Assembly (NCBI RefSeq): GCF_029023725.1
Contig: NZ_CP119075.1
Location: 5,017,501 to 5,081,500 of the forward strand
DNA: 64,000 bases
Origin: Synoicihabitans lomoniglobus
GTDB lineage: Bacteria > Verrucomicrobiota > Verrucomicrobiia > Opitutales > Opitutaceae
Direction: 5' to 3'
Shown in pieces: positions 1 through 64,000 of this stretch (the first letter of the stretch is position 1; each line of letters opens with the position of its first letter). The position numbers and the translations under genes were made by a program. The notes beneath the pieces were generated by a model that was not told where the DNA came from, ran no database searches, and saw nothing but the letters and a program-made list of their open reading frames with translations.

Positions 1-84
1 AGCTGCCGTATCAATCGACGCGAGCGCGATTTCGGCCAGCATGTCCCACAGCTCCATGGAGTAGTGCGAAGATCGATGATTCAT
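1..84 (-). CDS. N-terminal fragment of an unrecognised protein, cut by the window edge
   Basis: A frame opens with ATG at 84 and leaves the window at base 1, showing 28 codons (MNHRSSHYSMELWDMLAEIA at the N-terminus). I do not recognise a family from so little. The support is positional: 11 bases upstream of the ATG is a TATAAG hexamer (96-101, minus strand), and 27 bases upstream is a perfect inverted repeat (112-140) that looks like an operator. The gene may be a repressor or its target; neither can be decided from this fragment. Confidence 0.45.
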   Translation of the reverse strand, partial: MNHRSSHYSMELWDMLAEIALASIDTAA

Positions 85-111
85 TGAACACCACGCTTAT
101 ACCGGCATGCG

Positions 112-140
112 CCGTTTGTCACCTAATAGGTGACAAACGG
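112..140. promoter_or_regulatory. 29-base perfect inverted repeat, likely operator
   Basis: Arms CCGTTTGTCACCT (112-124) and AGGTGACAAACGG (128-140) are perfect inverted repeats around the three-base centre AAT. On the minus strand the left-hand arm contains GTGACA 15 bases before TATAAG (96-101), so the palindrome covers the probable -35 region of the gene starting at 84. No T-tract follows on either strand, which argues against a simple intrinsic terminator for the DUF2721 gene that ends at 214. The size and symmetry fit a dimeric repressor site; the protein that binds is unknown. Confidence 0.6.
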
Positions 141-213
141 GGCTGAGTGCGACGCGGGGCGGCGCGGGGATACCGGGAGTGGGCGCCGACGAGGCGCCGG
201 TGACTGGTTCCGA

Positions 214-660
214 TCAGCGGGGCTGGGTTTCGAGACGCAGTGCCGCGAGCGACAGATTGATGTCGCGGATGAACATGATCACCGAGCCGATGAGCGCGAG
301 CTGCCCCACCGCGAAAACCAGGACAATCGCGATGCCTTGTTCAAAGCCCGCCAGAGAAGCCACGAACAGCATCAGGATCAGCAACGCCGCCGATAGAATG
401 GTGACCGCCAACAGCATGCACGACGCGCGTAAAAACGCGGCCCGCCGATCGAACACCTGCAGTTGCGCCCGGATCCGATCGGCTTCCGGCGGCGGCGGGT
501 TTCCGGCGAGCTCCCGGGCCAATACCCGCGACCGATCCACCACCCGACCGAAACGGTTGGTGACGGTCAGCATCAACAGTCCCACGCCGGAAATCAGGAT
601 GACCGGGCCGATGGCCAGCTGGAGCACCGGCAGGAGTTCGTGCAACGTGAGCGGATTCAC
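214..660 (-). CDS. DUF2721 family membrane protein
   Basis: A 148-residue protein starting at a GTG codon. The pattern matches DUF2721: a first membrane helix (about residues 10-33), a charged stretch including NRFGRVVDRSRVLARE (about 35-75), then two further helices (about 78-102 and 108-130). Function is unknown for the family. It begins 23 bases after the stop of the SpoIIE-type phosphatase gene on the same strand, so the two are probably co-transcribed. The GTG start is chosen because the N-terminus up to the first helix is preserved and no closer ATG exists. Confidence 0.8.
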   Translation of the reverse strand: MNPLTLHELLPVLQLAIGPVILISGVGLLMLTVTNRFGRVVDRSRVLARELAGNPPPPEADRIRAQLQVFDRRAAFLRASCMLLAVTILSAALLILMLFVASLAGFEQGIAIVLVFAVGQLALIGSVIMFIRDINLSLAALRLETQPR

Positions 661-683
661 GAGGATGGCAGTGAGATCGGTGA

Positions 684-3041
684 CTAACGCACGCGCATCA
701 GCAGCAACGTGCGATCGTCGTGATTGGGCGCGAGCACGCAGAAGTTGCGCACGTAGCGATCGACGGTTTTGACCACCTCCGCCAGCGGTCGCTCGGAGTG
801 ACGTTGCAAACTCGTCGCGAGGCGATCGCGGCCGAACTCCTCGCCGCGCGGATTGGCCGCCTCGGTGATGCCGTCGGTGTAAAGCGCGAGCAGGTCACCC
901 GATACCATCGTGGTTTCACATTCCTCGAGCATGTCGTCGAAGAGCGGACCCTCGTCGAGTCCGATGGCCAGACCTCCGCCGGGCAATTGGTCCACCTCGC
1001 CGGTGGGATGCAGCAACAACGGCGGCTCATGGCCGGCGCGGCAGAAGCGCAGCACCCGCGTATCCATGTCAAAGATACCGTAAAACAGGCCCACGAACAT
1101 GCCGGGGCGCATGTCGGGTTGCACCAGCCGGTTGACGCGGCGCAACACCGCCGCCGGGCTCGCTTCACCTTCGGCGCAAATTCGCATGGTGGCACGCAGT
1201 TCCGTCATCACCAGGGCAGCACCGGCGCCTTTGCCCGACACGTCGGCCACGACGAAACCCCAGCGGCGATCGTCGACCTTGAGCACGTCGTAATAATCAC
1301 CGCCGATGAGCATGGACGGGTCGGACAGCGCTTCGATTTCAACCTCGGAAATATCGGGAAAGTCGTGCGGCAGCAGGTGGGACTGAATCTCCGCGGCGGT
1401 GCGCAGATCGCGCTCGCGAATCTCACGTTCACGCTCCTCCGCCGCACGGCGCTCGGACACATCGGTGATGAGACCCTCGTGGTGGGTCACGACGCCGTTG
1501 GCATCACGTCGCACCACGGTGTGGTCGGACACCCATCGGGTGGATCCGTCGGCACACACGATGCGATATTCCTGATTATACTCGTCGTGGCCGGCGTCGG
1601 CGTGGGCTTCGAGTTCGGCTTTTACCCGAGGCGTGTCGTCCGGGTGGGTGATGGCGATGAAGCCCCGGTTCGACTGGATAAAAAAGTCCGGATCGTAGCC
1701 GTATTGATCGACACTCTCGGAGACGAACTCGACCGGCCAGTTCTCGGCCGCTCGCCACAGCACCACCACCGAGGGGGAACGATTCACAATGCGCTCCATC
1801 TCCTCGCGCCGGGCGAGGGCGGCTTTCAATTGTTCCTGGGCCTCGAGTCGACGCGTGATGTCGCGTCCCACCCCGAGAAAGGCCGTGTTGCCATCGCGGT
1901 CCGTATAGTAGGACGCGCTCATGGCGTGCCAGATCCAGTCACCATTGGCATGGCGGATCCGATACTCGATGCCGGCGGCACTCGGGCCGTGGTCGATCGT
2001 ATTGCGGAAAAACTGTTGCCAGTCCGAGACGTGATCGGGGTGCAGAAAGTCCACGAATCGCTCGCCCAACACATCGGTGGTGGAGTGGCCGAGCTTGGTC
2101 GTCCAAGCCGACGAGAGAAACTTGAGCCGGCCTTCGGGCGTGATGGCGAAAAGGATCTCGCTCGCCGTGTCGAGATAGGTGCGCCAGCGCGACTCTTTGC
2201 TCTCGAGATCGAGGATCGCTTTTTTGCGATCGGTGATGTCCTCCAACATCCCGAAGTGGTGCGTGACGTCGCCTTCGGCGTTGCGCAGCACGACCAGCGT
2301 CAGGTTTCCCCACACCGTTTTGGTGGGAGAAATCTGGTAGCGCTTCTCCATCGAGAATTGGTCCCGCTTGCCTTCATAGAGCTCCTGGGTGAGCTGGGCC
2401 TGACGGGCCAGATCGTCCGGATGGGTGATGCGAAAAACGTTTTTGACGTCGGCGGCCTCTTCGAGCGTGAGACCGATGATCTCACAGAACCGGGCGTTCA
2501 CATGGTTGAGCCCGGGTTTTCCGTCGGACCCGAACTCGCGCCAACTGATGCCGATGGGCGCGTGATCATAAAACGCCGCGAGTTGCTCCTGCGTGGTGCG
2601 CAACAGCTCCACTTGCTGGCGCAGTTCCTCCTCGGTGGACTTGAGGCGGGTGACATCGGTGCGGAATGCGAGGTAGAAGCGCGGTTTGCCGTCGTCTCCC
2701 AGCAAGGGAACAATGGTGCTCGAAACCCAGTAATTACTCCCGTCCTTGGCGCGGTTGCAGAACGTGCCCCGCCACGTGTTTCCCGCCGAGATCGTTTGCC
2801 AAAAACTGGTGAAGAACTCGGGCGGGTGCTTGTCCGACTTGATGATACGGTGGGTCTGCCCGACCAACTCGGCCCGATCATAGCCCGAGATGCGGCAAAA
2901 CTGATCGTTCACGTGGATGATCGTGCCGGTGGCATCGGTCACCGCCATGATGGCGTGCTGGTCGGCCGCGGCACGCAGCCACGCGAACAACTCGTGGTCA
3001 TCCAAGGGGAGATTTCCGAAAGTATCGGCCAAAGGCGTCAT
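684..3041 (-). CDS. Four-PAS SpoIIE-type (PP2C) protein phosphatase
   Basis: A 785-residue cytoplasmic signalling protein with no membrane segment. Four PAS domains follow one another (about residues 20-135, 150-275, 285-400 and 415-540), several ending in the typical DIT/DVS-R PAC signature. A short charged coiled coil (about 540-570) leads to a SpoIIE/PP2C phosphatase domain (about 575-785). The metal-binding motifs are visible as GGDYYDV, VADVSGKGAGAALVM and LYTDGITEA. By family it should dephosphorylate a serine/threonine-phosphorylated partner, such as an anti-sigma antagonist, in response to ligands sensed by the PAS modules. No anti-sigma kinase or STAS antagonist lies next to it, so the partner is elsewhere. 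The DUF2721 gene follows directly. Confidence 0.92.
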   Translation of the reverse strand: MTPLADTFGNLPLDDHELFAWLRAAADQHAIMAVTDATGTIIHVNDQFCRISGYDRAELVGQTHRIIKSDKHPPEFFTSFWQTISAGNTWRGTFCNRAKDGSNYWVSSTIVPLLGDDGKPRFYLAFRTDVTRLKSTEEELRQQVELLRTTQEQLAAFYDHAPIGISWREFGSDGKPGLNHVNARFCEIIGLTLEEAADVKNVFRITHPDDLARQAQLTQELYEGKRDQFSMEKRYQISPTKTVWGNLTLVVLRNAEGDVTHHFGMLEDITDRKKAILDLESKESRWRTYLDTASEILFAITPEGRLKFLSSAWTTKLGHSTTDVLGERFVDFLHPDHVSDWQQFFRNTIDHGPSAAGIEYRIRHANGDWIWHAMSASYYTDRDGNTAFLGVGRDITRRLEAQEQLKAALARREEMERIVNRSPSVVVLWRAAENWPVEFVSESVDQYGYDPDFFIQSNRGFIAITHPDDTPRVKAELEAHADAGHDEYNQEYRIVCADGSTRWVSDHTVVRRDANGVVTHHEGLITDVSERRAAEEREREIRERDLRTAAEIQSHLLPHDFPDISEVEIEALSDPSMLIGGDYYDVLKVDDRRWGFVVADVSGKGAGAALVMTELRATMRICAEGEASPAAVLRRVNRLVQPDMRPGMFVGLFYGIFDMDTRVLRFCRAGHEPPLLLHPTGEVDQLPGGGLAIGLDEGPLFDDMLEECETTMVSGDLLALYTDGITEAANPRGEEFGRDRLATSLQRHSERPLAEVVKTVDRYVRNFCVLAPNHDDRTLLLMRVR

Positions 3042-3158
3042 GGGACCGCGATTCGTGGCACGATGCGGAAGTCGGCGCGAGACGGAACCGCGCCCAATCT
3101 AGTCAATTTTTACCATCGGCCGCTCGCCATCGCACAATTTCGCAACTAGGGTTCGTTC

Positions 3159-3410
3159 ATGGAAACGGTCGCTGCATTTGCTGAAATTGCCGAAGCTCAG
3201 TTGATCCGCTCCGTGCTCGAAGGTCACGGCATCTCCGCCGTCATCCCCAACGAACAAACCGCCGAGATCGCACCGCCCTACCTCTGGGGATCGGGCGGCG
3301 TGAAAGTGCAGGTCGCCGCGGAAGACCTCGCCATCGCCCGCGAAGTATTGGCGACGTTGGAGAAAGACGGCCCCGCCGCCGCCGCGGCGGAGTCGAATCC
3401 GGACGTTTGA
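3159..3410 (+). CDS. DUF2007 putative signal-transducing protein
   Basis: An 83-residue protein matching the DUF2007 pattern: an N-terminal beta-alpha unit in which an element such as AEAQLIRSVLEGHGISAVI is followed by a variable loop and VKVQVAAEDLAIAREVLA. The family is small, cytosolic and of unknown function, often called putative signal transducing protein and distantly PII-like in fold. It is transcribed divergently from the phosphatase gene and sits 69 bases before the AmpG-like transporter. Confidence 0.82.
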   Translation: METVAAFAEIAEAQLIRSVLEGHGISAVIPNEQTAEIAPPYLWGSGGVKVQVAAEDLAIAREVLATLEKDGPAAAAAESNPDV

Positions 3411-3479
3411 GCACGAGTCGGGTGAGAAGGCGTTGCGCCCGCCACCAGCGGTCGCCACACGTCGTTATGCCGTTTGCCC

Positions 3480-4772
3480 ATGGACGCACCTGAGACGATC
3501 TCGAACCGCCGCCACCCGTGGCGCTGGGTGCCCACCCTCTACTTCGCGCAAGGGATTCCCTACGTGGCGGTCATGACCCTCGCGGTCGTGATGTATAAGA
3601 ACTTCGGCATCTCCAACACCGACATCGCGCTCTACACGAGTTGGTTGTATCTGCCCTGGGTCATCAAACCCCTGTGGGCGCCGTTGATCGACCTGTGGCG
3701 CACGAAACGGTGGTGGATCACCACCCTGCAATTTCTGATCGGGACTGCCTTCGCGTTGATCGCCCTGACCGTGTCGGCACCGTTTTTCTTTCAGGCCACG
3801 TTGGCGGTGTTCTGGTTGCTGGCCTTCAGCTCGGCCACGCACGACATCGCGGCGGATGGTTTTTATTTGCTGGCGTTGGACAAACCACGACAGGCCGCGT
3901 TCGTCGGCGTGCGCAGCACGTTTTACCGTATCGCGATGATCGCGGGTCAAGGCGGGTTGGTGTTTCTCGCCGGGGCGTGGGCGGAACGCACCGGCAGCAT
4001 GACCCAGGCGTGGACCGGCGTATTCGCGGTGCTGGCCGGATTCTTCGGCGTCATGGCCATATTCCACTGGCGGGCCCTGCCCCGACCAGCGGACGACCGC
4101 ACCGGAGCCGCCGCGACCGCGACCTCGCCGTGGGCGGGCTGGTGGACGGTGTTCGCGGCGTTTTTTCGGCGGCCCGGCATCGCGGTCATTTTGGGATTTC
4201 TGCTGTTTTATCGCTTCGCCGAAGCCCAACTCCTCAAACTCGCGACGCCGTTTCTGCTCGATGAGCGCGCGGTCGGGGGGCTCGGCCTGAGCACCAAACA
4301 GGTCGGCGTGATCTACGGCACCTTCGGAGTGGTCGCCCTGACGATCGGCGGGTTGGCGGGCGGGTATCTCGTCTCACGCTACGGACTGCGTCGCCTGCTC
4401 TGGTGGATGGTCGGTGCCATGCACGTGCCCAATCTCGTCTTTGTGGCGCTGGCGATGACCCAGCCGGAAAACAGCGTCATGATCGGCGGTGCTCTCGTGC
4501 TCGAGCAGCTCGGCTACGGCTTCGGTTTCACCGCTTATCTCGTCTACATGATGATGGCCGCGGAAGGATCCCACAAAACCGCCCACTACGCGCTGTGCAC
4601 CGGCTTCATGGCACTCGGCATGATGCTCCCCGGCATGGGCGCGGGTTGGCTGCAGGAGCAACTCGGCTACGAAAACTTCTTCATCTGGATCATGATCTCG
4701 GCGATCCCCTCCCTCGGTGCCGCCGCCCTCATCAAAATCGACGATTCGTTTGGTCAGGCCAAAACTGCCTAG
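3480..4772 (+). CDS. AmpG-like MFS transporter
   Basis: A 430-residue major facilitator protein with about twelve hydrophobic segments. The N-terminal pattern (VPTLYFAQGIPYVAV, then LPWVIKPLWAPLID) is characteristic of the AmpG/PAT branch of the MFS, which imports muropeptides or acetyl-CoA-like cargo through the inner membrane. The substrate here is not proven. The ATG at 3480 is preferred over a TTG two codons earlier. The gene is followed by a 60-base gap containing the promoter of the GbsR-like regulator; there is no beta-lactamase or cell-wall recycling gene beside it. Confidence 0.8.
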   Translation: MDAPETISNRRHPWRWVPTLYFAQGIPYVAVMTLAVVMYKNFGISNTDIALYTSWLYLPWVIKPLWAPLIDLWRTKRWWITTLQFLIGTAFALIALTVSAPFFFQATLAVFWLLAFSSATHDIAADGFYLLALDKPRQAAFVGVRSTFYRIAMIAGQGGLVFLAGAWAERTGSMTQAWTGVFAVLAGFFGVMAIFHWRALPRPADDRTGAAATATSPWAGWWTVFAAFFRRPGIAVILGFLLFYRFAEAQLLKLATPFLLDERAVGGLGLSTKQVGVIYGTFGVVALTIGGLAGGYLVSRYGLRRLLWWMVGAMHVPNLVFVALAMTQPENSVMIGGALVLEQLGYGFGFTAYLVYMMMAAEGSHKTAHYALCTGFMALGMMLPGMGAGWLQEQLGYENFFIWIMISAIPSLGAAALIKIDDSFGQAKTA

Positions 4773-4812
4773 CGCCGCTTCAACAAAATTTGGGTTGACG
4801 ATCGACGCTTAT

Positions 4813-4830
4813 TTTCAGTTTATACTGAAA
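4813..4830. promoter_or_regulatory. Palindromic operator over the promoter of the GbsR-like gene
   Basis: TTTCAGT (4813-4819) and ACTGAAA (4824-4830) form a perfect inverted repeat with a four-base spacer. TATACT (4821-4826), a good -10 hexamer, lies inside the palindrome, and TTGACG (4795-4800) lies upstream at a somewhat long 20-base spacing. The site ends two bases before the ATG at 4833, so a bound protein would block transcription of the regulator itself. An almost identical site is found at 5377-5394. Confidence 0.75.
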
Positions 4831-4832
4831 TT

Positions 4833-5357
4833 ATGGAAATAACCCCCGTCATGCGAAAGTTCATTCTGCACTGGGGGGAGATGGGCACCAAGTGGGGGAT
4901 TAATCGGTCGGTCGCGCAAATCCATGCGCTTCTTTATGTCGCCGGTGAACCGCTGACGGCGGACGAGCTGGTGGAGCACCTGGAGATCGCCCGGTCAAAC
5001 GTCAGCATGAGCCTGAAGGAGCTCAATGGTTGGGGCCTGATCCGCAACGTGCACAAGACCGGTGACCGGCGTGACCACTTTGAAACGCATACTGATGTAT
5101 GGGAGATGTTTAGAATCATCATGATTGAACGCCAAAGGCGCGAGATCGAGCCAACGGTGCGACTCCTTGATGAATGCGTGGCAGAAAGCGAAGCGAACGA
5201 AGCGACGGCCAACCCCCAACGCCATGAACGGCTCGTCGCGATGCAGGAGTTCATGCAACTCTCTGCCTCGTGGGGCCACCGCACGTCCGGGCTTTCGGCC
5301 AAAAAAATGAAGAAACTGGCTCAACTTGGAGACACTATTTTTCGCCTCATCGACTAA
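4833..5357 (+). CDS. GbsR/MarR-like winged-helix transcriptional regulator
   Basis: A 174-residue regulator. Residues about 15-90 form a MarR-type winged helix, with the recognition region SRSNVSMSLKELNGWGLI-like in layout (here ARSNVSMSLKELNGWGLI) followed by a wing rich in charged residues (KTGDRRDHFE). The C-terminal part (about 95-174) is helical and probably forms the dimer interface. This fits the GbsR/MarR branch. It is the first gene of a rightward set with two small membrane proteins and a TIGR01777-type oxidoreductase. Identical palindromes at its own promoter and at that of the next gene suggest that it represses both itself and its neighbours. Confidence 0.88.
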   Translation: MEITPVMRKFILHWGEMGTKWGINRSVAQIHALLYVAGEPLTADELVEHLEIARSNVSMSLKELNGWGLIRNVHKTGDRRDHFETHTDVWEMFRIIMIERQRREIEPTVRLLDECVAESEANEATANPQRHERLVAMQEFMQLSASWGHRTSGLSAKKMKKLAQLGDTIFRLID

Positions 5358-5376
5358 CCCGTTATTTAGGTTTAAT

Positions 5377-5394
5377 TTTCAGTTTCTACTGAAA
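5377..5394. promoter_or_regulatory. Second copy of the GbsR-like operator
   Basis: TTTCAGT (5377-5383) and ACTGAAA (5388-5394) repeat the operator found at 4813-4830, with spacer TTCT in place of TTAT and the same flanking A and TTA bases. It lies 19 bases after the regulator's stop codon and 22 bases before the ATG of the first membrane protein gene, in a short AT-rich gap. This marks a second regulated promoter inside the set. Confidence 0.75.
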
Positions 5395-5416
5395 TTACAA
5401 AAATAAAGAACATATC

Positions 5417-5800
5417 ATGAATCTCACGCTACTAGGATATGCCCTCTATCTTGGCATCAGCATCGCCTTGACGGTTTGGGTTGCCCGCACCTTGCACCGC
5501 AACGGACGCGTATTCCTGATCGACGCCTTTCACGGCCGCGTCGAGATGGCAGACGCCGTGAACCACCTTTTGGTGGTCGGCTTTTATCTCATCAACTTGG
5601 GATTCGTGACGCTGGCCCTGCGCTACGGCAGGCCGCCCACGACGTGGGAAAACGTTTTTGTCTATGTGAGCACGAAGGTCGGTCTCGCGATGCTGGTGCT
5701 CGGTGCGATGCACTTCTTCAACCTGTTCAACTTGGACAAAATGCGTCGCAAAGCGAAACGCAGCGATGTTGCAGCGGCCGCTGCCCTGCCGGCCCATTGA
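5417..5800 (+). CDS. Small integral membrane protein of the GbsR-like set
   Basis: A 127-residue protein with three predicted membrane helices (about residues 3-24, 48-67 and 84-105) and a basic C-terminal tail (KMRRKAKR). I do not recognise a named family. It directly follows the second operator and precedes another membrane protein by 12 bases, so it is probably expressed with it. A role in the membrane together with the downstream oxidoreductase is only an inference from gene order. Confidence 0.75.
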   Translation: MNLTLLGYALYLGISIALTVWVARTLHRNGRVFLIDAFHGRVEMADAVNHLLVVGFYLINLGFVTLALRYGRPPTTWENVFVYVSTKVGLAMLVLGAMHFFNLFNLDKMRRKAKRSDVAAAAALPAH

Positions 5801-5812
5801 AAGGACACCACC

Positions 5813-6229
5813 ATGCACACGGTTCGAATACGCACCTTGAAAGCCATGGGGGTGGGCCTGCTCGCTTCGTTTCTCACGGCCGAGCTGGCAGTGGTCGTTT
5901 ATGCAGTGGTCGACGGATTTGATGCACGTGCGCTCCAGGCCGGCATATTTTGGGTCGGGTTTATCGGTATCGTCGCCGGTGTTTTCGCGATAATGGGATG
6001 GTTCATCTTCATCCTTCCCCTGACGGCGTGGCCACAGGCTGAAAAGCTACTGGGACATTACTACGTCGGGGAAGTTGTGTGGATGCTACTAGCGGTGGTT
6101 GCCTACTGTGCCCTCGTCTTGTCCTGGGCCGGTGTCGAAGCCATCTTGACCAGCTGGATTCCGGCCGTGATGGGTTTGCTGATCGGGTTGAGCTATCGCT
6201 GGCTCGGGCATGGAAAGGTCAAACCATGA
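5813..6229 (+). CDS. Four-helix integral membrane protein of unknown function
   Basis: A 138-residue protein with four predicted membrane helices (about residues 10-34, 44-72, 86-108 and 112-128). No family recognised. Its stop codon overlaps the start of the following oxidoreductase gene (ATGA at 6226-6229), which implies translational coupling. The N-terminus (MHTVRIRTLKAMGVG) is positively charged, so it should lie in the cytoplasm. Confidence 0.75.
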   Translation: MHTVRIRTLKAMGVGLLASFLTAELAVVVYAVVDGFDARALQAGIFWVGFIGIVAGVFAIMGWFIFILPLTAWPQAEKLLGHYYVGEVVWMLLAVVAYCALVLSWAGVEAILTSWIPAVMGLLIGLSYRWLGHGKVKP

Positions 6230-7173
6230 AGGTCATAATCGCCGGAGGCAGTGGTCATGTCGGCGCGGTTTTGCGCCGGAAATTTGCGACCGTCGACCAT
6301 GAGGTCGTCGTGCTCAGCCGCCGCGCTCGTGCCGCAACCGGCGGCTGTCGTGTTGTCCCGTGGGACGGGCGCACGGTCGGCGATTGGACGCAGGAAGTCG
6401 ACGGGGCCGACGTGGTGATCAACCTCGCGGGGCGCAGCGTCGATTGCCGCTACGGAGCCAAGAATTTGGGCGAAATGCTTGAGTCGCGCTTGTGGTCAAC
6501 CACGGCCATCGGCCGAGCAATCGCGCAAGCGGCTCGGCCGCCCCGAGTGTGGTTGCAGGCGGCCACCGCGACGATCTACGCCCACCGCTTTGACGCGGCG
6601 AACGACGAAGCCTCCGGCATTATCGGCGGCGATGAGCCAAGCGCGCCGCCAAAATGGAATGCCAGTGTCGCCATCGCACGGGCTTGGGAAGAGGCGGTCG
6701 ATACCGTCGAGACCCCGCACACGCGAAAGGTCATTCTGCGCAGTGCTATGGTGATGAGCCGTGATCGCGGCAGTGTCTTCGATGTGTTGGCGACGTTGGC
6801 TCGTCGCCATCTGGGTGGCACGATCGGGGACGGGCGGCAGTTTGTTTCATGGATCCCTGAGCACGACTTTGCCACTGCGATCCAGTTTCTGATTGATCGA
6901 GCGGATATCGCCGGAGCGATCAATGTCTGTGCGCCGAATCCGTTGCCAAATGCCGCATTCATGCGCGATCTGCGGACCGCCGTGAACCGGCGTTGGGGTT
7001 TGCCGACGCCTGGACCGTTGCTAGAGCTCGGCTGCTGGGCGTTGCGCACCGAAAGCGAGTTGGTGTTGAAGAGCCGCCGCGTGGTTCCGGGCCGATTGCA
7101 GGCGGCGGGATTTGAGTTTACTCATCCCACTTGGTCCGGCGCCGCCCAAGCTTTGGTCGTCGCTCAAAAATGA
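6226..7173 (+). CDS. TIGR01777-type SDR oxidoreductase (YfcH-like)
   Basis: A 315-residue extended short-chain dehydrogenase. The N-terminal Rossmann motif GGSGHVGAVLRRKF replaces the usual GGTGFIG, followed by VINLAGRSVDCRY, the family's signature for this position. The C-terminal end (TPGPLLELGCWALRTESELVLKSRRVVP... to residue 315) matches the DUF1731 tail of the TIGR01777 family. Substrate unknown; NAD(P) binding is expected. The ATG at 6226 overlaps the upstream gene by four bases and is preferred over an in-frame codon 147 bases earlier that would lie inside the upstream gene. Last gene of the GbsR-like set. Confidence 0.88.
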   Translation: MKVIIAGGSGHVGAVLRRKFATVDHEVVVLSRRARAATGGCRVVPWDGRTVGDWTQEVDGADVVINLAGRSVDCRYGAKNLGEMLESRLWSTTAIGRAIAQAARPPRVWLQAATATIYAHRFDAANDEASGIIGGDEPSAPPKWNASVAIARAWEEAVDTVETPHTRKVILRSAMVMSRDRGSVFDVLATLARRHLGGTIGDGRQFVSWIPEHDFATAIQFLIDRADIAGAINVCAPNPLPNAAFMRDLRTAVNRRWGLPTPGPLLELGCWALRTESELVLKSRRVVPGRLQAAGFEFTHPTWSGAAQALVVAQK

Positions 7174-7218
7174 ACGATGCAGCTGTTTTCTGAGGCCGAC
7201 TGTTTCGTATCCCATGCA

Positions 7219-7304
7219 GTAAGAGCGCGATGACGTGTGATAGCAGGTGTCTCTCGCCGACCTGCCAGCCCGCCGTGTTCATCGCGCGCAAGCACGCTCC
7301 TACG
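7219..7304. repeat. REPIN-like doublet of inverted REP-like units
   Basis: On the minus strand 7304-7280 reads GTAGGAGCGTGCTTGCGCG followed by CGATG, very close to the well-known Pseudomonas REP core GTAGGAGCGAGCTTGCTCGC. On the plus strand GTAAGAGCGCGATG (7219-7232) is a shorter unit in the opposite orientation. Between them GCAGGT (7243-7248) pairs with ACCTGC (7260-7265). Two inverted REP-like units around a spacer hairpin are the layout of a REPIN. It fills the gap between two convergent genes. Confidence 0.6.
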
Positions 7305-7360
7305 TCCCAGATCTGACTCTCGGCCGCAAACCCTTGGGAGAGTGAGCTGGTCCCAGCAAA

Positions 7361-7391
7361 GAGGCGGCCTTCCATGCACGGAGGCCGCCTC
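7361..7391. terminator. Strong hairpin between convergent genes
   Basis: GAGGCGGCCT (7361-7370) and AGGCCGCCTC (7382-7391) form a perfect 10-pair stem with an 11-base loop. It lies downstream of both the oxidoreductase gene and the EF-hand gene. Only a short T-tract follows on the minus strand (TTTG), so it may act as a weak terminator for the EF-hand gene or belong to the adjacent repeat. Confidence 0.5.
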
Positions 7392-7445
7392 GTGGTGAAT
7401 AACCGGACCAATAAGTGAGTAAGTGGGCCGGTCGTTGTTCTGACA

Positions 7446-7907
7446 TTAACGGCGATCGGGGGGCCCGCCGCGGCCGCCGCGTTCGCGCATCTTTTCCCGA
7501 CCCGCGGCCCATTCGGCATCGCTGATCTGGCCGTCACCGTCGGTATCGATCCGGGCCATGGCGCGGGGACGTTGGGCGATTTCGGCCCGCATGGCGGTTT
7601 CGGCCTGGGCGCGTTCGCCGGCATCGAGCTTACCGTCGCCGTTGGCGTCGAATCGCTCCAGGGCACGCGCCCGCATTTTGTCCCCGCGGGCGCGCAGTTC
7701 GTCGCGCGCTTCCTTGGCGGCGGCGCGTTCGGTTTTATCGAGGCGCCCGTCCCCGTTGGCGTCGAATCGAGCGAGAATTTCTTCGCGAGACGGACGTTCG
7801 GGGCGGGGAGGACGGGAATCGGCGGCATCCTCAGCAGCTTGCGCCACCGAAACGAGGACCCCGAGGGTGGTCACCGCAATGAGCGCGGAGATGAGTTTTG
7901 TCTTCAT
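7446..7907 (-). CDS. Secreted EF-hand calcium-binding protein
   Basis: A 153-residue protein with a signal peptide (residues 1-24, cleavage after AQA) and three canonical 12-residue EF-hand loops: DANGDGRLDKTE (49-60), DANGDGKLDAGE (87-98) and DTDGDGQISDAE (121-132), each with Asp/Asn at positions 1, 3 and 5 and Glu at 12. The linkers are rich in Arg and Ala. It should bind calcium outside the inner membrane; its partner is unknown. No obvious operon partner. Confidence 0.9.
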   Translation of the reverse strand: MKTKLISALIAVTTLGVLVSVAQAAEDAADSRPPRPERPSREEILARFDANGDGRLDKTERAAAKEARDELRARGDKMRARALERFDANGDGKLDAGERAQAETAMRAEIAQRPRAMARIDTDGDGQISDAEWAAGREKMRERGGRGGPPDRR

Positions 7908-8008
7908 TATTTTCGAGGGTTGAGATTAACGGCTTACTGAAACAGAGACGGTAACTGGCAATCGCGGTTACCATCCGGCGGCCAATCCCACGTTTTTCTC
8001 GTCTCGCG

Positions 8009-8365
8009 ATGTTCCAAGTCACTTTCGCCCCTCAGGCCATGCAAGAGCTCAACAAGCTCGACAAACTCACGCAGCTGGTCGCGATCGAACCGCTGAGTGT
8101 GTTGCGGTCCATCGATCTCGAACGGCCGCGCGAGCCGTTGGGCAAATTCGTCCGGCGCAGCCAAACGCTGTATCGCCTGCGCAGCGGGGAACTCCGGTTC
8201 TATTTTGAGACGCGCGACGAAGAGGAGCTTCACGTGCTCTACATCCTCCACGAACACTCGTTGGAGGATTTTCTGTTGCGCAACAAATTGCCCGTGTCCG
8301 AACAACAGTTGGTCGAACAGCACTCGAAATTTTGGAAGTATCTCGAGTCCATCACCAAGTCCTGA
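8009..8365 (+). CDS. Solitary RelE/ParE-like fold protein
   Basis: A 118-residue protein whose layout resembles the RelE/ParE toxin superfamily: an N-terminal helical pair (FAPQAMQELNKLDKL), then beta strands LYRLRSGELRFYFETR and ELHVLYILHEHSLEDFLLR. No antitoxin gene lies next to it; 22 bases after its stop comes pssA. The missing antitoxin and the tie to a phospholipid gene suggest a domesticated member with another role, which is inference. Family assignment is by pattern only and could be wrong. Confidence 0.55.
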   Translation: MFQVTFAPQAMQELNKLDKLTQLVAIEPLSVLRSIDLERPREPLGKFVRRSQTLYRLRSGELRFYFETRDEEELHVLYILHEHSLEDFLLRNKLPVSEQQLVEQHSKFWKYLESITKS

Positions 8366-8387
8366 TGATTCCCGCCTTTCTCCTGCC

Positions 8388-9254
8388 ATGAGCACCGACG
8401 CACCTGACGCCCCCACCCCGGACCCGGAAGATCCATTCACGGCGGAGAACGCCAGTCGGATCTATTTCCTGCCCAACTTGATGACGGCGGGAAATCTGTT
8501 CTGCGGTTTTGTCGCCTGCATCAAATGTGTGCAGGCCCACTATCTGATGCGGGGGGCGGATGTGATCACGCCCGGGGCGAGCGAGTTGTTCTCGGAGGCG
8601 GTTTGGCTGATTTTCGGTGCCATGGCTTTCGATGTGCTGGATGGTCGTCTGGCCCGCATGGGGGGACGCGAGTCCCTGTTTGGCGGAGAGTTCGATTCCT
8701 TGGCCGACATGGTGTCGTTTGGCCTGACCCCGGCGTTGATGATGTTTTTCCTGATCCTGTCGCCGACTCAGGGGTATCCCATTTTTCAAAAAATCGGCTG
8801 GTTCTTCGGATTCGTCTATCTGCTGTGCGCGGCGATTCGACTGGCACGGTTCAATGTAATCACCCACCCGCTCATCACCCGGAACCACAAACCCGCCAGC
8901 AAGGACTTCATCGGTTTGCCGGTGCCGGCGGCGGCGGGCACCGTGGCGGCGCTGGTGTTGTTTTTGCTCAATCTGGCCAAACACGATCGTGAACTCCAGA
9001 TGTGGGCGCTCGCGCTGCCCCCGTTGCTCATCTTGATCGCCGTGCTGATGGTCAGCCGCATCAGCTATCCCAGCGGCAAGCAAATCGACATGCAGACGAA
9101 GACTCCCCTGACCTCCTTCGTGCTGTTTCTGGCGGCGGCCAGTGCGATCGTCGCGTTCAAGGAAGTCGGCATGCTGGTCGTCATGCTTGGCTACATTTTC
9201 TGGGGAATTTATCGCTCGCTGCGGAGCCGTTCCTCCAACGCGGAAAACGTGTGA
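8388..9254 (+). CDS. pssA: CDP-diacylglycerol-serine O-phosphatidyltransferase
   Basis: A 288-residue membrane enzyme that makes phosphatidylserine from CDP-diacylglycerol and L-serine, the first step to phosphatidylethanolamine. The CDP-alcohol phosphatidyltransferase signature (DG-x2-AR-x8-G-x3-D-x3-D) is complete as DGRLAR, then GGEFDSLAD, about residues 85-107. About seven to eight hydrophobic segments follow. The ATG at 8388 is chosen since the residues after it (MSTDAPDAPTPDPEDP) form a normal cytoplasmic tail; an extension further upstream would overlap the RelE-like gene. psd (decarboxylase) is not nearby. Confidence 0.9.
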   Translation: MSTDAPDAPTPDPEDPFTAENASRIYFLPNLMTAGNLFCGFVACIKCVQAHYLMRGADVITPGASELFSEAVWLIFGAMAFDVLDGRLARMGGRESLFGGEFDSLADMVSFGLTPALMMFFLILSPTQGYPIFQKIGWFFGFVYLLCAAIRLARFNVITHPLITRNHKPASKDFIGLPVPAAAGTVAALVLFLLNLAKHDRELQMWALALPPLLILIAVLMVSRISYPSGKQIDMQTKTPLTSFVLFLAAASAIVAFKEVGMLVVMLGYIFWGIYRSLRSRSSNAENV

Positions 9255-9501
9255 ACAAGTTGACGATCATTACCCAACAACTTTTAGGCGGTGAAAAACT
9301 CGCGAGTTGTTCAGAATTGTCCGACAGTTGCTCACAACCTCGCCGTCGGCCCGCTCCCAGTGGTAAATCTGCCGATTTTAACCGAGTTACTACAGTTTTT
9401 CTTCCCCATAATAAGACGGCTCTAATTACTTATTGAATCAGGTATCTTTTGGGCTTTGTTAACTTCCGCACTTCCCGGCCCCGGGAACCTCTCCCCACGC
9501 C
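9255..9501. other. Intergenic region before dnaN, no gene seen
   Basis: This 247-base gap separates pssA from dnaN. It is less GC-rich than its flanks, mainly from about 9370 to 9460, and presumably holds the dnaN promoter. Segments GCGAGTTGT (9302-9310) and ACAACCTCGC (9334-9343) can form a bulged stem that might end pssA transcription. I looked for DnaA boxes of the TTATCCACA type and found none, so there is no support for an origin of replication here. Confidence 0.4.
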
Positions 9502-10626
9502 ATGAAACTTAAGATCAACCGCGACCACTTCAGCAACGGACTCGCCCAAGTTCTCAACGTCGTCGGCTCCAAAGCCACGATGCCCATTCTCAGCAATGTG
9601 CTGATCGAGGCGGAGAAGGACCACATCACCCTCACCACGACGAACCTGGATCTAGGGATTCGCTGTAAGATCAAAGCGGAGGTCAAGGAAGGCGGCGCGG
9701 TCACGCTGCCCGTCAAACGTCTCGCCACCATCGTGCGGGAGCTGCCCAACGTCGACGTGAGCTTCGACGCCACACCCAACCACCAGGTGAAACTCACTTC
9801 GGGCGGGTCCAACTTCCGCATCATGGGCATCGGCAAGGACGAGTTCCCTCCGCTGCCGGAGTTTGGCGACGATCGCACCTTCACCCTCGAGCAGGGTGAG
9901 CTCACCGCGATGCTCAAGAGCGTGGCCTATGCGCAGTCGACCGATGAGACCCGCTACATCCTCAACGGCGTATACTTCAATTTTAAGGACGGTAAGCTGT
10001 CTTTGGTGGCCACGGATGGTCGTCGCCTCGCTTTGACCTCCAAAGAGCTGGAAGTGCCCGAAGAAGCCGCCGGAGCCATCATCCTGCCAGCCAAGACGGT
10101 TGGCGAACTCCAGCGCATGCTCGACAAGGGCGAGAAACTGAAAGTCTCGTTCAATGAGCGCCGGGCTGCGTTTCAGATTTCCACCGACAAGGATTCGAGC
10201 GGTCTCATCGACTCGATTTACCTCTATTCGAAGGTCGTCGAAGGGAATTATCCCAATTACCAACAAGTTATTCCCAAGGAGACGCATCAGCGCATCAAGC
10301 TCGAGCGCGAGCTGCTGCAACAGTGCATCCACCGGGCTGCGTTGGTGTGCAGTGAGAAGTCCAATTCGGTCAAACTGAAGCTGTCTTCCAATCTTCTGGA
10401 GATCACGGCGCAGAGTCCTGATTTCGGTGAAGCTCACGAATCCATGGCCATCGGTTACAGTGGTCCGGAGCTGCAAGTTGCTTTTAATCCGCAGTTTCTG
10501 CTCGATCCCTTGAAGGCTTTGAACAAGGACGAGGTCTTCTTTGAAGTGAAGGACGAGGTCAGCCCGGGTGTGTTCAAGACCTTGGAGAGCTTCATCTGTG
10601 TGATCATGCCCGTGCGTTTGAGCTGA
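9502..10626 (+). CDS. dnaN: DNA polymerase III beta subunit (sliding clamp)
   Basis: A 374-residue protein matching DnaN over its whole length, with the three clamp domains (about 1-120, 128-245 and 246-374). It starts [20 protein letters not shown] and ends VIMPVRLS, the usual C-terminal MP.R motif. Two copies form a ring on DNA that holds the polymerase. Elsewhere dnaN often follows dnaA at the origin; here it lies behind pssA without dnaA or recF. A strong terminator follows. Confidence 0.97.
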
Positions 10627-10662
10627 TCGTCGGTTCCTTCATTAAATTTCGTATCGTTTTTG

Positions 10663-10700
10663 CCGGGCCGGACGCTCTCAGCGCCCGGCCCGGTTGGTTT
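10663..10700 (+). terminator. Intrinsic terminator of dnaN
   Basis: CCGGGCCGGACGC (10663-10675) and GCGCCCGGCCCGG (10681-10693) form a 13-pair stem with one mismatch and a five-base loop, followed by TTGGTTT. It lies 36 bases after the dnaN stop and ends only 15 bases before the next ATG, so it may also attenuate that gene. Confidence 0.75.
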
Positions 10701-10708
10701 ATTCCCAA

Positions 10709-11587
10709 ATGGATCCCACCTATTTCATTGTTTCCGCCATGGTCGTGTCGCTGGTGCTTTTTCAAGCCAACCAGCGCCGGGCCTCGCCGGTGCTTTCGAT
10801 CCTCAACCGCTGGTTGCGTTGGCTGATCTTTGGGTTTGGTCTGGCCAAGATCGTGATCGATCTGGGAGTCACCGCCCGTCCTTACTGGATGTTGGTGCTG
10901 ACCTTTCTGTTGGTTTACGCCCTGGTGGAGACGATCTATCGCTGGTTGGAGATTCAGGCGTTGAGCCTCAGCCCCATTCCGCTGTTTCCGCGGTTTCGAG
11001 CCAACGCGGGCGGCGAGGAGTGGCCGACCCACCCCCGGTTTGTCAAAACGCGGGATTGGCTGCGGGGACAGGGTTTTCACGTCGTTCAGTCCCTCAAGGC
11101 CGAGATTGCGCCGAGTATTCATCTGCGGATGTCGGTTTATCAGGATTCGTCCAACCGGCTGCGCATTCAGATCCTGTTTTTGCCCCAGCCCGGCGGCAAC
11201 ATCGTCATGTGCGCCAGCTTGTCGTCGCAGACGCCGGACGGACTCCGCTACGTGACGGACAACCTCTACCTGCCCTTCGCTGGATTTTATCCGGAGAACT
11301 GGATGGTCGATCGCAGCCCGTGGCGGCGCACCTTACCCGCCCTGTTGCGTCGTCACCGGCAGCGGGTCGACGGGAAGAATATCGTTTTACAGGCGTGGGA
11401 GACCGATCCCTTGGTCGATCTCAACGCGCAGCAGCAGGCCCTGGAGCAGGTGAACACCGAACTCGGGTTTCTCTTTCCTCATCACGAACGGGATGAGCAC
11501 GGCAAAATGACCTCCGAAGCACGTTACCGGGTGTGGAAGGAAGCATGGTTGCTCAATTATTTCGGACGGAGTGCTCGGTATTTTTAA
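10709..11587 (+). CDS. Membrane-anchored protein of unknown function
   Basis: A 292-residue protein. Three hydrophobic segments lie at the N-terminus (about residues 5-20, 35-52 and 60-82). A soluble remainder (about 90-292) follows, with WPTHPRFVKTRDWLRGQGFH and a Pro/Trp-containing C-terminal half. I recognise no family. The ATG at 10709 is preferred to a TTG at 10694 that would overlap the terminator stem. It is followed 52 bases later by a large sensor kinase; a functional link is not shown. Confidence 0.7.
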   Translation: MDPTYFIVSAMVVSLVLFQANQRRASPVLSILNRWLRWLIFGFGLAKIVIDLGVTARPYWMLVLTFLLVYALVETIYRWLEIQALSLSPIPLFPRFRANAGGEEWPTHPRFVKTRDWLRGQGFHVVQSLKAEIAPSIHLRMSVYQDSSNRLRIQILFLPQPGGNIVMCASLSSQTPDGLRYVTDNLYLPFAGFYPENWMVDRSPWRRTLPALLRRHRQRVDGKNIVLQAWETDPLVDLNAQQQALEQVNTELGFLFPHHERDEHGKMTSEARYRVWKEAWLLNYFGRSARYF

Positions 11588-11639
11588 CTCACATTCTGGC
11601 CGCGGGTGACGTTGTTATCCGGGTCTTTTTCCTCCTTCC

Positions 11640-14600
11640 ATGACACCGGATAACGAACCCACGCCAACGGAGTCGGCCCCACGTTTCGCCCCCCGGGGTG
11701 GCAGCAGGCCCAAACGGGGGGCGATGTGGTTGCCGGTGTTGGTGGGCGTATGTGCGGTCACGACCACCTTGATCGCGTTTGTCTCGATCGAAAACGCGGC
11801 CAAATCGGCGGACCAAGCCCGTTTTGAACGTCTGACCGAACGTCTCAGCAGCGGTTTTAATCAACACCTGCGCACCACCGCCCAGGCGCTGCGCACCGGC
11901 GCGGTGCTCTCGGCGAACAGCGATAACATGAATCGGCGCATGTGGCAGGATTATCTGGCTGCGACCGGACTGCGCACCGAACACGGCATGGTGGGCCTGG
12001 GTTTTGTGGAGCGGGTGGCGCGAGCTGACATCGATGCCTTTGAGGCGCGGATCCGAGCCTCGGGCCTGCCGGACTACACGGCGGAGCGGGCGGGCGATCA
12101 TGATCCGCTTTATCTCGTGGCCTACATCGAGCCCTACGCGACGAATGCGGGGGCGTTGGGCATCGACGTGGCCAACGGCACCAACCGACGTACGGCGGCC
12201 GAGACTGCCACGCGGGAGCTGCGCGTTTCGATGTCGCGCCGGATTCGTTTGATTGTGGGAGATGCGGAGACGCCGGGCTTTCTGCTATTCTATCCGGTGT
12301 TCAACCTGGGTGCTCCCGTGGCCACCGTCGCTGAGCGTGAGGCGGCCCTGCGGGGATGGGTTTATGGGGCCGTGCGGGTGGATGCGCTGGTTTCCCCGAT
12401 CGAGGATGAGTTTTGGGATGAGGTGGACTTCAAGGTGTATGAAGGCACTTCGAGCGCGGGCGGGCGGTTGCTCTGGGATGCCGCCATGCGTAATCCGTCG
12501 TCGCGCTACGACGCCGAAAAAGCGCGGTTTGAGCGCACGATCCATTTCGATGTCTTTGGTCAACCCTGGACCATGGAAGCGCGTTCGCGGCCGCATCTGG
12601 TGCTCGATTCGGCGCATCGATTCGCCTGGTTGGTGCTGTCGCTGGGGGGGCTGCTCAGCGCCGGGGCGGTGTTGCTGACGATTCGACTGTCGCGTGGCCG
12701 CACCCAAGCGCTGGCCAAGGCGGAGCGGGCGAACGCGGACCTGGTGTTGGCCAACGAACAGTCCCGGCGGTTGGCGTTCATCGCCAAACATATCCACAAC
12801 GCGGTGGTGATCACCGATCCGGAAGGCCGGATCGAGTGGTGCAACGAGGGGTTTACGCGTTTGAGCGGGTGGGAGGCCAAGGAAGTCATCGGTCGCACGC
12901 CTGACTCGTTCCTCCACGGGAAGGAAACGAACCCGGCCATGAGCGATCAGACCAAACGGCAGATCGCAGCCGGCGAGCCCTTCTCGGAAGAGCTGATCAA
13001 CTACCACCGCGACGGCCATCCCTATTGGGTCGCGATTGATGGTCAGCCCCTGCACGACGATCACGGGCGCGTGACCGGATACATGTCGATCGTGGTCGAT
13101 ATCACCGAGCGCAAACAAACCGCCATCCAGCTCGCCCGTCAGGAAGCCGAGTTGCGCTTCATCTTCGAATCCTCGCCGGTCGGGCTCTCGCTCATGGTCG
13201 TCAACCGACCGGAGACGCGGCTGGTCAACCCGGCGTGGTTGCGCATCACCGAACTCTCGGCGGACGCGGCGAAAGATGATGAAGCCCTGCGCGCCGTGTT
13301 GCATCCCGACGACGTGGAGCAGTGGGAGAAACTGGAGTCCGGTGGCGATCACGCCGGCGTGGAACTGCGCATCATGCAGCCGGACGGCGATATTGTTTGG
13401 GTGGAGCTTCAGCGGCGTCGTTACGGTGATCCGGTGACCGGCACGCGGCAGGATGTCATGACGATGGTCGATATCACGGCATCGAAGAATCAAGCCGCGG
13501 ATTTGATCGCCGCCAAGGAACAGGCTGAGCAGGCGAGCATGGCGAAGAGCCAGTTTCTGGCCATGATGAGTCACGAGATTCGCACCCCCATGAACGGCGT
13601 CATCGGCATGGCGTCGGTGCTCATCGAATCGGACCTGACGCCGGAGCAAACGGAATGCGTCGAAACGATCTCCAAGAGCGGCAATGCCTTGCTGACGATC
13701 ATCAACGACATCCTCGATTTTTCCAAAGTGGAGGCCGGTCAACTCAAGATCGAGAGCACCGAGTTTGCCCTCGCCGAATGTGTGGGCGGAGCCGTCGAGT
13801 TGCTCACGTTGCGTGCTGCGGAGAAGCAGCTCGAACTTCTCATCGATCTGGATCCCGCGCTTCCCCGGTTCGTGCAGGGCGATGCGGTGCGATTGCGGCA
13901 GGTCATGGTCAACCTGATTTCCAATGCCGTGAAGTTCACCGAGCGCGGCGAGATCTGTGTGCGGGTGCAGCTCAAGGAGCAGACCGCCGAGGGCGCGATA
14001 GTCTACGTCGAAGTGGTCGACACCGGCATTGGGATCAAGCCGGCGGATATCGGTCGCTTGTTCGACTCCTTCACCCAGGCGGATGCCTCGACGACGCGGC
14101 GTTACGGTGGCACCGGACTGGGTCTGCCGATTTCCAAACGACTCGTTGAGCTCATGGGGGGCTGCATGTGGTGCGAGAGCGAGTTTGGCAAAGGTTCCAA
14201 GTTCGCGTTCGAAATCACCCTCCCGGCTGATCCGGAAGCCGAGGGCGACGACGTCGACTTGCCGTTTCGCTCCCATTTACAGGGTAAATCCGTGCTGATC
14301 ATCGAAGGCAACGACACCAACCGTCGAATCGTCGCGGACATGGTCGCCCTGTGGAACATGACCCCCTCTGCCTTTTCCGCGGTCGATGTCGCGCTGCGCA
14401 ATACTTCCGCCGGCACGACCTACGACGTGATCATTCTCGGGCAAGACGCCACCGGCACTCCCGCTGACCAAGACCGTGTCGCGCAGTTGCGGGCGACTCC
14501 GATGGCTGCATCAGCCGCCGTCATGCTCATGGTTTCGGCAACCCGCGCGACTGACCCGGACGATGCCTCGCACTTTGACGTCGTGATCAAAAAACCGGTG

Positions 14601-15116
14601 CGGGCCCCCAACCTCGCGCCGTTGCTTGTTCGTGCCCTTCGCCTCCGGGCGGGGCCGCCGCCGCCCGCAGCGCGGTCCTCCGTCCCTCATCGACCGACGA
14701 CGGAACCATCGTCCGCGGCCGGGACGGCGTCCGCGTTGCATGTTCTCGTCGCGGAGGACAACCCCGTGAACCGGACCATCTTCGTAAACATGATTTCCCG
14801 CCTGGGCCATACCACGGATGTCGTGACCGACGGTTCAAAGGTGGTGCCGCAGCTCCAAAGCAAAGTCTACGACGTGGTCATGATGGATGTGCAGATGCCG
14901 GTGATGGACGGCTTGGAAGCGACCCGGCAGATCTGCACGACCTTCCCGCCGGAGAAGCGTCCTTGGATCGTGGCCGTCACGGCCAATGCCATGGCGGGCG
15001 ACCGTGAAAAATGTTTGGCCGTGGGCATGAACGACTACGTGACCAAGCCGCTCAAATTGCAGGATATCAACGCGGCGCTGGACCGGGCGCGTCAGGCCGT
15101 CCGCCGCGCGGATTGA
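11640..15116 (+). CDS. Hybrid sensor histidine kinase: CHASE, two PAS, kinase, two receivers
   Basis: A 1,158-residue membrane kinase. One helix (about 29-50) and a second (about 325-350) bracket a periplasmic CHASE domain (about 80-320). PAS domains lie at about 380-495 and 500-615, then a HisKA dimerisation domain with His645 in MMSHEIRTPMNG, and an ATPase domain (about 755-875). The first receiver (about 882-1000) is degenerate: the acidic pair is EG and the acceptor position reads ILGQDATG, with Gly in place of Asp. The second (about 1028-1150) is complete with Asp1083 in MMDVQMPVMDG. No cognate regulator is adjacent. Confidence 0.93.
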   Translation: MTPDNEPTPTESAPRFAPRGGSRPKRGAMWLPVLVGVCAVTTTLIAFVSIENAAKSADQARFERLTERLSSGFNQHLRTTAQALRTGAVLSANSDNMNRRMWQDYLAATGLRTEHGMVGLGFVERVARADIDAFEARIRASGLPDYTAERAGDHDPLYLVAYIEPYATNAGALGIDVANGTNRRTAAETATRELRVSMSRRIRLIVGDAETPGFLLFYPVFNLGAPVATVAEREAALRGWVYGAVRVDALVSPIEDEFWDEVDFKVYEGTSSAGGRLLWDAAMRNPSSRYDAEKARFERTIHFDVFGQPWTMEARSRPHLVLDSAHRFAWLVLSLGGLLSAGAVLLTIRLSRGRTQALAKAERANADLVLANEQSRRLAFIAKHIHNAVVITDPEGRIEWCNEGFTRLSGWEAKEVIGRTPDSFLHGKETNPAMSDQTKRQIAAGEPFSEELINYHRDGHPYWVAIDGQPLHDDHGRVTGYMSIVVDITERKQTAIQLARQEAELRFIFESSPVGLSLMVVNRPETRLVNPAWLRITELSADAAKDDEALRAVLHPDDVEQWEKLESGGDHAGVELRIMQPDGDIVWVELQRRRYGDPVTGTRQDVMTMVDITASKNQAADLIAAKEQAEQASMAKSQFLAMMSHEIRTPMNGVIGMASVLIESDLTPEQTECVETISKSGNALLTIINDILDFSKVEAGQLKIESTEFALAECVGGAVELLTLRAAEKQLELLIDLDPALPRFVQGDAVRLRQVMVNLISNAVKFTERGEICVRVQLKEQTAEGAIVYVEVVDTGIGIKPADIGRLFDSFTQADASTTRRYGGTGLGLPISKRLVELMGGCMWCESEFGKGSKFAFEITLPADPEAEGDDVDLPFRSHLQGKSVLIIEGNDTNRRIVADMVALWNMTPSAFSAVDVALRNTSAGTTYDVIILGQDATGTPADQDRVAQLRATPMAASAAVMLMVSATRATDPDDASHFDVVIKKPVRAPNLAPLLVRALRLRAGPPPPAARSSVPHRPTTEPSSAAGTASALHVLVAEDNPVNRTIFVNMISRLGHTTDVVTDGSKVVPQLQSKVYDVVMMDVQMPVMDGLEATRQICTTFPPEKRPWIVAVTANAMAGDREKCLAVGMNDYVTKPLKLQDINAALDRARQAVRRAD

Positions 15117-16298
15117 TCAGCGGAAATAGTCGGCCAGATTGACCACCGCGGTGGAGGCGACGGGCTGTCCGTTTTGCAAGGCGGGCAAAAAGTCGAGCTG
15201 TGCGATCATGGCGCCGACATGATCGGGCAGGATCGCTTCGGTCGGATGGATGGCGGTGAGAAATCCCTCCGCATCGACATCGACGGAAACTTTGAAATCC
15301 ACGTCCGCGGGCCGTGACGTGGCGCGCAGTTCCGCCGGTGCGAGTTCCCACACCGGTTGGGCGGGGAGCGTCTCGTTGCGGTGGTTGGCGGTGTGATCCA
15401 GCAACAGATACTGGCGAGCCTCGGCGGCGGAGAGATCGAAGCGTTTCTCCGAGAGATTGGACGCGAACTCTTTGCCGTTGTTGAACAAGTGGATCTTCAC
15501 ATCGAGGATCTCATACCCCGCAGGCATCCCGGTTTGGAGATGGAGGATCTTGCGGGGGGTGGGCCCGACGGCACCGATTTCGCGATGAAAATTGATGTCG
15601 CTGAGCTGGCCCTCCGGTCCGCGCAACCGGGCCCGAGCCACGAGAAAAGCGTGAGCCATGGTTTCGGGAGATGAAATCTTGAACGTGAGCTGAATGGCGT
15701 CGTGACCGTTTTGCCGGACGCGGGACTCCAGCTCCTTGTTGTTGAAATCCTGGCTGTTCATGGCGTCGAGCGTGTTGCTCTCTTCCATGACCGTATTGAC
15801 GCGTTCGGCCGTGATTTGACCGCCCATGTCCCGGACCGAACCCACGATGGTCGGCACATCGATTTCGTTCAGACGATCCTGTTGGTAGTTCATGATGTTC
15901 GTCTGCCGGCCCACCTGTTGACGTTTCGGATCGTTGCGGGGCGAAAAGGCCGCCTCCCACTTCAGGTCCTCGACGGTGGCGGCCAGACGGCACACTTTGG
16001 GCACGAGTTTCCACCGAAACCCGGTCGTCTGGTCCATTTCCTCCAACCGTCCATCTTCGGTCTCCACCAGGGAAGCCCGGCCCAAGACGTTTTTCACCCG
16101 CATCATTTCATTGTCGTGGGGGAGGTAGAGATCGACCCCGACATACAGATGATGGGTCGTCTCGGGCGCCACCCGGGAAGTCACCACCCGTGGCTTGGGC
16201 TGGCCCGATAACGTGCTGCACAGCATGACCAAAGAAAGCCCTGCGACCAGAAGAGCCGCAGTCTGCCGAGGGGGAGACGGAAGACGAAATGGGGTCAT
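15117..16298 (-). CDS. Secreted protein with TonB-C-like C-terminal domain
   Basis: A 393-residue protein with a signal peptide (MTPFRLPSPPRQTAALLVAG and on, about residues 1-32). The body has no family that I recognise. The last about 70 residues, from VDFKVSVDVDAEGFLTAIHP to VVNLADYF, resemble the C-terminal domain of TonB-type energy transducers, but there is no membrane anchor besides the signal peptide. ATG 16298 is preferred over an earlier in-frame codon because it places the signal peptide at the N-terminus. It ends beside the convergent kinase gene. Confidence 0.7.
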   Translation of the reverse strand: MTPFRLPSPPRQTAALLVAGLSLVMLCSTLSGQPKPRVVTSRVAPETTHHLYVGVDLYLPHDNEMMRVKNVLGRASLVETEDGRLEEMDQTTGFRWKLVPKVCRLAATVEDLKWEAAFSPRNDPKRQQVGRQTNIMNYQQDRLNEIDVPTIVGSVRDMGGQITAERVNTVMEESNTLDAMNSQDFNNKELESRVRQNGHDAIQLTFKISSPETMAHAFLVARARLRGPEGQLSDINFHREIGAVGPTPRKILHLQTGMPAGYEILDVKIHLFNNGKEFASNLSEKRFDLSAAEARQYLLLDHTANHRNETLPAQPVWELAPAELRATSRPADVDFKVSVDVDAEGFLTAIHPTEAILPDHVGAMIAQLDFLPALQNGQPVASTAVVNLADYFR

Positions 16299-16399
16299 TG
16301 AATCGAGAAAGCAGGCCGAGGCGACGCCGCCGGAGAATGGTTTCGCCACGCCGCGTATCACACTGGGATACGGCGCGGGTTCAAGTGTTCCGCTTTAAA

Positions 16400-16414
16400 A
16401 CGGCCGCTTGCCGT
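16400..16414 (-). terminator. Possible intrinsic terminator of rlmD
   Basis: On the minus strand ACGGC and GCCGT (16414-16410 and 16404-16400) pair around a five-base loop, followed by TTTAAAG. It lies 17 bases after the rlmD stop codon. The stem is short, so the call is tentative. Confidence 0.45.
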
Positions 16415-16430
16415 TGATTGCGGAGCCGGG

Positions 16431-17735
16431 TCACCGCCGGAGAGTCACCACGCATTCGAGGTGGCGGGTTTGGGGGAAGAGGTCGAAGGGTTGCACGTCG
16501 GTGAGCGTGTAGCCGGCGGTTTTGAAGTGGACGAGGTCGCGCATCTGGGTGGCGGGGTCGCAGCTCACGTAGATCACGGCTTTCGGTCCGTAGTCGAAGA
16601 GTTGGTTCAGGAAAACCTCGTCGCAGCCTTTGCGCGGGGGGTCGATGATGATGACCGTGTCGTCGGCCGGGAAGGTCAGCCCGGCAAAGATGGCCGAGGC
16701 GTCGCCGGCTTGGAACGTCGCGTTGGTGATGTCGTTGGCGGCGGCGTTTTCGGTGGCAAAGCGCACCGAGGATTCACTGATCTCGATGCCCTGAACCTGC
16801 TCGAAAGCGCTTGCCGCCGTGAGCGCGAAGAGTCCGCTGCCACAATACGCGTCGACCAGATGACGGGCACCGCTGGCGGCCGCTTGTTCGCGCACGTAGC
16901 CAGTGAACGCCGGCAGGATGAACGGGTTGTTTTGGAAAAAATCGCGGGCGAGGAAGTGCAGTTGCAGGTCTCCGACGGTCTCCGTGACGACCGTGTCGTA
17001 ATCGGTCGTGACGGTGCCGGAGGCGTCGCGCAGGAGCAGCGTGGCCCCCTTTTTGTAGCCGCCGGCTGCGACCTTGGCGCGCACCTCGGGACGAATCGTA
17101 TGCAGCCGCTCATTGATGGCATCGGTGGCGATCAAACAACGCGGCACGTCCACGATGTCGAAGCGCGTGCCTTGGCGCAGGAAACCGATGGGCAGGTCTT
17201 CCGCGGACTGGCCGTCGCGGGGCAACTGAAAGTGGGGCGTGATCTTGGAGCGATAACCGAACTGCTCGGGCGAACCGATCACGGGGTTCACCGGGTGCTC
17301 GATGTCGGCCATGTGTTGCAATAACTCGACCACCTGTTGGCGCTTCCAGGCGAGCTGTCCGTCGTAGGTGAAGTGCTGATACTGGCAGCCCCCGCAGCGG
17401 CCAAAAAATTCGCACGGCGGCGCGATGCGCTCGGGCGAGGCGGTGAGCACCTCGACCAGATCGGCCTCGGAAAAGTTCTTTTGGTTGCGAAACACCCGCG
17501 CCCGCACGCGCTCGCCCGGCAGGCAAAACGGCACCATGACCACCCAAGCACCGGAGCTTTCTGGCTCCGGTGAAGTGGAAAGACTCGAAGTTTCGCGTGG
17601 CAAGGGAACGCGCCCCAGGCCGATACCGCGATTGGTCAGCGTCGTGATCTCGAGCTCGATCTCGGCGTGATACGGGAAAGGGAAGTCGCGCGGTTGTTTT
17701 TGTTTCTTTCGGCCCACGGAACACACGGAATACAC
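16431..17735 (-). CDS. rlmD: 23S rRNA (uracil-C5)-methyltransferase RlmD/RumA type
   Basis: A 434-residue RNA m5U methyltransferase. A TRAM domain (about 22-95), an iron-sulfur cysteine cluster (CEFFGRCGGCQYQH, about 107-120), a Rossmann SAM domain with VDAYCGSGLFAL, and the catalytic cysteine in YVSCDPATQMRDL are all visible. Paralogues in this family differ in target base, so RlmD versus RlmCD is not certain. Two oddities: its first residues MYSVCSVG come from a palindromic repeat at 17712-17790, and the TRAM domain carries a hairpin-bearing insertion (17549-17572). No other ATG lies before the TRAM domain. Confidence 0.88.
   Translation of the reverse strand: MYSVCSVGRKKQKQPRDFPFPYHAEIELEITTLTNRGIGLGRVPLPRETSSLSTSPEPESSGAWVVMVPFCLPGERVRARVFRNQKNFSEADLVEVLTASPERIAPPCEFFGRCGGCQYQHFTYDGQLAWKRQQVVELLQHMADIEHPVNPVIGSPEQFGYRSKITPHFQLPRDGQSAEDLPIGFLRQGTRFDIVDVPRCLIATDAINERLHTIRPEVRAKVAAGGYKKGATLLLRDASGTVTTDYDTVVTETVGDLQLHFLARDFFQNNPFILPAFTGYVREQAAASGARHLVDAYCGSGLFALTAASAFEQVQGIEISESSVRFATENAAANDITNATFQAGDASAIFAGLTFPADDTVIIIDPPRKGCDEVFLNQLFDYGPKAVIYVSCDPATQMRDLVHFKTAGYTLTDVQPFDLFPQTRHLECVVTLRR
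17549..17572. repeat. Hairpin element inside rlmD, in frame
   Basis: CACCGGAGC (17549-17557) and GCTCCGGTG (17564-17572) form a perfect nine-pair stem with a six-base loop within the TRAM coding part. The peptide around it (LPRETSSLSTSPEPESSGA) looks like an extra low-complexity stretch between GLGRVP and the conserved VMVPFCLPGERV. That comparison with usual TRAM domains is from memory. Confidence 0.55.
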
Positions 17736-17790
17736 GGAAGGGTGAAAACCGAGTGTTTTCTTTTCGTGCCTTTTGGTGTGTTTAGTGGGC
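17712..17790. repeat. 79-base imperfect palindrome covering the start of rlmD
   Basis: The left arm GCCCACGGAACACACGGAA, continuing TACACGGAAG, is matched by the inverted right arm ending in TTTAGTGGGC. Both are built from short units of the form GGAACAC/GTGTTT spaced by about nine bases. An inner hairpin GAAAAC (17744-17749), CGAGT, GTTTTC (17755-17760) sits in the middle. The element lies between the divergent rlmD and SpoU-type genes and supplies the rlmD start codon at 17735. It resembles intergenic repeats I associate with verrucomicrobial genomes, but the copy number cannot be seen here. Confidence 0.65.
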
Positions 17791-17800
17791 TTTTCTTTTC

Positions 17801-18607
17801 ATGGAACCCGAGGTCATCACCAGTTTGCAGAACCCGCGTGTGAAACAGCTCGTCAAGCTGCGCGACCGGCGTCCGCGTGATGCGGCCGGACAATTTCTGG
17901 TCGAGGGTTACCGGCAGATTCGACGCGCGCTGGACAAGGGGTTCGCCCCGGTGGAACTGTATTTTTCCCCGGAATGGTTCCCGGGCGATCAAGGCAACGA
18001 GCCCGAATTGATCGCGGCGGCGGCGGCGGCCGGGGCGCGAATCTATCAGCTCAACAAGTCCGCTTTTGCCAAAGTCGCCTACCGCGAGCGACCGGACGGC
18101 TTGCTCGCCGTGCTGCCGCAATGGCGGCACACGCTTGACGATCTGGCGCTCTCCCCCATGCCGTTTTTGCTGGTGGTCGAGGCCATCGAAAAGCCGGGCA
18201 ATCTGGGCACGATCCTGCGCAGCGCGGACGCCGCCGGCGTCGATGGACTGATCGTGTGCGATCCGGTGACCGACCTCTTCAATCCGAACGTCGTGCGTGC
18301 CTCCACCGGCGTGGTGTTTTCCGTGCCCGTGGTCATTGCCGAAAGTGGCGCAGTGCGGGCATGGCTGCGTGATCGTGGTATTCGTTCCGTGGCGACGACG
18401 CCCGCGGCCACGATCCTGCACACCGACATGAATCTCACCGGACCGATGGCGATCGTGATGGGCAGCGAGCAATACGGGCTCAGCGATGATTGGCTGCGCG
18501 AAGCCGACGACAAGGTGCGTATTCCCATGGCGGGTCAGGCGGATTCGCTCAATGTCGCCATGGCCACGATCATTACGCTCTTTGAAGCGGTGCGGCAGAG
18601 GGCATAG
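17801..18607 (+). CDS. SpoU/TrmH family RNA 2'-O-methyltransferase
   Basis: A 268-residue SPOUT enzyme that transfers methyl groups from SAM to ribose 2'-OH in tRNA or rRNA. An N-terminal substrate-binding part (about 1-100, starting EVITSLQNPRVKQLVKL, a typical RNA-binding beginning) precedes the knotted catalytic domain. The three SpoU motifs are present: EKPGNLGTILRSADAAGVDG, MGSEQYGLS and IPMAGQADSLNVAMA. The exact target cannot be assigned. It is divergent from rlmD, across the 79-base palindrome. Confidence 0.9.
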   Translation: MEPEVITSLQNPRVKQLVKLRDRRPRDAAGQFLVEGYRQIRRALDKGFAPVELYFSPEWFPGDQGNEPELIAAAAAAGARIYQLNKSAFAKVAYRERPDGLLAVLPQWRHTLDDLALSPMPFLLVVEAIEKPGNLGTILRSADAAGVDGLIVCDPVTDLFNPNVVRASTGVVFSVPVVIAESGAVRAWLRDRGIRSVATTPAATILHTDMNLTGPMAIVMGSEQYGLSDDWLREADDKVRIPMAGQADSLNVAMATIITLFEAVRQRA

Positions 18608-18646
18608 GGCGCGGCGGCGCTCTCGGCGAGACCGCCCTACCTTTTT
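18605..18646. terminator. Terminator shared by two convergent genes
   Basis: TAGGGCG (18605-18611) pairs with CGCCCTA (18633-18639) and TCTC pairs with GAGA inside; CTTTTT (18641-18646) follows on the plus strand. The stem overlaps both stop codons: TAG of the SpoU-type gene (18605-18607) and the complement of TAG of oleD (18637-18639). The GC-rich composition is like that of REP-type repeats. Confidence 0.7.
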
Positions 18647-19689
18647 AGATAGGCGATGAGCTCGGCCGTGCCCTCGGCCATGCTCACGGTTGGCCGGTAG
18701 CCCAGATCGCGCTTGGCGGCCGAGATATCGAACCAGTGATCCTTGGCCAATTCGGCCGCGACAAAACGCGTCATGGGCGGTTCGCCCTTGAGCGGCAACA
18801 CGCGCCAGAGCCCTTCGCACACCGCCCCTACGCGAGTAGCGGCGGCGAGTGAAATGCGCTTGGTCAAGGGAGGTTCGCCGACGGCAACCAGCAGCTCATT
18901 GATCCACTCCCACAAGTGCACCGGCTCGTCATTGGTGATAAAATAAGCCCTCCCGGACGGACTCGCAACTCCCTCAATTCCAGCATTCTGCGTGCCAGTG
19001 TAACCATTATGGTTACACTGGGCGAGGGCGCGTTCGACGGCGAGGTGGGCGGCGGTGGCGTTGGTGATGTGCACCATGTCGACGCGGTTTTGGCCGTCGC
19101 CGACGATGCGCAGTCGACCGGCGCGGGCGCGGGCGAGGATGCGCGGCACGAGGTGCGGATCACCGAGGCCCCAGATGAGATGGGGACGCAGAGCGGTGGT
19201 GAGAAACTCCGGCCGGTTGACGGCCAACACGGCGCGTTCGGCGATGGCTTTGGTGAGCGGATAGGCGCTGGGGCATGAGGTGGTGAGCGGAAGGGACTCA
19301 TCGGCACCGGCGAGGCCCTGACCGTTGTAGACAACGCTCGGGGTGCTCGTGTGGACGAACCGTTTCACCCCCGCGTTTTGGGCGGCGGTGAGCAGCGTTT
19401 TTGTGGCGATGACGTTGTCGCGGTAAAAGTCTTCGTAACGGCCCCAGACACCGACGCGGGCGGCGACATGGAAGACGGTGCCGGCGTCGCGCACGGCGTC
19501 GGCGCAGACGGCCGGATCGTGGAGCGCGCCGACCACGACGCGGATGCCACGGGCGGCGAGTTCGGGACGCGGCTGGCGAGAAACGATAGTGAGTTTTCGG
19601 CCGGTCGAGAGCAGGACCTCGACGAGGTGTGAGCCGAGGAAGCCGGTGCCGCCGGTGATGAGGATGGGATCCGTGGGCGCGGCGGTCAT
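18637..19689 (-). CDS. oleD: OleD-like NAD(P)H-dependent 2-alkyl-3-oxoalkanoate reductase
   Basis: A 350-residue extended SDR of the 3-beta-HSD type. Rossmann motif GGTGFLGSH (13-21), and the active-site YPLTK (Tyr-x3-Lys) are present. Next to oleC it fits OleD, which reduces the beta-ketoacid made by OleA. The ATG at 19689 overlaps the oleC stop by four bases. Within the C-terminal half an in-frame insertion of about 20 residues (CNHNGYTGTQNAGIEGVAS) is encoded by DNA that contains a 27-base perfect palindrome; this sits between ERALAQ and the conserved GRAYFITND. Confidence 0.82.
   Translation of the reverse strand: MTAAPTDPILITGGTGFLGSHLVEVLLSTGRKLTIVSRQPRPELAARGIRVVVGALHDPAVCADAVRDAGTVFHVAARVGVWGRYEDFYRDNVIATKTLLTAAQNAGVKRFVHTSTPSVVYNGQGLAGADESLPLTTSCPSAYPLTKAIAERAVLAVNRPEFLTTALRPHLIWGLGDPHLVPRILARARAGRLRIVGDGQNRVDMVHITNATAAHLAVERALAQCNHNGYTGTQNAGIEGVASPSGRAYFITNDEPVHLWEWINELLVAVGEPPLTKRISLAAATRVGAVCEGLWRVLPLKGEPPMTRFVAAELAKDHWFDISAAKRDLGYRPTVSMAEGTAELIAYLKR
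18995..19021. repeat. 27-base perfect palindrome inside oleD
   Basis: CCAGTGTAACCAT (18995-19007) and ATGGTTACACTGG (19009-19021) are perfect inverted repeats around one T. The palindrome is locally AT-rich compared with the rest of the gene and encodes the odd peptide CNHNGYTGT in frame. It probably belongs to a slightly larger inserted segment (about 18965-19023). Confidence 0.8.
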
Positions 19690-21440
19690 TTCTTGGGGTC
19701 CACTTCGAATCCGGTGGCTTCGGTTTCCGCCCAATCGGTTAGCGTGAGGCGGTGAATCTTGGCGTTGTGGCGCACGTCGACGGGAAATCCCGGGTGAAAG
19801 TAAAACAGTGTGACCCGTCCGGCGTAAGGATGGTCGCGGGTGAGTTCGCGCAACTCGCGGCCGAGCTCGCGGCAACGTTTGGTGGAGCGCAACAAATCGG
19901 GGTCGCGCGGTTCGATGACAATGGCGGCGCGTTGTTGCGGACGTCGACCGTGGCCGATGAGCGCGGACCGGCGGATGCGGGGGTGTTGGTTGAAAAGGGG
20001 TTCGACCTGCTCGGTGAACAGAGGACCGGCGGCGGTTTCGACGCGCTCGGCGGCGCGTCCGCAAAACCACAGGCGACCCTTTGCATCGAGGTAGCCACAG
20101 TCGCCCATGCGGTGCCAGGCCGGCGCTGACGCGCCGGAAGTTCCAATATTTGAACGCTCAAACCCCAACGGCTTGGGAGAGGGTTTGGGGTTTGGTTGGT
20201 GGGGGTTTCCCGTGGCGATTTTGGCCCGCGCGGTGGCTTCGGGGAGGGCGTCGTAGGCTTGGGTGGCGGTGGGGCCGGTGATGATGATTTCGCCGATTTC
20301 ACCGGGGGGCAGCTCGGTGGCGTCGGCCAAGGTGGCGATCGGCCCGTCGGTGAGCGCGATGATTTTGACGGTGTTACCGGCGATGATGGAACCGACGCAG
20401 GTGCCCGCACCGGTGAGCGTTTGGGCGGCGGTCTCGGCGAGCACGGAGGACGCCGCGATCGAGGAAACCGGCAAGGCTTCGGTGGCACCATACGGGCTGT
20501 GCAGTTCGCCGTGGGGCAGGAGCGGGCCCATGAGCCCCCAAAGCTCGGGCGAGACCGGGGCGCCGGCGGAGAGCACGCGCTTCATCGAGTCGAGGGTGCG
20601 GCGCTCGCGGTGGCAGTGGCGGGCGATCTTGAGCCAGAGTGTCGGGGAGCCGAATGAGTTGGTGATTTTTTCCTGGGTGATCGCCTGCAGGATTTTGGCG
20701 GGATCGACGGCGGCAGGTTTACTCGGATCGATCTCCGGCACGACGGTGGTCATGCCGAGCGCGGGATTGAACAGGGCAAAGATCGGCAGCATTGGCAGGT
20801 CGATTTCGCCGGGTTGGATGTCGTAGGTCTGGCGGATGAGCTCCACTTGGCCGTTGAACATGCCGTGCTCGTAGCAAACGCCCTTGGGGGCGCCGGTGGA
20901 GCCAGACGTAAAGAGGATGGCGGCGAGCTCGTCGGTCGCGCTGGTCACCACGTTGAGTTTGGTGGGCGCGGATTTGGCCGGACAGCGGGCGGTGCTGGAA
21001 CCGCTCGCGGCGATACGGACCTGCACGGATTTGAACGAACCGCGGAAAACGTGGCTGAGCACGCGCGCCAAGGGGATGCCGAGCAGGACGCGGGGCTGCG
21101 TGCGCTCGACGCAACGCAGGAAGGTTTTACGGCCCATGCCGGGGTCGATCACCACCGGCACCGCACCTTGGGCGAAGAGGGCGAACACGCTGGCGATGAG
21201 CGGCAGGCCTTGGCGCACCATGACGAGGACGCGGTCGCCGCGTTGGACGCCGTGCTGGGTGAGCACGGATTGCCAAGCGGCGGCTTCGGCTTCGAGTTCG
21301 GCGAAGCTGAGGGTCAGGTAGTCGATCGAGCCGTCCGCGGTGCGTCCACGCGGAATCTTAAGCGCCGGGGTGGCGGGCTGAGCGGCCGCCATCCGGGGCA
21401 GGTGACGGGCAATGTTGGCGGATGCGGCTGCGGCAGACAT
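19686..21440 (-). CDS. oleC: OleC-like beta-lactone synthetase (AMP-binding)
   Basis: A 584-residue acyl-adenylate enzyme of the AMP-binding superfamily. The ATP motif ILFTSGSTGAPKG is intact, and MLPIFALFNPALGMTTVVPEID and SPYGATEALPVSSI are typical of the OleC branch, which converts beta-hydroxy acids to beta-lactones in long-chain olefin formation. Start ATG at 21440, 76 bases after rnd; its stop overlaps oleD. A Pro/Asn-rich segment of about 30 residues (GNPHQPNPKPSPKPLGFERS and on) interrupts the usual ARAKI...WHRMGD region and is encoded by a multi-hairpin repeat (20120-20194). OleA and OleB are not in the window. Confidence 0.82.
   Translation of the reverse strand: MSAAAASANIARHLPRMAAAQPATPALKIPRGRTADGSIDYLTLSFAELEAEAAAWQSVLTQHGVQRGDRVLVMVRQGLPLIASVFALFAQGAVPVVIDPGMGRKTFLRCVERTQPRVLLGIPLARVLSHVFRGSFKSVQVRIAASGSSTARCPAKSAPTKLNVVTSATDELAAILFTSGSTGAPKGVCYEHGMFNGQVELIRQTYDIQPGEIDLPMLPIFALFNPALGMTTVVPEIDPSKPAAVDPAKILQAITQEKITNSFGSPTLWLKIARHCHRERRTLDSMKRVLSAGAPVSPELWGLMGPLLPHGELHSPYGATEALPVSSIAASSVLAETAAQTLTGAGTCVGSIIAGNTVKIIALTDGPIATLADATELPPGEIGEIIITGPTATQAYDALPEATARAKIATGNPHQPNPKPSPKPLGFERSNIGTSGASAPAWHRMGDCGYLDAKGRLWFCGRAAERVETAAGPLFTEQVEPLFNQHPRIRRSALIGHGRRPQQRAAIVIEPRDPDLLRSTKRCRELGRELRELTRDHPYAGRVTLFYFHPGFPVDVRHNAKIHRLTLTDWAETEATGFEVDPKK
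20120..20194. repeat. Multi-hairpin element inside oleC, in frame
   Basis: Two stems are visible: CCGGCGC (20120-20126) with GCGCCGG (20131-20137) around TGAC, and CAAACCCC (20159-20166) with GGGGTTTG (20187-20194). A weaker GTTC...GAAC lies between. The whole stretch keeps the reading frame. The 12-mer GGCGCTGACGCG is also found in the hairpin between the phoB- and phoR-like genes (50905-50927). Confidence 0.65.
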
Positions 21441-21516
21441 GGGGTGACAGCGCGACGACGGTCGGAGCAAAAACCCGAGCTCGCAACCTTTACCAAACGA
21501 ATCGGTCGCGGGCAGC

Positions 21517-22710
21517 TCAGGCCGCGCCGTTGCCGTCGATGCCTTGGGCGAAGGCGGGAATTTCGCGAATGAGCCCGGCTTGCCACGGCAGCAGCAGCGA
21601 ATCGAGTTCGTCGGGACTGCGGGCGATGGCCGCGAGCTGGGCGCGATTGGCGATGAGGGTGGCGTCGAGGTTGAGCTTGGTGGCAAGCACGTCGCGGCCG
21701 GCTTTGAGACGGTCCTGGAAGGCCAACTCCTTCGGCACGAGCGAGCGATTGTCGCGGTTGCGTTTACGGCGCGGCAGCGTCTCGGGGTCGGTTTCGAAGC
21801 CCTGATGGACGGCTTTGGTGAGGGAGGCGATGAGTCGACTGTGCCGACGGCCGAGATTGATCGTGCCCAGCACGGCGGCGGGAGTGTCGCCGGCTTCGGC
21901 GGCCTGGCCCATTTTGATGAGCAGGCTGTTGTTGCAGACCTTGAACGGGGGCGTATCCAGGCGTTCGGCGGTTTTTTCGCGCCAGTGCCAGACGGCGTGG
22001 AGCACGGCGAGGCCGCGGCCGCGAAGCTTTTCGGATTTGCCGATGCGCCAAGCGTTTTCGTCGCCGCCGGGGAAGCCGGTTTGGGCGGACTCGATCTGGC
22101 GGCGGCATTGTTGGTCGAGCCAGTCGGTGCGCTTGAGTTTGACCAACTCCTTGTTGAGCAGGTCGCGTAGTTCGGGGAGGTGCCAGACGTCGAGCGACGC
22201 GTAATCGAGGAGCTTCTTGGTGAGGGGACGGCGCGACCAGTTGGCCTTTTGCGACTCCTTGGACATGATGAAGCCAAAATAGTCCTCCATGAGGGCGGCC
22301 AGACCGACACGCTGGCGGTTGAGGAGCTGGGCGGCGAGCATGGTGTCGAACATGCTTTTGGCTTCGAAACCGTTGAGATCGTGGAAGAGCCGCAGGTCGA
22401 AGTCGCTGCCGTGCATGAGCAGGTGCTTGGTCGCGAGTTTGGCGTAGAGCGCGTCAAAATTCATCGGCGCGAGCGCGTCCACGAGAAAAACCCGCCCATT
22501 CACGAGAAACTGCAGCAGGCAGATCTTCGTGCGGTAGCAGTTCATGTTGTCCGCTTCGGTATCGACCGCGACCTCATCGACGGTGTCGAGGGCGTCGAGG
22601 AGCGGTTGCAGGGAACCGGGTTGGTCGAGGAGTTCGTAGGCGGGCGGCTCGGGCTTCACTTTAACCCCGAGCAAACGACGGGCGGGACGCGGAAGAAAGC
22701 GTTTAATCAT
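21517..22710 (-). CDS. rnd: Ribonuclease D
   Basis: A 397-residue 3'-5' exoribonuclease of the DEDDy type, which trims tRNA precursors. The exonuclease motifs are in place: VDTEADN (about 49-55), MHGSDFDLRLFHD, and DYASLDVWHLPEL with the Tyr and Asp of motif III. HRDC domains follow in the C-terminal half (about 215-390), fitting RNase D rather than a bare exonuclease. It overlaps the stop of the upstream HDAC-family gene by four bases (ATGA at 22707-22710). Confidence 0.92.
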   Translation of the reverse strand: MIKRFLPRPARRLLGVKVKPEPPAYELLDQPGSLQPLLDALDTVDEVAVDTEADNMNCYRTKICLLQFLVNGRVFLVDALAPMNFDALYAKLATKHLLMHGSDFDLRLFHDLNGFEAKSMFDTMLAAQLLNRQRVGLAALMEDYFGFIMSKESQKANWSRRPLTKKLLDYASLDVWHLPELRDLLNKELVKLKRTDWLDQQCRRQIESAQTGFPGGDENAWRIGKSEKLRGRGLAVLHAVWHWREKTAERLDTPPFKVCNNSLLIKMGQAAEAGDTPAAVLGTINLGRRHSRLIASLTKAVHQGFETDPETLPRRKRNRDNRSLVPKELAFQDRLKAGRDVLATKLNLDATLIANRAQLAAIARSPDELDSLLLPWQAGLIREIPAFAQGIDGNGAA

Positions 22711-23582
22711 GCGGCGGTGCCCTTCCCGTCCCAGGCGGTCAAAAAGGCGTCGACGAGTTGTGGCAGGTCGGAACTGTAGCCGCCCTCAAGCACGGCGGCG
22801 GCGGGAATTTCCAGCTCGCGCAGCCAGGTGCCCAAAGTGGCAAAATGCGTGGTCTCCAAGGTCATATCAGTGATCGGATCGCCTGCGTAGGCGTCGAAGC
22901 CTGCCGAGACGAGCACAAGGTCCGGGCGGAAGGCAATCACGCGATCAAGGGAAGCGCGTAATGCTTGCATGTGCGCCGCGACGGGAGCGCCAGGCGGAAC
23001 GGGCCAATTATGGCAATTGGCCAACGAGGTGAGCCCGGTGCCGGGATAGCAGGGGGATTGATGGACGGAGGCGAACAGTAGGCCCGGCTCGTTGGCGAAG
23101 ATCGCTTCGGTGCCATTGCCGTGATGGGCGTCAAAATCCCAGACCGCCACGCGGGCCAGATCCCGGTGGTCGCGGGTGTGGAGCGCGGCGATGGCGATGT
23201 GGTTGAGGTAGCAAAACCCCATGGCCTGGTCGGCGGTGGCGTGGTGGCCGGGCGGCCGGTTCAGCGCGATGGCCGGTCCGCGACCAGCGATGGCGGCATC
23301 GGCTGCGGCGATGGCGGCCCCGCTGGCCCGATAAGCGTGGGCGGCAATGCCGGGGAAAAACGGCGTGTCGGCGTCGAAGTCTTCCGGGGTTTCCAGGCGC
23401 GACAAGTGCGCCGGGGGGTGAACCCGCAGCACATCTGCGCGCGTCGCGGCGGACGGAACCGTCCAGGTCCATTCCGGGTGGTGCTGTTCGAGATACGGCA
23501 CGGTTTGCCGCAGGCGGGCGGGTTGTTCGGGACGGCGGGAGTCACCGTATTCAATGCATCGGGGGTCGTGGAAAAGCAGCAC
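22707..23582 (-). CDS. Histone deacetylase family protein
   Basis: A 291-residue zinc-dependent deacetylase of the arginase/HDAC fold, like bacterial acetoin-utilisation (AcuC) and polyamine deacetylase proteins. The catalytic elements are visible: NRPPGHHATADQAMGFCYLN (the His pair), WDFDAHHGNGTE (zinc ligands Asp and His) and SAGFDAYAGDP (third ligand). The substrate is unknown. It begins a leftward chain of overlapping or close genes (HDAC, rnd, oleC, oleD). An 8+8 palindrome (23002-23022) lies in the coding region without a visible peptide insertion. Confidence 0.9.
   Translation of the reverse strand: MLLFHDPRCIEYGDSRRPEQPARLRQTVPYLEQHHPEWTWTVPSAATRADVLRVHPPAHLSRLETPEDFDADTPFFPGIAAHAYRASGAAIAAADAAIAGRGPAIALNRPPGHHATADQAMGFCYLNHIAIAALHTRDHRDLARVAVWDFDAHHGNGTEAIFANEPGLLFASVHQSPCYPGTGLTSLANCHNWPVPPGAPVAAHMQALRASLDRVIAFRPDLVLVSAGFDAYAGDPITDMTLETTHFATLGTWLRELEIPAAAVLEGGYSSDLPQLVDAFLTAWDGKGTAA
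23002..23022. repeat. Short palindrome in the HDAC-family gene
   Basis: GGCCAATT (23002-23009) and AATTGGCC (23015-23022) are perfect inverted repeats around ATGGC. It encodes part of SLANCHNWPV. Unlike the elements in rlmD, oleD and oleC there is no clear extra peptide compared with HDAC relatives, so it could be chance. Confidence 0.35.
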
Positions 23583-23588
23583 GGTGTT

Positions 23589-25388
23589 TTATTCGGTGAT
23601 GTCGTAAATCTCCACCAAGGCGACACCTTCGCCGCTGAATTCGCTGCGGACCAAGACCGTCCACTCACCCGGACGCAGCTCCGTCACCCAAGCGACATCC
23701 TGGCTGTCTTCGCGCAAGGGAAACGCCCCGGCCCGAACAGCTGCCGCTCGTATTTCATCGGAGGACCCGTTCGGGCGGGTCCATTCTCCTCCCGGGCTGT
23801 TGAAAAGAAAGCCATCGGCGGTCACGGAGGCTTCGGGCTCCTGGAGCGTTCCGCTGAGGCCAAATGCAGCCAAAGTAGGTCCGACTGCGCGAATCAGGAC
23901 TCTTCGGGTGGAGTCGCCGCCAATGGAGAAGCCTGCGATCATCTGGTTGTTTTCCCCGGCCCGAACGATGCCGCGGGTGGAGAGATTGACCAAAGCCGAG
24001 GCGTTGTCGTCGTTGGAGGCACGGTGATACACCTCCACGAGGGCCAATCCGGTGGAGACGGGGTTGGCGCTGCTCACCCGGGCGGTATAGATTCCCGGTG
24101 GCAATTCGATCAAGATCGCCGCATCGGCGCTACCGGCTTCGAGGGCAAACGCTCCGACGCTGTCCGCGGCCGAGACGATGGCGGTGGTGGTCACCGGATC
24201 CGAATCCCAACCCTCGTTGGCGGCGACCGATTGGCCATCACGGTTATAGAGTTCCAAACGTGGTTTTGTCAGCACGTCAGACACGTCAAATTGGGCCAAA
24301 CCCGGACCGATGGCGCGAATGAGGCAGGTTTGGTTGTGTTCGCCGGAAATCACGAACCCAGCAACGAGCGAGTGAGTATCGCCCTCGACGACGCCACGGG
24401 TGGAGAGGTTAATCAAGCGACCCGAACGCAGCGGACGAGAGCGGACGATGGTAGCGTCGTCCCCCACGATAATTGCGCGTCCCTCGTGTTCGACCGCGCC
24501 GTAGAGATCGGCCGATGTGCTCGAGTCGGTGATGCGCCAGCTGCGCAGGCCGCCATTGGCACTCTGGTGAAACAGGCTCCCGTCGACGCCAAAGGCGAGT
24601 CCGCCGCCTAAGGTGGAGACAGCACCGTTGATTTCACCGACGAACAGATAGTTGAGCGCGCCCGATCTGTTGGTGGTGAACGCCGTGCCGTCTCTGCGCC
24701 GATATTCGACTCCTTGTTCCAGCGTGCCGTTGCCCTGGCGGGTGAGGTAATAGTAGCCAAGCGGGTCGCCGAATTCCACCAAGGTGACGTAGTCTCGGGT
24801 CTCCGTGTCATAGACCGAGGGTCGGCTCCAGTTGTGCCCGTCGAGTGAGTGCAGCAGCAGCCCGTCGTCGCCCAATGCGATGAACGGCCAGAAGCCATCG
24901 GATGCCGCGACGTGGCGAAACGTGCGCGACTCGTTCAGCTCCACGAGGGCCCAGGTTTGGCCGTCGGTCGAGGAGAGCATGGCGCCCTCGTCCCCTACCG
25001 CGATAAAACGTCCGTTGGCAAAGGCGATTGCCCGCAACGCGCGAGTCGAGACCGGGGAAGTGCGGAGGTCCCAAACCGAACCATCGACCGACGCCAATAT
25101 GGTCCCGGCCTCACCAACGGCGATGAATGTTCCGAGGCCATACGTCACGCCGTGCAGGGTTGTGGCGGTGGGCGAGGCGGTTTCTGTCCACGAGACGGCG
25201 TCGGTTGAAGTTAATATTCGTCCGCTCGTGCCGACCGCGACCAATCTGCCTTCTGTTGCAGTGACGGCCCGGAGGCTGGCACCGCCAGGGGATGTGTGCA
25301 CGGTTTCAAATTCGATTGCCGCGAAACCGAGTGAGGCGGCCAAGGACAACGTCGCCGTATAAGTGGCGAAGGTGCGAAAAAGGGGCAT
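23589..25388 (-). CDS. Secreted beta-propeller-like protein with paired verrucomicrobial C-terminal modules
   Basis: A 599-residue protein with a signal peptide (MPLFRTFATYTATLSLAASL and on). The N-terminal half (about 30-310) has repeats of the type GRFIAVGDEGAMLSSTDGQTW, a Ycf48/BNR-like propeller pattern. The C-terminal half has two copies of a module beginning with NLSTRG and holding LIRAIGPGLAQF / LIRAVGPTLAAFG and ending GLALVEVYH / GVALVEIYD, which I know as common in Opitutaceae secreted proteins. Function unknown. ATG 25388 is chosen to place the signal peptide first. It ends six bases before the HDAC-family gene and could share its transcript. Confidence 0.75.
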   Translation of the reverse strand: MPLFRTFATYTATLSLAASLGFAAIEFETVHTSPGGASLRAVTATEGRLVAVGTSGRILTSTDAVSWTETASPTATTLHGVTYGLGTFIAVGEAGTILASVDGSVWDLRTSPVSTRALRAIAFANGRFIAVGDEGAMLSSTDGQTWALVELNESRTFRHVAASDGFWPFIALGDDGLLLHSLDGHNWSRPSVYDTETRDYVTLVEFGDPLGYYYLTRQGNGTLEQGVEYRRRDGTAFTTNRSGALNYLFVGEINGAVSTLGGGLAFGVDGSLFHQSANGGLRSWRITDSSTSADLYGAVEHEGRAIIVGDDATIVRSRPLRSGRLINLSTRGVVEGDTHSLVAGFVISGEHNQTCLIRAIGPGLAQFDVSDVLTKPRLELYNRDGQSVAANEGWDSDPVTTTAIVSAADSVGAFALEAGSADAAILIELPPGIYTARVSSANPVSTGLALVEVYHRASNDDNASALVNLSTRGIVRAGENNQMIAGFSIGGDSTRRVLIRAVGPTLAAFGLSGTLQEPEASVTADGFLFNSPGGEWTRPNGSSDEIRAAAVRAGAFPLREDSQDVAWVTELRPGEWTVLVRSEFSGEGVALVEIYDITE

Positions 25389-25550
25389 GGCGGTTTGGGG
25401 ACGAAGGATTCGGAGCCAGCGAAAGCGAAGCAGATAGACGACAAACGAGTTTGAACTCAACCTTTCTGCCACCCCTGACCGACTGGTTGGGCAATCGATG
25501 CGTGGATTTTAACAAACCACGGATTGTCGCGGCTCGGGGATTGCTCCACG

Positions 25551-28500
25551 ATGCCCCTGCCTATGACCGCTGCCAAACGCCCCCCCTCATCCGAAGAGTT
25601 ACGCCAAGCCATTGCCCTTCGACTGGGTTTATTGGGTTGTCCATCCAGTGCCGGCGACACCCAGCGCGGGTTGACCGAGCTCGCGGATCCGATTTTTGCC
25701 CGCCACCGGGAGATGACCCGGCAGATGGTCGAGCGCTACTCTCCGGTGGATGGCCGCATTCAGCATTTCCTCGGGCAATACCTGGCTGAAATCGGGCCCG
25801 CTCCGACTTTGCCGCTGCGCACGCTGGTGCTCGATCAACCGGGTCTCGCGCGCGAGCTTTCACTGCCCGATCACGGGGACGAGGCCGATTCGCCGTTGTT
25901 GAAAAGCTATCGTCTGCGCAACGGCGTGTTGCACAACCCGGCCAGCGATCGTCGCACCACCAAGGGCGTGTTTCACATTGCCGAGGGAGGGCTGGCCGTG
26001 CCGGACGACAAGAAAGCGGTGCCGAAGCAGGCCTATGCGAAACTCCTGGAGATCGCGCTGGAACCGCCGGAGGAACTGACGCGCCTGCCCTACTCTTCCG
26101 ACTGGAAAGAGCCGGCGCATGCGTTGGTCTCGCTGATGTTGCGCCCGAAGGTGGTCCCGGAAGTGCCGGGCTTCACCAAAGCCAAGTCGCTCGAAATCCG
26201 TTTCTTTGCGCCGGGTTCGCTGGTTTCCAATCTCGATTTCGTCGAGTCAATCTTCGGCAACGGCGGTGACCCTTACCTTCCCGAAAACGATGCGGGTCTC
26301 GATATCGACGGCTGGACCGGCCACACCGGCTGCGTCATTCTCGCTCCGCATTTGGTCAACGTGCCCAAGATCATGCTCGGCCTGCCCCACTGGGATCTGG
26401 CCACCCCGCGTCAACGTCGTGATGGCATGTGCTGGAAATCGGAGGACGAGCTCTACAACGACGGTTCGGCTTTCAAGGTTTGCGCCCGCGACGAACGCGG
26501 CGTGGTGGTGACGCTCATCGCGGACAACTACTACGGCTACTGCAAAAAAGAGGTGAAGACGCAGATCGGCTATTCGGCCAATCTCTTCGGTTTGGCCGAG
26601 GAGGAGCACGCCGGCGGCGCGCTCGTCTACCCGTCCTACGATCTGGGCGAGGAGTTTGCCGGCAGCGTGCACGTGAAGTCGCGCGGCCATTCCTTTGGCG
26701 AGGTGGTGGAAGCCTACGGCGACTTGATCGACGTGAAGCCGGAAGGTTACGCCATCGACAAGGTGTATCCGGATATTTACTACGTTCCGGAGGACGTGCG
26801 TTTCGACCTGCCCAAGCAGACGGTGACCTGGGGCGAGGACGGCAAGGACGGCAATCTGCTGCTGCGCGCGGGCATCACCTACGTGCGGCCGTCGGGTTAC
26901 AAGGTGCAGCTCGAGCGTCCGCCCGGGCACAAGACCTGGAACCTGGTCGGCACCGTGCCGGAACCCACGTTGTGCCACAAGCCGTGCACCGTGTCCGGCG
27001 GCGGCAAATCCGAAATTTCCAAGGCCATCTCCGACGCCATTCTGCCGGGGCCGGTCTTTGTCGCCGACTTCGACCGCGACATGAACCGGGTGCAGGAGTT
27101 GCTCGATCACCCTTACGAGGAGCGGTTCGTCGATCGCGAAAAACGGGGCAAGGACAGTCGTCCGGTGCTCAGTCCGGAGCGGTCCCTCGGTTCCGTCATC
27201 AAGTTACTCACCCCGTCGTCGGAATACACGGCGGAGTTCAACGATTGGCTGGGGGTCATTCCCCAATACATCAAGGAAATCGTCTTTGTGGTGAAGCGGC
27301 ACTTCCGCAGCGAATGGGGCGAGGATTGGCGCAGCCACTTCTCGGTTGACATCATCAATGGCACGCCGGGCAACGAACTCAAATGCGACAACCGCAAGCT
27401 CAACGCCAGTTACCTGCGCATGGGTTTCCGCGACGATGGTTCGTGGCGGGTGTTCGGCTTGCGCGAGGATTTCCATCCGGCCGCGAAAGTGCAGATGGAG
27501 GACGATATCACGGCCTCGGTCGTGGTGCCTTCGGATGTGCTCCCGGGACTGGCGGCCGGCTCCGTGCGTAAATCGCAAAAGTTCGTCGAAAATTGCGAGA
27601 CGCGTCTCTTCCAACGCCCCGACGATGCGATTCATCGTGGCTACGATAAGCAGACCGAAATCGATCTCTCCAAACCCGGCAATTTCATCTCGAATTTCGA
27701 GCCGTTGGATCGCGCTGATGCGAAGTCGTTCGTGGAAAACGCCATCGATTTCGACAAGTGGACCGATCCGGTGAAGAACCTGATCAAACAGGCGGCCGCC
27801 GCGCCCGATGGTATCACCTACTTCGTCTCGCCCGCGCATCCGCGTATCGTGGATGGCAAGCCGACGAAAAATCCGCGCTACCTGCAGATGCGGCCAGATC
27901 TGGATGATCCGCGGTCGGTGCATCTCGCCCACATGGCGACGCGCCTGCATCGCCGTCTGGCGGCGGACGCGCCGGTTTACACCCCGGTCGATGCGGTGGT
28001 GCCGGGTCGGCGCAATAACCCGCCCGATGTGGAAGCCGGCATCCGCGCGCTCGCGGTGTTCAACCCGATTCATTACTTCGAACTGCCCGAGTTGTTCATG
28101 GAGTGCATCAGCTCGATGACCGGCAAGTCGCCCTCGACGACCGGCGCTGGTTCGGAAGGTGCGATGACGAAGGGTCCGTTCAATTGTCTGCCCATGGTCT
28201 ACGACCTGAACGCCGCGCTGGTTTCGCTGCTGCTCACCGATCATCCGGCCTTCGTCTCGGCCGCCGGTTACGTCGGCCCCAAGGTGCGCACGGATCACGA
28301 CGTGAGCCTACTCATTCCCGAGGTCTGGTGCCGCATGCAACCCCATGAGCGTGAGCCGCAATACCTGATCGAAAACGGCTATCTGGAAAAGTGCGTTGAT
28401 ATGGAAGTCGACGGCAAAACGGTGCTGTCCAGCCGACTCGGTTATCGCATCACGGCCAAGTTTGCCCGGACGTTCTTTGGTCGGGTGTTCAACCATCCCC

Positions 28501-28979
28501 ACGTCGTATTCACGGAGGAGATGCTCAAGCCGGAGTTGCAGGATGAGGCCATGTTTGCCGAAGGCATGGAAAACATCAGCATCACGCATCAGCGGATTGC
28601 GCAGGCCTACTTCGATGATGGCACAATCGATGAGGCGTGTCCGCCCTTGCAGGCTCTGCTCCACATCATGGCCAAGGGTGATTGGAACGGCCACGGTCTC
28701 GATTCTGCCGAAGTGCGAGGCATGTTCTCGCGCGAAGTGCTGTTGGCCAGCGACTGGTATCAGGAACGCCTGGCCTCCAAGCAAGTGTGGGACACCGGCC
28801 TGTGGGAACGTCATGTCGACACCCTCGAACTCGCCATCGACAACCCGGCCTACGAGGACGTCGTCGATCGCATGGATTTGAAAACCCGATTGAAGGCGGC
28901 GCAGGCGGAATGTGAGCGCGTGAAGAGCGACGCTTATCTCAAATCCCTGGTCGGCACGCTCGGTCGGCAGCCGGTTTAA
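25551..28979 (+). CDS. Probable PPi-dependent phosphoenolpyruvate carboxykinase
   Basis: A 1,142-residue cytosolic protein. Its length and sequence features match the 130-kDa pyrophosphate-type PEPCK family (EC 4.1.1.38) known from Propionibacterium and Entamoeba, which interconverts oxaloacetate plus PPi and PEP plus phosphate. Visible elements are SDRRTTKGVFHI, DGWTGHTGCVILAPH, ADNYYGYCKKEVKTQIGYSA and a phosphate-loop-like VSGGGKSEISKAISDA (about 489-504). The assignment rests on recall of the family, not on an alignment. ATG 25551 is chosen, preceded by GGGG 15 bases upstream; another ATG at 25563 is possible. The gene is divergent from the propeller protein. Confidence 0.65.
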   Translation: MPLPMTAAKRPPSSEELRQAIALRLGLLGCPSSAGDTQRGLTELADPIFARHREMTRQMVERYSPVDGRIQHFLGQYLAEIGPAPTLPLRTLVLDQPGLARELSLPDHGDEADSPLLKSYRLRNGVLHNPASDRRTTKGVFHIAEGGLAVPDDKKAVPKQAYAKLLEIALEPPEELTRLPYSSDWKEPAHALVSLMLRPKVVPEVPGFTKAKSLEIRFFAPGSLVSNLDFVESIFGNGGDPYLPENDAGLDIDGWTGHTGCVILAPHLVNVPKIMLGLPHWDLATPRQRRDGMCWKSEDELYNDGSAFKVCARDERGVVVTLIADNYYGYCKKEVKTQIGYSANLFGLAEEEHAGGALVYPSYDLGEEFAGSVHVKSRGHSFGEVVEAYGDLIDVKPEGYAIDKVYPDIYYVPEDVRFDLPKQTVTWGEDGKDGNLLLRAGITYVRPSGYKVQLERPPGHKTWNLVGTVPEPTLCHKPCTVSGGGKSEISKAISDAILPGPVFVADFDRDMNRVQELLDHPYEERFVDREKRGKDSRPVLSPERSLGSVIKLLTPSSEYTAEFNDWLGVIPQYIKEIVFVVKRHFRSEWGEDWRSHFSVDIINGTPGNELKCDNRKLNASYLRMGFRDDGSWRVFGLREDFHPAAKVQMEDDITASVVVPSDVLPGLAAGSVRKSQKFVENCETRLFQRPDDAIHRGYDKQTEIDLSKPGNFISNFEPLDRADAKSFVENAIDFDKWTDPVKNLIKQAAAAPDGITYFVSPAHPRIVDGKPTKNPRYLQMRPDLDDPRSVHLAHMATRLHRRLAADAPVYTPVDAVVPGRRNNPPDVEAGIRALAVFNPIHYFELPELFMECISSMTGKSPSTTGAGSEGAMTKGPFNCLPMVYDLNAALVSLLLTDHPAFVSAAGYVGPKVRTDHDVSLLIPEVWCRMQPHEREPQYLIENGYLEKCVDMEVDGKTVLSSRLGYRITAKFARTFFGRVFNHPHVVFTEEMLKPELQDEAMFAEGMENISITHQRIAQAYFDDGTIDEACPPLQALLHIMAKGDWNGHGLDSAEVRGMFSREVLLASDWYQERLASKQVWDTGLWERHVDTLELAIDNPAYEDVVDRMDLKTRLKAAQAECERVKSDAYLKSLVGTLGRQPV

Positions 28980-28984
28980 ACTGC

Positions 28985-29019
28985 GGCCCGGTTCGACGAC
29001 GGGCCCGGTTGTTCGGGCC
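28985..29019. terminator. Overlapping hairpins between convergent genes
   Basis: GGCCCG (28985-28990) pairs with CGGGCC (29000-29005), and a second GGCCCG (29002-29007) pairs with CGGGCC (29014-29019). The two stems are mutually exclusive. They fill the gap between the PEPCK-like and SulP genes, and probably serve both as terminator despite a missing T-tract. Confidence 0.45.
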
Positions 29020-30875
29020 TAGTCGTCGGACTCTTTTTTCTTCCGCGCCTGGTCCACGAAGATGCGGATTTCGGCATCGCGCCGACCCAGCACTTGGGTG
29101 GCGCGTTTGAGCGCGTCGCGAGTTGACAGCGTGGGGTTGGCGGGCACTTCGCGGAAGAAGTTCTCCTCACCCAAGCGATCGATGAAGCCGGAGTTGCGCA
29201 GGACCCGCGTAATCTCCCGGCCGGCGCCGGAAATGAGGAGCTGGCGTTTGGATTTTTTGAGGAAGTCGTGAAACTCTTCGATCGCGATGGCGGCGGTGGC
29301 ATCGAGGTTGCGGGCGTTTTTGAGGCGGAGGATGACGACTTTGATGCTCGGGTCGCGGATGACCTCGCGGATCTGCTGGGTGAAGATCTCGGTCGAACCG
29401 AAAAACAGGTCGCCTTCGGCGTGAAGGATGGAGATGCCGGGAACGTTGCGCCGGTTGGGGGTGGGCAGTTCGGCGAGTTGGCCCTCGGGGTTGAAGTTGT
29501 ATTCCACCAGCTCCGGATTTCCGGCCTTCTTGAGGAACAGCATGATCGAGGTGAACGCGCCGAGGTAGATGGCGGCATCGATCGTAAACAGGAGGGAACT
29601 GACAAACGTGACGACGAATACGATGGTGTCCGATCGCGTGGTGCGCAGCGCCAGCAGGAGGTTGCGGCGATTGATGAGCGAGCAGGCGATGCCCATGACC
29701 AGCACGGCGAGCGCGGCCTTGGGAATGAATTTGATGAGCGGGCCGACACAGAACAGCAGCACCAGGACGACCAAGCCGGAGATGACATTGGCCAGCGGCG
29801 AGCGGGCGCCAGACATGTCGTTGAGCACCGAGCGGGTGAGCGACCCCGAGGCGTTCATGCCGCCGCAGGCGGCGGTGGCGAGGTTGGCCATGCCCATCGC
29901 ATACATCTCCTGATTGACCACAAACCGGTGGCCGGCGCGGGACGCGACTGTCTTGCCAATGGAACTGCCCTCGAGGATTGAAACAAACGCCAGCGCCAGG
30001 GCCGGGGCCGCGAGATTGCCCACGAGTTGGAAATCGAAGATGCCCGGGAAAAACCGGAAGTTGGTGAGGCGAAACGTCTCCAGGTAGGCGATGTGCCAGT
30101 CGATGTATTTGAAGCCGAGCCCCACCAGGCCGGTCAGCACCAAGGTCGCGACAATGCTGGGGATTTTCGGGGCCCAGCGGCTCAGTGCCTGACTCAAGGC
30201 CAGGGTGGCAGCCGCCATGACGAGCTCGGGCCAGTGGGTTTGCGGGAGGAGCCGGATGGTCTCCTGCAGAATGCCGAGAAAGGTCGATCCACCGGTGGTG
30301 CGAAAACCGAGGATGTTTTGAAACTGGTTGACGAAAATCAGCGCGGCGGCGGCGGTGATATAGCCAGTGATGACCGACCGGGAAATGTAGTTGATCAGCA
30401 TCGAGGCCCGCGCGAGGGCGCCCACGACGAGGAAAAACCCCACCATCAGCACGAACAGCGGCAGGGCGAGCATGCGTTGTTCGGCAGGCAGACCGCTGGC
30501 CGCGAGTCCCGTCAGCAGCAGAATCGCGGTCGCATTGGTCGGACCCAGCACCACGAAACGCGTGCCGCTGAAGAAGGGTCCAACGGTTGCTCCCACGGCA
30601 CTGCTGATGAGACCCATCAGGGCGGGCACGCCGGCGATCAAGGAGAAGGCGATGCTCTGGGGGAAGGCGAGCAACGCGACGTTGATGCCGGCGCGGGCAT
30701 CGGCGGCGAACGTGGATTTGGGCGGTCGGCGAAACAAACGACGGCCGGGGAACCAGTCGAGGTCGATGCCGTGCCAGATGCCGCGCGCCCAATAGCGCAG
30801 GATACGACCCCAACGACGATGGCGGGCGGGCGCGGAAGGCGGGACGGAAACGGGTTGATCGGTCGGTTCGCTCAC
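29019..30875 (-). CDS. SulP family anion transporter with STAS domain
   Basis: A 618-residue inner-membrane protein starting at GTG. The N-terminal cytoplasmic part (1-60) precedes about 12-14 membrane segments (about 65-455), including AGINVALLAFPQSIAFSLIA, the family's first conserved helix, and the signature region GGMNASGSLTRSVLNDMSGARS. A C-terminal STAS domain (about 480-590) ends in a charged tail. SulP proteins carry sulfate, bicarbonate or other anions; the substrate here is open. It is the only transporter of this type in the window and has no sulfate-assimilation neighbours. Confidence 0.9.
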   Translation of the reverse strand: MSEPTDQPVSVPPSAPARHRRWGRILRYWARGIWHGIDLDWFPGRRLFRRPPKSTFAADARAGINVALLAFPQSIAFSLIAGVPALMGLISSAVGATVGPFFSGTRFVVLGPTNATAILLLTGLAASGLPAEQRMLALPLFVLMVGFFLVVGALARASMLINYISRSVITGYITAAAALIFVNQFQNILGFRTTGGSTFLGILQETIRLLPQTHWPELVMAAATLALSQALSRWAPKIPSIVATLVLTGLVGLGFKYIDWHIAYLETFRLTNFRFFPGIFDFQLVGNLAAPALALAFVSILEGSSIGKTVASRAGHRFVVNQEMYAMGMANLATAACGGMNASGSLTRSVLNDMSGARSPLANVISGLVVLVLLFCVGPLIKFIPKAALAVLVMGIACSLINRRNLLLALRTTRSDTIVFVVTFVSSLLFTIDAAIYLGAFTSIMLFLKKAGNPELVEYNFNPEGQLAELPTPNRRNVPGISILHAEGDLFFGSTEIFTQQIREVIRDPSIKVVILRLKNARNLDATAAIAIEEFHDFLKKSKRQLLISGAGREITRVLRNSGFIDRLGEENFFREVPANPTLSTRDALKRATQVLGRRDAEIRIFVDQARKKKESDD

Positions 30876-30986
30876 GGAGCAGTCTTCACCGTGAGATTAA
30901 CGATACGGCGACGTCAACCGGAGCGATGGGTCAACGCGTTGAATTGTGGGTTGTTGTGCCGGAGCGGTGGATTAGGGTGCGTGCCC

Positions 30987-32021
30987 ATGAAACGTCGGCT
31001 GATCCTCGGTTTGCTCGCGATATTTTTAGCCGGTGGTGCGGGGATGCACGGCCAAGATGTCGGACCTGAAGCCCTGTCGACTTCCAAACCCCGCTACCCT
31101 TTCGCCATGCGGCGGGCCGGTTTGAGCGGCGACGTGACCGTAGCTTTCGTGGTCGATACGCAAGGGCGGGTGCGAGCTCCGTTCATCGCGGAAGCGAGTC
31201 ACCCGGCGTTTCGTCAAAGTGCGATCGATGCGGTGATGGAATGGAAATTCAAACCTGCCATGGTCGACGACAAAGCGGTCAACGCGCGGATGCGTGCGCC
31301 CATTCACTTTCGAATCATCGGTGAGGAGGAGAATTTTGGGTGGCGGGTCATACGACCGCGGACCTTCTCCTCCGAAGTGCCGGAGGCCTACCGTTGGGAT
31401 GAGGCACCGGTGCTGGAACATTTTGCCCCACCGGTATTCCCCCGTGAGGCGATGATGGAACGCCGGAAGGGAAAGGTGACGGTCAAGTTCGTGGTCGGAC
31501 CGGATGGATTGGTGGCGGGCACGCTGACCAGCGGCAAAGCGGATGATACGATCAAAGCAGCCGCAGCGGCGGCGGTGGAAATATTTCGATTTACCCCGGC
31601 GACTCAGCAGGGCGTGCCTTGCGGAGCCATCCTGCACATGGATTTCGATTTCAAATTCGGATCGAAGAGTGACGCGCCGGTAACGGCTGAAATGAAGCGG
31701 CTGGTCAAGATCCTGAAGTCATCCGAAACAGCGATGCCGGAACTGAAGGATTTGGACGAGGTGCCCATGGCGATCTATCAGCGCTCGCCCCGAATTCCCC
31801 CGGCATTGGCGGGCAGCCCCGGTGGGGGTGAAGCGACGATCGAGTTTGTGATCAACCGCAATGGTTCCGCCATGTTGCCGCGGGTCGTGGCGGCAACTGA
31901 ACTCGCCTATGGTTATGCCGCCGCGCAGGCGGTGGCGGACTGGCAGTTTGCCGTGCCACTGATCGACGGCGAGCCGACCGATGTGCGGGCGGTGATCCCG
32001 ATCAAATTTACGGGCAATTGA
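30987..32021 (+). CDS. Secreted protein with three TonB-C-like domains
   Basis: A 344-residue protein with a signal peptide (1-22, MKRRLILGLLAIFLAGGAGM). Three copies of a TonB C-terminal-like unit follow: about 30-112 (PRYPFAMRRAGLSGDVTVAF), 145-228 (PPVFPREAMMERRKGKVTVK) and 263-344 (SPRIPPALAGSPGGGEATIE). Each has the typical order of proline start, strand, helix with AAV.. and W/F-KF/QF ending. There is no TonB proline-rich linker or partner ExbB/ExbD nearby, so energy transduction is not implied. An upstream in-frame extension lies opposite the SulP gene and is not used. Confidence 0.8.
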   Translation: MKRRLILGLLAIFLAGGAGMHGQDVGPEALSTSKPRYPFAMRRAGLSGDVTVAFVVDTQGRVRAPFIAEASHPAFRQSAIDAVMEWKFKPAMVDDKAVNARMRAPIHFRIIGEEENFGWRVIRPRTFSSEVPEAYRWDEAPVLEHFAPPVFPREAMMERRKGKVTVKFVVGPDGLVAGTLTSGKADDTIKAAAAAAVEIFRFTPATQQGVPCGAILHMDFDFKFGSKSDAPVTAEMKRLVKILKSSETAMPELKDLDEVPMAIYQRSPRIPPALAGSPGGGEATIEFVINRNGSAMLPRVVAATELAYGYAAAQAVADWQFAVPLIDGEPTDVRAVIPIKFTGN

Positions 32022-32082
32022 ATCGGGTCGTGCAAAGGGATTAAACCTGACTCCGGCGGCGAGTCCGCCCAGTCTCGCAAGC

Positions 32083-32487
32083 ATGGCTGAAAATCCCCCG
32101 CCTCCCCCCCACCCTGCGTTGGGTCAGGTCGCCATCACGGTCAGTGATGTGACGGCCGCGAAGACGTTTTATCGCGATGTGATTGGGTTGAAGTTCCTCT
32201 TCGATGCCGGGCCTAATCTGGCGTTTCTTCAGACGGGCGACGTGCGGATCATGTTGTCGACGCCGCAGGGGCATGGAGAACCGGGCAAGAACTCCACGCT
32301 CTACTTCAAGGTGACGGACATCGTGACGACGCACGCCGCGATTGTGGCCCGCGGGGCGGCGGATGAGCGGGCACCGGCCTTGACGGCACCGATGCCGGAT
32401 CATGATTTATGGATGGGATTTGTGCGTGATCCCGATGGCAATCTCGTGGGCCTCATGGAGGAAGTGCGTCCCCCGGTCGGTCGATGA
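32083..32487 (+). CDS. VOC/glyoxalase family protein
   Basis: A 134-residue protein with one vicinal-oxygen-chelate domain arranged as two beta-alpha-beta-beta-beta modules. ALGQVAITVSDVTAAKTFYR and FVRDPDGNLVGLMEEV (typical DPDGN-x-x-x-L/E ending with the metal-ligand Glu) support it. Substrate unknown. Its stop overlaps the start of the FKBP gene (ATGA at 32484-32487), so both are co-translated. Confidence 0.85.
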   Translation: MAENPPPPPHPALGQVAITVSDVTAAKTFYRDVIGLKFLFDAGPNLAFLQTGDVRIMLSTPQGHGEPGKNSTLYFKVTDIVTTHAAIVARGAADERAPALTAPMPDHDLWMGFVRDPDGNLVGLMEEVRPPVGR

Positions 32488-32981
32488 AGAGCATCATTGC
32501 AACGATCGTGATCATTGCCGCCGTGGTGGGCGGATTGTGGTGGTTCACCGACCAGCAAAACCAGCGGGCGCAGGCCGAGGCGGAAGTCGCCCGCCTGGCG
32601 GCGATCGAGAATACGCGGGCGGAGCGCCTGGCTTTGTTTGGCGAGGCGGCGCTGGCGGAGGGTATCGAGTGGTCCGACACGGGCATGGGCATGCTGCGAA
32701 TCGAAGAAGGCACAGGGTCGCGACCCTATCCGGGTGCGTATGTGAAATTCAACTACGTCGTGCGGTTGAAGGACGGCGTCGAAGTGCAGCGCACGGAAAA
32801 GCCGACCGAGGCTCGGATCGGCCAGATGGTGCCAGGGATGTCATCGGGACTGCAGCAGATGAAAACCGGGGGGCGCGCGGTGTTGTTCATTCCCCCCAAG
32901 CTGGGTTACGGCGGTTCGGCCTATGGTCCGATTCCGGCGAACGCGGGGTTGATCTTCGAGGTCGAACTTTTACCCAATTAG
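32484..32981 (+). CDS. Membrane-anchored FKBP-type peptidyl-prolyl isomerase
   Basis: A 165-residue protein with an N-terminal membrane anchor (about 3-22), a short helical linker, then an FKBP domain (about 60-165) with GAYVKFNYVVRLKDG, MSSGLQQMKTGGRAVLFIPP and LGYGG near the end of the domain. It should catalyse prolyl isomerisation of periplasmic proteins. Its stop overlaps by four bases that of the convergent PEP-CTERM gene (32978-32981). Confidence 0.88.
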   Translation: MKSIIATIVIIAAVVGGLWWFTDQQNQRAQAEAEVARLAAIENTRAERLALFGEAALAEGIEWSDTGMGMLRIEEGTGSRPYPGAYVKFNYVVRLKDGVEVQRTEKPTEARIGQMVPGMSSGLQQMKTGGRAVLFIPPKLGYGGSAYGPIPANAGLIFEVELLPN

Positions 32982-35900
32982 GGCCGACGATGGCGGCGGT
33001 TTCGCAGGATCAGCATGAAACCGCCCGTCATCATGAGCGCCCAGGTGGAGGGCTCGGGAATGGGTTGGAAATCGGAGAGCGTGACCGACAATGGATGGTA
33101 GGTGACCGCGTAGGAGCCGAGTCCGTCGAAGGACGTGAGCCGGGTGCCGATCGGCAGGTTGTCGAAAGTGCCGGTGAGGCCGGTGGTGGCGGTGAACAGC
33201 GTGAAGGTGTCGGTCGCCAGAATCGTGTCCTGAAAGCTGTTGGTGAAGCGCACCTGCAAATCGCCGCTGAGCGCCAGCGTATCTGCCAACACATTACCGT
33301 AGTCGGTGGTGGCGTTGGTGCCGCCGATCTCGATGCGAATGGTGGTGTCGCTGTTGAGGGTGAGAATGGAGTCGAAGTTCAGCGTGCCTTCGTGAGGTGA
33401 GAACGTGGCGGCGGCGAAGGTGGTGGGACCGAAGACCGATCCGTGGCCGTTGAAGGAGCCCCCGTTGATGTTGATGGTGCCAGCGGTGAAGGAGCCGCCC
33501 TCGATCTCGATTTCGCCCGTGTTTTGGGTGAAGGTGTGGCCCCCGAGGGTCAGAGAACTGTCATCGCGAACGATGAGGTTGTGGTTGTTGTTCAGCGCGT
33601 CGTTGAAAATGAGTCCGCCGCTTCCGGAGGCTTCGAGGGTGCCGCTATTGTTGAGCGGGTTGCTCAGGTCGACGGTGAGCGCGGTGGTGCTGTCGGCGGT
33701 GATGGTGCCGTGGTTGACCAGATGGAGTTGGTTGGCGCCGAGTTGACCTCCGCCGCGGATGGTTTGATCGGAGTCCACGGTCAGGGTGGTGGCGCTGTCG
33801 GCGCCGTAGATCCGCGCGGCGGTGCCGGTGAGTTGAGTCGTGCCGCCGGATCCGGTCAGCGTGGCACCGGCGGCGTCGATGACGAGGTTGGTGAAAGAGC
33901 CGCTGGAGGTGATCGCGAAGGTTCCCTGGTGGTTGATGCTGTTTTTGAGATAAACCGAAATGGTGTTGGGCACCGTGAGCAGGGAGCCGGTCGAAATGGT
34001 GACGCCGTCGAGCGTGCTGGCCGCTCCCGAAAAATTGACCGGTCCGGTCAGGGTGCCGTCATGGATGGTCGATCCGGCGAGGCTGATGTCCGACCCGGAG
34101 TCGGCGGTGAGGTTGCCGCCGGTGTTGGTGACGTTTGTGCCCAATAGGAGCAGCGTGCCGCCGGATTGCGCCCTGATGGTGCCGGTATTGGTCAGGCCGT
34201 TGCTGAGCTGTAGCTGTAGCGTTTGGCCGGATACATTGGCGGTGATGGTGTCCTGATTAACCAGATGGAGCTGATTGACGCCGAGTTGGCCGTAGCCCGC
34301 GAGGGTTTGATCCTGAACCGTGAGGGTGGTGCTCGCGGTTGAACCGAAGATACGGTCGCCGGTGGCGCTCAGCGTGATCGTGCCACCGCCGGTCAAGGTC
34401 AGGCCGCCCGGCCCGGCGACGAGATTGGTGAGACTGCCGCTGGAAAGCAGGTTGACCGTGCCCGGATTGTGCAGGGTGCCGTCGAACGTCGCGGTCGTGG
34501 CGTTTTGGATGTTGAACGTCGTTTCGCTGTCGAATGAGACGTTGGTGTAGTTGCTGTTCGACGTGTTGAAGAGACCGGCGGTGGCGGCGCTCTGGAGTTG
34601 GCCGCCGGCAATATTGACGCCGCTGAATTCCACCCGAGCGGTATCAAGGGCTTTGATGGTGCCGGTGTTGTTGCTGAAGTCGCCATCGCTGAGGACCAGG
34701 GTGGCGCCGTTGCGGGCTTGCAGGGTGCCCTGATTGGCGACGCCGGTTCCGCTGGGGTCAATCGTGAGGGCGACGGTGCTGTCGGTGGCTTCGATGGTGG
34801 CGCGGTTGTCGATTTGGAGCACGTTTACTCCGAGCTGACCCGAGCCGCTGACGGTATTGTCCAGGTTGGTCAGGGTGGTGCCGGCAGAACTGCCATAGAT
34901 ACGATTGGCGGAACGGGCTCCGAGTGCGATCGTGCCGCCGCCGGAGAGGGAGAGTCCGGCGGAGTCGATGACGAAATTGGTGAGGGAGCCGCTGGACTCG
35001 AGGCTCACGGTGCCGACGTTGTTGAGGGTGGAGGCGAAAGTCGCGGTGGAGGCGTTGAGAATCGTGAGGGTCGATGCGGCCGTAAGCGTGATGCCATCGA
35101 ACGTGTTGGCGCCGCTGGAGCGCAGACTGCCGCCGATGGACGAATCCAACGTGCCGCCTGTCACCGCGCTGTCGGAGATGGAAAAGATGGCGCCGGTGCC
35201 GTTGGTGGACAGGGTGCCGCCGGCGTTGGCGACGATGGAACCGGAGAGACTGAGGGTCGATCCGGCGTCGGCCCGCAGGGTTCCGGTATTGGTCAAGCCG
35301 TCGGTCGAGACATCGACGACGAGGGCGGTGGCATCGTTGGCGACGACGGTGCCGTGGTTGGTGAAACCCATGAGGTTGAGGCCGAGTTGGCCGCCGCCGC
35401 TGATGGTGTTGTTATTGTTGATGAGGCGCCCACCGTTGGTGCCATAGATGCGGTTGCCGGGGTGATTTTCGAGAACCAGTGAGCCGCCGCCGGAGAGGCT
35501 GACGTTTCCGCCGTCGACGATGAGGTTGGTGAGCGAGCCGCCTGAATTGAGCGTGATCGAGCCGGTGTTCACATACGTGCCGGTGGAAGGCAGTATGAGT
35601 GTCCCGGTGTTTAGGATTTCCAGTTCGGTCGTGGCGGAGAGGTTGACGGTGCCGCCGAGCGTGGAGCTGCCGGTATTCACGCTGATCAGGGAATTCGTGG
35701 CGGTGGTGACCTGGGTATTCGATAGGGTGGCGCTGGTGAGTTCCAGTTGGGCGGAAGGGCCGAGATCGACGTTGCCGCCCTCGATGGTGGCGGAGGTGAC
35801 CCCGAGGTGCGAACCTGACTGGGCGCGAATGAGGGCGCTGGTGTTGGTGAAGGTGCCGTCGGAAAGCGCGAGGGTGCCACCGTTGACGGATTGCAAGGTG

Positions 35901-37600
35901 CCGGTGTTGGTCAGTCCGCCGGTATCGTGAGGATCAATGGTGAGCGTGTTGCCACTGGAATTGGCTTCGATGGTCGCCTGGTTGATGATCGTAATATCGT
36001 CGGCCCCGATTGATCCGTAGCCTCGCAGGGTGTTGGTCTGATTGGTCAGCGTCGGTGTGCCGGAGCCCATGATACGGGCGGGATTTCCGGAAAAGGTGAT
36101 AGTGCCCGTGCCGCTGAGCGTGGTGCCGCCGGAGCTCACGATCAAATTGGTGAAAGCGCCGGAGCTGGTGACCTCGATCGCTCCATGGTTGGTGATGTTG
36201 CCGTCGAGGGTCAGGTTGGTCGCGTTCGGGATTTTCAGAACTGAACCGCCGGGGATGGTGAGTCCGGCAAGGATGTTGCTGCCGACGTTGATGATTTGGC
36301 CGGTGCCGGAGGAGAAGAGGTTACCGCCCGAGATGGTGGCGCCACCGCCGAGATTGAGCGTGCCGTCGGTGGTGCCGATGTTGTTCGTATTGGTGAAGGT
36401 GCCATCGAGGAGGGTGAGCACTCCGCCAGCGGCGGTGTTAATCGTGCCGCTGTTCGTGAAGCCGGTGCCGTCGTCGGGGTCGATGCTCAGGGCGGTGCTG
36501 TAGAGCGCGGTGATGGTCCCGGTATTGGTGACTTGCAGGGTGTCGACGGACAATTGACCCGCGCCTTGAATCGTGCAGGCGTTGGTGAGGTGGGCACCCG
36601 CCACAGCGCTGAGAATGCGATTGGCGCTGCTGTTGCTGAGCGCGACCGTTCCTCCCGCGAGGGTTGCCCCGCCGCTGGCGATGATGAGGTTGGTTAATGA
36701 ACCACTCGAGCTGAGCTCCAAGGTGCCGCTGTTGGTGAAGGTGTCGGCGAGATTGAGGCTGGAGGCGTTGAGCACGCGCAGCGTTGACCCGGATGAAAGG
36801 TTGATGCTCCCGCTGAGGGAATTCGTGCCCGTGGTTTGGATAATGCCGCTGCCGCTGGTGCCGAGGGTGCCGCCAACGATGGTGACGCCGGAGTTGAGCA
36901 GGACCGTCGCGCCATTTTGGGCCAGAATCTGACCAACGGTATTGGTAAACGTGCCGTCGGTGAGCTGGAGGTTTGCATTGGCGGCGGCTTGGAGGGTGCC
37001 GGTGTTGGTGAAGCCGCCGGTATCGTCGGGATTGACCACCAGGTTGGTGGCATAGAGAGCGGAAACGGTGCCGGAGTTTACGAGGGTCAGGCTGTCATTG
37101 CCGAGGTGACCCGCCCCCTGAATCAGCGCCTGATTGTTGAGAACATCCGAGCCGCTTACGCCCTGGATGCGGTTGGCGCTGCTGTTACTGAGGTTGATCG
37201 CTCCAGCGCCCGTTACCTGGAGGGTTCCACCGCTGACGATGAGATTCGTCAGTGAGCCGGCTGATGAAAGGCTCAGTGAAGCATTTGTGAGCAGATTCAA
37301 TACGGAGCTATCAGAACTCGCATCGAAGGTGAGGCTGTTTGCGTTGGTGATCGACACCGTATCGTTGCTGCCGATTTGCAGGTCGTTGACCACAGTCGTG
37401 GCATCGACGGTGACGACGAGGCTGAAGGATCCCAGCGGATCGATGACCGCGGAGTCGGTGCCCGTGGGGAGAATGGAGCCCGCCCAGTTAATTCCCGTGT
37501 TCCACGAGCCCGAACCTATGAGCCACTCAACATCCAACGTGATTGCGCGCAGCGAAGACGTGCAGGTCACAATGAATAGTATGAGTATACGGATGGGCAT
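32978..37600 (-). CDS. Giant PEP-CTERM repeat protein (autotransporter-like adhesin repeats)
   Basis: A 1,540-residue secreted protein. After a signal peptide (1-19, ending SLRA) come seven long imperfect repeats of about 200 residues. Each has a SGSLTNLIV-like start and an NTGTL / FTNT element, rich in Ser, Thr, Asn and Gly, as in beta-helical filamentous adhesin-like passenger domains. The C-terminus is a PEP-CTERM sorting signal: PIPEPSTWALMMTGGFMLIL then a basic tail RNRRHRRP. The PEP-CTERM signal should be recognised by an exosortase, none of which is in the window. A likely cell-surface or extracellular matrix protein. Confidence 0.88.
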   Translation of the reverse strand: MPIRILILFIVTCTSSLRAITLDVEWLIGSGSWNTGINWAGSILPTGTDSAVIDPLGSFSLVVTVDATTVVNDLQIGSNDTVSITNANSLTFDASSDSSVLNLLTNASLSLSSAGSLTNLIVSGGTLQVTGAGAINLSNSSANRIQGVSGSDVLNNQALIQGAGHLGNDSLTLVNSGTVSALYATNLVVNPDDTGGFTNTGTLQAAANANLQLTDGTFTNTVGQILAQNGATVLLNSGVTIVGGTLGTSGSGIIQTTGTNSLSGSINLSSGSTLRVLNASSLNLADTFTNSGTLELSSSGSLTNLIIASGGATLAGGTVALSNSSANRILSAVAGAHLTNACTIQGAGQLSVDTLQVTNTGTITALYSTALSIDPDDGTGFTNSGTINTAAGGVLTLLDGTFTNTNNIGTTDGTLNLGGGATISGGNLFSSGTGQIINVGSNILAGLTIPGGSVLKIPNATNLTLDGNITNHGAIEVTSSGAFTNLIVSSGGTTLSGTGTITFSGNPARIMGSGTPTLTNQTNTLRGYGSIGADDITIINQATIEANSSGNTLTIDPHDTGGLTNTGTLQSVNGGTLALSDGTFTNTSALIRAQSGSHLGVTSATIEGGNVDLGPSAQLELTSATLSNTQVTTATNSLISVNTGSSTLGGTVNLSATTELEILNTGTLILPSTGTYVNTGSITLNSGGSLTNLIVDGGNVSLSGGGSLVLENHPGNRIYGTNGGRLINNNNTISGGGQLGLNLMGFTNHGTVVANDATALVVDVSTDGLTNTGTLRADAGSTLSLSGSIVANAGGTLSTNGTGAIFSISDSAVTGGTLDSSIGGSLRSSGANTFDGITLTAASTLTILNASTATFASTLNNVGTVSLESSGSLTNFVIDSAGLSLSGGGTIALGARSANRIYGSSAGTTLTNLDNTVSGSGQLGVNVLQIDNRATIEATDSTVALTIDPSGTGVANQGTLQARNGATLVLSDGDFSNNTGTIKALDTARVEFSGVNIAGGQLQSAATAGLFNTSNSNYTNVSFDSETTFNIQNATTATFDGTLHNPGTVNLLSSGSLTNLVAGPGGLTLTGGGTITLSATGDRIFGSTASTTLTVQDQTLAGYGQLGVNQLHLVNQDTITANVSGQTLQLQLSNGLTNTGTIRAQSGGTLLLLGTNVTNTGGNLTADSGSDISLAGSTIHDGTLTGPVNFSGAASTLDGVTISTGSLLTVPNTISVYLKNSINHQGTFAITSSGSFTNLVIDAAGATLTGSGGTTQLTGTAARIYGADSATTLTVDSDQTIRGGGQLGANQLHLVNHGTITADSTTALTVDLSNPLNNSGTLEASGSGGLIFNDALNNNHNLIVRDDSSLTLGGHTFTQNTGEIEIEGGSFTAGTININGGSFNGHGSVFGPTTFAAATFSPHEGTLNFDSILTLNSDTTIRIEIGGTNATTDYGNVLADTLALSGDLQVRFTNSFQDTILATDTFTLFTATTGLTGTFDNLPIGTRLTSFDGLGSYAVTYHPLSVTLSDFQPIPEPSTWALMMTGGFMLILRNRRHRRP

Positions 37601-37715
37601 GACAGATCGCCACGAACCAGCGGCGGAAGATGCAAACGCTTAGCATTGAGACGGGTGCAAGGTCAACGCCAACTGACGTCGTGGCGTAGCGTATGGTGCA
37701 CGGAACGTGCCGGTT

Positions 37716-37880
37716 CTAACGCTTCCCGAGGTGGGCGCGAGGTGCCGGGCAGGAGCAACCGCCGGAGGTGCCGCAACCCGCGCTGGGCTTGCTTCGTTGG
37801 CGCCACCATGTCAGCGCCAAGTAGCCGGTCGCAACTGCTACAACGATAAGGGCCAAAACGGTTTGGAGATCGGAATTCAT
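37716..37880 (-). CDS. FeoB-associated Cys-rich membrane protein (54 residues)
   Basis: A 54-residue gene located nine bases downstream of feoB. Residues 6-27 form one membrane helix (LALIVVAVATGYLALTWW), followed by a Cys-rich tail with CGTSGGCSC (about 38-46). This is the pattern of the small FeoB-associated Cys-rich proteins found at the end of many feo operons. Probably it helps iron(II) passage or sensing at the pore; the exact role is not established. It is easily missed because of its size. Confidence 0.8.
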   Translation of the reverse strand: MNSDLQTVLALIVVAVATGYLALTWWRQRSKPSAGCGTSGGCSCPAPRAHLGKR

Positions 37881-37889
37881 GGTTAGGAA

Positions 37890-40001
37890 TCAATAACCCA
37901 AGGCGGTTCCGGTTTGATAAATGGCCAGGCAAAGCAGCCAGGCGAACCCGGTTTGATAGCCGATTTGAAACAAGGGCCAACGCCATGAGTTGGTTTCGCG
38001 TTTCACTACGGCGACGGTGCTCACGCATTGCATGGCAAAAACGTAAAACACCATGAGAGTGAGGCAAACCAACGGAGTGAACAGTTGGCGACCGTCGGGC
38101 CATGTGGCCTCGTGGAGAGCGGCCAACAGAGGAGCGGTGTTTTCTTCGTCCTCCTCCACGTTGAAGACCACGCTGGTCGCACTTACGAAAACCTCGCGCG
38201 CAGCGAACGAGCTGATCAGGCCAATGCCAATTTCCCAATTAAATCCCAAAGGTTTGATGACCGGCTCGATGAAATGGCCCGCTTGGCCGGCGAAGCTTTG
38301 GGCGATTTGTTCTCCCGGAGAGGCTTCCGGTCCGGCTTTGGGATAAGCAGTCAGGAACCACAGAATGATGGATATGCCCAGGATGATGGTGCCGGCTCGT
38401 TTGAGGAACAGGCCTCCGCGTTCGAGCATTTGCATGAAAACGTCCTTGATTCGCGGTAGCCGGTAGGGCGGCAGTTCCATGATCATCAGCGAGGGTTCAC
38501 CTCGAAGCAGGGTCCGTTTAAAAACCCAGGCGAAACCAAATGCGCCAAACGTGCCGAGCGCATACATCAGCAACATGAGTCCGACTTTCGTCATGATCGG
38601 CACGTCTCCAGACGGAACGAGTGCGGCGATCATCAGCAAGTATACCGGCAGACGCGCGGAACAGCTCATGAACGGAGCGACGAGGATGGTGACCAAACGA
38701 TCTTTGGGGTTTTCAATCGTGCGTGTCGCCATGATGCCTGGAATCGCGCAGGCATAGGAGCTTAACAAGGGGATAAATGATCGACCGTTTAGTCCCACCC
38801 GGCTCATCAGCCGATCCATGATGAAGGCGGCGCGGGCCATGTAACCCGTGCTCTCGAGCAGACCCACAAAGAAGAATAGAATCAGAATCTGGGGCAGGAA
38901 AATTACCACTCCACCCACGCCGGCAATGGCCCCATCGGTGATGAGATCGCGGAGATCCCCGGGCGGCATATGGTTCTTAACGGAGTCACTGAGGGCGGCG
39001 ACCAATGAGTCGATGAGGTCCATCGGATACTCCGCCAGCGTAAAAATGCTTAAAAAGAGGGTCGTCATGATCGCGCCCAGCACCAACCAGCCCCCGATGC
39101 CATGGGTGACGACCGCATCGATGCGATCGGAGGCATTCTGGGTGACGGTCGTAGCGCTCTGTTCCGTGGCGTCGGCGGCCAATTCACCGATGATTTCATA
39201 ACGCGCTCCCACCAGCATGGCGGACCAATCCGTGCCTTCATCCTCCCATCGCTTCTTCCACGTTGCGAGAATCTGAGCGGTGCGTTGACTGAGCGGTTGG
39301 GATCCTGAGACGCGAACAGGATCTTGGTCGGTGAGCAGAAGCAGCGCTTCGGCCCGGGCGATCAGAGGTGGTTTTCCGTCACTATCTTGGAGGGAGGCTT
39401 GGAGCTCAGCCACGGCTGAGGAGATGGCCGCCGGAATGTCCCAGCGATGCTTGGGCAACGGTAAATCCGGGCGACTCATCGCGAGTTTGAGCTCGATCAC
39501 TCCCTGACCGCGGGAGGCTTGGGTGGCGATGACGGGAATACCGAGTTGTTTTTCGAGCCGACCGATACGGATTTTGAGACCCGAAGCCGCCGCCACATCC
39601 ATCATGTTGATGACGAGAATTACGGGGCGGCCAAGGTCGAGTATTTGATGAACGAGATACAGGTTTCGTTCGAGATTGGAGGCATCGACGATGCAAACCA
39701 CCCGGTCCGGCATCTGGGTGTCAGCCCGACGGCCGAGAAGAACATCGCGGGTTACCGCTTCGTCCGGCGACCGCGCAGCGAGGGAATACGCCCCCGGCAG
39801 GTCAATCACGGTCATCGGTTGCCCGTGTTGGGAATAGGCAGTGCCGATCTTACGCTCCACCGTCACACCGGGATAGTTGCCCACTTTTTGTTTAAGGCCG
39901 GTCATGGCATTAAACAGCGTCGACTTGCCACAATTAGGGTTTCCGACAAATGCGTAAACCGGGGCACGAGGAGGCGTTTTTACATGCGAAGGCAGGCTCA
40001 T
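37890..40001 (-). CDS. feoB: Ferrous iron transporter FeoB
   Basis: A 703-residue iron(II) transporter. The N-terminal G domain holds GNPNCGKSTLFN (about 21-32), DLPGAYS and NMMDV; a helical GDI-like part follows, then the membrane domain with two Gate motifs (about 310-700). The start overlaps the feoA stop by four bases (ATGA at 39998-40001), so it is translated in coupling. The operon is feoA, feoA, feoB and the small Cys-rich gene. Confidence 0.97.
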   Translation of the reverse strand: MSLPSHVKTPPRAPVYAFVGNPNCGKSTLFNAMTGLKQKVGNYPGVTVERKIGTAYSQHGQPMTVIDLPGAYSLAARSPDEAVTRDVLLGRRADTQMPDRVVCIVDASNLERNLYLVHQILDLGRPVILVINMMDVAAASGLKIRIGRLEKQLGIPVIATQASRGQGVIELKLAMSRPDLPLPKHRWDIPAAISSAVAELQASLQDSDGKPPLIARAEALLLLTDQDPVRVSGSQPLSQRTAQILATWKKRWEDEGTDWSAMLVGARYEIIGELAADATEQSATTVTQNASDRIDAVVTHGIGGWLVLGAIMTTLFLSIFTLAEYPMDLIDSLVAALSDSVKNHMPPGDLRDLITDGAIAGVGGVVIFLPQILILFFFVGLLESTGYMARAAFIMDRLMSRVGLNGRSFIPLLSSYACAIPGIMATRTIENPKDRLVTILVAPFMSCSARLPVYLLMIAALVPSGDVPIMTKVGLMLLMYALGTFGAFGFAWVFKRTLLRGEPSLMIMELPPYRLPRIKDVFMQMLERGGLFLKRAGTIILGISIILWFLTAYPKAGPEASPGEQIAQSFAGQAGHFIEPVIKPLGFNWEIGIGLISSFAAREVFVSATSVVFNVEEDEENTAPLLAALHEATWPDGRQLFTPLVCLTLMVFYVFAMQCVSTVAVVKRETNSWRWPLFQIGYQTGFAWLLCLAIYQTGTALGY

Positions 40002-40243
40002 GGAGTCGGCCCTGTTGTGACCATCACATGATCAGCTTCTGTTTTTCGGAGCGTGAGATTGTAGCCCCGGAATTTGATTTCCAGCGGATCTCCCAGGGGC
40101 GCGGTCCGGACCAGTTTAAGCGCTGTTCCCGGCAGCAGTCCCATTTCACGCAAGCGTAAAAACGCAGCTCCAGTCTTGGGGAAACTATGAAGAGTAGCGG
40201 AGCTACCCACTGTGAGCTGAGATAATGCAATGGGTTCAACCAT
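39998..40243 (-). CDS. feoA: FeoA domain protein (second copy)
   Basis: An 81-residue SH3-like FeoA protein: IALSQLTVGSSATLHSF, then FLRLREMGLLPGTALKLVR and GDPLEIKFRGYNLTLRKTEA, the usual FeoA order. It should bind FeoB and regulate or assist it. ATG 40243 is chosen because upstream codons belong to the other feoA. It overlaps feoB by four bases and is 28 bases after the first feoA. Confidence 0.92.
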   Translation of the reverse strand: MVEPIALSQLTVGSSATLHSFPKTGAAFLRLREMGLLPGTALKLVRTAPLGDPLEIKFRGYNLTLRKTEADHVMVTTGPTP

Positions 40244-40271
40244 GAGACATGCAATCGGTTCAGAGATGGGC

Positions 40272-40523
40272 TCAGCCCAGGTATTTGTCCGTCTGTTTGA
40301 CGAGAATCTGGCTGGCCGCGCGATGACTGAGGGCAATGCGCGTGCCGTTGACGCGGCAAATAATGGTGGTTTGTCCTGAAATTTTGGTGACAAGCGCTGA
40401 TTCCCCAAAACCAAGTTCGCGCACATGTTGGCGAAACGTTCCCTCTCCGATCAGTTCGGCGACAAATCCGCTCTCTCCGGCCGGGAGTTGGCATAGCGGT
40501 ATGATGTTGGCGGGTATTGTCAT
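40272..40523 (-). CDS. feoA: FeoA domain protein (first copy)
   Basis: An 83-residue FeoA domain protein (PLCQLPAGESGFVAELIGE, VRELGFGESALVTKIS, GTRIALSHRAASQILV). It differs clearly in sequence from the second copy, so this is not a recent duplication. First gene of the iron operon, with an operator-like palindrome in its promoter (40544-40556). Confidence 0.92.
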   Translation of the reverse strand: MTIPANIIPLCQLPAGESGFVAELIGEGTFRQHVRELGFGESALVTKISGQTTIICRVNGTRIALSHRAASQILVKQTDKYLG

Positions 40524-40543
40524 GGCTTAGAATCAGACAGTCG

Positions 40544-40567
40544 ACTGAGACTCAGTTTCAATGTCAA
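40544..40567 (-). promoter_or_regulatory. feo promoter with palindromic repressor-like site
   Basis: On the minus strand a perfect -35 TTGACA (40567-40562) is followed by the palindrome ACTGAG-T-CTCAGT (40556-40544), which sits in the spacer before the expected -10. The location is typical of repressor sites. The symmetry (6-1-6) and the gene set suggest an iron-dependent repressor such as Fur, but the sequence departs from the E. coli Fur box and the assignment is inferred. Confidence 0.6.
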
Positions 40568-40590
40568 CTGGGTCCGAGTTGAACGCAGAC

Positions 40591-40620
40591 AAAAAAAGCG
40601 CACCCGATCTGGGTGCGCTT
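40591..40620 (-). terminator. Intrinsic terminator of the Ala-rich repeat protein gene
   Basis: On the minus strand AAGCGCACCC (40620-40611), a five-base loop and GGGTGCGCTT (40605-40596) form a perfect 10-pair stem followed by a T-tract (40595-40591). It lies 28 bases after the stop of the repeat protein gene and just upstream of the feo promoter, insulating it. Confidence 0.9.
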
Positions 40621-40648
40621 GAAATTTTTGCGGGGAGAAGTGTCCGCG

Positions 40649-42001
40649 TTAGCTGGACGTGCTCACATTGCCTACCTCATCAAGGTCGGGAATGTCGGGA
40701 ACTTCTGCGGGGACTTCCGGCGCCTCTTCGGGAGCTTCAGGAGCTTCCTCGACTGGAGTTTCCTCAGCCGGAGTTTCTTCAGCAGGCGCTTCTTCAGCAG
40801 GCGCTTCCTCTTCGGGAGCTTCTTCTTCGGCAGGAGCTTCTTCTTCAGCAGCCTCTTCTTCAGCGGTTTCCTCAGATTCTTCAGGTTCGGGTTCTGCCGT
40901 TTGGGTCTCAGCTTCTGCTTGAGCTGCACCTTCGCTGGCTCCTTGGTTCGCAGCTGCCGTAACGGCTTCGGGGTCCAATCCGGATTCGGCGGCACCTTCG
41001 GCGGCCCCTTGACTTGCCCCGCTGGAGGCGGCGGCGGCGGCGGCGGCAGTATCACCTCCGGTTTCTGCGGTTGCGGTGACGGCACCTCGGGAAGCACCGG
41101 AGGAAGCGGCAGCAGCAACGGATGACGAGTCGCTGCCGGTGGCGGCGGCTCCGGTCACGGCACCCCGAGTGGCTCCAGAAGAAGCGGCGGCAGCGGCAGC
41201 GGTGGTATCACCGCCCGTAGCGGCAGCTCCTCGAACAGCACCCTGGGTGGCACCGGAAGAAGCGGCGGATGCTGCGGCAGCGGTGTCGCCACCGGTTGCG
41301 GCGGCAGCACGAACAGCACCATTTGTAGCACCCGATGAAGCAGCGGAAGCCGCGGCGGCGGTATCACCACCGGAAGCGGCAGCGGCGGTCACGGCACCTT
41401 GAGTAGCACCGGAAGATGCGGCGGAGGCGGCGGCAGCGGTATCAGAACCGGAAGCGGCGGCGGCGGCTACGGCGCCTTGGGTGGCACCAGAAGAAGCAGC
41501 AGAAGCAGCGGCGGCAGTGTCACCGCCCGAAGCGGCAGCGGCGGTGACGGCACCTTGGGTAGCGCCGGAGGATGCTGCGGCGGCGGCGGCGGAAGTATCT
41601 CCTCCGGTAGCAGCGGCAGCCGCGACAGCACCTTGGGTGGCACCAGAAGAGGCGGCGGACGCAGCTGCATCCGTGTCACCGCCTGCGGCGGCGACTGTTT
41701 CAGTGACTGATTCGGTGACCGTTGCCGCAATGGCAGCAACAATGGTGGTGTCACCTCCGGCTTCGATTGCTACGTCGGATACGATTGATTGAACCGCGGC
41801 TTGAACCGCGGCTGGGTCGTTTACATTCACACCAGCGGCGGCGAGCGCTTGAGCTACAATAGTTTTAGCATTTGCGCCACCTGCTCGAATCGCTGCCCGT
41901 TGGGCAGGTGAAAGTGTAACGGTCGCGGTTTGGGCCAAGACGACGGAACTGATCAACGTGCTGATCAGAAGGCCTTTAATTAGGAGGCTAAGCTTGTTCA
42001 T
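40649..42001 (-). CDS. Secreted Ala-rich 26-residue repeat protein with acidic tail
   Basis: A 450-residue protein with a signal peptide (1-23, ending VLA). Residues 24-106 are a helical Ala-rich lead including LSPAQRAAIRAGGANAKTIV. Residues 107-366 are ten tandem 26-residue units of the pattern GGDT-AAAASAASSGATQGAV-AAAAT, the last two more diverged. Residues 367-450 are a Glu/Pro/Ala-rich acidic tail ending in VGNVSTSS. I know of no named family. The gene has its own strong terminator. Because every strand and frame of this repeat is open, there are spurious frames in the region. Confidence 0.8.
   Translation of the reverse strand: MNKLSLLIKGLLISTLISSVVLAQTATVTLSPAQRAAIRAGGANAKTIVAQALAAAGVNVNDPAAVQAAVQSIVSDVAIEAGGDTTIVAAIAATVTESVTETVAAAGGDTDAAASAASSGATQGAVAAAAATGGDTSAAAAAASSGATQGAVTAAAASGGDTAAAASAASSGATQGAVAAAAASGSDTAAAASAASSGATQGAVTAAAASGGDTAAAASAASSGATNGAVRAAAATGGDTAAAASAASSGATQGAVRGAAATGGDTTAAAAAASSGATRGAVTGAAATGSDSSSVAAAASSGASRGAVTATAETGGDTAAAAAAASSGASQGAAEGAAESGLDPEAVTAAANQGASEGAAQAEAETQTAEPEPEESEETAEEEAAEEEAPAEEEAPEEEAPAEEAPAEETPAEETPVEEAPEAPEEAPEVPAEVPDIPDLDEVGNVSTSS
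40904..41683. repeat. Ten tandem 78-base repeats coding the 26-residue units
   Basis: The 780-base array encodes residues 107-366 of the Ala-rich protein. Units are not identical at DNA level; third positions vary while the peptide pattern is kept, which suggests selection on the protein. Confidence 0.75.
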
Positions 42002-42130
42002 CGGGTATTAGGATTAAAAGTAGTAATGGTTATTCGTGTCTGCCGAAGAAGCGCAAGGAAGATGATCAAAAGAGTTTAATGCAAACTAATATCTTAAAAG
42101 CTAAGTAGGAAGTGGTTATTTCTCCCTAAA

Positions 42131-42163
42131 GCAGAAAACCGGCCAGAGGGACCGGTGTTCTGC
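42131..42163 (-). terminator. Terminator of the ATP synthase operon
   Basis: GCAGAA (42131-42136) and ACCGG (42138-42142) pair with CCGGT (42152-42156) and TTCTGC (42158-42163), one mismatch in the middle. On the minus strand TTTAGGG follows. It lies 20 bases after the atpC stop. Confidence 0.75.
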
Positions 42164-42183
42164 GAAATATCGAATCTTCAGGC

Positions 42184-42597
42184 CTATCGTTTGCGTTTCT
42201 TGGCAAAAAGTTGTGCGACGGAAAACCGGACGACACTCTCCAGTCGTTCAATTTCGGCCGGATCGATCTTACTATTCTTGGCCTCTTCCAAGGCCAGTTG
42301 TGCTCGGGCGCAGGCCTTTTCCACCGCATCTTGGTCGATGGCACTTTCTTCAATGGCATGTTCCGCCAGCACTGAAACCTTATCCCCTTGGACTTGGACA
42401 AAACCGTCGCCCACGATCAGAGCCTCGACGTTGGTGCCTTTGGTTACACGCAGCTCTCCGTCTAAAACCTGCGAGAGCAGAGGCAAGTGACCGGGTAGAA
42501 TTCCAATTTCGCCTTCGACCGTAGGTATAACAACATTGTCGATGGTGTCGGAATAGACCCGGGCTTCCGGGGTAACGATTTCGAGAGTCAAAGGCAT
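42184..42597 (-). CDS. atpC: F1Fo ATP synthase epsilon subunit
   Basis: A 137-residue epsilon subunit: beta-sandwich (about 1-85, from MPLTLEIVTPEARVYSDTID and including GEIGILPGHLPLLS) and two C-terminal helices with ACARAQLALEEAKNS. It couples F1 rotation with the c ring and can inhibit the enzyme. Last gene of the atp operon, 13 bases after atpD. Confidence 0.96.
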   Translation of the reverse strand: MPLTLEIVTPEARVYSDTIDNVVIPTVEGEIGILPGHLPLLSQVLDGELRVTKGTNVEALIVGDGFVQVQGDKVSVLAEHAIEESAIDQDAVEKACARAQLALEEAKNSKIDPAEIERLESVVRFSVAQLFAKKRKR

Positions 42598-42610
42598 GAA
42601 AAGGAGCTCC

Positions 42611-44954
<2,344 letters not shown>

Positions 44955-44995
44955 CTATTTGTTCAGCTTGAAACGATTGATTCGCGGAGACGCTC

Positions 44996-46519
44996 TCAAC
45001 CTTGGGTGGCGGCCCACTCGTCGCAGGCGGATTTGAGTTCGGCTTCGATTTCGTCGGTCAGTTTGCCGGTTTCGCGCACCTTGGTGAGCAGCGCATCCTG
45101 GCGGGTGGCGAAGAACTCGCGAAGGGACACCGCCGCGGCCGTAACCTTGGAAATGTCGGTCTTGGCGTAATAGTCCTTCTGGAGTGCCCAGAGTGTGACA
45201 ACTTGTTGCTCGATGGGAATCGGGTTGAAGGCGGGTTGCTTGAACAGCTCGACGATGCGGTTACCACGATCGAGTTGGGCCTTGGTCTTGGCATCGAGGT
45301 CGGAACCGAACTGAGCGAAGGCGGCCAGTTCACGGAACTGAGCCAACTCACCCTTGAGCTTACCACCGACTTGCTTGGTGGCCTTGATTTGAGCGGCGGA
45401 ACCCACACGCGAGACGGAGAGACCGACCGATACCGCCGGGCGGATGCCTTGATTGAAGAGATCGGTTTCGAGGAAAATCTGACCGTCGGTGATCGAGATC
45501 ACGTTGGTCGGAATGTAGGCCGAAACGTCGCCGGCCTGGGTTTCGATGATCGGGAGTGCGGTGAGCGAACCCTTGCCATCGAGACGAGCGGAGCGCTCGA
45601 GGAGGCGGCTGTGGAGATAGAAAACGTCACCCGGGTAGGCTTCACGGCCGGACGGACGCTTTAGGATCAGCGAGATCTGGCGGTAGGCGACGGCGTGCTT
45701 GGAGAGGTCATCATAAACGATGAGTGCATCCATGCCGTTTTCCATGAACCATTCGCCCATGGCGGCACCGGAGAAGGGCGCGAGGTATTGATTGGCCGGG
45801 TTGTCGGCGGCGGGGGCCGCGACGATGATGGTGTATTCGAGCGCGCCCGCTTCTTCGAGCGCGGCGAGGGTGCGAACGATGTTGGAGTTCTTCTGGCCGA
45901 CGGCGACGTAGATCGAATAGACGGGACGGAAGTTTTTATCACCTGAAGCGAGACCGACTTTGTTGATCTTGGCCTGGTTGATGATGGAGTCGATCGCGAT
46001 GGTGGTCTTGCCGGTGCCGCGGTCGCCGATGATCAATTCGCGTTGTCCGCGACCGATTGGGATCATCGAGTCGATGGCTTGGATGCCGGTGAAGAGGGGC
46101 TGGTCAACGGATTTACGAGCGATGATACCGGGAGCGATGCGCTCAACCGGATAAGTTTCGGACGACTCGATCGGGCCTTTGCCGTCAACGGGATTGCCGA
46201 GAGCATCGACCGTGCGTCCGAGCAAGCCTTTGCCAACGGGGACGGAGAGGAGTCGGCCGGTGGTGAGCACTTCGTCACCTTCTTTGAGGGCGGAGACGTC
46301 ACCGAGCACGACGGTGCCGACCTCGTCTTCCTCGAGATTCAGCGCGATGCCGATGGCGCCGCCGGGAAATTGCACCATCTCGTTATACATGACGTCGGAG
46401 AGGCCATCGATTTTGGCCACGCCGTCGGCGACGGTGCGAATGGTGCCGGTGTTCTTTTTGACCGCCTTGTTGGAAAGGTTGGCGATCTGGGATTCGATTT
46501 GTTCGAGGACGGTGCTCAT
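44996..46519 (-). CDS. atpA: F1Fo ATP synthase alpha subunit
   Basis: A 507-residue alpha subunit with P-loop [15 protein letters not shown] and the conserved [20 protein letters not shown] region. The N-terminal part that normally contacts subunit delta is present ([17 protein letters not shown]). Confidence 0.98.
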
Positions 46520-46573
46520 AGCGGCGCGGGGACGCGGTTGAAGGAGGAGGAGTTTAGTAAAGGGGGAGGTGAA

Positions 46574-46972
46574 TCAGAGCGACTCGGCGAGGGCGTCGAG
46601 TTGGCCGCTGACGGTGGATTCGTAAACGTCGTCGGCGATGCGGACGCGCAAACCAGCGATCAAGCTGTCATTCTGTTTGCCCGTCGCAGTGATATGCCGG
46701 TGGTATTTTTGGGTCAGGGCACCACCAATGGCGCCGAGCACGGCATCCGAGATACTGCCAGCGTGTTCCACGATGGCGTGGGTTTTACTGAGCTCGGTGG
46801 CGATGCGACGTTGATACGCCTTGAGGACCGCCATGGGTTTGGCGGGCGGGTGCTTTTCCAGATAGGCCAGCACTCCGGCGACGCGTTCGGCATCGACCGC
46901 GCCTTGGGCATCAAGGCTGAGCGCCGTGAGCTGTTTGGTGAGTTGCTGGATTTGTTTGGAGGCTTGGGCCAC
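46574..46972 (-). CDS. atpH: Short F1Fo ATP synthase delta subunit
   Basis: A 132-residue delta subunit starting at GTG; usual length is about 175-180. The C-terminal part (about 70-132, SISDAVLGAIGGALTQKYHR to STVSGQLDALAESL) aligns by eye with the normal delta C-terminal domain. The N-terminal helical domain, which binds the alpha N-terminus, is reduced to about 70 residues. The upstream gap is only 26 bases, so the gene is not simply misannotated at its start. Position in the operon confirms its identity. Confidence 0.85.
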   Translation of the reverse strand: MAQASKQIQQLTKQLTALSLDAQGAVDAERVAGVLAYLEKHPPAKPMAVLKAYQRRIATELSKTHAIVEHAGSISDAVLGAIGGALTQKYHRHITATGKQNDSLIAGLRVRIADDVYESTVSGQLDALAESL

Positions 46973-46998
46973 GGTGAAGGTCAGTTAATCGGAGCGAG

Positions 46999-47541
46999 TC
47001 AGGCGAGCGTGAGCTCCTTGGCGGCGGCTTCGTTGAAGCGCTGACGGTCGGCGTCGGAGAGTTCCTTGGCGAGCACTTGGCGGGTGGTGCTCACGACCAA
47101 GCGAGCGATTTCGCTGCGCGCCTCGGCGACCATCTTGCGATGTTCGAGCTCGGTGGAGTGTTGGGCCTTGGCGATAATGTCCTGGGCTTTGACGGTGGCC
47201 TCCTGAGTCTGGCGTTCCATGAACTCCTTGGCGGAGACCCGGGCTTGGTCGATGATTTTGCCGGCTTCACCCTGGGCTTGTTTGATGATGTCCGCGCTCT
47301 CGGCCGTGGCGGCTTCAAGTTTGGCTTTCATCGCTTCGGCGTTGGCGAGGCTCGTGGCGATCTCCGCGTTACGCTCGTCGACGGTGGCGAGCACCGGCTT
47401 GAAGAAGAACCGATACAGCACAAAGGCCAGAATCGAGAAGCTGATGACCTGCATGAGCAGGTATTTGCCTTCGATGCCAAATGTGGACTGGATGTCGTGG
47501 AGTTTGCCGGCGGCGTCGGCTGCAGCGAAAATCAGGTTCAT
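46999..47541 (-). CDS. atpF: F1Fo ATP synthase b subunit
   Basis: A 180-residue b subunit, peripheral stalk: N-terminal membrane helix after MNLIFAAADAAGKLHDIQ (about 29-48, YLLMQVISFSILAFVLYRFF) and a long charged helix with AEAMKAKLEAATAESADI. Only one b gene is present, so it should be a homodimer. Confidence 0.95.
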   Translation of the reverse strand: MNLIFAAADAAGKLHDIQSTFGIEGKYLLMQVISFSILAFVLYRFFFKPVLATVDERNAEIATSLANAEAMKAKLEAATAESADIIKQAQGEAGKIIDQARVSAKEFMERQTQEATVKAQDIIAKAQHSTELEHRKMVAEARSEIARLVVSTTRQVLAKELSDADRQRFNEAAAKELTLA

Positions 47542-47606
47542 GTCGCGGAGGAAAATGGCCGGTGCGTCTCAACCGGAAAGGTTGAACGCACCGGAAGTGA
47601 AAAGAA

Positions 47607-47822
47607 TCAGGCGAGGAAGATCACGTAGAACGCGACCGCTTCGGCGAGAGCCATGCCGAGAATGGATTGGACGAGGATCTTACCGCTGGCGCCAGGGTTG
47701 CGGCCGACGGCCTCAACGGCCTTGGTGCCGATCATGCCTACGCCGATGGCGGCGGCGCCGGCGCCGATTGCGATGTGGAGGTTGCCACCGATGCCGGTAG
47801 CTTGAGCGAGAATATCGATCAT
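47607..47822 (-). CDS. atpE: F1Fo ATP synthase c subunit
   Basis: A 71-residue two-helix proteolipid. The polar loop is RNPGASG. The ion-binding helix contains ALAEAVAFYVIF with the carboxylate Glu; the Ser next to the Glu that marks sodium-type rings is replaced by Ala, so proton coupling is more likely. ATG 47822 is chosen; upstream in-frame codons give a non-membrane extension. Confidence 0.96.
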   Translation of the reverse strand: MIDILAQATGIGGNLHIAIGAGAAAIGVGMIGTKAVEAVGRNPGASGKILVQSILGMALAEAVAFYVIFLA

Positions 47823-47907
47823 TTTAGATGTGTTTGTTTGGTGTGGTTGGAGGACCCGCTGTGCACGCGCTTTGGTATGCTCCCAGTGGGAAAGGGTTGG
47901 GCAGGGT

Positions 47908-48816
47908 TTAGTGATCGGCGTGGGCGGCTTCGCCCTCGTGATCATCGCCGTGGTTGCAGATCAAGCCGATGTAAACCGAAACCAGCAATGTGAAGACGAG
48001 CGCCTGCACGAGGCCGATCAACAGCTCGAGGAAGTAGAAGGGGAAAATGAATCCCGTGCCGTGGAGCAGATTTTCGCCGCCGTAGACATTGCCGAACAGT
48101 CGGAATGAGAGCGAAACGGGGCGAATCGCGATCGAGATGATTTCGATCACACCCACGGCGAGAAAGATCAACGTGAGGAAGTAGTAGATGGCGGCTGGCA
48201 CTTCGCTCTTGTCGGCCTTGTTGCCGAAGAGGTCGTGGAGGATGAGTTTGGGGCCGGCGTAACGCAGGATCAGGTAGAGCCAGACGGCCATGGCGACCAA
48301 CGCGATGGCGATGGTGCCGTTCATGTCAGCGCTGAACGGGCGGATGAAAGCCGAGAAGTGGTGTGCGCCGTCGGCACCGTGCGATTCCATGCCGATCGTG
48401 CCGACACCGGGCAACAGTCCGGACCAGTTGTGGATCAAGATGAAGGTGAACAGCGTCAGCAACAGCGGCAGGGCGGCGGGAGCGACCTTCTTGCCCACAA
48501 TGGGGGCGACGAGGTCGCGGACGCCGGTTAACAGTCCCTCTACGACGGCTTGCCCGCGCGATGGCACCAAGGTTGGTTTTGCCCCGATGGCAATGCGCAC
48601 CACCAGTAAGAGAGCCAAGGCGACGACCCAGGTGGTGATGATGCTGCTGGTTACGGGCAGACCGAAGACTTCGAATACGGCAGCGTTCGGTTCAACCTTG
48701 GCATGCGCAGCCGGAGCGAGACTGGTTAAGGTCGCGAGGCCGATGAGGGTTTTGGATAGTCGTGGAGAGATCACTCGGAACAGCTGGAAAGGTTCGAATC
48801 GGTTGTCGTAGGGCAT
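47908..48816 (-). CDS. atpB: F1Fo ATP synthase a subunit
   Basis: A 302-residue a subunit of the proton half-channel with the conserved Arg in IAIRPVSLSFRLFGNVYGGE. The N-terminus (1-39) looks like a signal peptide (ISPRLSKTLIGLATLTSLAP ending AHA). There is no atpI upstream. It starts the operon atpBEFHAGDC. A TACAAT hexamer on the minus strand (about 48851-48846) may be its -10. Confidence 0.96.
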   Translation of the reverse strand: MPYDNRFEPFQLFRVISPRLSKTLIGLATLTSLAPAAHAKVEPNAAVFEVFGLPVTSSIITTWVVALALLLVVRIAIGAKPTLVPSRGQAVVEGLLTGVRDLVAPIVGKKVAPAALPLLLTLFTFILIHNWSGLLPGVGTIGMESHGADGAHHFSAFIRPFSADMNGTIAIALVAMAVWLYLILRYAGPKLILHDLFGNKADKSEVPAAIYYFLTLIFLAVGVIEIISIAIRPVSLSFRLFGNVYGGENLLHGTGFIFPFYFLELLIGLVQALVFTLLVSVYIGLICNHGDDHEGEAAHADH

Positions 48817-48901
48817 GGCCCGTTAAGGCGTCAACCTCCGAAAGAATTGTAACCTAGACGTGGCGAATCATTAGCACGGGCAAAAAGGCTGTATGTCGCT
48901 G

Positions 48902-49540
48902 CTAATTTGACGTTGCCGACTTCGTTTCGATTTCGGCCGGGGTTTCCGTATTCTCGATTGGCCGAGCGATGAACGACTGAAACGAGGCAGCTTTTTGTTC
49001 GAAAACCGTCGTTTGTTCGAATGGCCAGGATTCCTCGGGAGTCAGTCGCCAGCGAGGGTGGGCGTCGACCGTGTCGCGGGCTGACGCAAAATACGGCGCA
49101 TGATCGGTCCGAAAACAGAGCCGGGTCGAAGCCGCGGAAAGTTGCGCAAGCGTATCGAGAAAAGCGGGCTGTATGAGGCGGTTTTTCCAGTGGCGCCGTT
49201 TGGGCCACGGATCGGGAAACAGCACGAAAATGTTGCGATTAAACCGGACCCCGGCGGGCAGAGCCTCCACGAGATCCTCTGCTGCGGCGCGAATCCACGA
49301 TACGTTGGTCAGCTCGGCGCGGTCGGTTTTGCGGGCGGCTTTCTCCAGGCGTTCCTTGATGATGTCGATGGCCAGACAGTGCTCGCCGGGGTGGGCGGCC
49401 GCGTAGGCGGTAAGGAAGTGCCCGTGTCCGCACCCGATTTCCAAAGTCAGCGCCGGACTGTCCAGCGGCACCTGAGCCAGCGTGGTGTGCAAGGCGGTGA
49501 CGCGCTGTTGGTGGATGGCATGGGCGTCTTCGATCGACAT
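48902..49540 (-). CDS. trmB: tRNA (guanine-N7-)-methyltransferase
   Basis: A 212-residue SAM-dependent enzyme that makes m7G46 in tRNA. The SAM motif EIGCGHGHFLTAYA, and FVLFPDPWPKRRHWKNRL, the TrmB signature, are intact. ATG 49540 is used rather than a TTG twelve codons earlier. It ends 85 bases before atpB. Confidence 0.94.
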   Translation of the reverse strand: MSIEDAHAIHQQRVTALHTTLAQVPLDSPALTLEIGCGHGHFLTAYAAAHPGEHCLAIDIIKERLEKAARKTDRAELTNVSWIRAAAEDLVEALPAGVRFNRNIFVLFPDPWPKRRHWKNRLIQPAFLDTLAQLSAASTRLCFRTDHAPYFASARDTVDAHPRWRLTPEESWPFEQTTVFEQKAASFQSFIARPIENTETPAEIETKSATSN

Positions 49541-49613
49541 GGGCGCGGTAAAAGCGTCCGGAGGTCGGGCGCGCAAGGTTCAACCGTCGCCGCCCTCCCC
49601 TGCCCCGCCAAAA

Positions 49614-50888
49614 TCAGTTGCTGGTTTTGGACGAGGGAATCGTCAGCACAAACGTCATGCCTTCGTTGAGCTGGCTTTCGGCGCGCACGCGGCCTCCATG
49701 CAATTGAATGATGTGTTTGACGATGCTGAGCCCCAGCCCGGTGCCGCCTTTTTCCCGGGAACGCCCTTTCTCGACGCGGTAAAAACGTTCGAAAATGTGG
49801 GGGAGGTCGGCTTGGGGGATGCCGGGTCCGGTGTCTTTGACCCTGATTTCCACTTCCTCGGTGCGGCGGCGGGCCGCGATGGTGATCGTCGAGCCGGGCG
49901 GCGTGTATTTGAGGGCATTATCGAGCAGATTCTCGAAAACTTGAGTAAGCTTCAGGGGGTCGATCAGCAGGGGCTCGATGGCCGGATCAATTTCGGAATC
50001 GATTACATGGTTTTGGGCCGCGGGGCGACTGCGGTAGTCGTCCACGATGCTCCCAACGAGCGAACGCAACGACGTCGACTCCCGTTGCAGTCCGGGATTG
50101 ATGGATTCCAAGCGGGAAAGAGTCAGCAGATCTTCCAGCAGGGAGTTCAGTCGTTCCGTATGCCGCTGGATCGTGGCCAGGAAGCGCGATCGATCCGACA
50201 GTTCCATGTCGTGATGGCCGTCCACCAAGGTTTCCACGTAGCCTTTGATCACACTCAATGGCGTGCGCAGTTCATGGGAGACGTTGGCCACAAACTCTTT
50301 GCGCACCAATTCCAGTCGTTTTTGACGGGTAATATCGTGGAGAACGAAGAGGGCCCACTTGCCCTTGCTGCCGTCCTGGGAAGGGATGGTGGATCCCGTT
50401 ACTTCGACCCAGCGCGTGTCGGTATCATCTACAAACTCCACCGTATGCTGCGGACTCCCCTGCCCTTTGCGCACCGCGTCCACGTAGTTGAGAAACGCCA
50501 CACTGTGCAGCACCACCTCAAGTCGCTGGTCGATGATCCGGGTGGCTTTGGGGAAGATGGCCTGCAAGGCGTTGTTCGCCAATAGAATGTGATTTCGGTC
50601 GTCGACCACCAGCACCGCCTCCTGCAGGTTTCCCAGGGTGGCTTCGAGTTGCGTGAGCTGGCCGGATTGCTGCTTTTTGAGGGTGACGACCTCAGTGATC
50701 AGCTCGTTGGCCGTCGAGCAGAACGCGTCCCAGTCATGGCCGGATGCTCCGGGAGTGGCGTCGCGCAGGAAGGGCTGACGCCGACTCAAGGCGAGACGTA
50801 GACTGCGCAACGCGCGGCGATGGTTAACCAATTTGCTCACCGTGAGCAAAAGGGCGACGGAGAGCGCGATGGTGATGGTGAGGAGCAT
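49614..50888 (-). CDS. PhoR-type sensor histidine kinase
   Basis: A 424-residue kinase with one N-terminal membrane helix (1-20), a linker, a PAS domain (about 80-190), HisKA with His205 (NVSHELRTPLSVIKGYVETL) and an ATPase domain (about 305-420). The order and short membrane part match PhoR. It follows the PhoB-type regulator by 43 bases, so phosphate sensing is likely but unproven: no pst or phoU genes are here. Confidence 0.88.
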   Translation of the reverse strand: MLLTITIALSVALLLTVSKLVNHRRALRSLRLALSRRQPFLRDATPGASGHDWDAFCSTANELITEVVTLKKQQSGQLTQLEATLGNLQEAVLVVDDRNHILLANNALQAIFPKATRIIDQRLEVVLHSVAFLNYVDAVRKGQGSPQHTVEFVDDTDTRWVEVTGSTIPSQDGSKGKWALFVLHDITRQKRLELVRKEFVANVSHELRTPLSVIKGYVETLVDGHHDMELSDRSRFLATIQRHTERLNSLLEDLLTLSRLESINPGLQRESTSLRSLVGSIVDDYRSRPAAQNHVIDSEIDPAIEPLLIDPLKLTQVFENLLDNALKYTPPGSTITIAARRRTEEVEIRVKDTGPGIPQADLPHIFERFYRVEKGRSREKGGTGLGLSIVKHIIQLHGGRVRAESQLNEGMTFVLTIPSSKTSN

Positions 50889-50904
50889 GCGATGAGCGCA
50901 CGTA

Positions 50905-50927
50905 GCGGGCGCTGACGCGAATCCCGC
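50905..50927. repeat. Hairpin in the phoB-phoR gap sharing a 12-mer with the oleC element
   Basis: GCGGG (50905-50909) and CCCGC (50923-50927) pair around a loop containing CGCTGACGCG. The 12-mer GGCGCTGACGCG is found again at 20122-20133 within oleC. Confidence 0.45.
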
Positions 50928-50931
50928 CGGA

Positions 50932-51651
50932 TTAGGCGGAAGATTCTTGGGCCCGACGTTCAGCCATCCGGTAGCCTACCCCGCGGATAGTTTCAATCCA
51001 TTCGGCTTCGTCGCCGAGTTTCTCGCGCAACCGGCGCACGTGGGTGTCCACGGTGCGGGTCTCGATTTCGGTTTCGTAGTTCCAAACGTTGATCAACAAG
51101 TGTTCGCGCGTCTGGACCCGACCGCGTCGTTCCATCAGCAGATGCAGCAATTTGAACTCTGTGGCCGTCAGCTCCACGACCTCCTCATTGATTTTCACCT
51201 CATGGCGCTCGATATCGAGTTCGATACCACCGGTAATGAGTTTCGGTGGCGCATCAATGGGTCGCTCGGTCGTGCGGCGCAGGATGTTCTGCACGCGTAA
51301 AACGAGTTCCTTGGTGCTGAATGGCTTGCAGATATAGTCGTCGGCACCGTTTTCGAGGCCCTGAATGCGATCGTTTTCCTCCACCTTGGCCGTGAGAAAG
51401 ATGACCGGGACCTGCTTGAGTTTCGGGTCGGCCCGAAGCATGCGGCAGATCTGGATGCCATTGATCTCGGGCATCATGACATCGAGAATCACGAGGTCGG
51501 GAATAAAGGAGCGGGCCAACCCGATGCTGCGGGTCGGGTCATTCACCGTCTCCACGGCAAAGCCGTTCGCCTTGAGGTGGTAGGCAACGAGGTCGGCGAC
51601 GTCGGATTCATCGTCGACGACTAGGATTTTTTTGCGGGAGGTCTCCGGCAT
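50932..51651 (-). CDS. PhoB-type response regulator
   Basis: A 239-residue OmpR/PhoB-family regulator: receiver (about 8-122) with Asp13/Asp14, phosphoacceptor Asp57 in VILDVMMPEINGIQ and Lys in CKPF, then a winged-helix DNA-binding domain (about 140-235) with TVDTHVRRLREKLG. ATG 51651 (MPETSRKKILVVDD) is used; a longer frame upstream has no coding character. Paired with the downstream kinase. Confidence 0.9.
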   Translation of the reverse strand: MPETSRKKILVVDDESDVADLVAYHLKANGFAVETVNDPTRSIGLARSFIPDLVILDVMMPEINGIQICRMLRADPKLKQVPVIFLTAKVEENDRIQGLENGADDYICKPFSTKELVLRVQNILRRTTERPIDAPPKLITGGIELDIERHEVKINEEVVELTATEFKLLHLLMERRGRVQTREHLLINVWNYETEIETRTVDTHVRRLREKLGDEAEWIETIRGVGYRMAERRAQESSA

Positions 51652-51747
51652 TTCGGCAGAATTTACCCCATTGAATGACGGACTCCTAGTCGAAAGCACC
51701 GCCGTTTCACAATTGTTACAACATGCGCAAATTAAATGCAATAACGC

Positions 51748-53643
51748 CTAGGTGGCACGAGGCGTTTGGCGTCGCAGCGTTTCGATAAAGACCATTAAGA
51801 TGCTGATATCAGAGGGGTTAACTCCACTGATCCGGCTCGCTTGGCCTAGATTTACTGGTTGGGTCTCCGTCAGCTTCAGGGCGCTTTCACGGCGCAGCCC
51901 CTTGATTTCGGCGTAGTTCAAGCCGGAGGGGATTCGAATCTTCTCGGTTTGCGCCAGTTTTGCGACCTGACGCTCTTCCCGCTCCAAGTAGCCGCGGTAG
52001 CTCACGCGGTAAAGCACCTGGTCGCGACTTTCGGTGGGCAGCTGTTGGAAGGTTTCCGGCAGTTCCGGCCACGCGCCGTCACCCTGACTTGCTCGTCGAA
52101 TCCAGTCCGCAAAAGTCCCCTGCCCTCCTCCCGGTCGCGTGGTTTCAAACGTATTAATCCAATGCGTAATCGATTCACTTTTCGCTGCCATACGCGCCAG
52201 TCGCTCCGGTCCGACCAAGCCATGGACCTTCGCGTGATGGATCAGCCTTTGCTCGGCACTGCCGTGGTTAAAAAGCAAGCGGTGCTCCGCTCTACTGGTG
52301 AACATGCGGTAAGGCTCCCGGGTGCCTTTGGTTACGAGATCGTCAATTAACACCCCGATATAACCTTCGTGGCGGGCCAAAACGAGCGGCTGCTCTCCCC
52401 TCGCCTTATGGACGGCATTCACGCCTGCAATCAGGCCTTGGGATGCGGCCTCCTCGTAGCCGGACGTTCCGTTGATTTGGCCCGCGAAAAACAGATTCTC
52501 CAGTTTTTTGGACTCGAGTGACGGAAACAGCTGCGTCGGTGGCGCAAAATCGTATTCCACGGCATAGGCTGGTCGGAGCAGCTCGGCGTGTTCCAGTCCG
52601 GGCACGGTGCGGACCATTTTCATCTGCACGTCGAAGGGCAGCGATGTGGAAAGCCCGTTCACGTAAAACTCGTTGGTGGTGCGCCCCTCGGGCTCGATAA
52701 ACAGCAAATGGCGCGGCTTGTCGGCAAATCGCACGAATTTATCCTCGATGCTGGGGCAGTAACGGGGGCCGGTGCCGCTGATCTCCCCGGAATACATTGC
52801 GGACTTGGTGAGGTTGTCTCGCACCAATTGCGCCGTTTCCTCCGTGGTGTAAGTCATCCAGCACGAGATCTGGTTCGTGCCAGGTTCCCAGCCAAGGCGG
52901 GATTCGCCGGTTTGTTCCACGTGGAACAGGTCGTGGTCCTGCCGGGTTTCGTGGAACGCAAAACAGGTGGGCTTGGCGTCGCCTTGCTGTTCCTTCATTT
53001 TCGAAAAATCCAAGCTACGGCCCAATAACCGCGGCGGCGTTCCGGTTTTCAGCCGTTGGAGTTCGATGCCCACTTCTTCGAAACTGGTTGAAAGGGTTTT
53101 CGCGGTGAAATCGCCCATGCGTCCGCCTTCGTTCTTGTTCTGGCCGATGTGCATCAGGCCGCGCAGGAAGGTGCCGGTGGTGACGACTACAGTGGTGCCG
53201 CCGAACTCCAAATCCAAATTGGTCCGAACGCCGGTGACTTTTCCGCCGGAGTGGGTGAGCCCGGTCACCGTCGCCTGAAACAGATGCAGGTTGGGCTGCA
53301 GCTCCAGCGTGTGCTTCATGCGATACTGATACGCCTTCTTGTCGGACTGCGCGCGGGGGGACTGCACGGCCAATCCTTTGGACTCATTGAGGAGTCTGAA
53401 CTGAATGGCGGTGACATCGGTATTGATCGCCATTTCGCCGCCCAGCGCATCGATCTCGCGAACCATCTGTCCCTTGGCCTGGCCGCCGATGGCGGGGTTG
53501 CAGCTCATCGCGGCGACGGTGTCGATATTGCCGGAAAGGAGCAGGGTGGAGGCGCCCATCCGGGCGGAGGCGAGCGCGGCTTCACAGCCGGCATGGCCAC
53601 CGCCACAGACAATCACGTCGAATGGTATATCGTTGTATAGCAT
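51748..53643 (-). CDS. mnmG: tRNA uridine-5-carboxymethylaminomethyl modification enzyme MnmG
   Basis: A 631-residue FAD enzyme with GGGHAGCEAALASARMGA (dinucleotide fold, about 13-30) and the GidA signatures SCNPAIGG and FRLLNESKG-AVQSPRAQ. With MnmE it installs cmnm5 on wobble uridine. Its ATG directly abuts the mnmE stop (TAG then ATG). Confidence 0.98.
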   Translation of the reverse strand: MLYNDIPFDVIVCGGGHAGCEAALASARMGASTLLLSGNIDTVAAMSCNPAIGGQAKGQMVREIDALGGEMAINTDVTAIQFRLLNESKGLAVQSPRAQSDKKAYQYRMKHTLELQPNLHLFQATVTGLTHSGGKVTGVRTNLDLEFGGTTVVVTTGTFLRGLMHIGQNKNEGGRMGDFTAKTLSTSFEEVGIELQRLKTGTPPRLLGRSLDFSKMKEQQGDAKPTCFAFHETRQDHDLFHVEQTGESRLGWEPGTNQISCWMTYTTEETAQLVRDNLTKSAMYSGEISGTGPRYCPSIEDKFVRFADKPRHLLFIEPEGRTTNEFYVNGLSTSLPFDVQMKMVRTVPGLEHAELLRPAYAVEYDFAPPTQLFPSLESKKLENLFFAGQINGTSGYEEAASQGLIAGVNAVHKARGEQPLVLARHEGYIGVLIDDLVTKGTREPYRMFTSRAEHRLLFNHGSAEQRLIHHAKVHGLVGPERLARMAAKSESITHWINTFETTRPGGGQGTFADWIRRASQGDGAWPELPETFQQLPTESRDQVLYRVSYRGYLEREERQVAKLAQTEKIRIPSGLNYAEIKGLRRESALKLTETQPVNLGQASRISGVNPSDISILMVFIETLRRQTPRAT

Positions 53644-55002
53644 CTATTTACCAATACAGAAGGTCGAAAAAAGGCGATCGAGCATGTCCTCGTTATCGAT
53701 CCGGCCGGCAATCTCGCCATAGGCGTCGAGCACGCCACGCAGGTCGCTCGCGAGGAGCTCGGTCGGGCCTAGGGGCATGAGATTTTGGCGTGCGGTCGCG
53801 AGGCACTCGGTGGCTCTCCGCAGTGCGTCGGCATGTCGGGCGTTGATGGCGATCTGATCGCCGGCCTCGGGCGGCTGCAGCCGATCGGCGATTTCCGTGA
53901 TCTTGGCTTCAAGCTCTTTGATACCCGCACCGGTGAGGGTGGAGACTTGCACGGTGGGCAGGTCGGCCGGGCCGATGGCGACCAATGGCTGGTGGTTCGT
54001 CAGATCGATTTTGTTGAGCACCACGACGGTATCGTTGGCGTGCAAGCGAGCGGCGATGTCGTCCGGCAAGGGCGGGGTAGGGTGGGTGCAGTCCAGCACG
54101 AGCAGGCACAGGTCGGCCTCTTCGATTCGCTCATGTGTCTTGCGAATGCCCAGGGCCTCCACCGTGCCGGGCGTGGGATTGAGCCCGGCGGTGTCGATTA
54201 GCCGCAAGCAGTGCGGGCCGACGATGACCGTTTCCTCCAAGTAGTCGCGGGTCGTGCCGGGTTCGTCGCTAACCAAGGCGCGCTCGCGACCGATCAAGGT
54301 ATTGAGCAGCGAGCTCTTGCCCGCGTTGGGTTCGCCCAGAATCACGGTTTTGATCCCGTCACGTAGCAAATCACCATAGCGATGCGTCGCCAGAAGGCGT
54401 TCCGTTCCACGTAGAACATTCGTCAAAATATCGCCGACAATACCGCGATCTTCCTCGGGTAAATCCTCCTCCGGAAAGTCGATGTAGGCTTCCACGCGAG
54501 CCAGCGCGAGCAACAGCTCATCAGTCAACCGCGTCATATGTTGCCCTAGGCTGCCGCGAAGTTGCTGGTTGGCGGCCGCCACGGCCCGGGCACTGCGCGC
54601 ATGGATCAGGTCCATCACCGCCTCGGCCTGACTGAGATCCAGGCGACCGTTCAAAAACGCTCGGCGCGTGAATTCACCCGCTTCGGCTGGTTGGCACCCA
54701 CGTTTAAATAGATCGTCCAGAACAAGTTGAGAGATCAATGGATTCCCGTGGGTGGAAATCTCCATGACGTCTTCGCCCGTGTAGGAATGCGGACCGGCGA
54801 AAAACGTGACCAGCACATCGTCGACGGTTTGGCCGGCGATGTCGCGGTAATCGTGGTGGCAAGCGGTGCGAGCGGGCAGGGGACTGTCGAAGATCGCCCC
54901 GGCCAAGGCGGCGCATTCGGGGCCGCTCACCCGCACCACCGCGATGGCGGAGGTGCCGGCGGGAGTGGCGGGAGCGGCAATGGTGGCGGAGGAATCGGAC
55001 AT
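53644..55002 (-). CDS. mnmE: tRNA modification GTPase MnmE
   Basis: A 452-residue GTPase: N-terminal folate-binding domain (TIAAPATPAGTSAIAVVRVS), helical domain, G domain with GEPNAGKSSLLNTL and the C-terminal FCIGK cysteine. It acts with MnmG and is immediately upstream of mnmG. Confidence 0.98.
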   Translation of the reverse strand: MSDSSATIAAPATPAGTSAIAVVRVSGPECAALAGAIFDSPLPARTACHHDYRDIAGQTVDDVLVTFFAGPHSYTGEDVMEISTHGNPLISQLVLDDLFKRGCQPAEAGEFTRRAFLNGRLDLSQAEAVMDLIHARSARAVAAANQQLRGSLGQHMTRLTDELLLALARVEAYIDFPEEDLPEEDRGIVGDILTNVLRGTERLLATHRYGDLLRDGIKTVILGEPNAGKSSLLNTLIGRERALVSDEPGTTRDYLEETVIVGPHCLRLIDTAGLNPTPGTVEALGIRKTHERIEEADLCLLVLDCTHPTPPLPDDIAARLHANDTVVVLNKIDLTNHQPLVAIGPADLPTVQVSTLTGAGIKELEAKITEIADRLQPPEAGDQIAINARHADALRRATECLATARQNLMPLGPTELLASDLRGVLDAYGEIAGRIDNEDMLDRLFSTFCIGK

Positions 55003-55038
55003 GCGAATACGCAGACCGAACCGCGTTGCGCGCCGGAC

Positions 55039-55066
55039 GCAAAACGAAACGCCGTTCTCGTTTTGC
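55039..55066. terminator. Strong hairpin between mnmE and the efflux operon
   Basis: GCAAAACGA (55039-55047) and TCGTTTTGC (55058-55066) form a perfect nine-pair stem with a 10-base loop. It lies 26 bases after the adaptor gene's stop on the minus strand. There is no T-tract downstream, so termination is likely but not certain. Confidence 0.5.
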
Positions 55067-55092
55067 CTTTCGGAGGCGAGCGCTACCCGAAC

Positions 55093-56346
55093 TCAGGTAT
55101 CAATGGGCTCGACCCGGCTCCCGTCGGCCACGCGATCGCCCGGGTAGATGATGACGGTTTCGCCCTGTTCCAGTCCGCGGGTGATTTCCGTCATGATGCC
55201 GTCGGAGAGTCCGACATCGACCTCACGCAATGTGGCACGTTTCCCTTTGAGCACGAAAGTGGACCACGTTTTTTCCCGTTGAAACAGCGCCCCGGCGGCG
55301 ACCTGCAGCACGTTCTCGCGCGTCGCACGCTCGATTCGAGCTTCGACGCGATAGCCGTCGCCGAGGGTGGGGCGTTCCGTCGCGGGCGTGACCAGATCAG
55401 CCAGCACATTCACGCGTTGTTCCTCGACGCCGAGAGCGGAGACTTTGGTGAACGCGGCCGGTTCGACGAGGCGCACCTGCGCGCGCAGGGGTTGCGGTCC
55501 GCCCCACTGGTCGAGCCACACGTTGGCTCCGGTCGCGATCGCGACGCCGTCGCGGGATAGCACTTCGATGCGGACTTCGAGATCCGTGGGATCGCCCACC
55601 TCAATCAGGGGCGTGCCCCCCGTGACGAGGCGGGCGCTTTCCTGCAGCACCCGCAGCACCCGTCCGCTGACGGGTGATGTGATGGTCATTAACGCATCCA
55701 AGTCCTCCGCGCCCGGTTGACCCCGCATGAGCACGGCGCGGGCCTGTTCGAGTTCGTAGCGCGCTACCTGCAGCGCAAAGGTCGACGCCCGATCCTCTTG
55801 GGCGGCGGTGCGTTCGCGATTGATGGCGATGTCGAGCTCCTGTTGGGAAACCAGCCGATCCTTGGCCAGGGTGCGTTGGCGGGACGCCTCGGTGCCGGCC
55901 AGCTCCAGCGCGGCGGCCGCCCGTTCGCGCTGAGCTTCGGCTTGCGCGACCTGGCTTTCGGCGGCCCGCACCCGCGCCTCGGCCTGCGCGCGTGAACGCA
56001 CGTCGAGAATGTCGCCACCGGCTGGTTCCAGCACGGCCAGCACGGTCCGCCCGGCCTCGACGATGGCGCCGGGCTTGAGGACGATGCGTCTCAAACTTCC
56101 GGATACAGGGCTCGACACGACGAATCGATGACGCACCTGGGTCATGCCTTCCTCGTTGACGGTGACGGTCAGCGGTCCGCGGGTGACGACACTGGTCTCG
56201 ACGGGAAGCGGCGCCGGCCATAGTCCGGCGACGATCAGTGCGATCAGGATAAGCCCGACCCCATAGCGCCAACCCTTGCGGCGGCGTTGATGGTTGTCAC
56301 CGGCGGTGGGGTCGAACGGGGCGGGCGGAGAAGCGGATTCGGTCAT
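55093..56346 (-). CDS. Efflux adaptor (HlyD/MacA-type membrane fusion protein)
   Basis: A 417-residue periplasmic adaptor with one membrane helix (about 28-45), a lipoyl-like half with GSLRRIVLKPGAIVEAGRTV, a coiled-coil hairpin rich in Ala/Gln/Arg (about 120-215) and barrel domains. It should link the ABC transporter below to the periplasm or an outer-membrane channel. The operon order is ATPase, permease, adaptor. Substrate unknown. Confidence 0.88.
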   Translation of the reverse strand: MTESASPPAPFDPTAGDNHQRRRKGWRYGVGLILIALIVAGLWPAPLPVETSVVTRGPLTVTVNEEGMTQVRHRFVVSSPVSGSLRRIVLKPGAIVEAGRTVLAVLEPAGGDILDVRSRAQAEARVRAAESQVAQAEAQRERAAAALELAGTEASRQRTLAKDRLVSQQELDIAINRERTAAQEDRASTFALQVARYELEQARAVLMRGQPGAEDLDALMTITSPVSGRVLRVLQESARLVTGGTPLIEVGDPTDLEVRIEVLSRDGVAIATGANVWLDQWGGPQPLRAQVRLVEPAAFTKVSALGVEEQRVNVLADLVTPATERPTLGDGYRVEARIERATRENVLQVAAGALFQREKTWSTFVLKGKRATLREVDVGLSDGIMTEITRGLEQGETVIIYPGDRVADGSRVEPIDT

Positions 56347-56388
56347 GGTGCTCTGTGTAGTTATAAAATGGATATGTTCGCGGTGCGG

Positions 56389-58764
56389 TTATTCGCGGGC
56401 CTTGAGGGCTCCGACCAAATCGAGTTGGTTCAACTTGCGGCAGGCGATGGTGGCGGAAACCACCGTGGCCAACGTGATGACGAGGGTGGCGTAGGCGTAG
56501 TTGGAGGCGGAGAGAATCAGCGGCAGGCGCACGGTCTCGGTGTTGATGCTTTCGATCAGGGTCGACGCCATGCCCGAGCCCAGCCACAGCCCGAGGGGCA
56601 CCGCGAGCGCGGCGAGCACCACCAGTTCACCCACCAACACGCTGCCCACATCGCTTTGACTGAATCCGAGCACGCGCAATGTCGCCAGTTCGCGTGCTCG
56701 CTCCGACAGGGCGATCCGAGCGCTGTTGTAGACGATGCCAAAGGCGACAACGGTGGCGAAGGTGGAGTAGAGCACTTGAATCATGCCGATGCTTTCCGCC
56801 GTCGTGTCGCGAAAGCTCTGCCGCATGGCTTCTTTGATGACGACGCCCGAGGCTTGCGGGGTCGCTTTGAGCTCACTCAAGAATGCGGGCCAATCGCGCT
56901 TCTTCACGGTCAGGTAGGCGCCGCTGATCCGGTCGCCTTCGCCGAGGAGTCGGTTCAGAGCGCCGAGCTCCATGTAAGCGGCGATGCCGGCAAAGTCTTC
57001 GGCGAAAGCGGCCACCGTTACATCGATGGAGCGACGTTTGCCCTGGAGCACATTGACGGTGACTTTTTCACCCGGCCGAATGTCCAGTGATTCGCCCAAT
57101 GCGGCCGAGATAATGAGGCCGGCTGCGGGCAGCACCAGAGACTTCCCGTCGGTGCCGATGACGCGGTTGAGTTGAGCTCCCCGGACCAGGCCCTTGATGC
57201 CCAACCGCCGACTGACGTGGCCGGATTGCAACTCCACTGCCACCGAGCGAAACGGTTCGGTATGGACGACGCCGGGCAGTTGCGCGAAGTCATGAGTGAC
57301 GCGAAGTGGCCCGGGCTCGACCAAGGACACGCTCACCGTTTGCCGCTGCACCACGTCCCATTGGAAATCCAGAATGTGGCGAATGCCGTCCCGAAACGCG
57401 TTGGGGATGATGAGGATACCCGTTGCCATCGCGAGGGCGATTGTCGTGAAGAAAGCCTGCCAGGGTTTGCGTTCGAGGTTGCGCAAGGACATGCGCAAGG
57501 TGACGGAGAACCACCGCGAGATGCCCAGTCGTTCCGCCAATGCCGGTCGGTAGCTCGCGGGCGGCTCCGGCCGCATCGCCTCGGCGGGCGAGAGGCGCAC
57601 GACCTTGCGCACGGCTCCGGCGACTCCGACCAACGCGGCGGCGGAACTGGCCAACAACGCCCCCAGAATCGCATTGGTGGCGGGCACGAAATCGAGCCGC
57701 GGAAAGCGGAAGAACAGGTGATACATGTCCACCAATTGCAGTCCGAACAGGAAGCCCCCGGTGGTGCCGAGCACGGTGCCGAGCACCACAATCACGAGCG
57801 CGAATTTCACGAAATGCCACGCGATGGTGCGGTGGGTGAACCCGAACGCCTTGAGGATCGCGATCTGTTCGCGCTGCAACGCGATCTGGCGGCTCATGAC
57901 CGAGTGGGTCATGAATGCGGCCACGCTGAGAAACACCAACGGAAAGCCAAACGACAGGCCCTCCAGCACGCGGATTTCGTCGCTCACGCGAATGTCCGAC
58001 GGATGTTCGCTGCGATCATAGGCACCCAGTCCGCCGTAGGGCTCAAGCAAGCGATCAAGGTCCGCGATAACCTGTGATGCGGAAGCGCCCGGCGCGAGCG
58101 TGAGGGCGACCGTATTGAAGGCCCCTTCCAGGTTGAAGGCTTCGGCGATCTCTTGATTGCGCATCCAGAATATGCCGAACGTGCGATTGTCGGGCAGGGC
58201 TGCCCCCGGCGGAGCTTCGAAGACGTATTGCGGCGCGAGCACGATGCCCGCCACCCGCAGGTCCAGACGGCTGCCGTTGAGAATGGCGGCAATGCGATCG
58301 CCCGGTTCGAGGGTATTGGCCTCGGCAAATGCCTCGCTGACCAGAATCTCATGTCGCCTCGCTGTATCCAGAAAGTGACCACGCCGAAGAAAAAGCTGAT
58401 TGAGCACCAGATCGCGGCGATCCGGGATGGAATTGATCAACCCCGATGCGGGCTCGAGCAGATGGGGAAGGTCGAGGGTGACGCGCACCTCGACCGTCGT
58501 TTCGACGGCGGCGACGCCGGGCAGGGCGGCGATGCGATCACGCACGCTGTCGGGCGCGCGTTTGAGGCCGGCGAAGACCTGGGCGAAGTGGTGTTTCTCG
58601 TAATAGCCATCGCGCGCGGTGTCGAGCGAGCGGATGAGGCTGCGCGTCATGATCATCATCGCCAGACCGCACGCCATGACGAGCGCGACAGCCAGAGCCT
58701 GTGATTTCAAGGCGCGCAGGTCGCGCAGGAGTTTCACGTCGAGCAGGTCCATGCTTTGAAACAT
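56389..58764 (-). CDS. ABC transporter permease with two FtsX domains
   Basis: A 791-residue permease with two FtsX-like membrane units (about 270-395 and 670-790), N-terminal helix (about 17-38) and periplasmic domains between. This is the duplicated MacB/LolC-type layout seen in DevC-like and antimicrobial efflux systems. A second possible ATG is at 58752. The stop of the ATPase lies seven bases upstream. Confidence 0.88.
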   Translation of the reverse strand: MFQSMDLLDVKLLRDLRALKSQALAVALVMACGLAMMIMTRSLIRSLDTARDGYYEKHHFAQVFAGLKRAPDSVRDRIAALPGVAAVETTVEVRVTLDLPHLLEPASGLINSIPDRRDLVLNQLFLRRGHFLDTARRHEILVSEAFAEANTLEPGDRIAAILNGSRLDLRVAGIVLAPQYVFEAPPGAALPDNRTFGIFWMRNQEIAEAFNLEGAFNTVALTLAPGASASQVIADLDRLLEPYGGLGAYDRSEHPSDIRVSDEIRVLEGLSFGFPLVFLSVAAFMTHSVMSRQIALQREQIAILKAFGFTHRTIAWHFVKFALVIVVLGTVLGTTGGFLFGLQLVDMYHLFFRFPRLDFVPATNAILGALLASSAAALVGVAGAVRKVVRLSPAEAMRPEPPASYRPALAERLGISRWFSVTLRMSLRNLERKPWQAFFTTIALAMATGILIIPNAFRDGIRHILDFQWDVVQRQTVSVSLVEPGPLRVTHDFAQLPGVVHTEPFRSVAVELQSGHVSRRLGIKGLVRGAQLNRVIGTDGKSLVLPAAGLIISAALGESLDIRPGEKVTVNVLQGKRRSIDVTVAAFAEDFAGIAAYMELGALNRLLGEGDRISGAYLTVKKRDWPAFLSELKATPQASGVVIKEAMRQSFRDTTAESIGMIQVLYSTFATVVAFGIVYNSARIALSERARELATLRVLGFSQSDVGSVLVGELVVLAALAVPLGLWLGSGMASTLIESINTETVRLPLILSASNYAYATLVITLATVVSATIACRKLNQLDLVGALKARE

Positions 58765-58771
58765 CAGACCG

Positions 58772-59533
58772 CTACCATTCCAGTTCGCTCACCGGCCGCG
58801 GATCGGAATTGATCTGGGCCGGACTCAAGCGCCCGTCCGACATGGTGAAAACGCGATCGGCCATCTTGGCCAGGATCGCGTTGTGGGTGATGACCAAGGT
58901 CAACGTGCCGAGCTCGCGGTTGATGCGTTGAATGGCCTCGAGCACGATGATGCCGGTTTTGACGTCGAGGGCACCGGTCGGCTCGTCGCACAGCAACACC
59001 TCGGGCCGCTTCGCGATGGCGCGGGCGATGGCCACGCGTTGTTGTTCGCCGCCCGAGAGCTGCGCGGGAAAATGGTTCGCGCGGTTGGAGAGATTAACCA
59101 AGTCGAGCGCATCCTCGGTGCTCATGGGATTGCGCGATACTTCGGTGATGAGACCGATGTTTTCGCGGGCGGTGAGCGAGGGGATCAGATTGTAGAACTG
59201 AAAAACAAACCCCACCACATCGCGCCGATACGCGGTGAGGCCGGATTCGTCGGCGCGGCCAACATCCCAGCCCCGGTAGTGCAGTGAACCGCCAGTCGGC
59301 GCATCGAGGCCGCCGACGAGGTTCAGCAAAGTGGACTTACCTGAACCGGACGCTCCCAGCAGCACCACGAGCTCGCCGCCGGGCAGATCGAGATCGACCT
59401 CGCGCAACGCATGCACGGCGGCATGGCCGGAGCCATAGGTTTTGGACAAACCCCGCGCCGTCAGCAGGGAAGGCGGATGGTTTGAGGAATCGGGTGCGTT
59501 CACGGAAGGTGAAGCAAACGCGGACCGATCCAC
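58772..59533 (-). CDS. ABC transporter ATP-binding protein (MacB/LolD type)
   Basis: A 253-residue ATPase with Walker [16 protein letters not shown] signature [14 protein letters not shown], Walker [13 protein letters not shown] and the switch His in ITHN. Start GTG at 59533; a GTG at 59503 would give a shorter protein. First gene of the efflux operon. Confidence 0.92.
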
Positions 59534-59613
59534 CTTCGCAAGACGGGGCCGATAATGGGCGGCCGATTTCGTGGCCGCTAATCCAGCCCCACGCGTTGGC
59601 TAACCGCAGGCGG

Positions 59614-60483
59614 CTATCGGCGCTGGTCGCTCTCCGATTTGTCCGTGGGCTCTGGCGCGGGTGCCGGAGCCGGACGAGGCAGCGAAAAAGAGGGCACGCC
59701 GATGGAGGGTTTGGCGGGCGCGAAGGAGGGCAGGGTGGGGCGGACCGAATTGCTCGGAATCGTCGGTTTGGGGGCGTCGATTTTGAGCACGGCGGGTGCT
59801 GCGGGTTTTGGGGCCAGCGAGCTGGTCGAATCCGTTGAATCGGTGGCGTCGCTCGGTCCGGCGGCGAGTTCGACTTTGAGACCCGCGAGGCGGTTCTCGG
59901 CGGCGGTGATCATCTGCGGGCGCTTGCGCAGGCGTTCTTTGACTTGGTCCACGGAGCCCGGGTCGGAGCCCTGCTCGGCGGCCAACATCAGCCACGCGAG
60001 ACCTTCGGTGTAGTTGCGCCGGGTGCCGCGCCCGCTCACGTGCATCGCGCCGACGTTGTAGGTCGCTTCGGGCACGCCGAGGGCGGCGGCGCGCTGGTAG
60101 TAGTCGAGCGCGGCGACGTAATTGGTGCGTTGGCCGAGCAGACCGTCGTGATTGATTTTGCCGAGGCGAAACAACGCTTCGCCGTAACCGGCAGCGGCGG
60201 ATTGTTCGTAGAGGCGAATCGCTTTCGCGGGATCGGCCGCGAGGTCGTCGCTCCCTTCCTCGAGGAGTTGAGCGTATTGAAATGCCGCCTCGGGATTACC
60301 GTCTTCGGCGAACGCGATGAGTTCTTTGACGGTTTCCCACTGGGGACCGCCCGCCGTGGTGGAAACGAGCACGGGCGCGGCCTGCACCACGTCGTCGTCG
60401 GCGTGCGCCGCCGTCACGCCCAATGCCAGGGCCGCAGCCAGCGCAGCGGCCCGGATCGGCATCGAGGCGTGACGAATGCTCAT
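59614..60483 (-). CDS. Sel1-repeat protein with Pro-rich tail
   Basis: A 289-residue protein with a signal peptide (about 1-28, ending AHA), Sel1-like repeats (about 55-180, for example AAFQYAQLLEEGSDDLAADP and ALFRLGKINHDGLLGQRTNY) and a C-terminal Pro/Ala/Ser-rich tail. Sel1 proteins usually mediate protein-protein contact; the partner is unknown. It begins two bases after the recA stop, so the pair is probably co-transcribed. Confidence 0.82.
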   Translation of the reverse strand: MSIRHASMPIRAAALAAALALGVTAAHADDDVVQAAPVLVSTTAGGPQWETVKELIAFAEDGNPEAAFQYAQLLEEGSDDLAADPAKAIRLYEQSAAAGYGEALFRLGKINHDGLLGQRTNYVAALDYYQRAAALGVPEATYNVGAMHVSGRGTRRNYTEGLAWLMLAAEQGSDPGSVDQVKERLRKRPQMITAAENRLAGLKVELAAGPSDATDSTDSTSSLAPKPAAPAVLKIDAPKPTIPSNSVRPTLPSFAPAKPSIGVPSFSLPRPAPAPAPEPTDKSESDQRR

Positions 60484-60485
60484 GC

Positions 60486-61559
60486 TTAGTCGTCGGCTTT
60501 TTCGCCGGTGATGTCGGCGCCGCCGGTGACGTTCACTTTGGCCATCACGGCGGTCATGATCTCTTTGCCGAGCGCGGGTTTTTCCTTGAGCGCCGCTTTG
60601 GCGGCGTCGCGACCCTGGCCGATGAGGTCGCCGTTGTAGGAAATCCAGGCGCCGCGCTTTTCGAGGATCTTGTGCTCGATGCCGAGATCGATGATGGAGC
60701 CGTTGGCGGAGATGCCCTCGTCATACATGATGTCGAATTCGCACTCGGTGAACGGGGGAGCGACCTTGTTTTTGACGATCTTGAGCTTGGTGCGATTGCC
60801 GATGACCTTGCCGTCGGGCTGCTTGATTTGCTCGCGGCGACGGATGTCGATGCGCACCGAACAGAAGAACTTGAGCGCGCGGCCACCGGGGGTGGTTTCG
60901 GGGCTGCCGAACATGACGCCGATCTTTTCGCGAATCTGATTGGTGAAGATACAGATGCACTTGGTCTTGCTGACCACGGCAGTGAGGCGGCGCATGGCCT
61001 GCGACATGAGGCGGGCTTGCGAGCCGACGGTGGCATCGCCCATCTGGCCGTCGAGTTCGGCTTTGGAAACGAGGGCGGCGACGGAGTCGATGACGATCAC
61101 ATCGATGGCGTTGGAGCGGATGAGGGTCTCGGTGATGTTGAGCGCGTCTTCGCCGGAGTCGGGTTGGGAGACGAGCAGATCATCAAGATTCACGCCGACG
61201 ACGCGGGCATATTTCGGGTCCAGGGCGTGTTCGACGTCGACGAAGGCGGCGAGGCCACCGTTGCGCTGGGCCTCGGCGATGACGCTCAAACAGAAGGTCG
61301 TCTTACCGGAAGATTCCGGACCGTAGATTTCCACGATGCGGCCGCGCGGCAGGCCGCCGACGCCGAGGGCGAGGTCGATGGCGAGCGAGCCGGTCGAGAT
61401 GGTCTCGACCTTCATCTTGTGGTTGTCGCCCAGACGCATGATCGAGCCCTCGCCGAACTGCTTGGTGATCGCGCTGATCGCGAGGTCGACATTCTTGCGG
61501 GCGGCGACCTCGTTGGCGGGAGCGGCGGCGGTGGTTTTGGCGGGAGAGTTACGGGCCAT
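60486..61559 (-). CDS. recA: Recombinase A
   Basis: A 357-residue RecA with Walker A GPESSGKT (80-87), and the core motifs VFVDAEHALDP-like ([15 protein letters not shown]) and [20 protein letters not shown]. The C-terminal tail is acidic (ends EKADD). No inverted repeat resembling a LexA box was seen upstream. Confidence 0.98.
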
Positions 61560-61739
61560 GAGCGGTGTGAGACGGGGTTAAGGTTGGGAAATATCGGGCG
61601 AGCTTGCCTAAACAAACGAACTTTTGCCCCGGATTCTTTCAGCGCAAGCGCGGACGCGGAACTGACGTGGTGAAAATGAGTTTCTGCTCCCGGCAAGAAC
61701 CCCTTGCCGGTTGGGTGGTGGGTCGATTGCGTTGGTGCG

Positions 61740-64000
61740 ATGATACCCGCACGAGTGCTTGCTTTGGGCTTATTGTTGATGTCGAGCGAGTTGTTGTCGA
61801 TTGCGGCCGATGTGACCCTCGCTCCAGCTCCTGATTGGGTGGTGGTGGCGCATCCGGATTTCGAGAATGCCGGCACGACTTCGGCGGCGGCCCGGGAGCG
61901 TGATGCCGACTATTTGTTATATGACCGTCAAGTCGATGTGCAGGCGCAGGAAGACTACTTTCGCGTGGCCATGAAGGTCATGAGCGAAGGCGGATTGCAG
62001 GAAGCGGGACGTTGGTCCGCGACGTATGATCCGGAGTATCAGACGGTCACGTTTCACCGTATCGATGTGCACCGGGGCGGTGAGGTGATGGATCGGTTGG
62101 CGGAGGCGGAGTTCCGGTATCTGGAACAGGAAACCGAATCATCGATGCATCTCTACAATGGCAAAGTCACCGCGTTGACCTTGTTGCCGGATTTGCGGGT
62201 GGGCGATGTGGTGGATGTCGCCTACACGGTGACGGGGCGGAACCCGGTTTTCGGCGGTCACTATTTTGATTCGTTTTCGCTGGGGTGGGGGCAACCGGTG
62301 AGTGATTTGCGTTCGAGGGTGCGGGCTCCGGCGGATCTGCGACTCCGATATCGCCAGGAAGGGGAGGGGGGAGAGGAGCCGACCATGACCTTCGCGGACG
62401 GTTTTCAAATGTATGCGTGGCATCTCAAAGCAGTGCCAACGTATGTTTACGAGGAGGGGACGCCGGCGTGGTATTCCACCTATCCGTGGGCGGAGTTGTC
62501 TGCTTTTGAAACGTGGTCCGGTGTGGTCGAGTGGGCGTTGCCGTTGTATGCGGCGGCGAATGACGCCCCGGTGCCGGCGTTGCGGGCGGAGGTTGCTCAG
62601 GCCCTCGATCCAGAAATCCTACTTCCCCGGGAAAATGGGGTGCCGCTTCAGTCGCAACCGGCGGATCTGGCGACGCGGAAGGATCGCGTCGCGGCGCTGC
62701 TTGATTACGTCCAACGCGAGATTCGTTACCTCGGCATCGAGCTGGGCGTCTCGTCTCATCGACCTCATCCACCGGAGGAAACCTTCGCACGCCGCTTTGG
62801 GGATTGTAAGGACAAGGCCCTGCTTCTCGTGCAGTTGCTGCGATCGCAGGGCATCGAGGCGGCTCCGGTTCTGGTAAACACGATGGTGGGCGAGAAACTC
62901 GGTGACCGGTTGCCCTCTCCCAGCGCGTTCAACCATGTAATTGTCGGGGTCCGGCTGGATGGCGCGTGGCATTGGCTCGATCCGACCATGGCGCCGCATC
63001 GTGGGGCGTTGGAGCAACGTGCTGCACCGGATTATGGATACGGATTGGTTTTGCTCGAAGGCGAAACGGAACTACGGCGGGTGGACCAACCCACGGAAGC
63101 CCAGCGCCGGATCGACTCGCGGGAGCGCTTGCGGCTGGAGGGAATCGGCCAGCCGGCGAGTTTGCAGGTGGTGACCCTTTACCACGGTGCGGCGGCGGTT
63201 TCGATGCGCCGCTACTTCAATGGCTCCACCCCCGAGCAGATCAGCCAATCCTATCAGGAATACTACGCGAATATCTACCCGGACGCCACCATCGATGGGC
63301 CGCCTACGCTGCAGGATATGCCGGATGGCTCCCTGCAGGTGGTCGAGTCGTATACGATCCGGGAGCCCTGGGTCTGGATCGCCGAGTCGTCGACGTGGCG
63401 GATGGAGACGTTTGCCCTGCTCACGAATTCCTATTTGCCCGACGGCTTGAGCGCCACCCGGCGCACGCCCCGGAGTTTGGAACATCCGGTGCAGGCACGT
63501 TTGGAGCAAGTGGTGGAACTGCCGGACGCGTGGGACCTCGAATTGCCGAACGTGGAGATCGATTCCGATGTATTCAATTATCAGCGACAATCACATGGTG
63601 GCGGCACGAATCGGCTGACCATCGTGCACACCTATGCCTCCAAAACCTCGCACGTGCGGCCTCGAGACATGCCCACCTACGTGCGCGATATCGCGGCCGC
63701 GAGGGAGTTGCTGGGCATGGAGTTGACCAAGCCGCAAACCGACGCGGGCTCGATCGAGGAACCGCCCTTTGCGCCGAACCTGCTCATGTTTTTGATCGCC
63801 ATCGGCGGCTTCAGCGGGGCCCTGGTCGCGCTCGTTTGGTGGGTGCGGCACCAGCACCGCCGGCCGCCGCCACTCGGGGCCGGGCCGTCGGCGAAGTTAA
63901 CCGGACTCGGTGGCTGGCTTATTTTGCCGGCGCTCGGGCTGGTGTTCTTTCCGTTTCGACTGATCGCGACCTTGGTCACGGACCTGGCGGCGGCGTTTGA
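61740..64000 (+). CDS. DUF3857/transglutaminase-like/DUF2569 membrane protein, C-terminus cut by window
   Basis: The frame starts at ATG 61740 and runs 753 codons to the right edge without a stop. A signal-like N-terminus (MIPARVLALGLLLMSSELLS) is followed by a DUF3857 domain (about 45-215, with FRVAMKVMSEGGLQEAGRWS and WHLKAVPTYVYEEGTPAWYS), then a transglutaminase-like domain with Cys in FGDCKDKALLL, His in NHVIVGV and Asp in WLDPT. Toward the edge come a membrane helix (FLIAIGGFSGALVALVWWV) and LTGLGGWLILPALGLVFFPF, the start of DUF2569. Probably a periplasmic or membrane enzyme of unknown substrate. Confidence 0.85.
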   Translation, partial: MIPARVLALGLLLMSSELLSIAADVTLAPAPDWVVVAHPDFENAGTTSAAARERDADYLLYDRQVDVQAQEDYFRVAMKVMSEGGLQEAGRWSATYDPEYQTVTFHRIDVHRGGEVMDRLAEAEFRYLEQETESSMHLYNGKVTALTLLPDLRVGDVVDVAYTVTGRNPVFGGHYFDSFSLGWGQPVSDLRSRVRAPADLRLRYRQEGEGGEEPTMTFADGFQMYAWHLKAVPTYVYEEGTPAWYSTYPWAELSAFETWSGVVEWALPLYAAANDAPVPALRAEVAQALDPEILLPRENGVPLQSQPADLATRKDRVAALLDYVQREIRYLGIELGVSSHRPHPPEETFARRFGDCKDKALLLVQLLRSQGIEAAPVLVNTMVGEKLGDRLPSPSAFNHVIVGVRLDGAWHWLDPTMAPHRGALEQRAAPDYGYGLVLLEGETELRRVDQPTEAQRRIDSRERLRLEGIGQPASLQVVTLYHGAAAVSMRRYFNGSTPEQISQSYQEYYANIYPDATIDGPPTLQDMPDGSLQVVESYTIREPWVWIAESSTWRMETFALLTNSYLPDGLSATRRTPRSLEHPVQARLEQVVELPDAWDLELPNVEIDSDVFNYQRQSHGGGTNRLTIVHTYASKTSHVRPRDMPTYVRDIAAARELLGMELTKPQTDAGSIEEPPFAPNLLMFLIAIGGFSGALVALVWWVRHQHRRPPPLGAGPSAKLTGLGGWLILPALGLVFFPFRLIATLVTDLAAAF

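Follow-up and report, generated by a model that had tools for sequence, protein, structure and literature searches.

A putative secreted helical-repeat protein of Synoicihabitans lomoniglobus shares a short C-terminal tag with one class of Opitutaceae FecR-domain proteins

Introduction

In Campylobacterota, FecR-domain outer membrane proteins are clustered with CHASE2 adenylate cyclases, and the two probably belong to one pathway (PMC9239204). In Sinorhizobium, an outer membrane barrel mediates the response of CHASE2 cyclases to a protein from outside (PMC13001267). The targets of Sinorhizobium Clr include the FecR-domain protein SMc02177, and the results reported were unsupportive of a role of these targets in signal perception (PMC5498481). 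A biofilm operon of Burkholderia combines LysM-FecR with a CHASE2 histidine kinase (PMC5192318). A further group of described systems comprises the C-terminal sorting tags of the PEP-CTERM/exosortase, GlyGly-CTERM, and MYXO-CTERM types (PMC1569441, PMC3237569, and PMC11980579).

We analyzed a stretch of 64,000 nucleotides from Synoicihabitans lomoniglobus (contig NZ_CP119075.1; referred to here as the window), in which a gene for an Ala-rich repeat protein is located between atpC and the feo genes. The C-terminal 14 residues of this protein, which were overlooked in the initial annotation of the window, are its most informative part. Judging from sequence comparison, what is new at this locus is a shared C-terminal tag that is conserved at the peptide level rather than the repeats. 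No description of the motif was found in the open full-text literature, where absence is no proof.

Results

The gene encodes an Ala-rich repeat protein with a putative export signal

A complete open reading frame (ORF) on the minus strand (40649..42001; ATG start) encodes a putative secreted, Ala-rich repeat protein of 450 amino acids, as judged from the ORF list, the translation, and the relatives. Residues 1 to 23 (41933..42001, minus strand) were read by eye as a signal peptide, MNKLSLLIKGLLISTLISSVVLA/Q, with a likely signal peptidase I cleavage site VLA/Q. An A-Q junction was present at the end of the signal peptide in 9 of 10 aligned rows, two of which were FecR proteins. The initial annotation had called the protein secreted, and an export signal is indeed present by eye; a signal peptide indicates only export across the inner membrane. 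The whole protein contains no Cys, and thus the lipobox Cys of a lipoprotein is absent. The signal peptide is followed by a predicted helical region (about residues 30 to 106; 41684..41914, minus strand), which was taken from an AlphaFold model and is aligned in the relatives. Ten 26-residue units of the GGDTAAAASAASSGATQGAVTAAAAS type, predicted to be alpha-helical, occupy residues 107 to 366 (40904..41683, minus strand; TRF, lag identity, and model). An acidic low-complexity stretch of Glu, Pro, and Ala (about residues 367 to 436; 40694..40903, minus strand; translation and model) leads to the C-terminal tag IPDLDEVGNVSTSS (residues 437 to 450; 40652..40693, minus strand), which recurs without any difference at the end of a FecR-domain protein encoded at an unlinked site of the same genome. 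The Ala-rich protein with ten 26-residue repeats and an acidic tail that had been annotated here was therefore confirmed.

The upstream neighbor of the gene is atpC (42184..42597, minus strand; PF02823), and the downstream neighbors are feoA, feoA, and feoB (37890..40523, minus strand; PF04023 twice and PF02421). The two feoA genes lie in tandem 5′ of feoB (39998-40426 and 40272-40523, minus strand). A repetitive, secreted-type protein of 1,540 amino acids encoded at 32978-37600 (minus strand) has a PEP-CTERM-like tail (Pfam PEP-CTERM E value of 0.016, below the cutoff). On the 3′ side of the repeat-protein gene, a terminator scan and folding revealed an intrinsic-terminator-like hairpin (40596..40620) that, read on the minus strand from 40620 to 40596, consists of 10 pairs followed by TTTTT. 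The 64-nucleotide fold at this site had a z value of -4.05, and none of 200 shuffles was equally stable. The region contained 4 terminator-like sites compared to 3.4 ± 1.8 in the shuffles, i.e., no excess. A terminator-like hairpin after atpC (42138..42156, minus strand), weakly supported because the number of these sites is no higher than in shuffles, would set the repeat-protein gene apart from the atp operon. The scan of the region for promoters of the sigma-70 type found 0 (shuffle mean, 0.6). The initial annotation had argued from a strong terminator that the gene is well expressed; the hairpin is there, but high expression does not follow, because a terminator marks the end of a transcript and not its abundance.

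The peptide of the repeat array is kept while its codons drift

The identity at lag 26 was 0.73 over residues 82 to 366, and in 2,000 composition shuffles, the best identity across lags 5 to 59 never exceeded 0.34. TRF independently reported a period of 78 bp (41028-41659; 8.1 copies; score of 473). Units 1 to 9 resemble one another closely; unit 10 (GLDPEAVTAAANQGASEGAAQAEAET) and an extra unit of 25 residues, which starts at residue 82 ahead of the array, are both degenerate. Comparison of all pairs among the nine close units gave a pS of 0.62 and a pN of 0.15 (Jukes-Cantor dS of 1.29 and dN of 0.16). The codons of the units thus drift while the peptide is kept, which bears out the earlier suggestion that the repeat peptide is under selection. 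The simple composition of the protein would also be expected if it were the functionless low-complexity translation of a G+C-rich repeat; however, dN is well below dS among the units, the relatives are found at a conserved locus, and the changes in the tail are silent only (see below), and we regard this possibility as scarcely credible.

The number of repeats differs among relatives, with 10 units here versus about 3 to 4 (by eye) in G002, a genome of the same genus. Repeats of the SSGATxGAVxAA type were also found in G156, a genome from another family of the order, in a protein whose end does not carry the tag; therefore, the repeat type is wider than the family Opitutaceae. At this G156 locus (L188), the 26-residue SSGATxGAVxAA repeats directly follow a DINSDGVVDSRD stretch that may be dockerin-like.

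The repeats are predicted to be helical and match no known family

Membership of the protein in a known repeat family was looked for in Pfam, NCBIfam, and PDB sequences. All three gave 0 matches at E values up to 1, among them 0 Pfam or NCBIfam profiles, and the statement that the protein belongs to no known family held up. A FecR domain (PF04773 above the Pfam cutoff) was not found in the protein (0 families). In an AlphaFold model that was built with six sequences, helices extended throughout the repeats and the acidic stretch was without helix or strand (whole-model mean pLDDT of 61.8). The best-predicted part comprised residues 31 to 120, with block-mean pLDDT values of 85 to 94. The structure prediction that the initial annotation had proposed thus yielded a helical array, but with pLDDT values of only 40 to 62 over most of it (residues 131 to 330). 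A second model, made for a relative of the G007 type (mean pLDDT of 56.6), contained strands and an unstructured end. The units held two short helices each in the model of the window protein versus longer single ones in the G007-type model. A Foldseek search with the model of the window protein gave 169 matches at E values up to 10, including 2 at E values up to 0.001; among the 50 listed matches, TM-scores ranged from 0.07 to 0.28, and the best were mostly designed helical-repeat assemblies. On these models, the Ala-rich 26-residue units are predicted to fold into a stacked helical repeat.

An ice-binding, metal-binding, or protective role of the secreted protein was among the options offered by the initial annotation. 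The Ala-rich helical composition superficially resembles that of helical antifreeze proteins, and the acidic stretch could weakly bind divalent cations. Helical antifreeze proteins, however, show an 11-residue spacing of Thr, and no Thr row with this spacing was seen by eye in the units, whose period is 26. The protein has neither Cys nor His, most units contain a single Asp, and no PDB relative was found at E values up to 1. In addition, a function of this kind leaves the shared tag unexplained. Ice or metal binding is thus unsupported, and we consider such a function very improbable.

The repeat gene occupies a conserved position in few lineages

Relatives of the repeat protein (E values up to 0.001) were found in 5 of the 7 other genomes of the genus (G001, G002, G005, G006, and G007) and were not found at this threshold in G003 and G004. 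All five genomes with a relative have the gene between ATP synthase genes and feoB. G007 contains two tandem copies between atpD and feoB (L053). In G005 (L006), ACG was seen by eye in place of the ATG start of the others, which is either an error in the assembly or an atypical start. A family search of 200 genomes with one relative (L113) resulted in matches in 8 genomes, representing 2 of 49 Opitutaceae genera; G006 fell below the cutoff of this search. SJ16 (L113; 100% identity with the G429 match) belongs to the second genus, and a shared start suggests that UBA3033 (L122), where the gene is split into two ORFs, probably does so too. A protein query against named genomes returned 594 stretches, none of which was confirmed. 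Another weak match, on C10 of G001, contained no Ala-rich frame that passed the filter. The alignment of the C-terminal region (A1) gave matches in 0 of 273 genomes of the order; this empty search shows little, because three of its four source genomes (G001, G005, and G007) were apparently outside the sample, given that they match another alignment (A2) in a separate search but not in the search of the 273 genomes.

To place the locus in a wider context, 80 FeoB loci were taken, 10 of which had less than 1.2 kb of upstream sequence, leaving 70 usable. In 49 of these 70 loci, the 6 kb of sequence upstream contained an AtpC-like ORF of the same orientation, and the gap between atpC and feoB measured at most 1 kb in 38, leaving no room for the repeat gene. 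The order atpC-feoA-feoB is kept widely, more so than the repeat gene, which occupies the gap in few lineages.

The C-terminal 14 residues are shared with an unlinked FecR-domain protein

Apart from itself, the repeat protein gave a single reported match in its own genome at E values up to 10, with scores computed for 150 of the 346 candidates: a FecR-domain protein (G000:C1:1333881-1335515; PF04773, 28.5 bits versus a cutoff of 24). This paralogue combines an Ala-rich part with an acidic stalk and agrees with the repeat protein in all of the last 14 residues; the match covers the tail. Its gene follows a gene for a CHASE2-adenylate cyclase and is unlinked to the repeat-protein gene. Of the 14 codons that encode the identical residues, 9 differ between the two genes, all of them silently. 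The tail thus reflects a constraint on the peptide and not a recent copy, and recent gene conversion was rejected, as the silent sites are too diverged. The DNA of the genome spells VS[PT]S[ST]-stop in 8 places among 100 listed of 105 pattern matches; two of these end the repeat-protein and FecR genes, and the other six end open stretches of 6 to 95 amino acids over longer ORFs.

Eight of 11 repeat proteins, the window protein included, end in VSPSS (G001, G005, G006, G007 twice, L105, SJ16, and G376). The remaining ends are VSTSS (window protein), ASPST (G002), and VSPSGG (UBA3033). A protein of G053, from another family of the order, ends in PLPPVSPSS. The last five residues persist where most of the preceding sequence diverges.

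These observations bear on an explanation in which the protein is a structural rod of the periplasm or the surface. Function would then lie in the helical repeat and the acidic stalk, and the tail would be a relic of C-terminal modules that the two genes exchanged long ago and would serve no joint purpose today. The varying number of units among relatives is consistent with a rod, and module exchange fits the finding that the repeat protein and the FecR protein of the own genome, like those of G002, possess an acidic stalk in place of the different C-terminal region found in other relatives. However, all 14 residues of the shared tail were kept despite heavily changed silent sites, and the last five residues outlast the divergence of most of the sequence before them. 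We consider a rod with an inherited tail, which is the second of the rival explanations, to be unlikely.

The tag marks one class of Opitutaceae FecR proteins

A tail was called strict if the C terminus consisted of [VI]S[PRT]S followed by no more than five residues. With its export signal and its VSTSS end, the window protein falls under the definition proposed for exported proteins. In 273 genomes of the order Opitutales, there were 23 FecR loci of the tagged class, comprising 21 closed ORFs and 2 that run off. The closed ORFs showed the strict tail in 13 cases, a looser form in 5, and neither in 3. The 13 strict-tail proteins came from 11 genomes and 6 genera, three of them from a single genome, and one had served as a seed of the search profile. 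The loci were not selected by way of the tail, because the profile matches, apart from the seed, end before it. Class III cyclase motifs, according to patterns that we presume to be diagnostic of the class, were located within 1.5 kb of 11 of the 23 loci.

Within the genus, FecR proteins of the same class end in VSTSS (G000, the own genome), VSPSS (G001 and G007), and VSPST (G002), and the VSPSS end of G005 is found in a second frame. The G005 gene (L186/L077) has an internal TAA and a change of frame in the assembly. FecR relatives of this class went undetected in G003, G004, and G006; the last genome, that of S. palmerolidicus (69% complete), contains the repeat protein. When the tails of the two proteins were paired across the five genomes with both, the observed score was reached by 2 of 120 permutations, counting the true pairing. 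Co-variation of the two tails is suggestive only, because a large share of the signal comes from the own genome and relatedness is uncontrolled.

A chance C-terminal motif was rejected based on the count of pattern matches in the genome given above and on a background of ORF models. The latter comprised 1,192 models in 1.45 Mb (spurious ORFs included) and gave 10 distinct strict-tail models, 9 of which belong to the two families. Because several loci had been chosen for holding such genes, the telling figure is the one unrelated model.

When FecR proteins of all classes were considered in the genus, 30 PF04773 loci (of 41 matches) included two with a strict tail, one with a loose tail, and one with a tail in another frame only. 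In the own genome, the tag was present on 1 of 5 FecR matches. CHASE2 genes gave 77 matches in 58 of 132 genomes of the order. We took 40 of these loci; the remainder comprised two loci already known to have the tail (G000 at 1.33 Mb and G114:C13) plus 35 matches that were mostly weaker. FecR-like ORFs, found with a profile from the tagged class and its relatives, were present in 15 of the 40 loci; 2 of them had a strict tail and 2 had a loose one. As the strict tail is rare among all FecR and CHASE2 loci, the tag is a property of a single FecR class of the Opitutaceae, and a tag general to FecR proteins (2 of 30 loci) or to CHASE2 modules (2 of 15 FecR-like ORFs) was rejected. Several FecR-like ORFs near CHASE2 genes (L208, L210, L221, and L226) had a different short tail of the TPGAGG or TPGDGKG type (e.g., IDTDETTPGAGG), which is possibly another C-terminal tag.

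Discussion

At the level of the sequence, this locus combines an export signal (by eye), a repeat, a shared tail that is conserved as a peptide, and a conserved gene position. We tentatively favor the explanation that the secreted helical-repeat protein docks with its C-terminal tag on the same partner as the tagged FecR proteins. The repeat protein would be exported and extracytoplasmic, and its Ala-rich 26-residue units would form helices that stack into a helical-repeat array. From there, a stalk that is acidic and probably disordered would lead to a short linear tag at the C terminus (…NVSTSS here and …VSPSS in most relatives). One class of FecR-domain proteins, often encoded beside CHASE2 adenylate cyclases, ends in the same tag, and both proteins would most likely dock via this tag on a common periplasmic or outer membrane partner. 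By analogy with the known systems, the tagged FecR proteins may be envelope-side parts of CHASE2-type sensors, and the repeat protein may serve an envelope-sensing module as a spacer, a scaffold, or a competitor. The shared partner or receptor, its compartment, and a role in cAMP signaling are what we infer from the shared tail. Several observations speak against docking. The repeat gene is unlinked to any CHASE2 or FecR gene, its neighbors being atpC and feoA/feoB, whereas the gene of the FecR paralogue adjoins a CHASE2 cyclase gene; furthermore, most FecR proteins are without the tag, G006 has the repeat protein but yielded no FecR relative of the tagged class, the G156 relative lacks the tag, most of the array is modeled with low confidence, and the Sinorhizobium results were unsupportive of a role of the Clr targets in perception. 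No receptor for the tag was found in our analysis. A more far-reaching proposal, which we consider doubtful, is that the [VI]S[PRT]S peptide represents an undescribed Opitutaceae docking or sorting tag of the extracytoplasmic space with a dedicated, co-evolving receptor. The window protein would then be a helical-repeat modulator that, via the tag, competes with or scaffolds the FecR protein of the CHASE2-cyclase system.

The main rival is a C-terminal sorting or export signal that serves placement on the cell surface or a dedicated secretion route. The repeat protein would in that case have its place at the surface or in the matrix and no connection to CHASE2 signaling, and the FecR proteins would share only the route. 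Such a signal would account for a tag that is C-terminal, that sits behind stalks of differing composition in two proteins whose N-terminal parts are unrelated, and that is without regular structure in two predicted models. However, sorting tags usually mark many proteins, and only two tagged genes were found in the own genome. In tags of the PEP-CTERM type, the motif is followed by a hydrophobic helix and a basic end. The window protein has neither; its sequence ends in DLDEVGNVSTSS and gave no PEP-CTERM match in Pfam, and a signal of the PEP-CTERM type was therefore rejected. No processing enzyme was identified, and we regard a sorting signal as somewhat unlikely.

If the tag is real, docking on a common partner would offer a handle on the envelope wiring of FecR/CHASE2-cyclase systems, whose ligands and partners are mostly unknown. 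A C-terminal signal free of a membrane helix would be added to the bacterial sorting and docking tags, and an anonymous low-complexity gene would become a testable member of a signaling set, with the 14-residue peptide usable as bait.

The comparison with known systems reveals likenesses as well as differences. Like the FecR-domain proteins of FecR/CHASE2 systems, the window protein is putatively exported, and one FecR class of the Opitutaceae shares with it the Ala-rich part, the low-complexity stalk, and the tag; unlike them, it has no FecR domain (0 Pfam matches) and is encoded in the atp-feo region and not beside a cyclase. In the Burkholderia operon, a FecR-domain envelope protein is paired with a CHASE2 sensor, as is often seen for the tagged FecR class, but the output enzyme is a different one, and the accessible portion of the report describes no Ala-rich repeat protein or tag. 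With regard to helical tandem-repeat proteins (designed helical repeats and the armadillo and TPR folds), the best Foldseek matches were mostly designed repeats, but with TM-scores and model confidence both low, the resemblance is one of class only. In contrast to the PEP-CTERM, GlyGly-CTERM, and MYXO-CTERM tags, the motif of the window protein forms the very end of the chain, with no transmembrane helix or basic cluster after it; like these tags, it is a short C-terminal signal common to otherwise different exported proteins.
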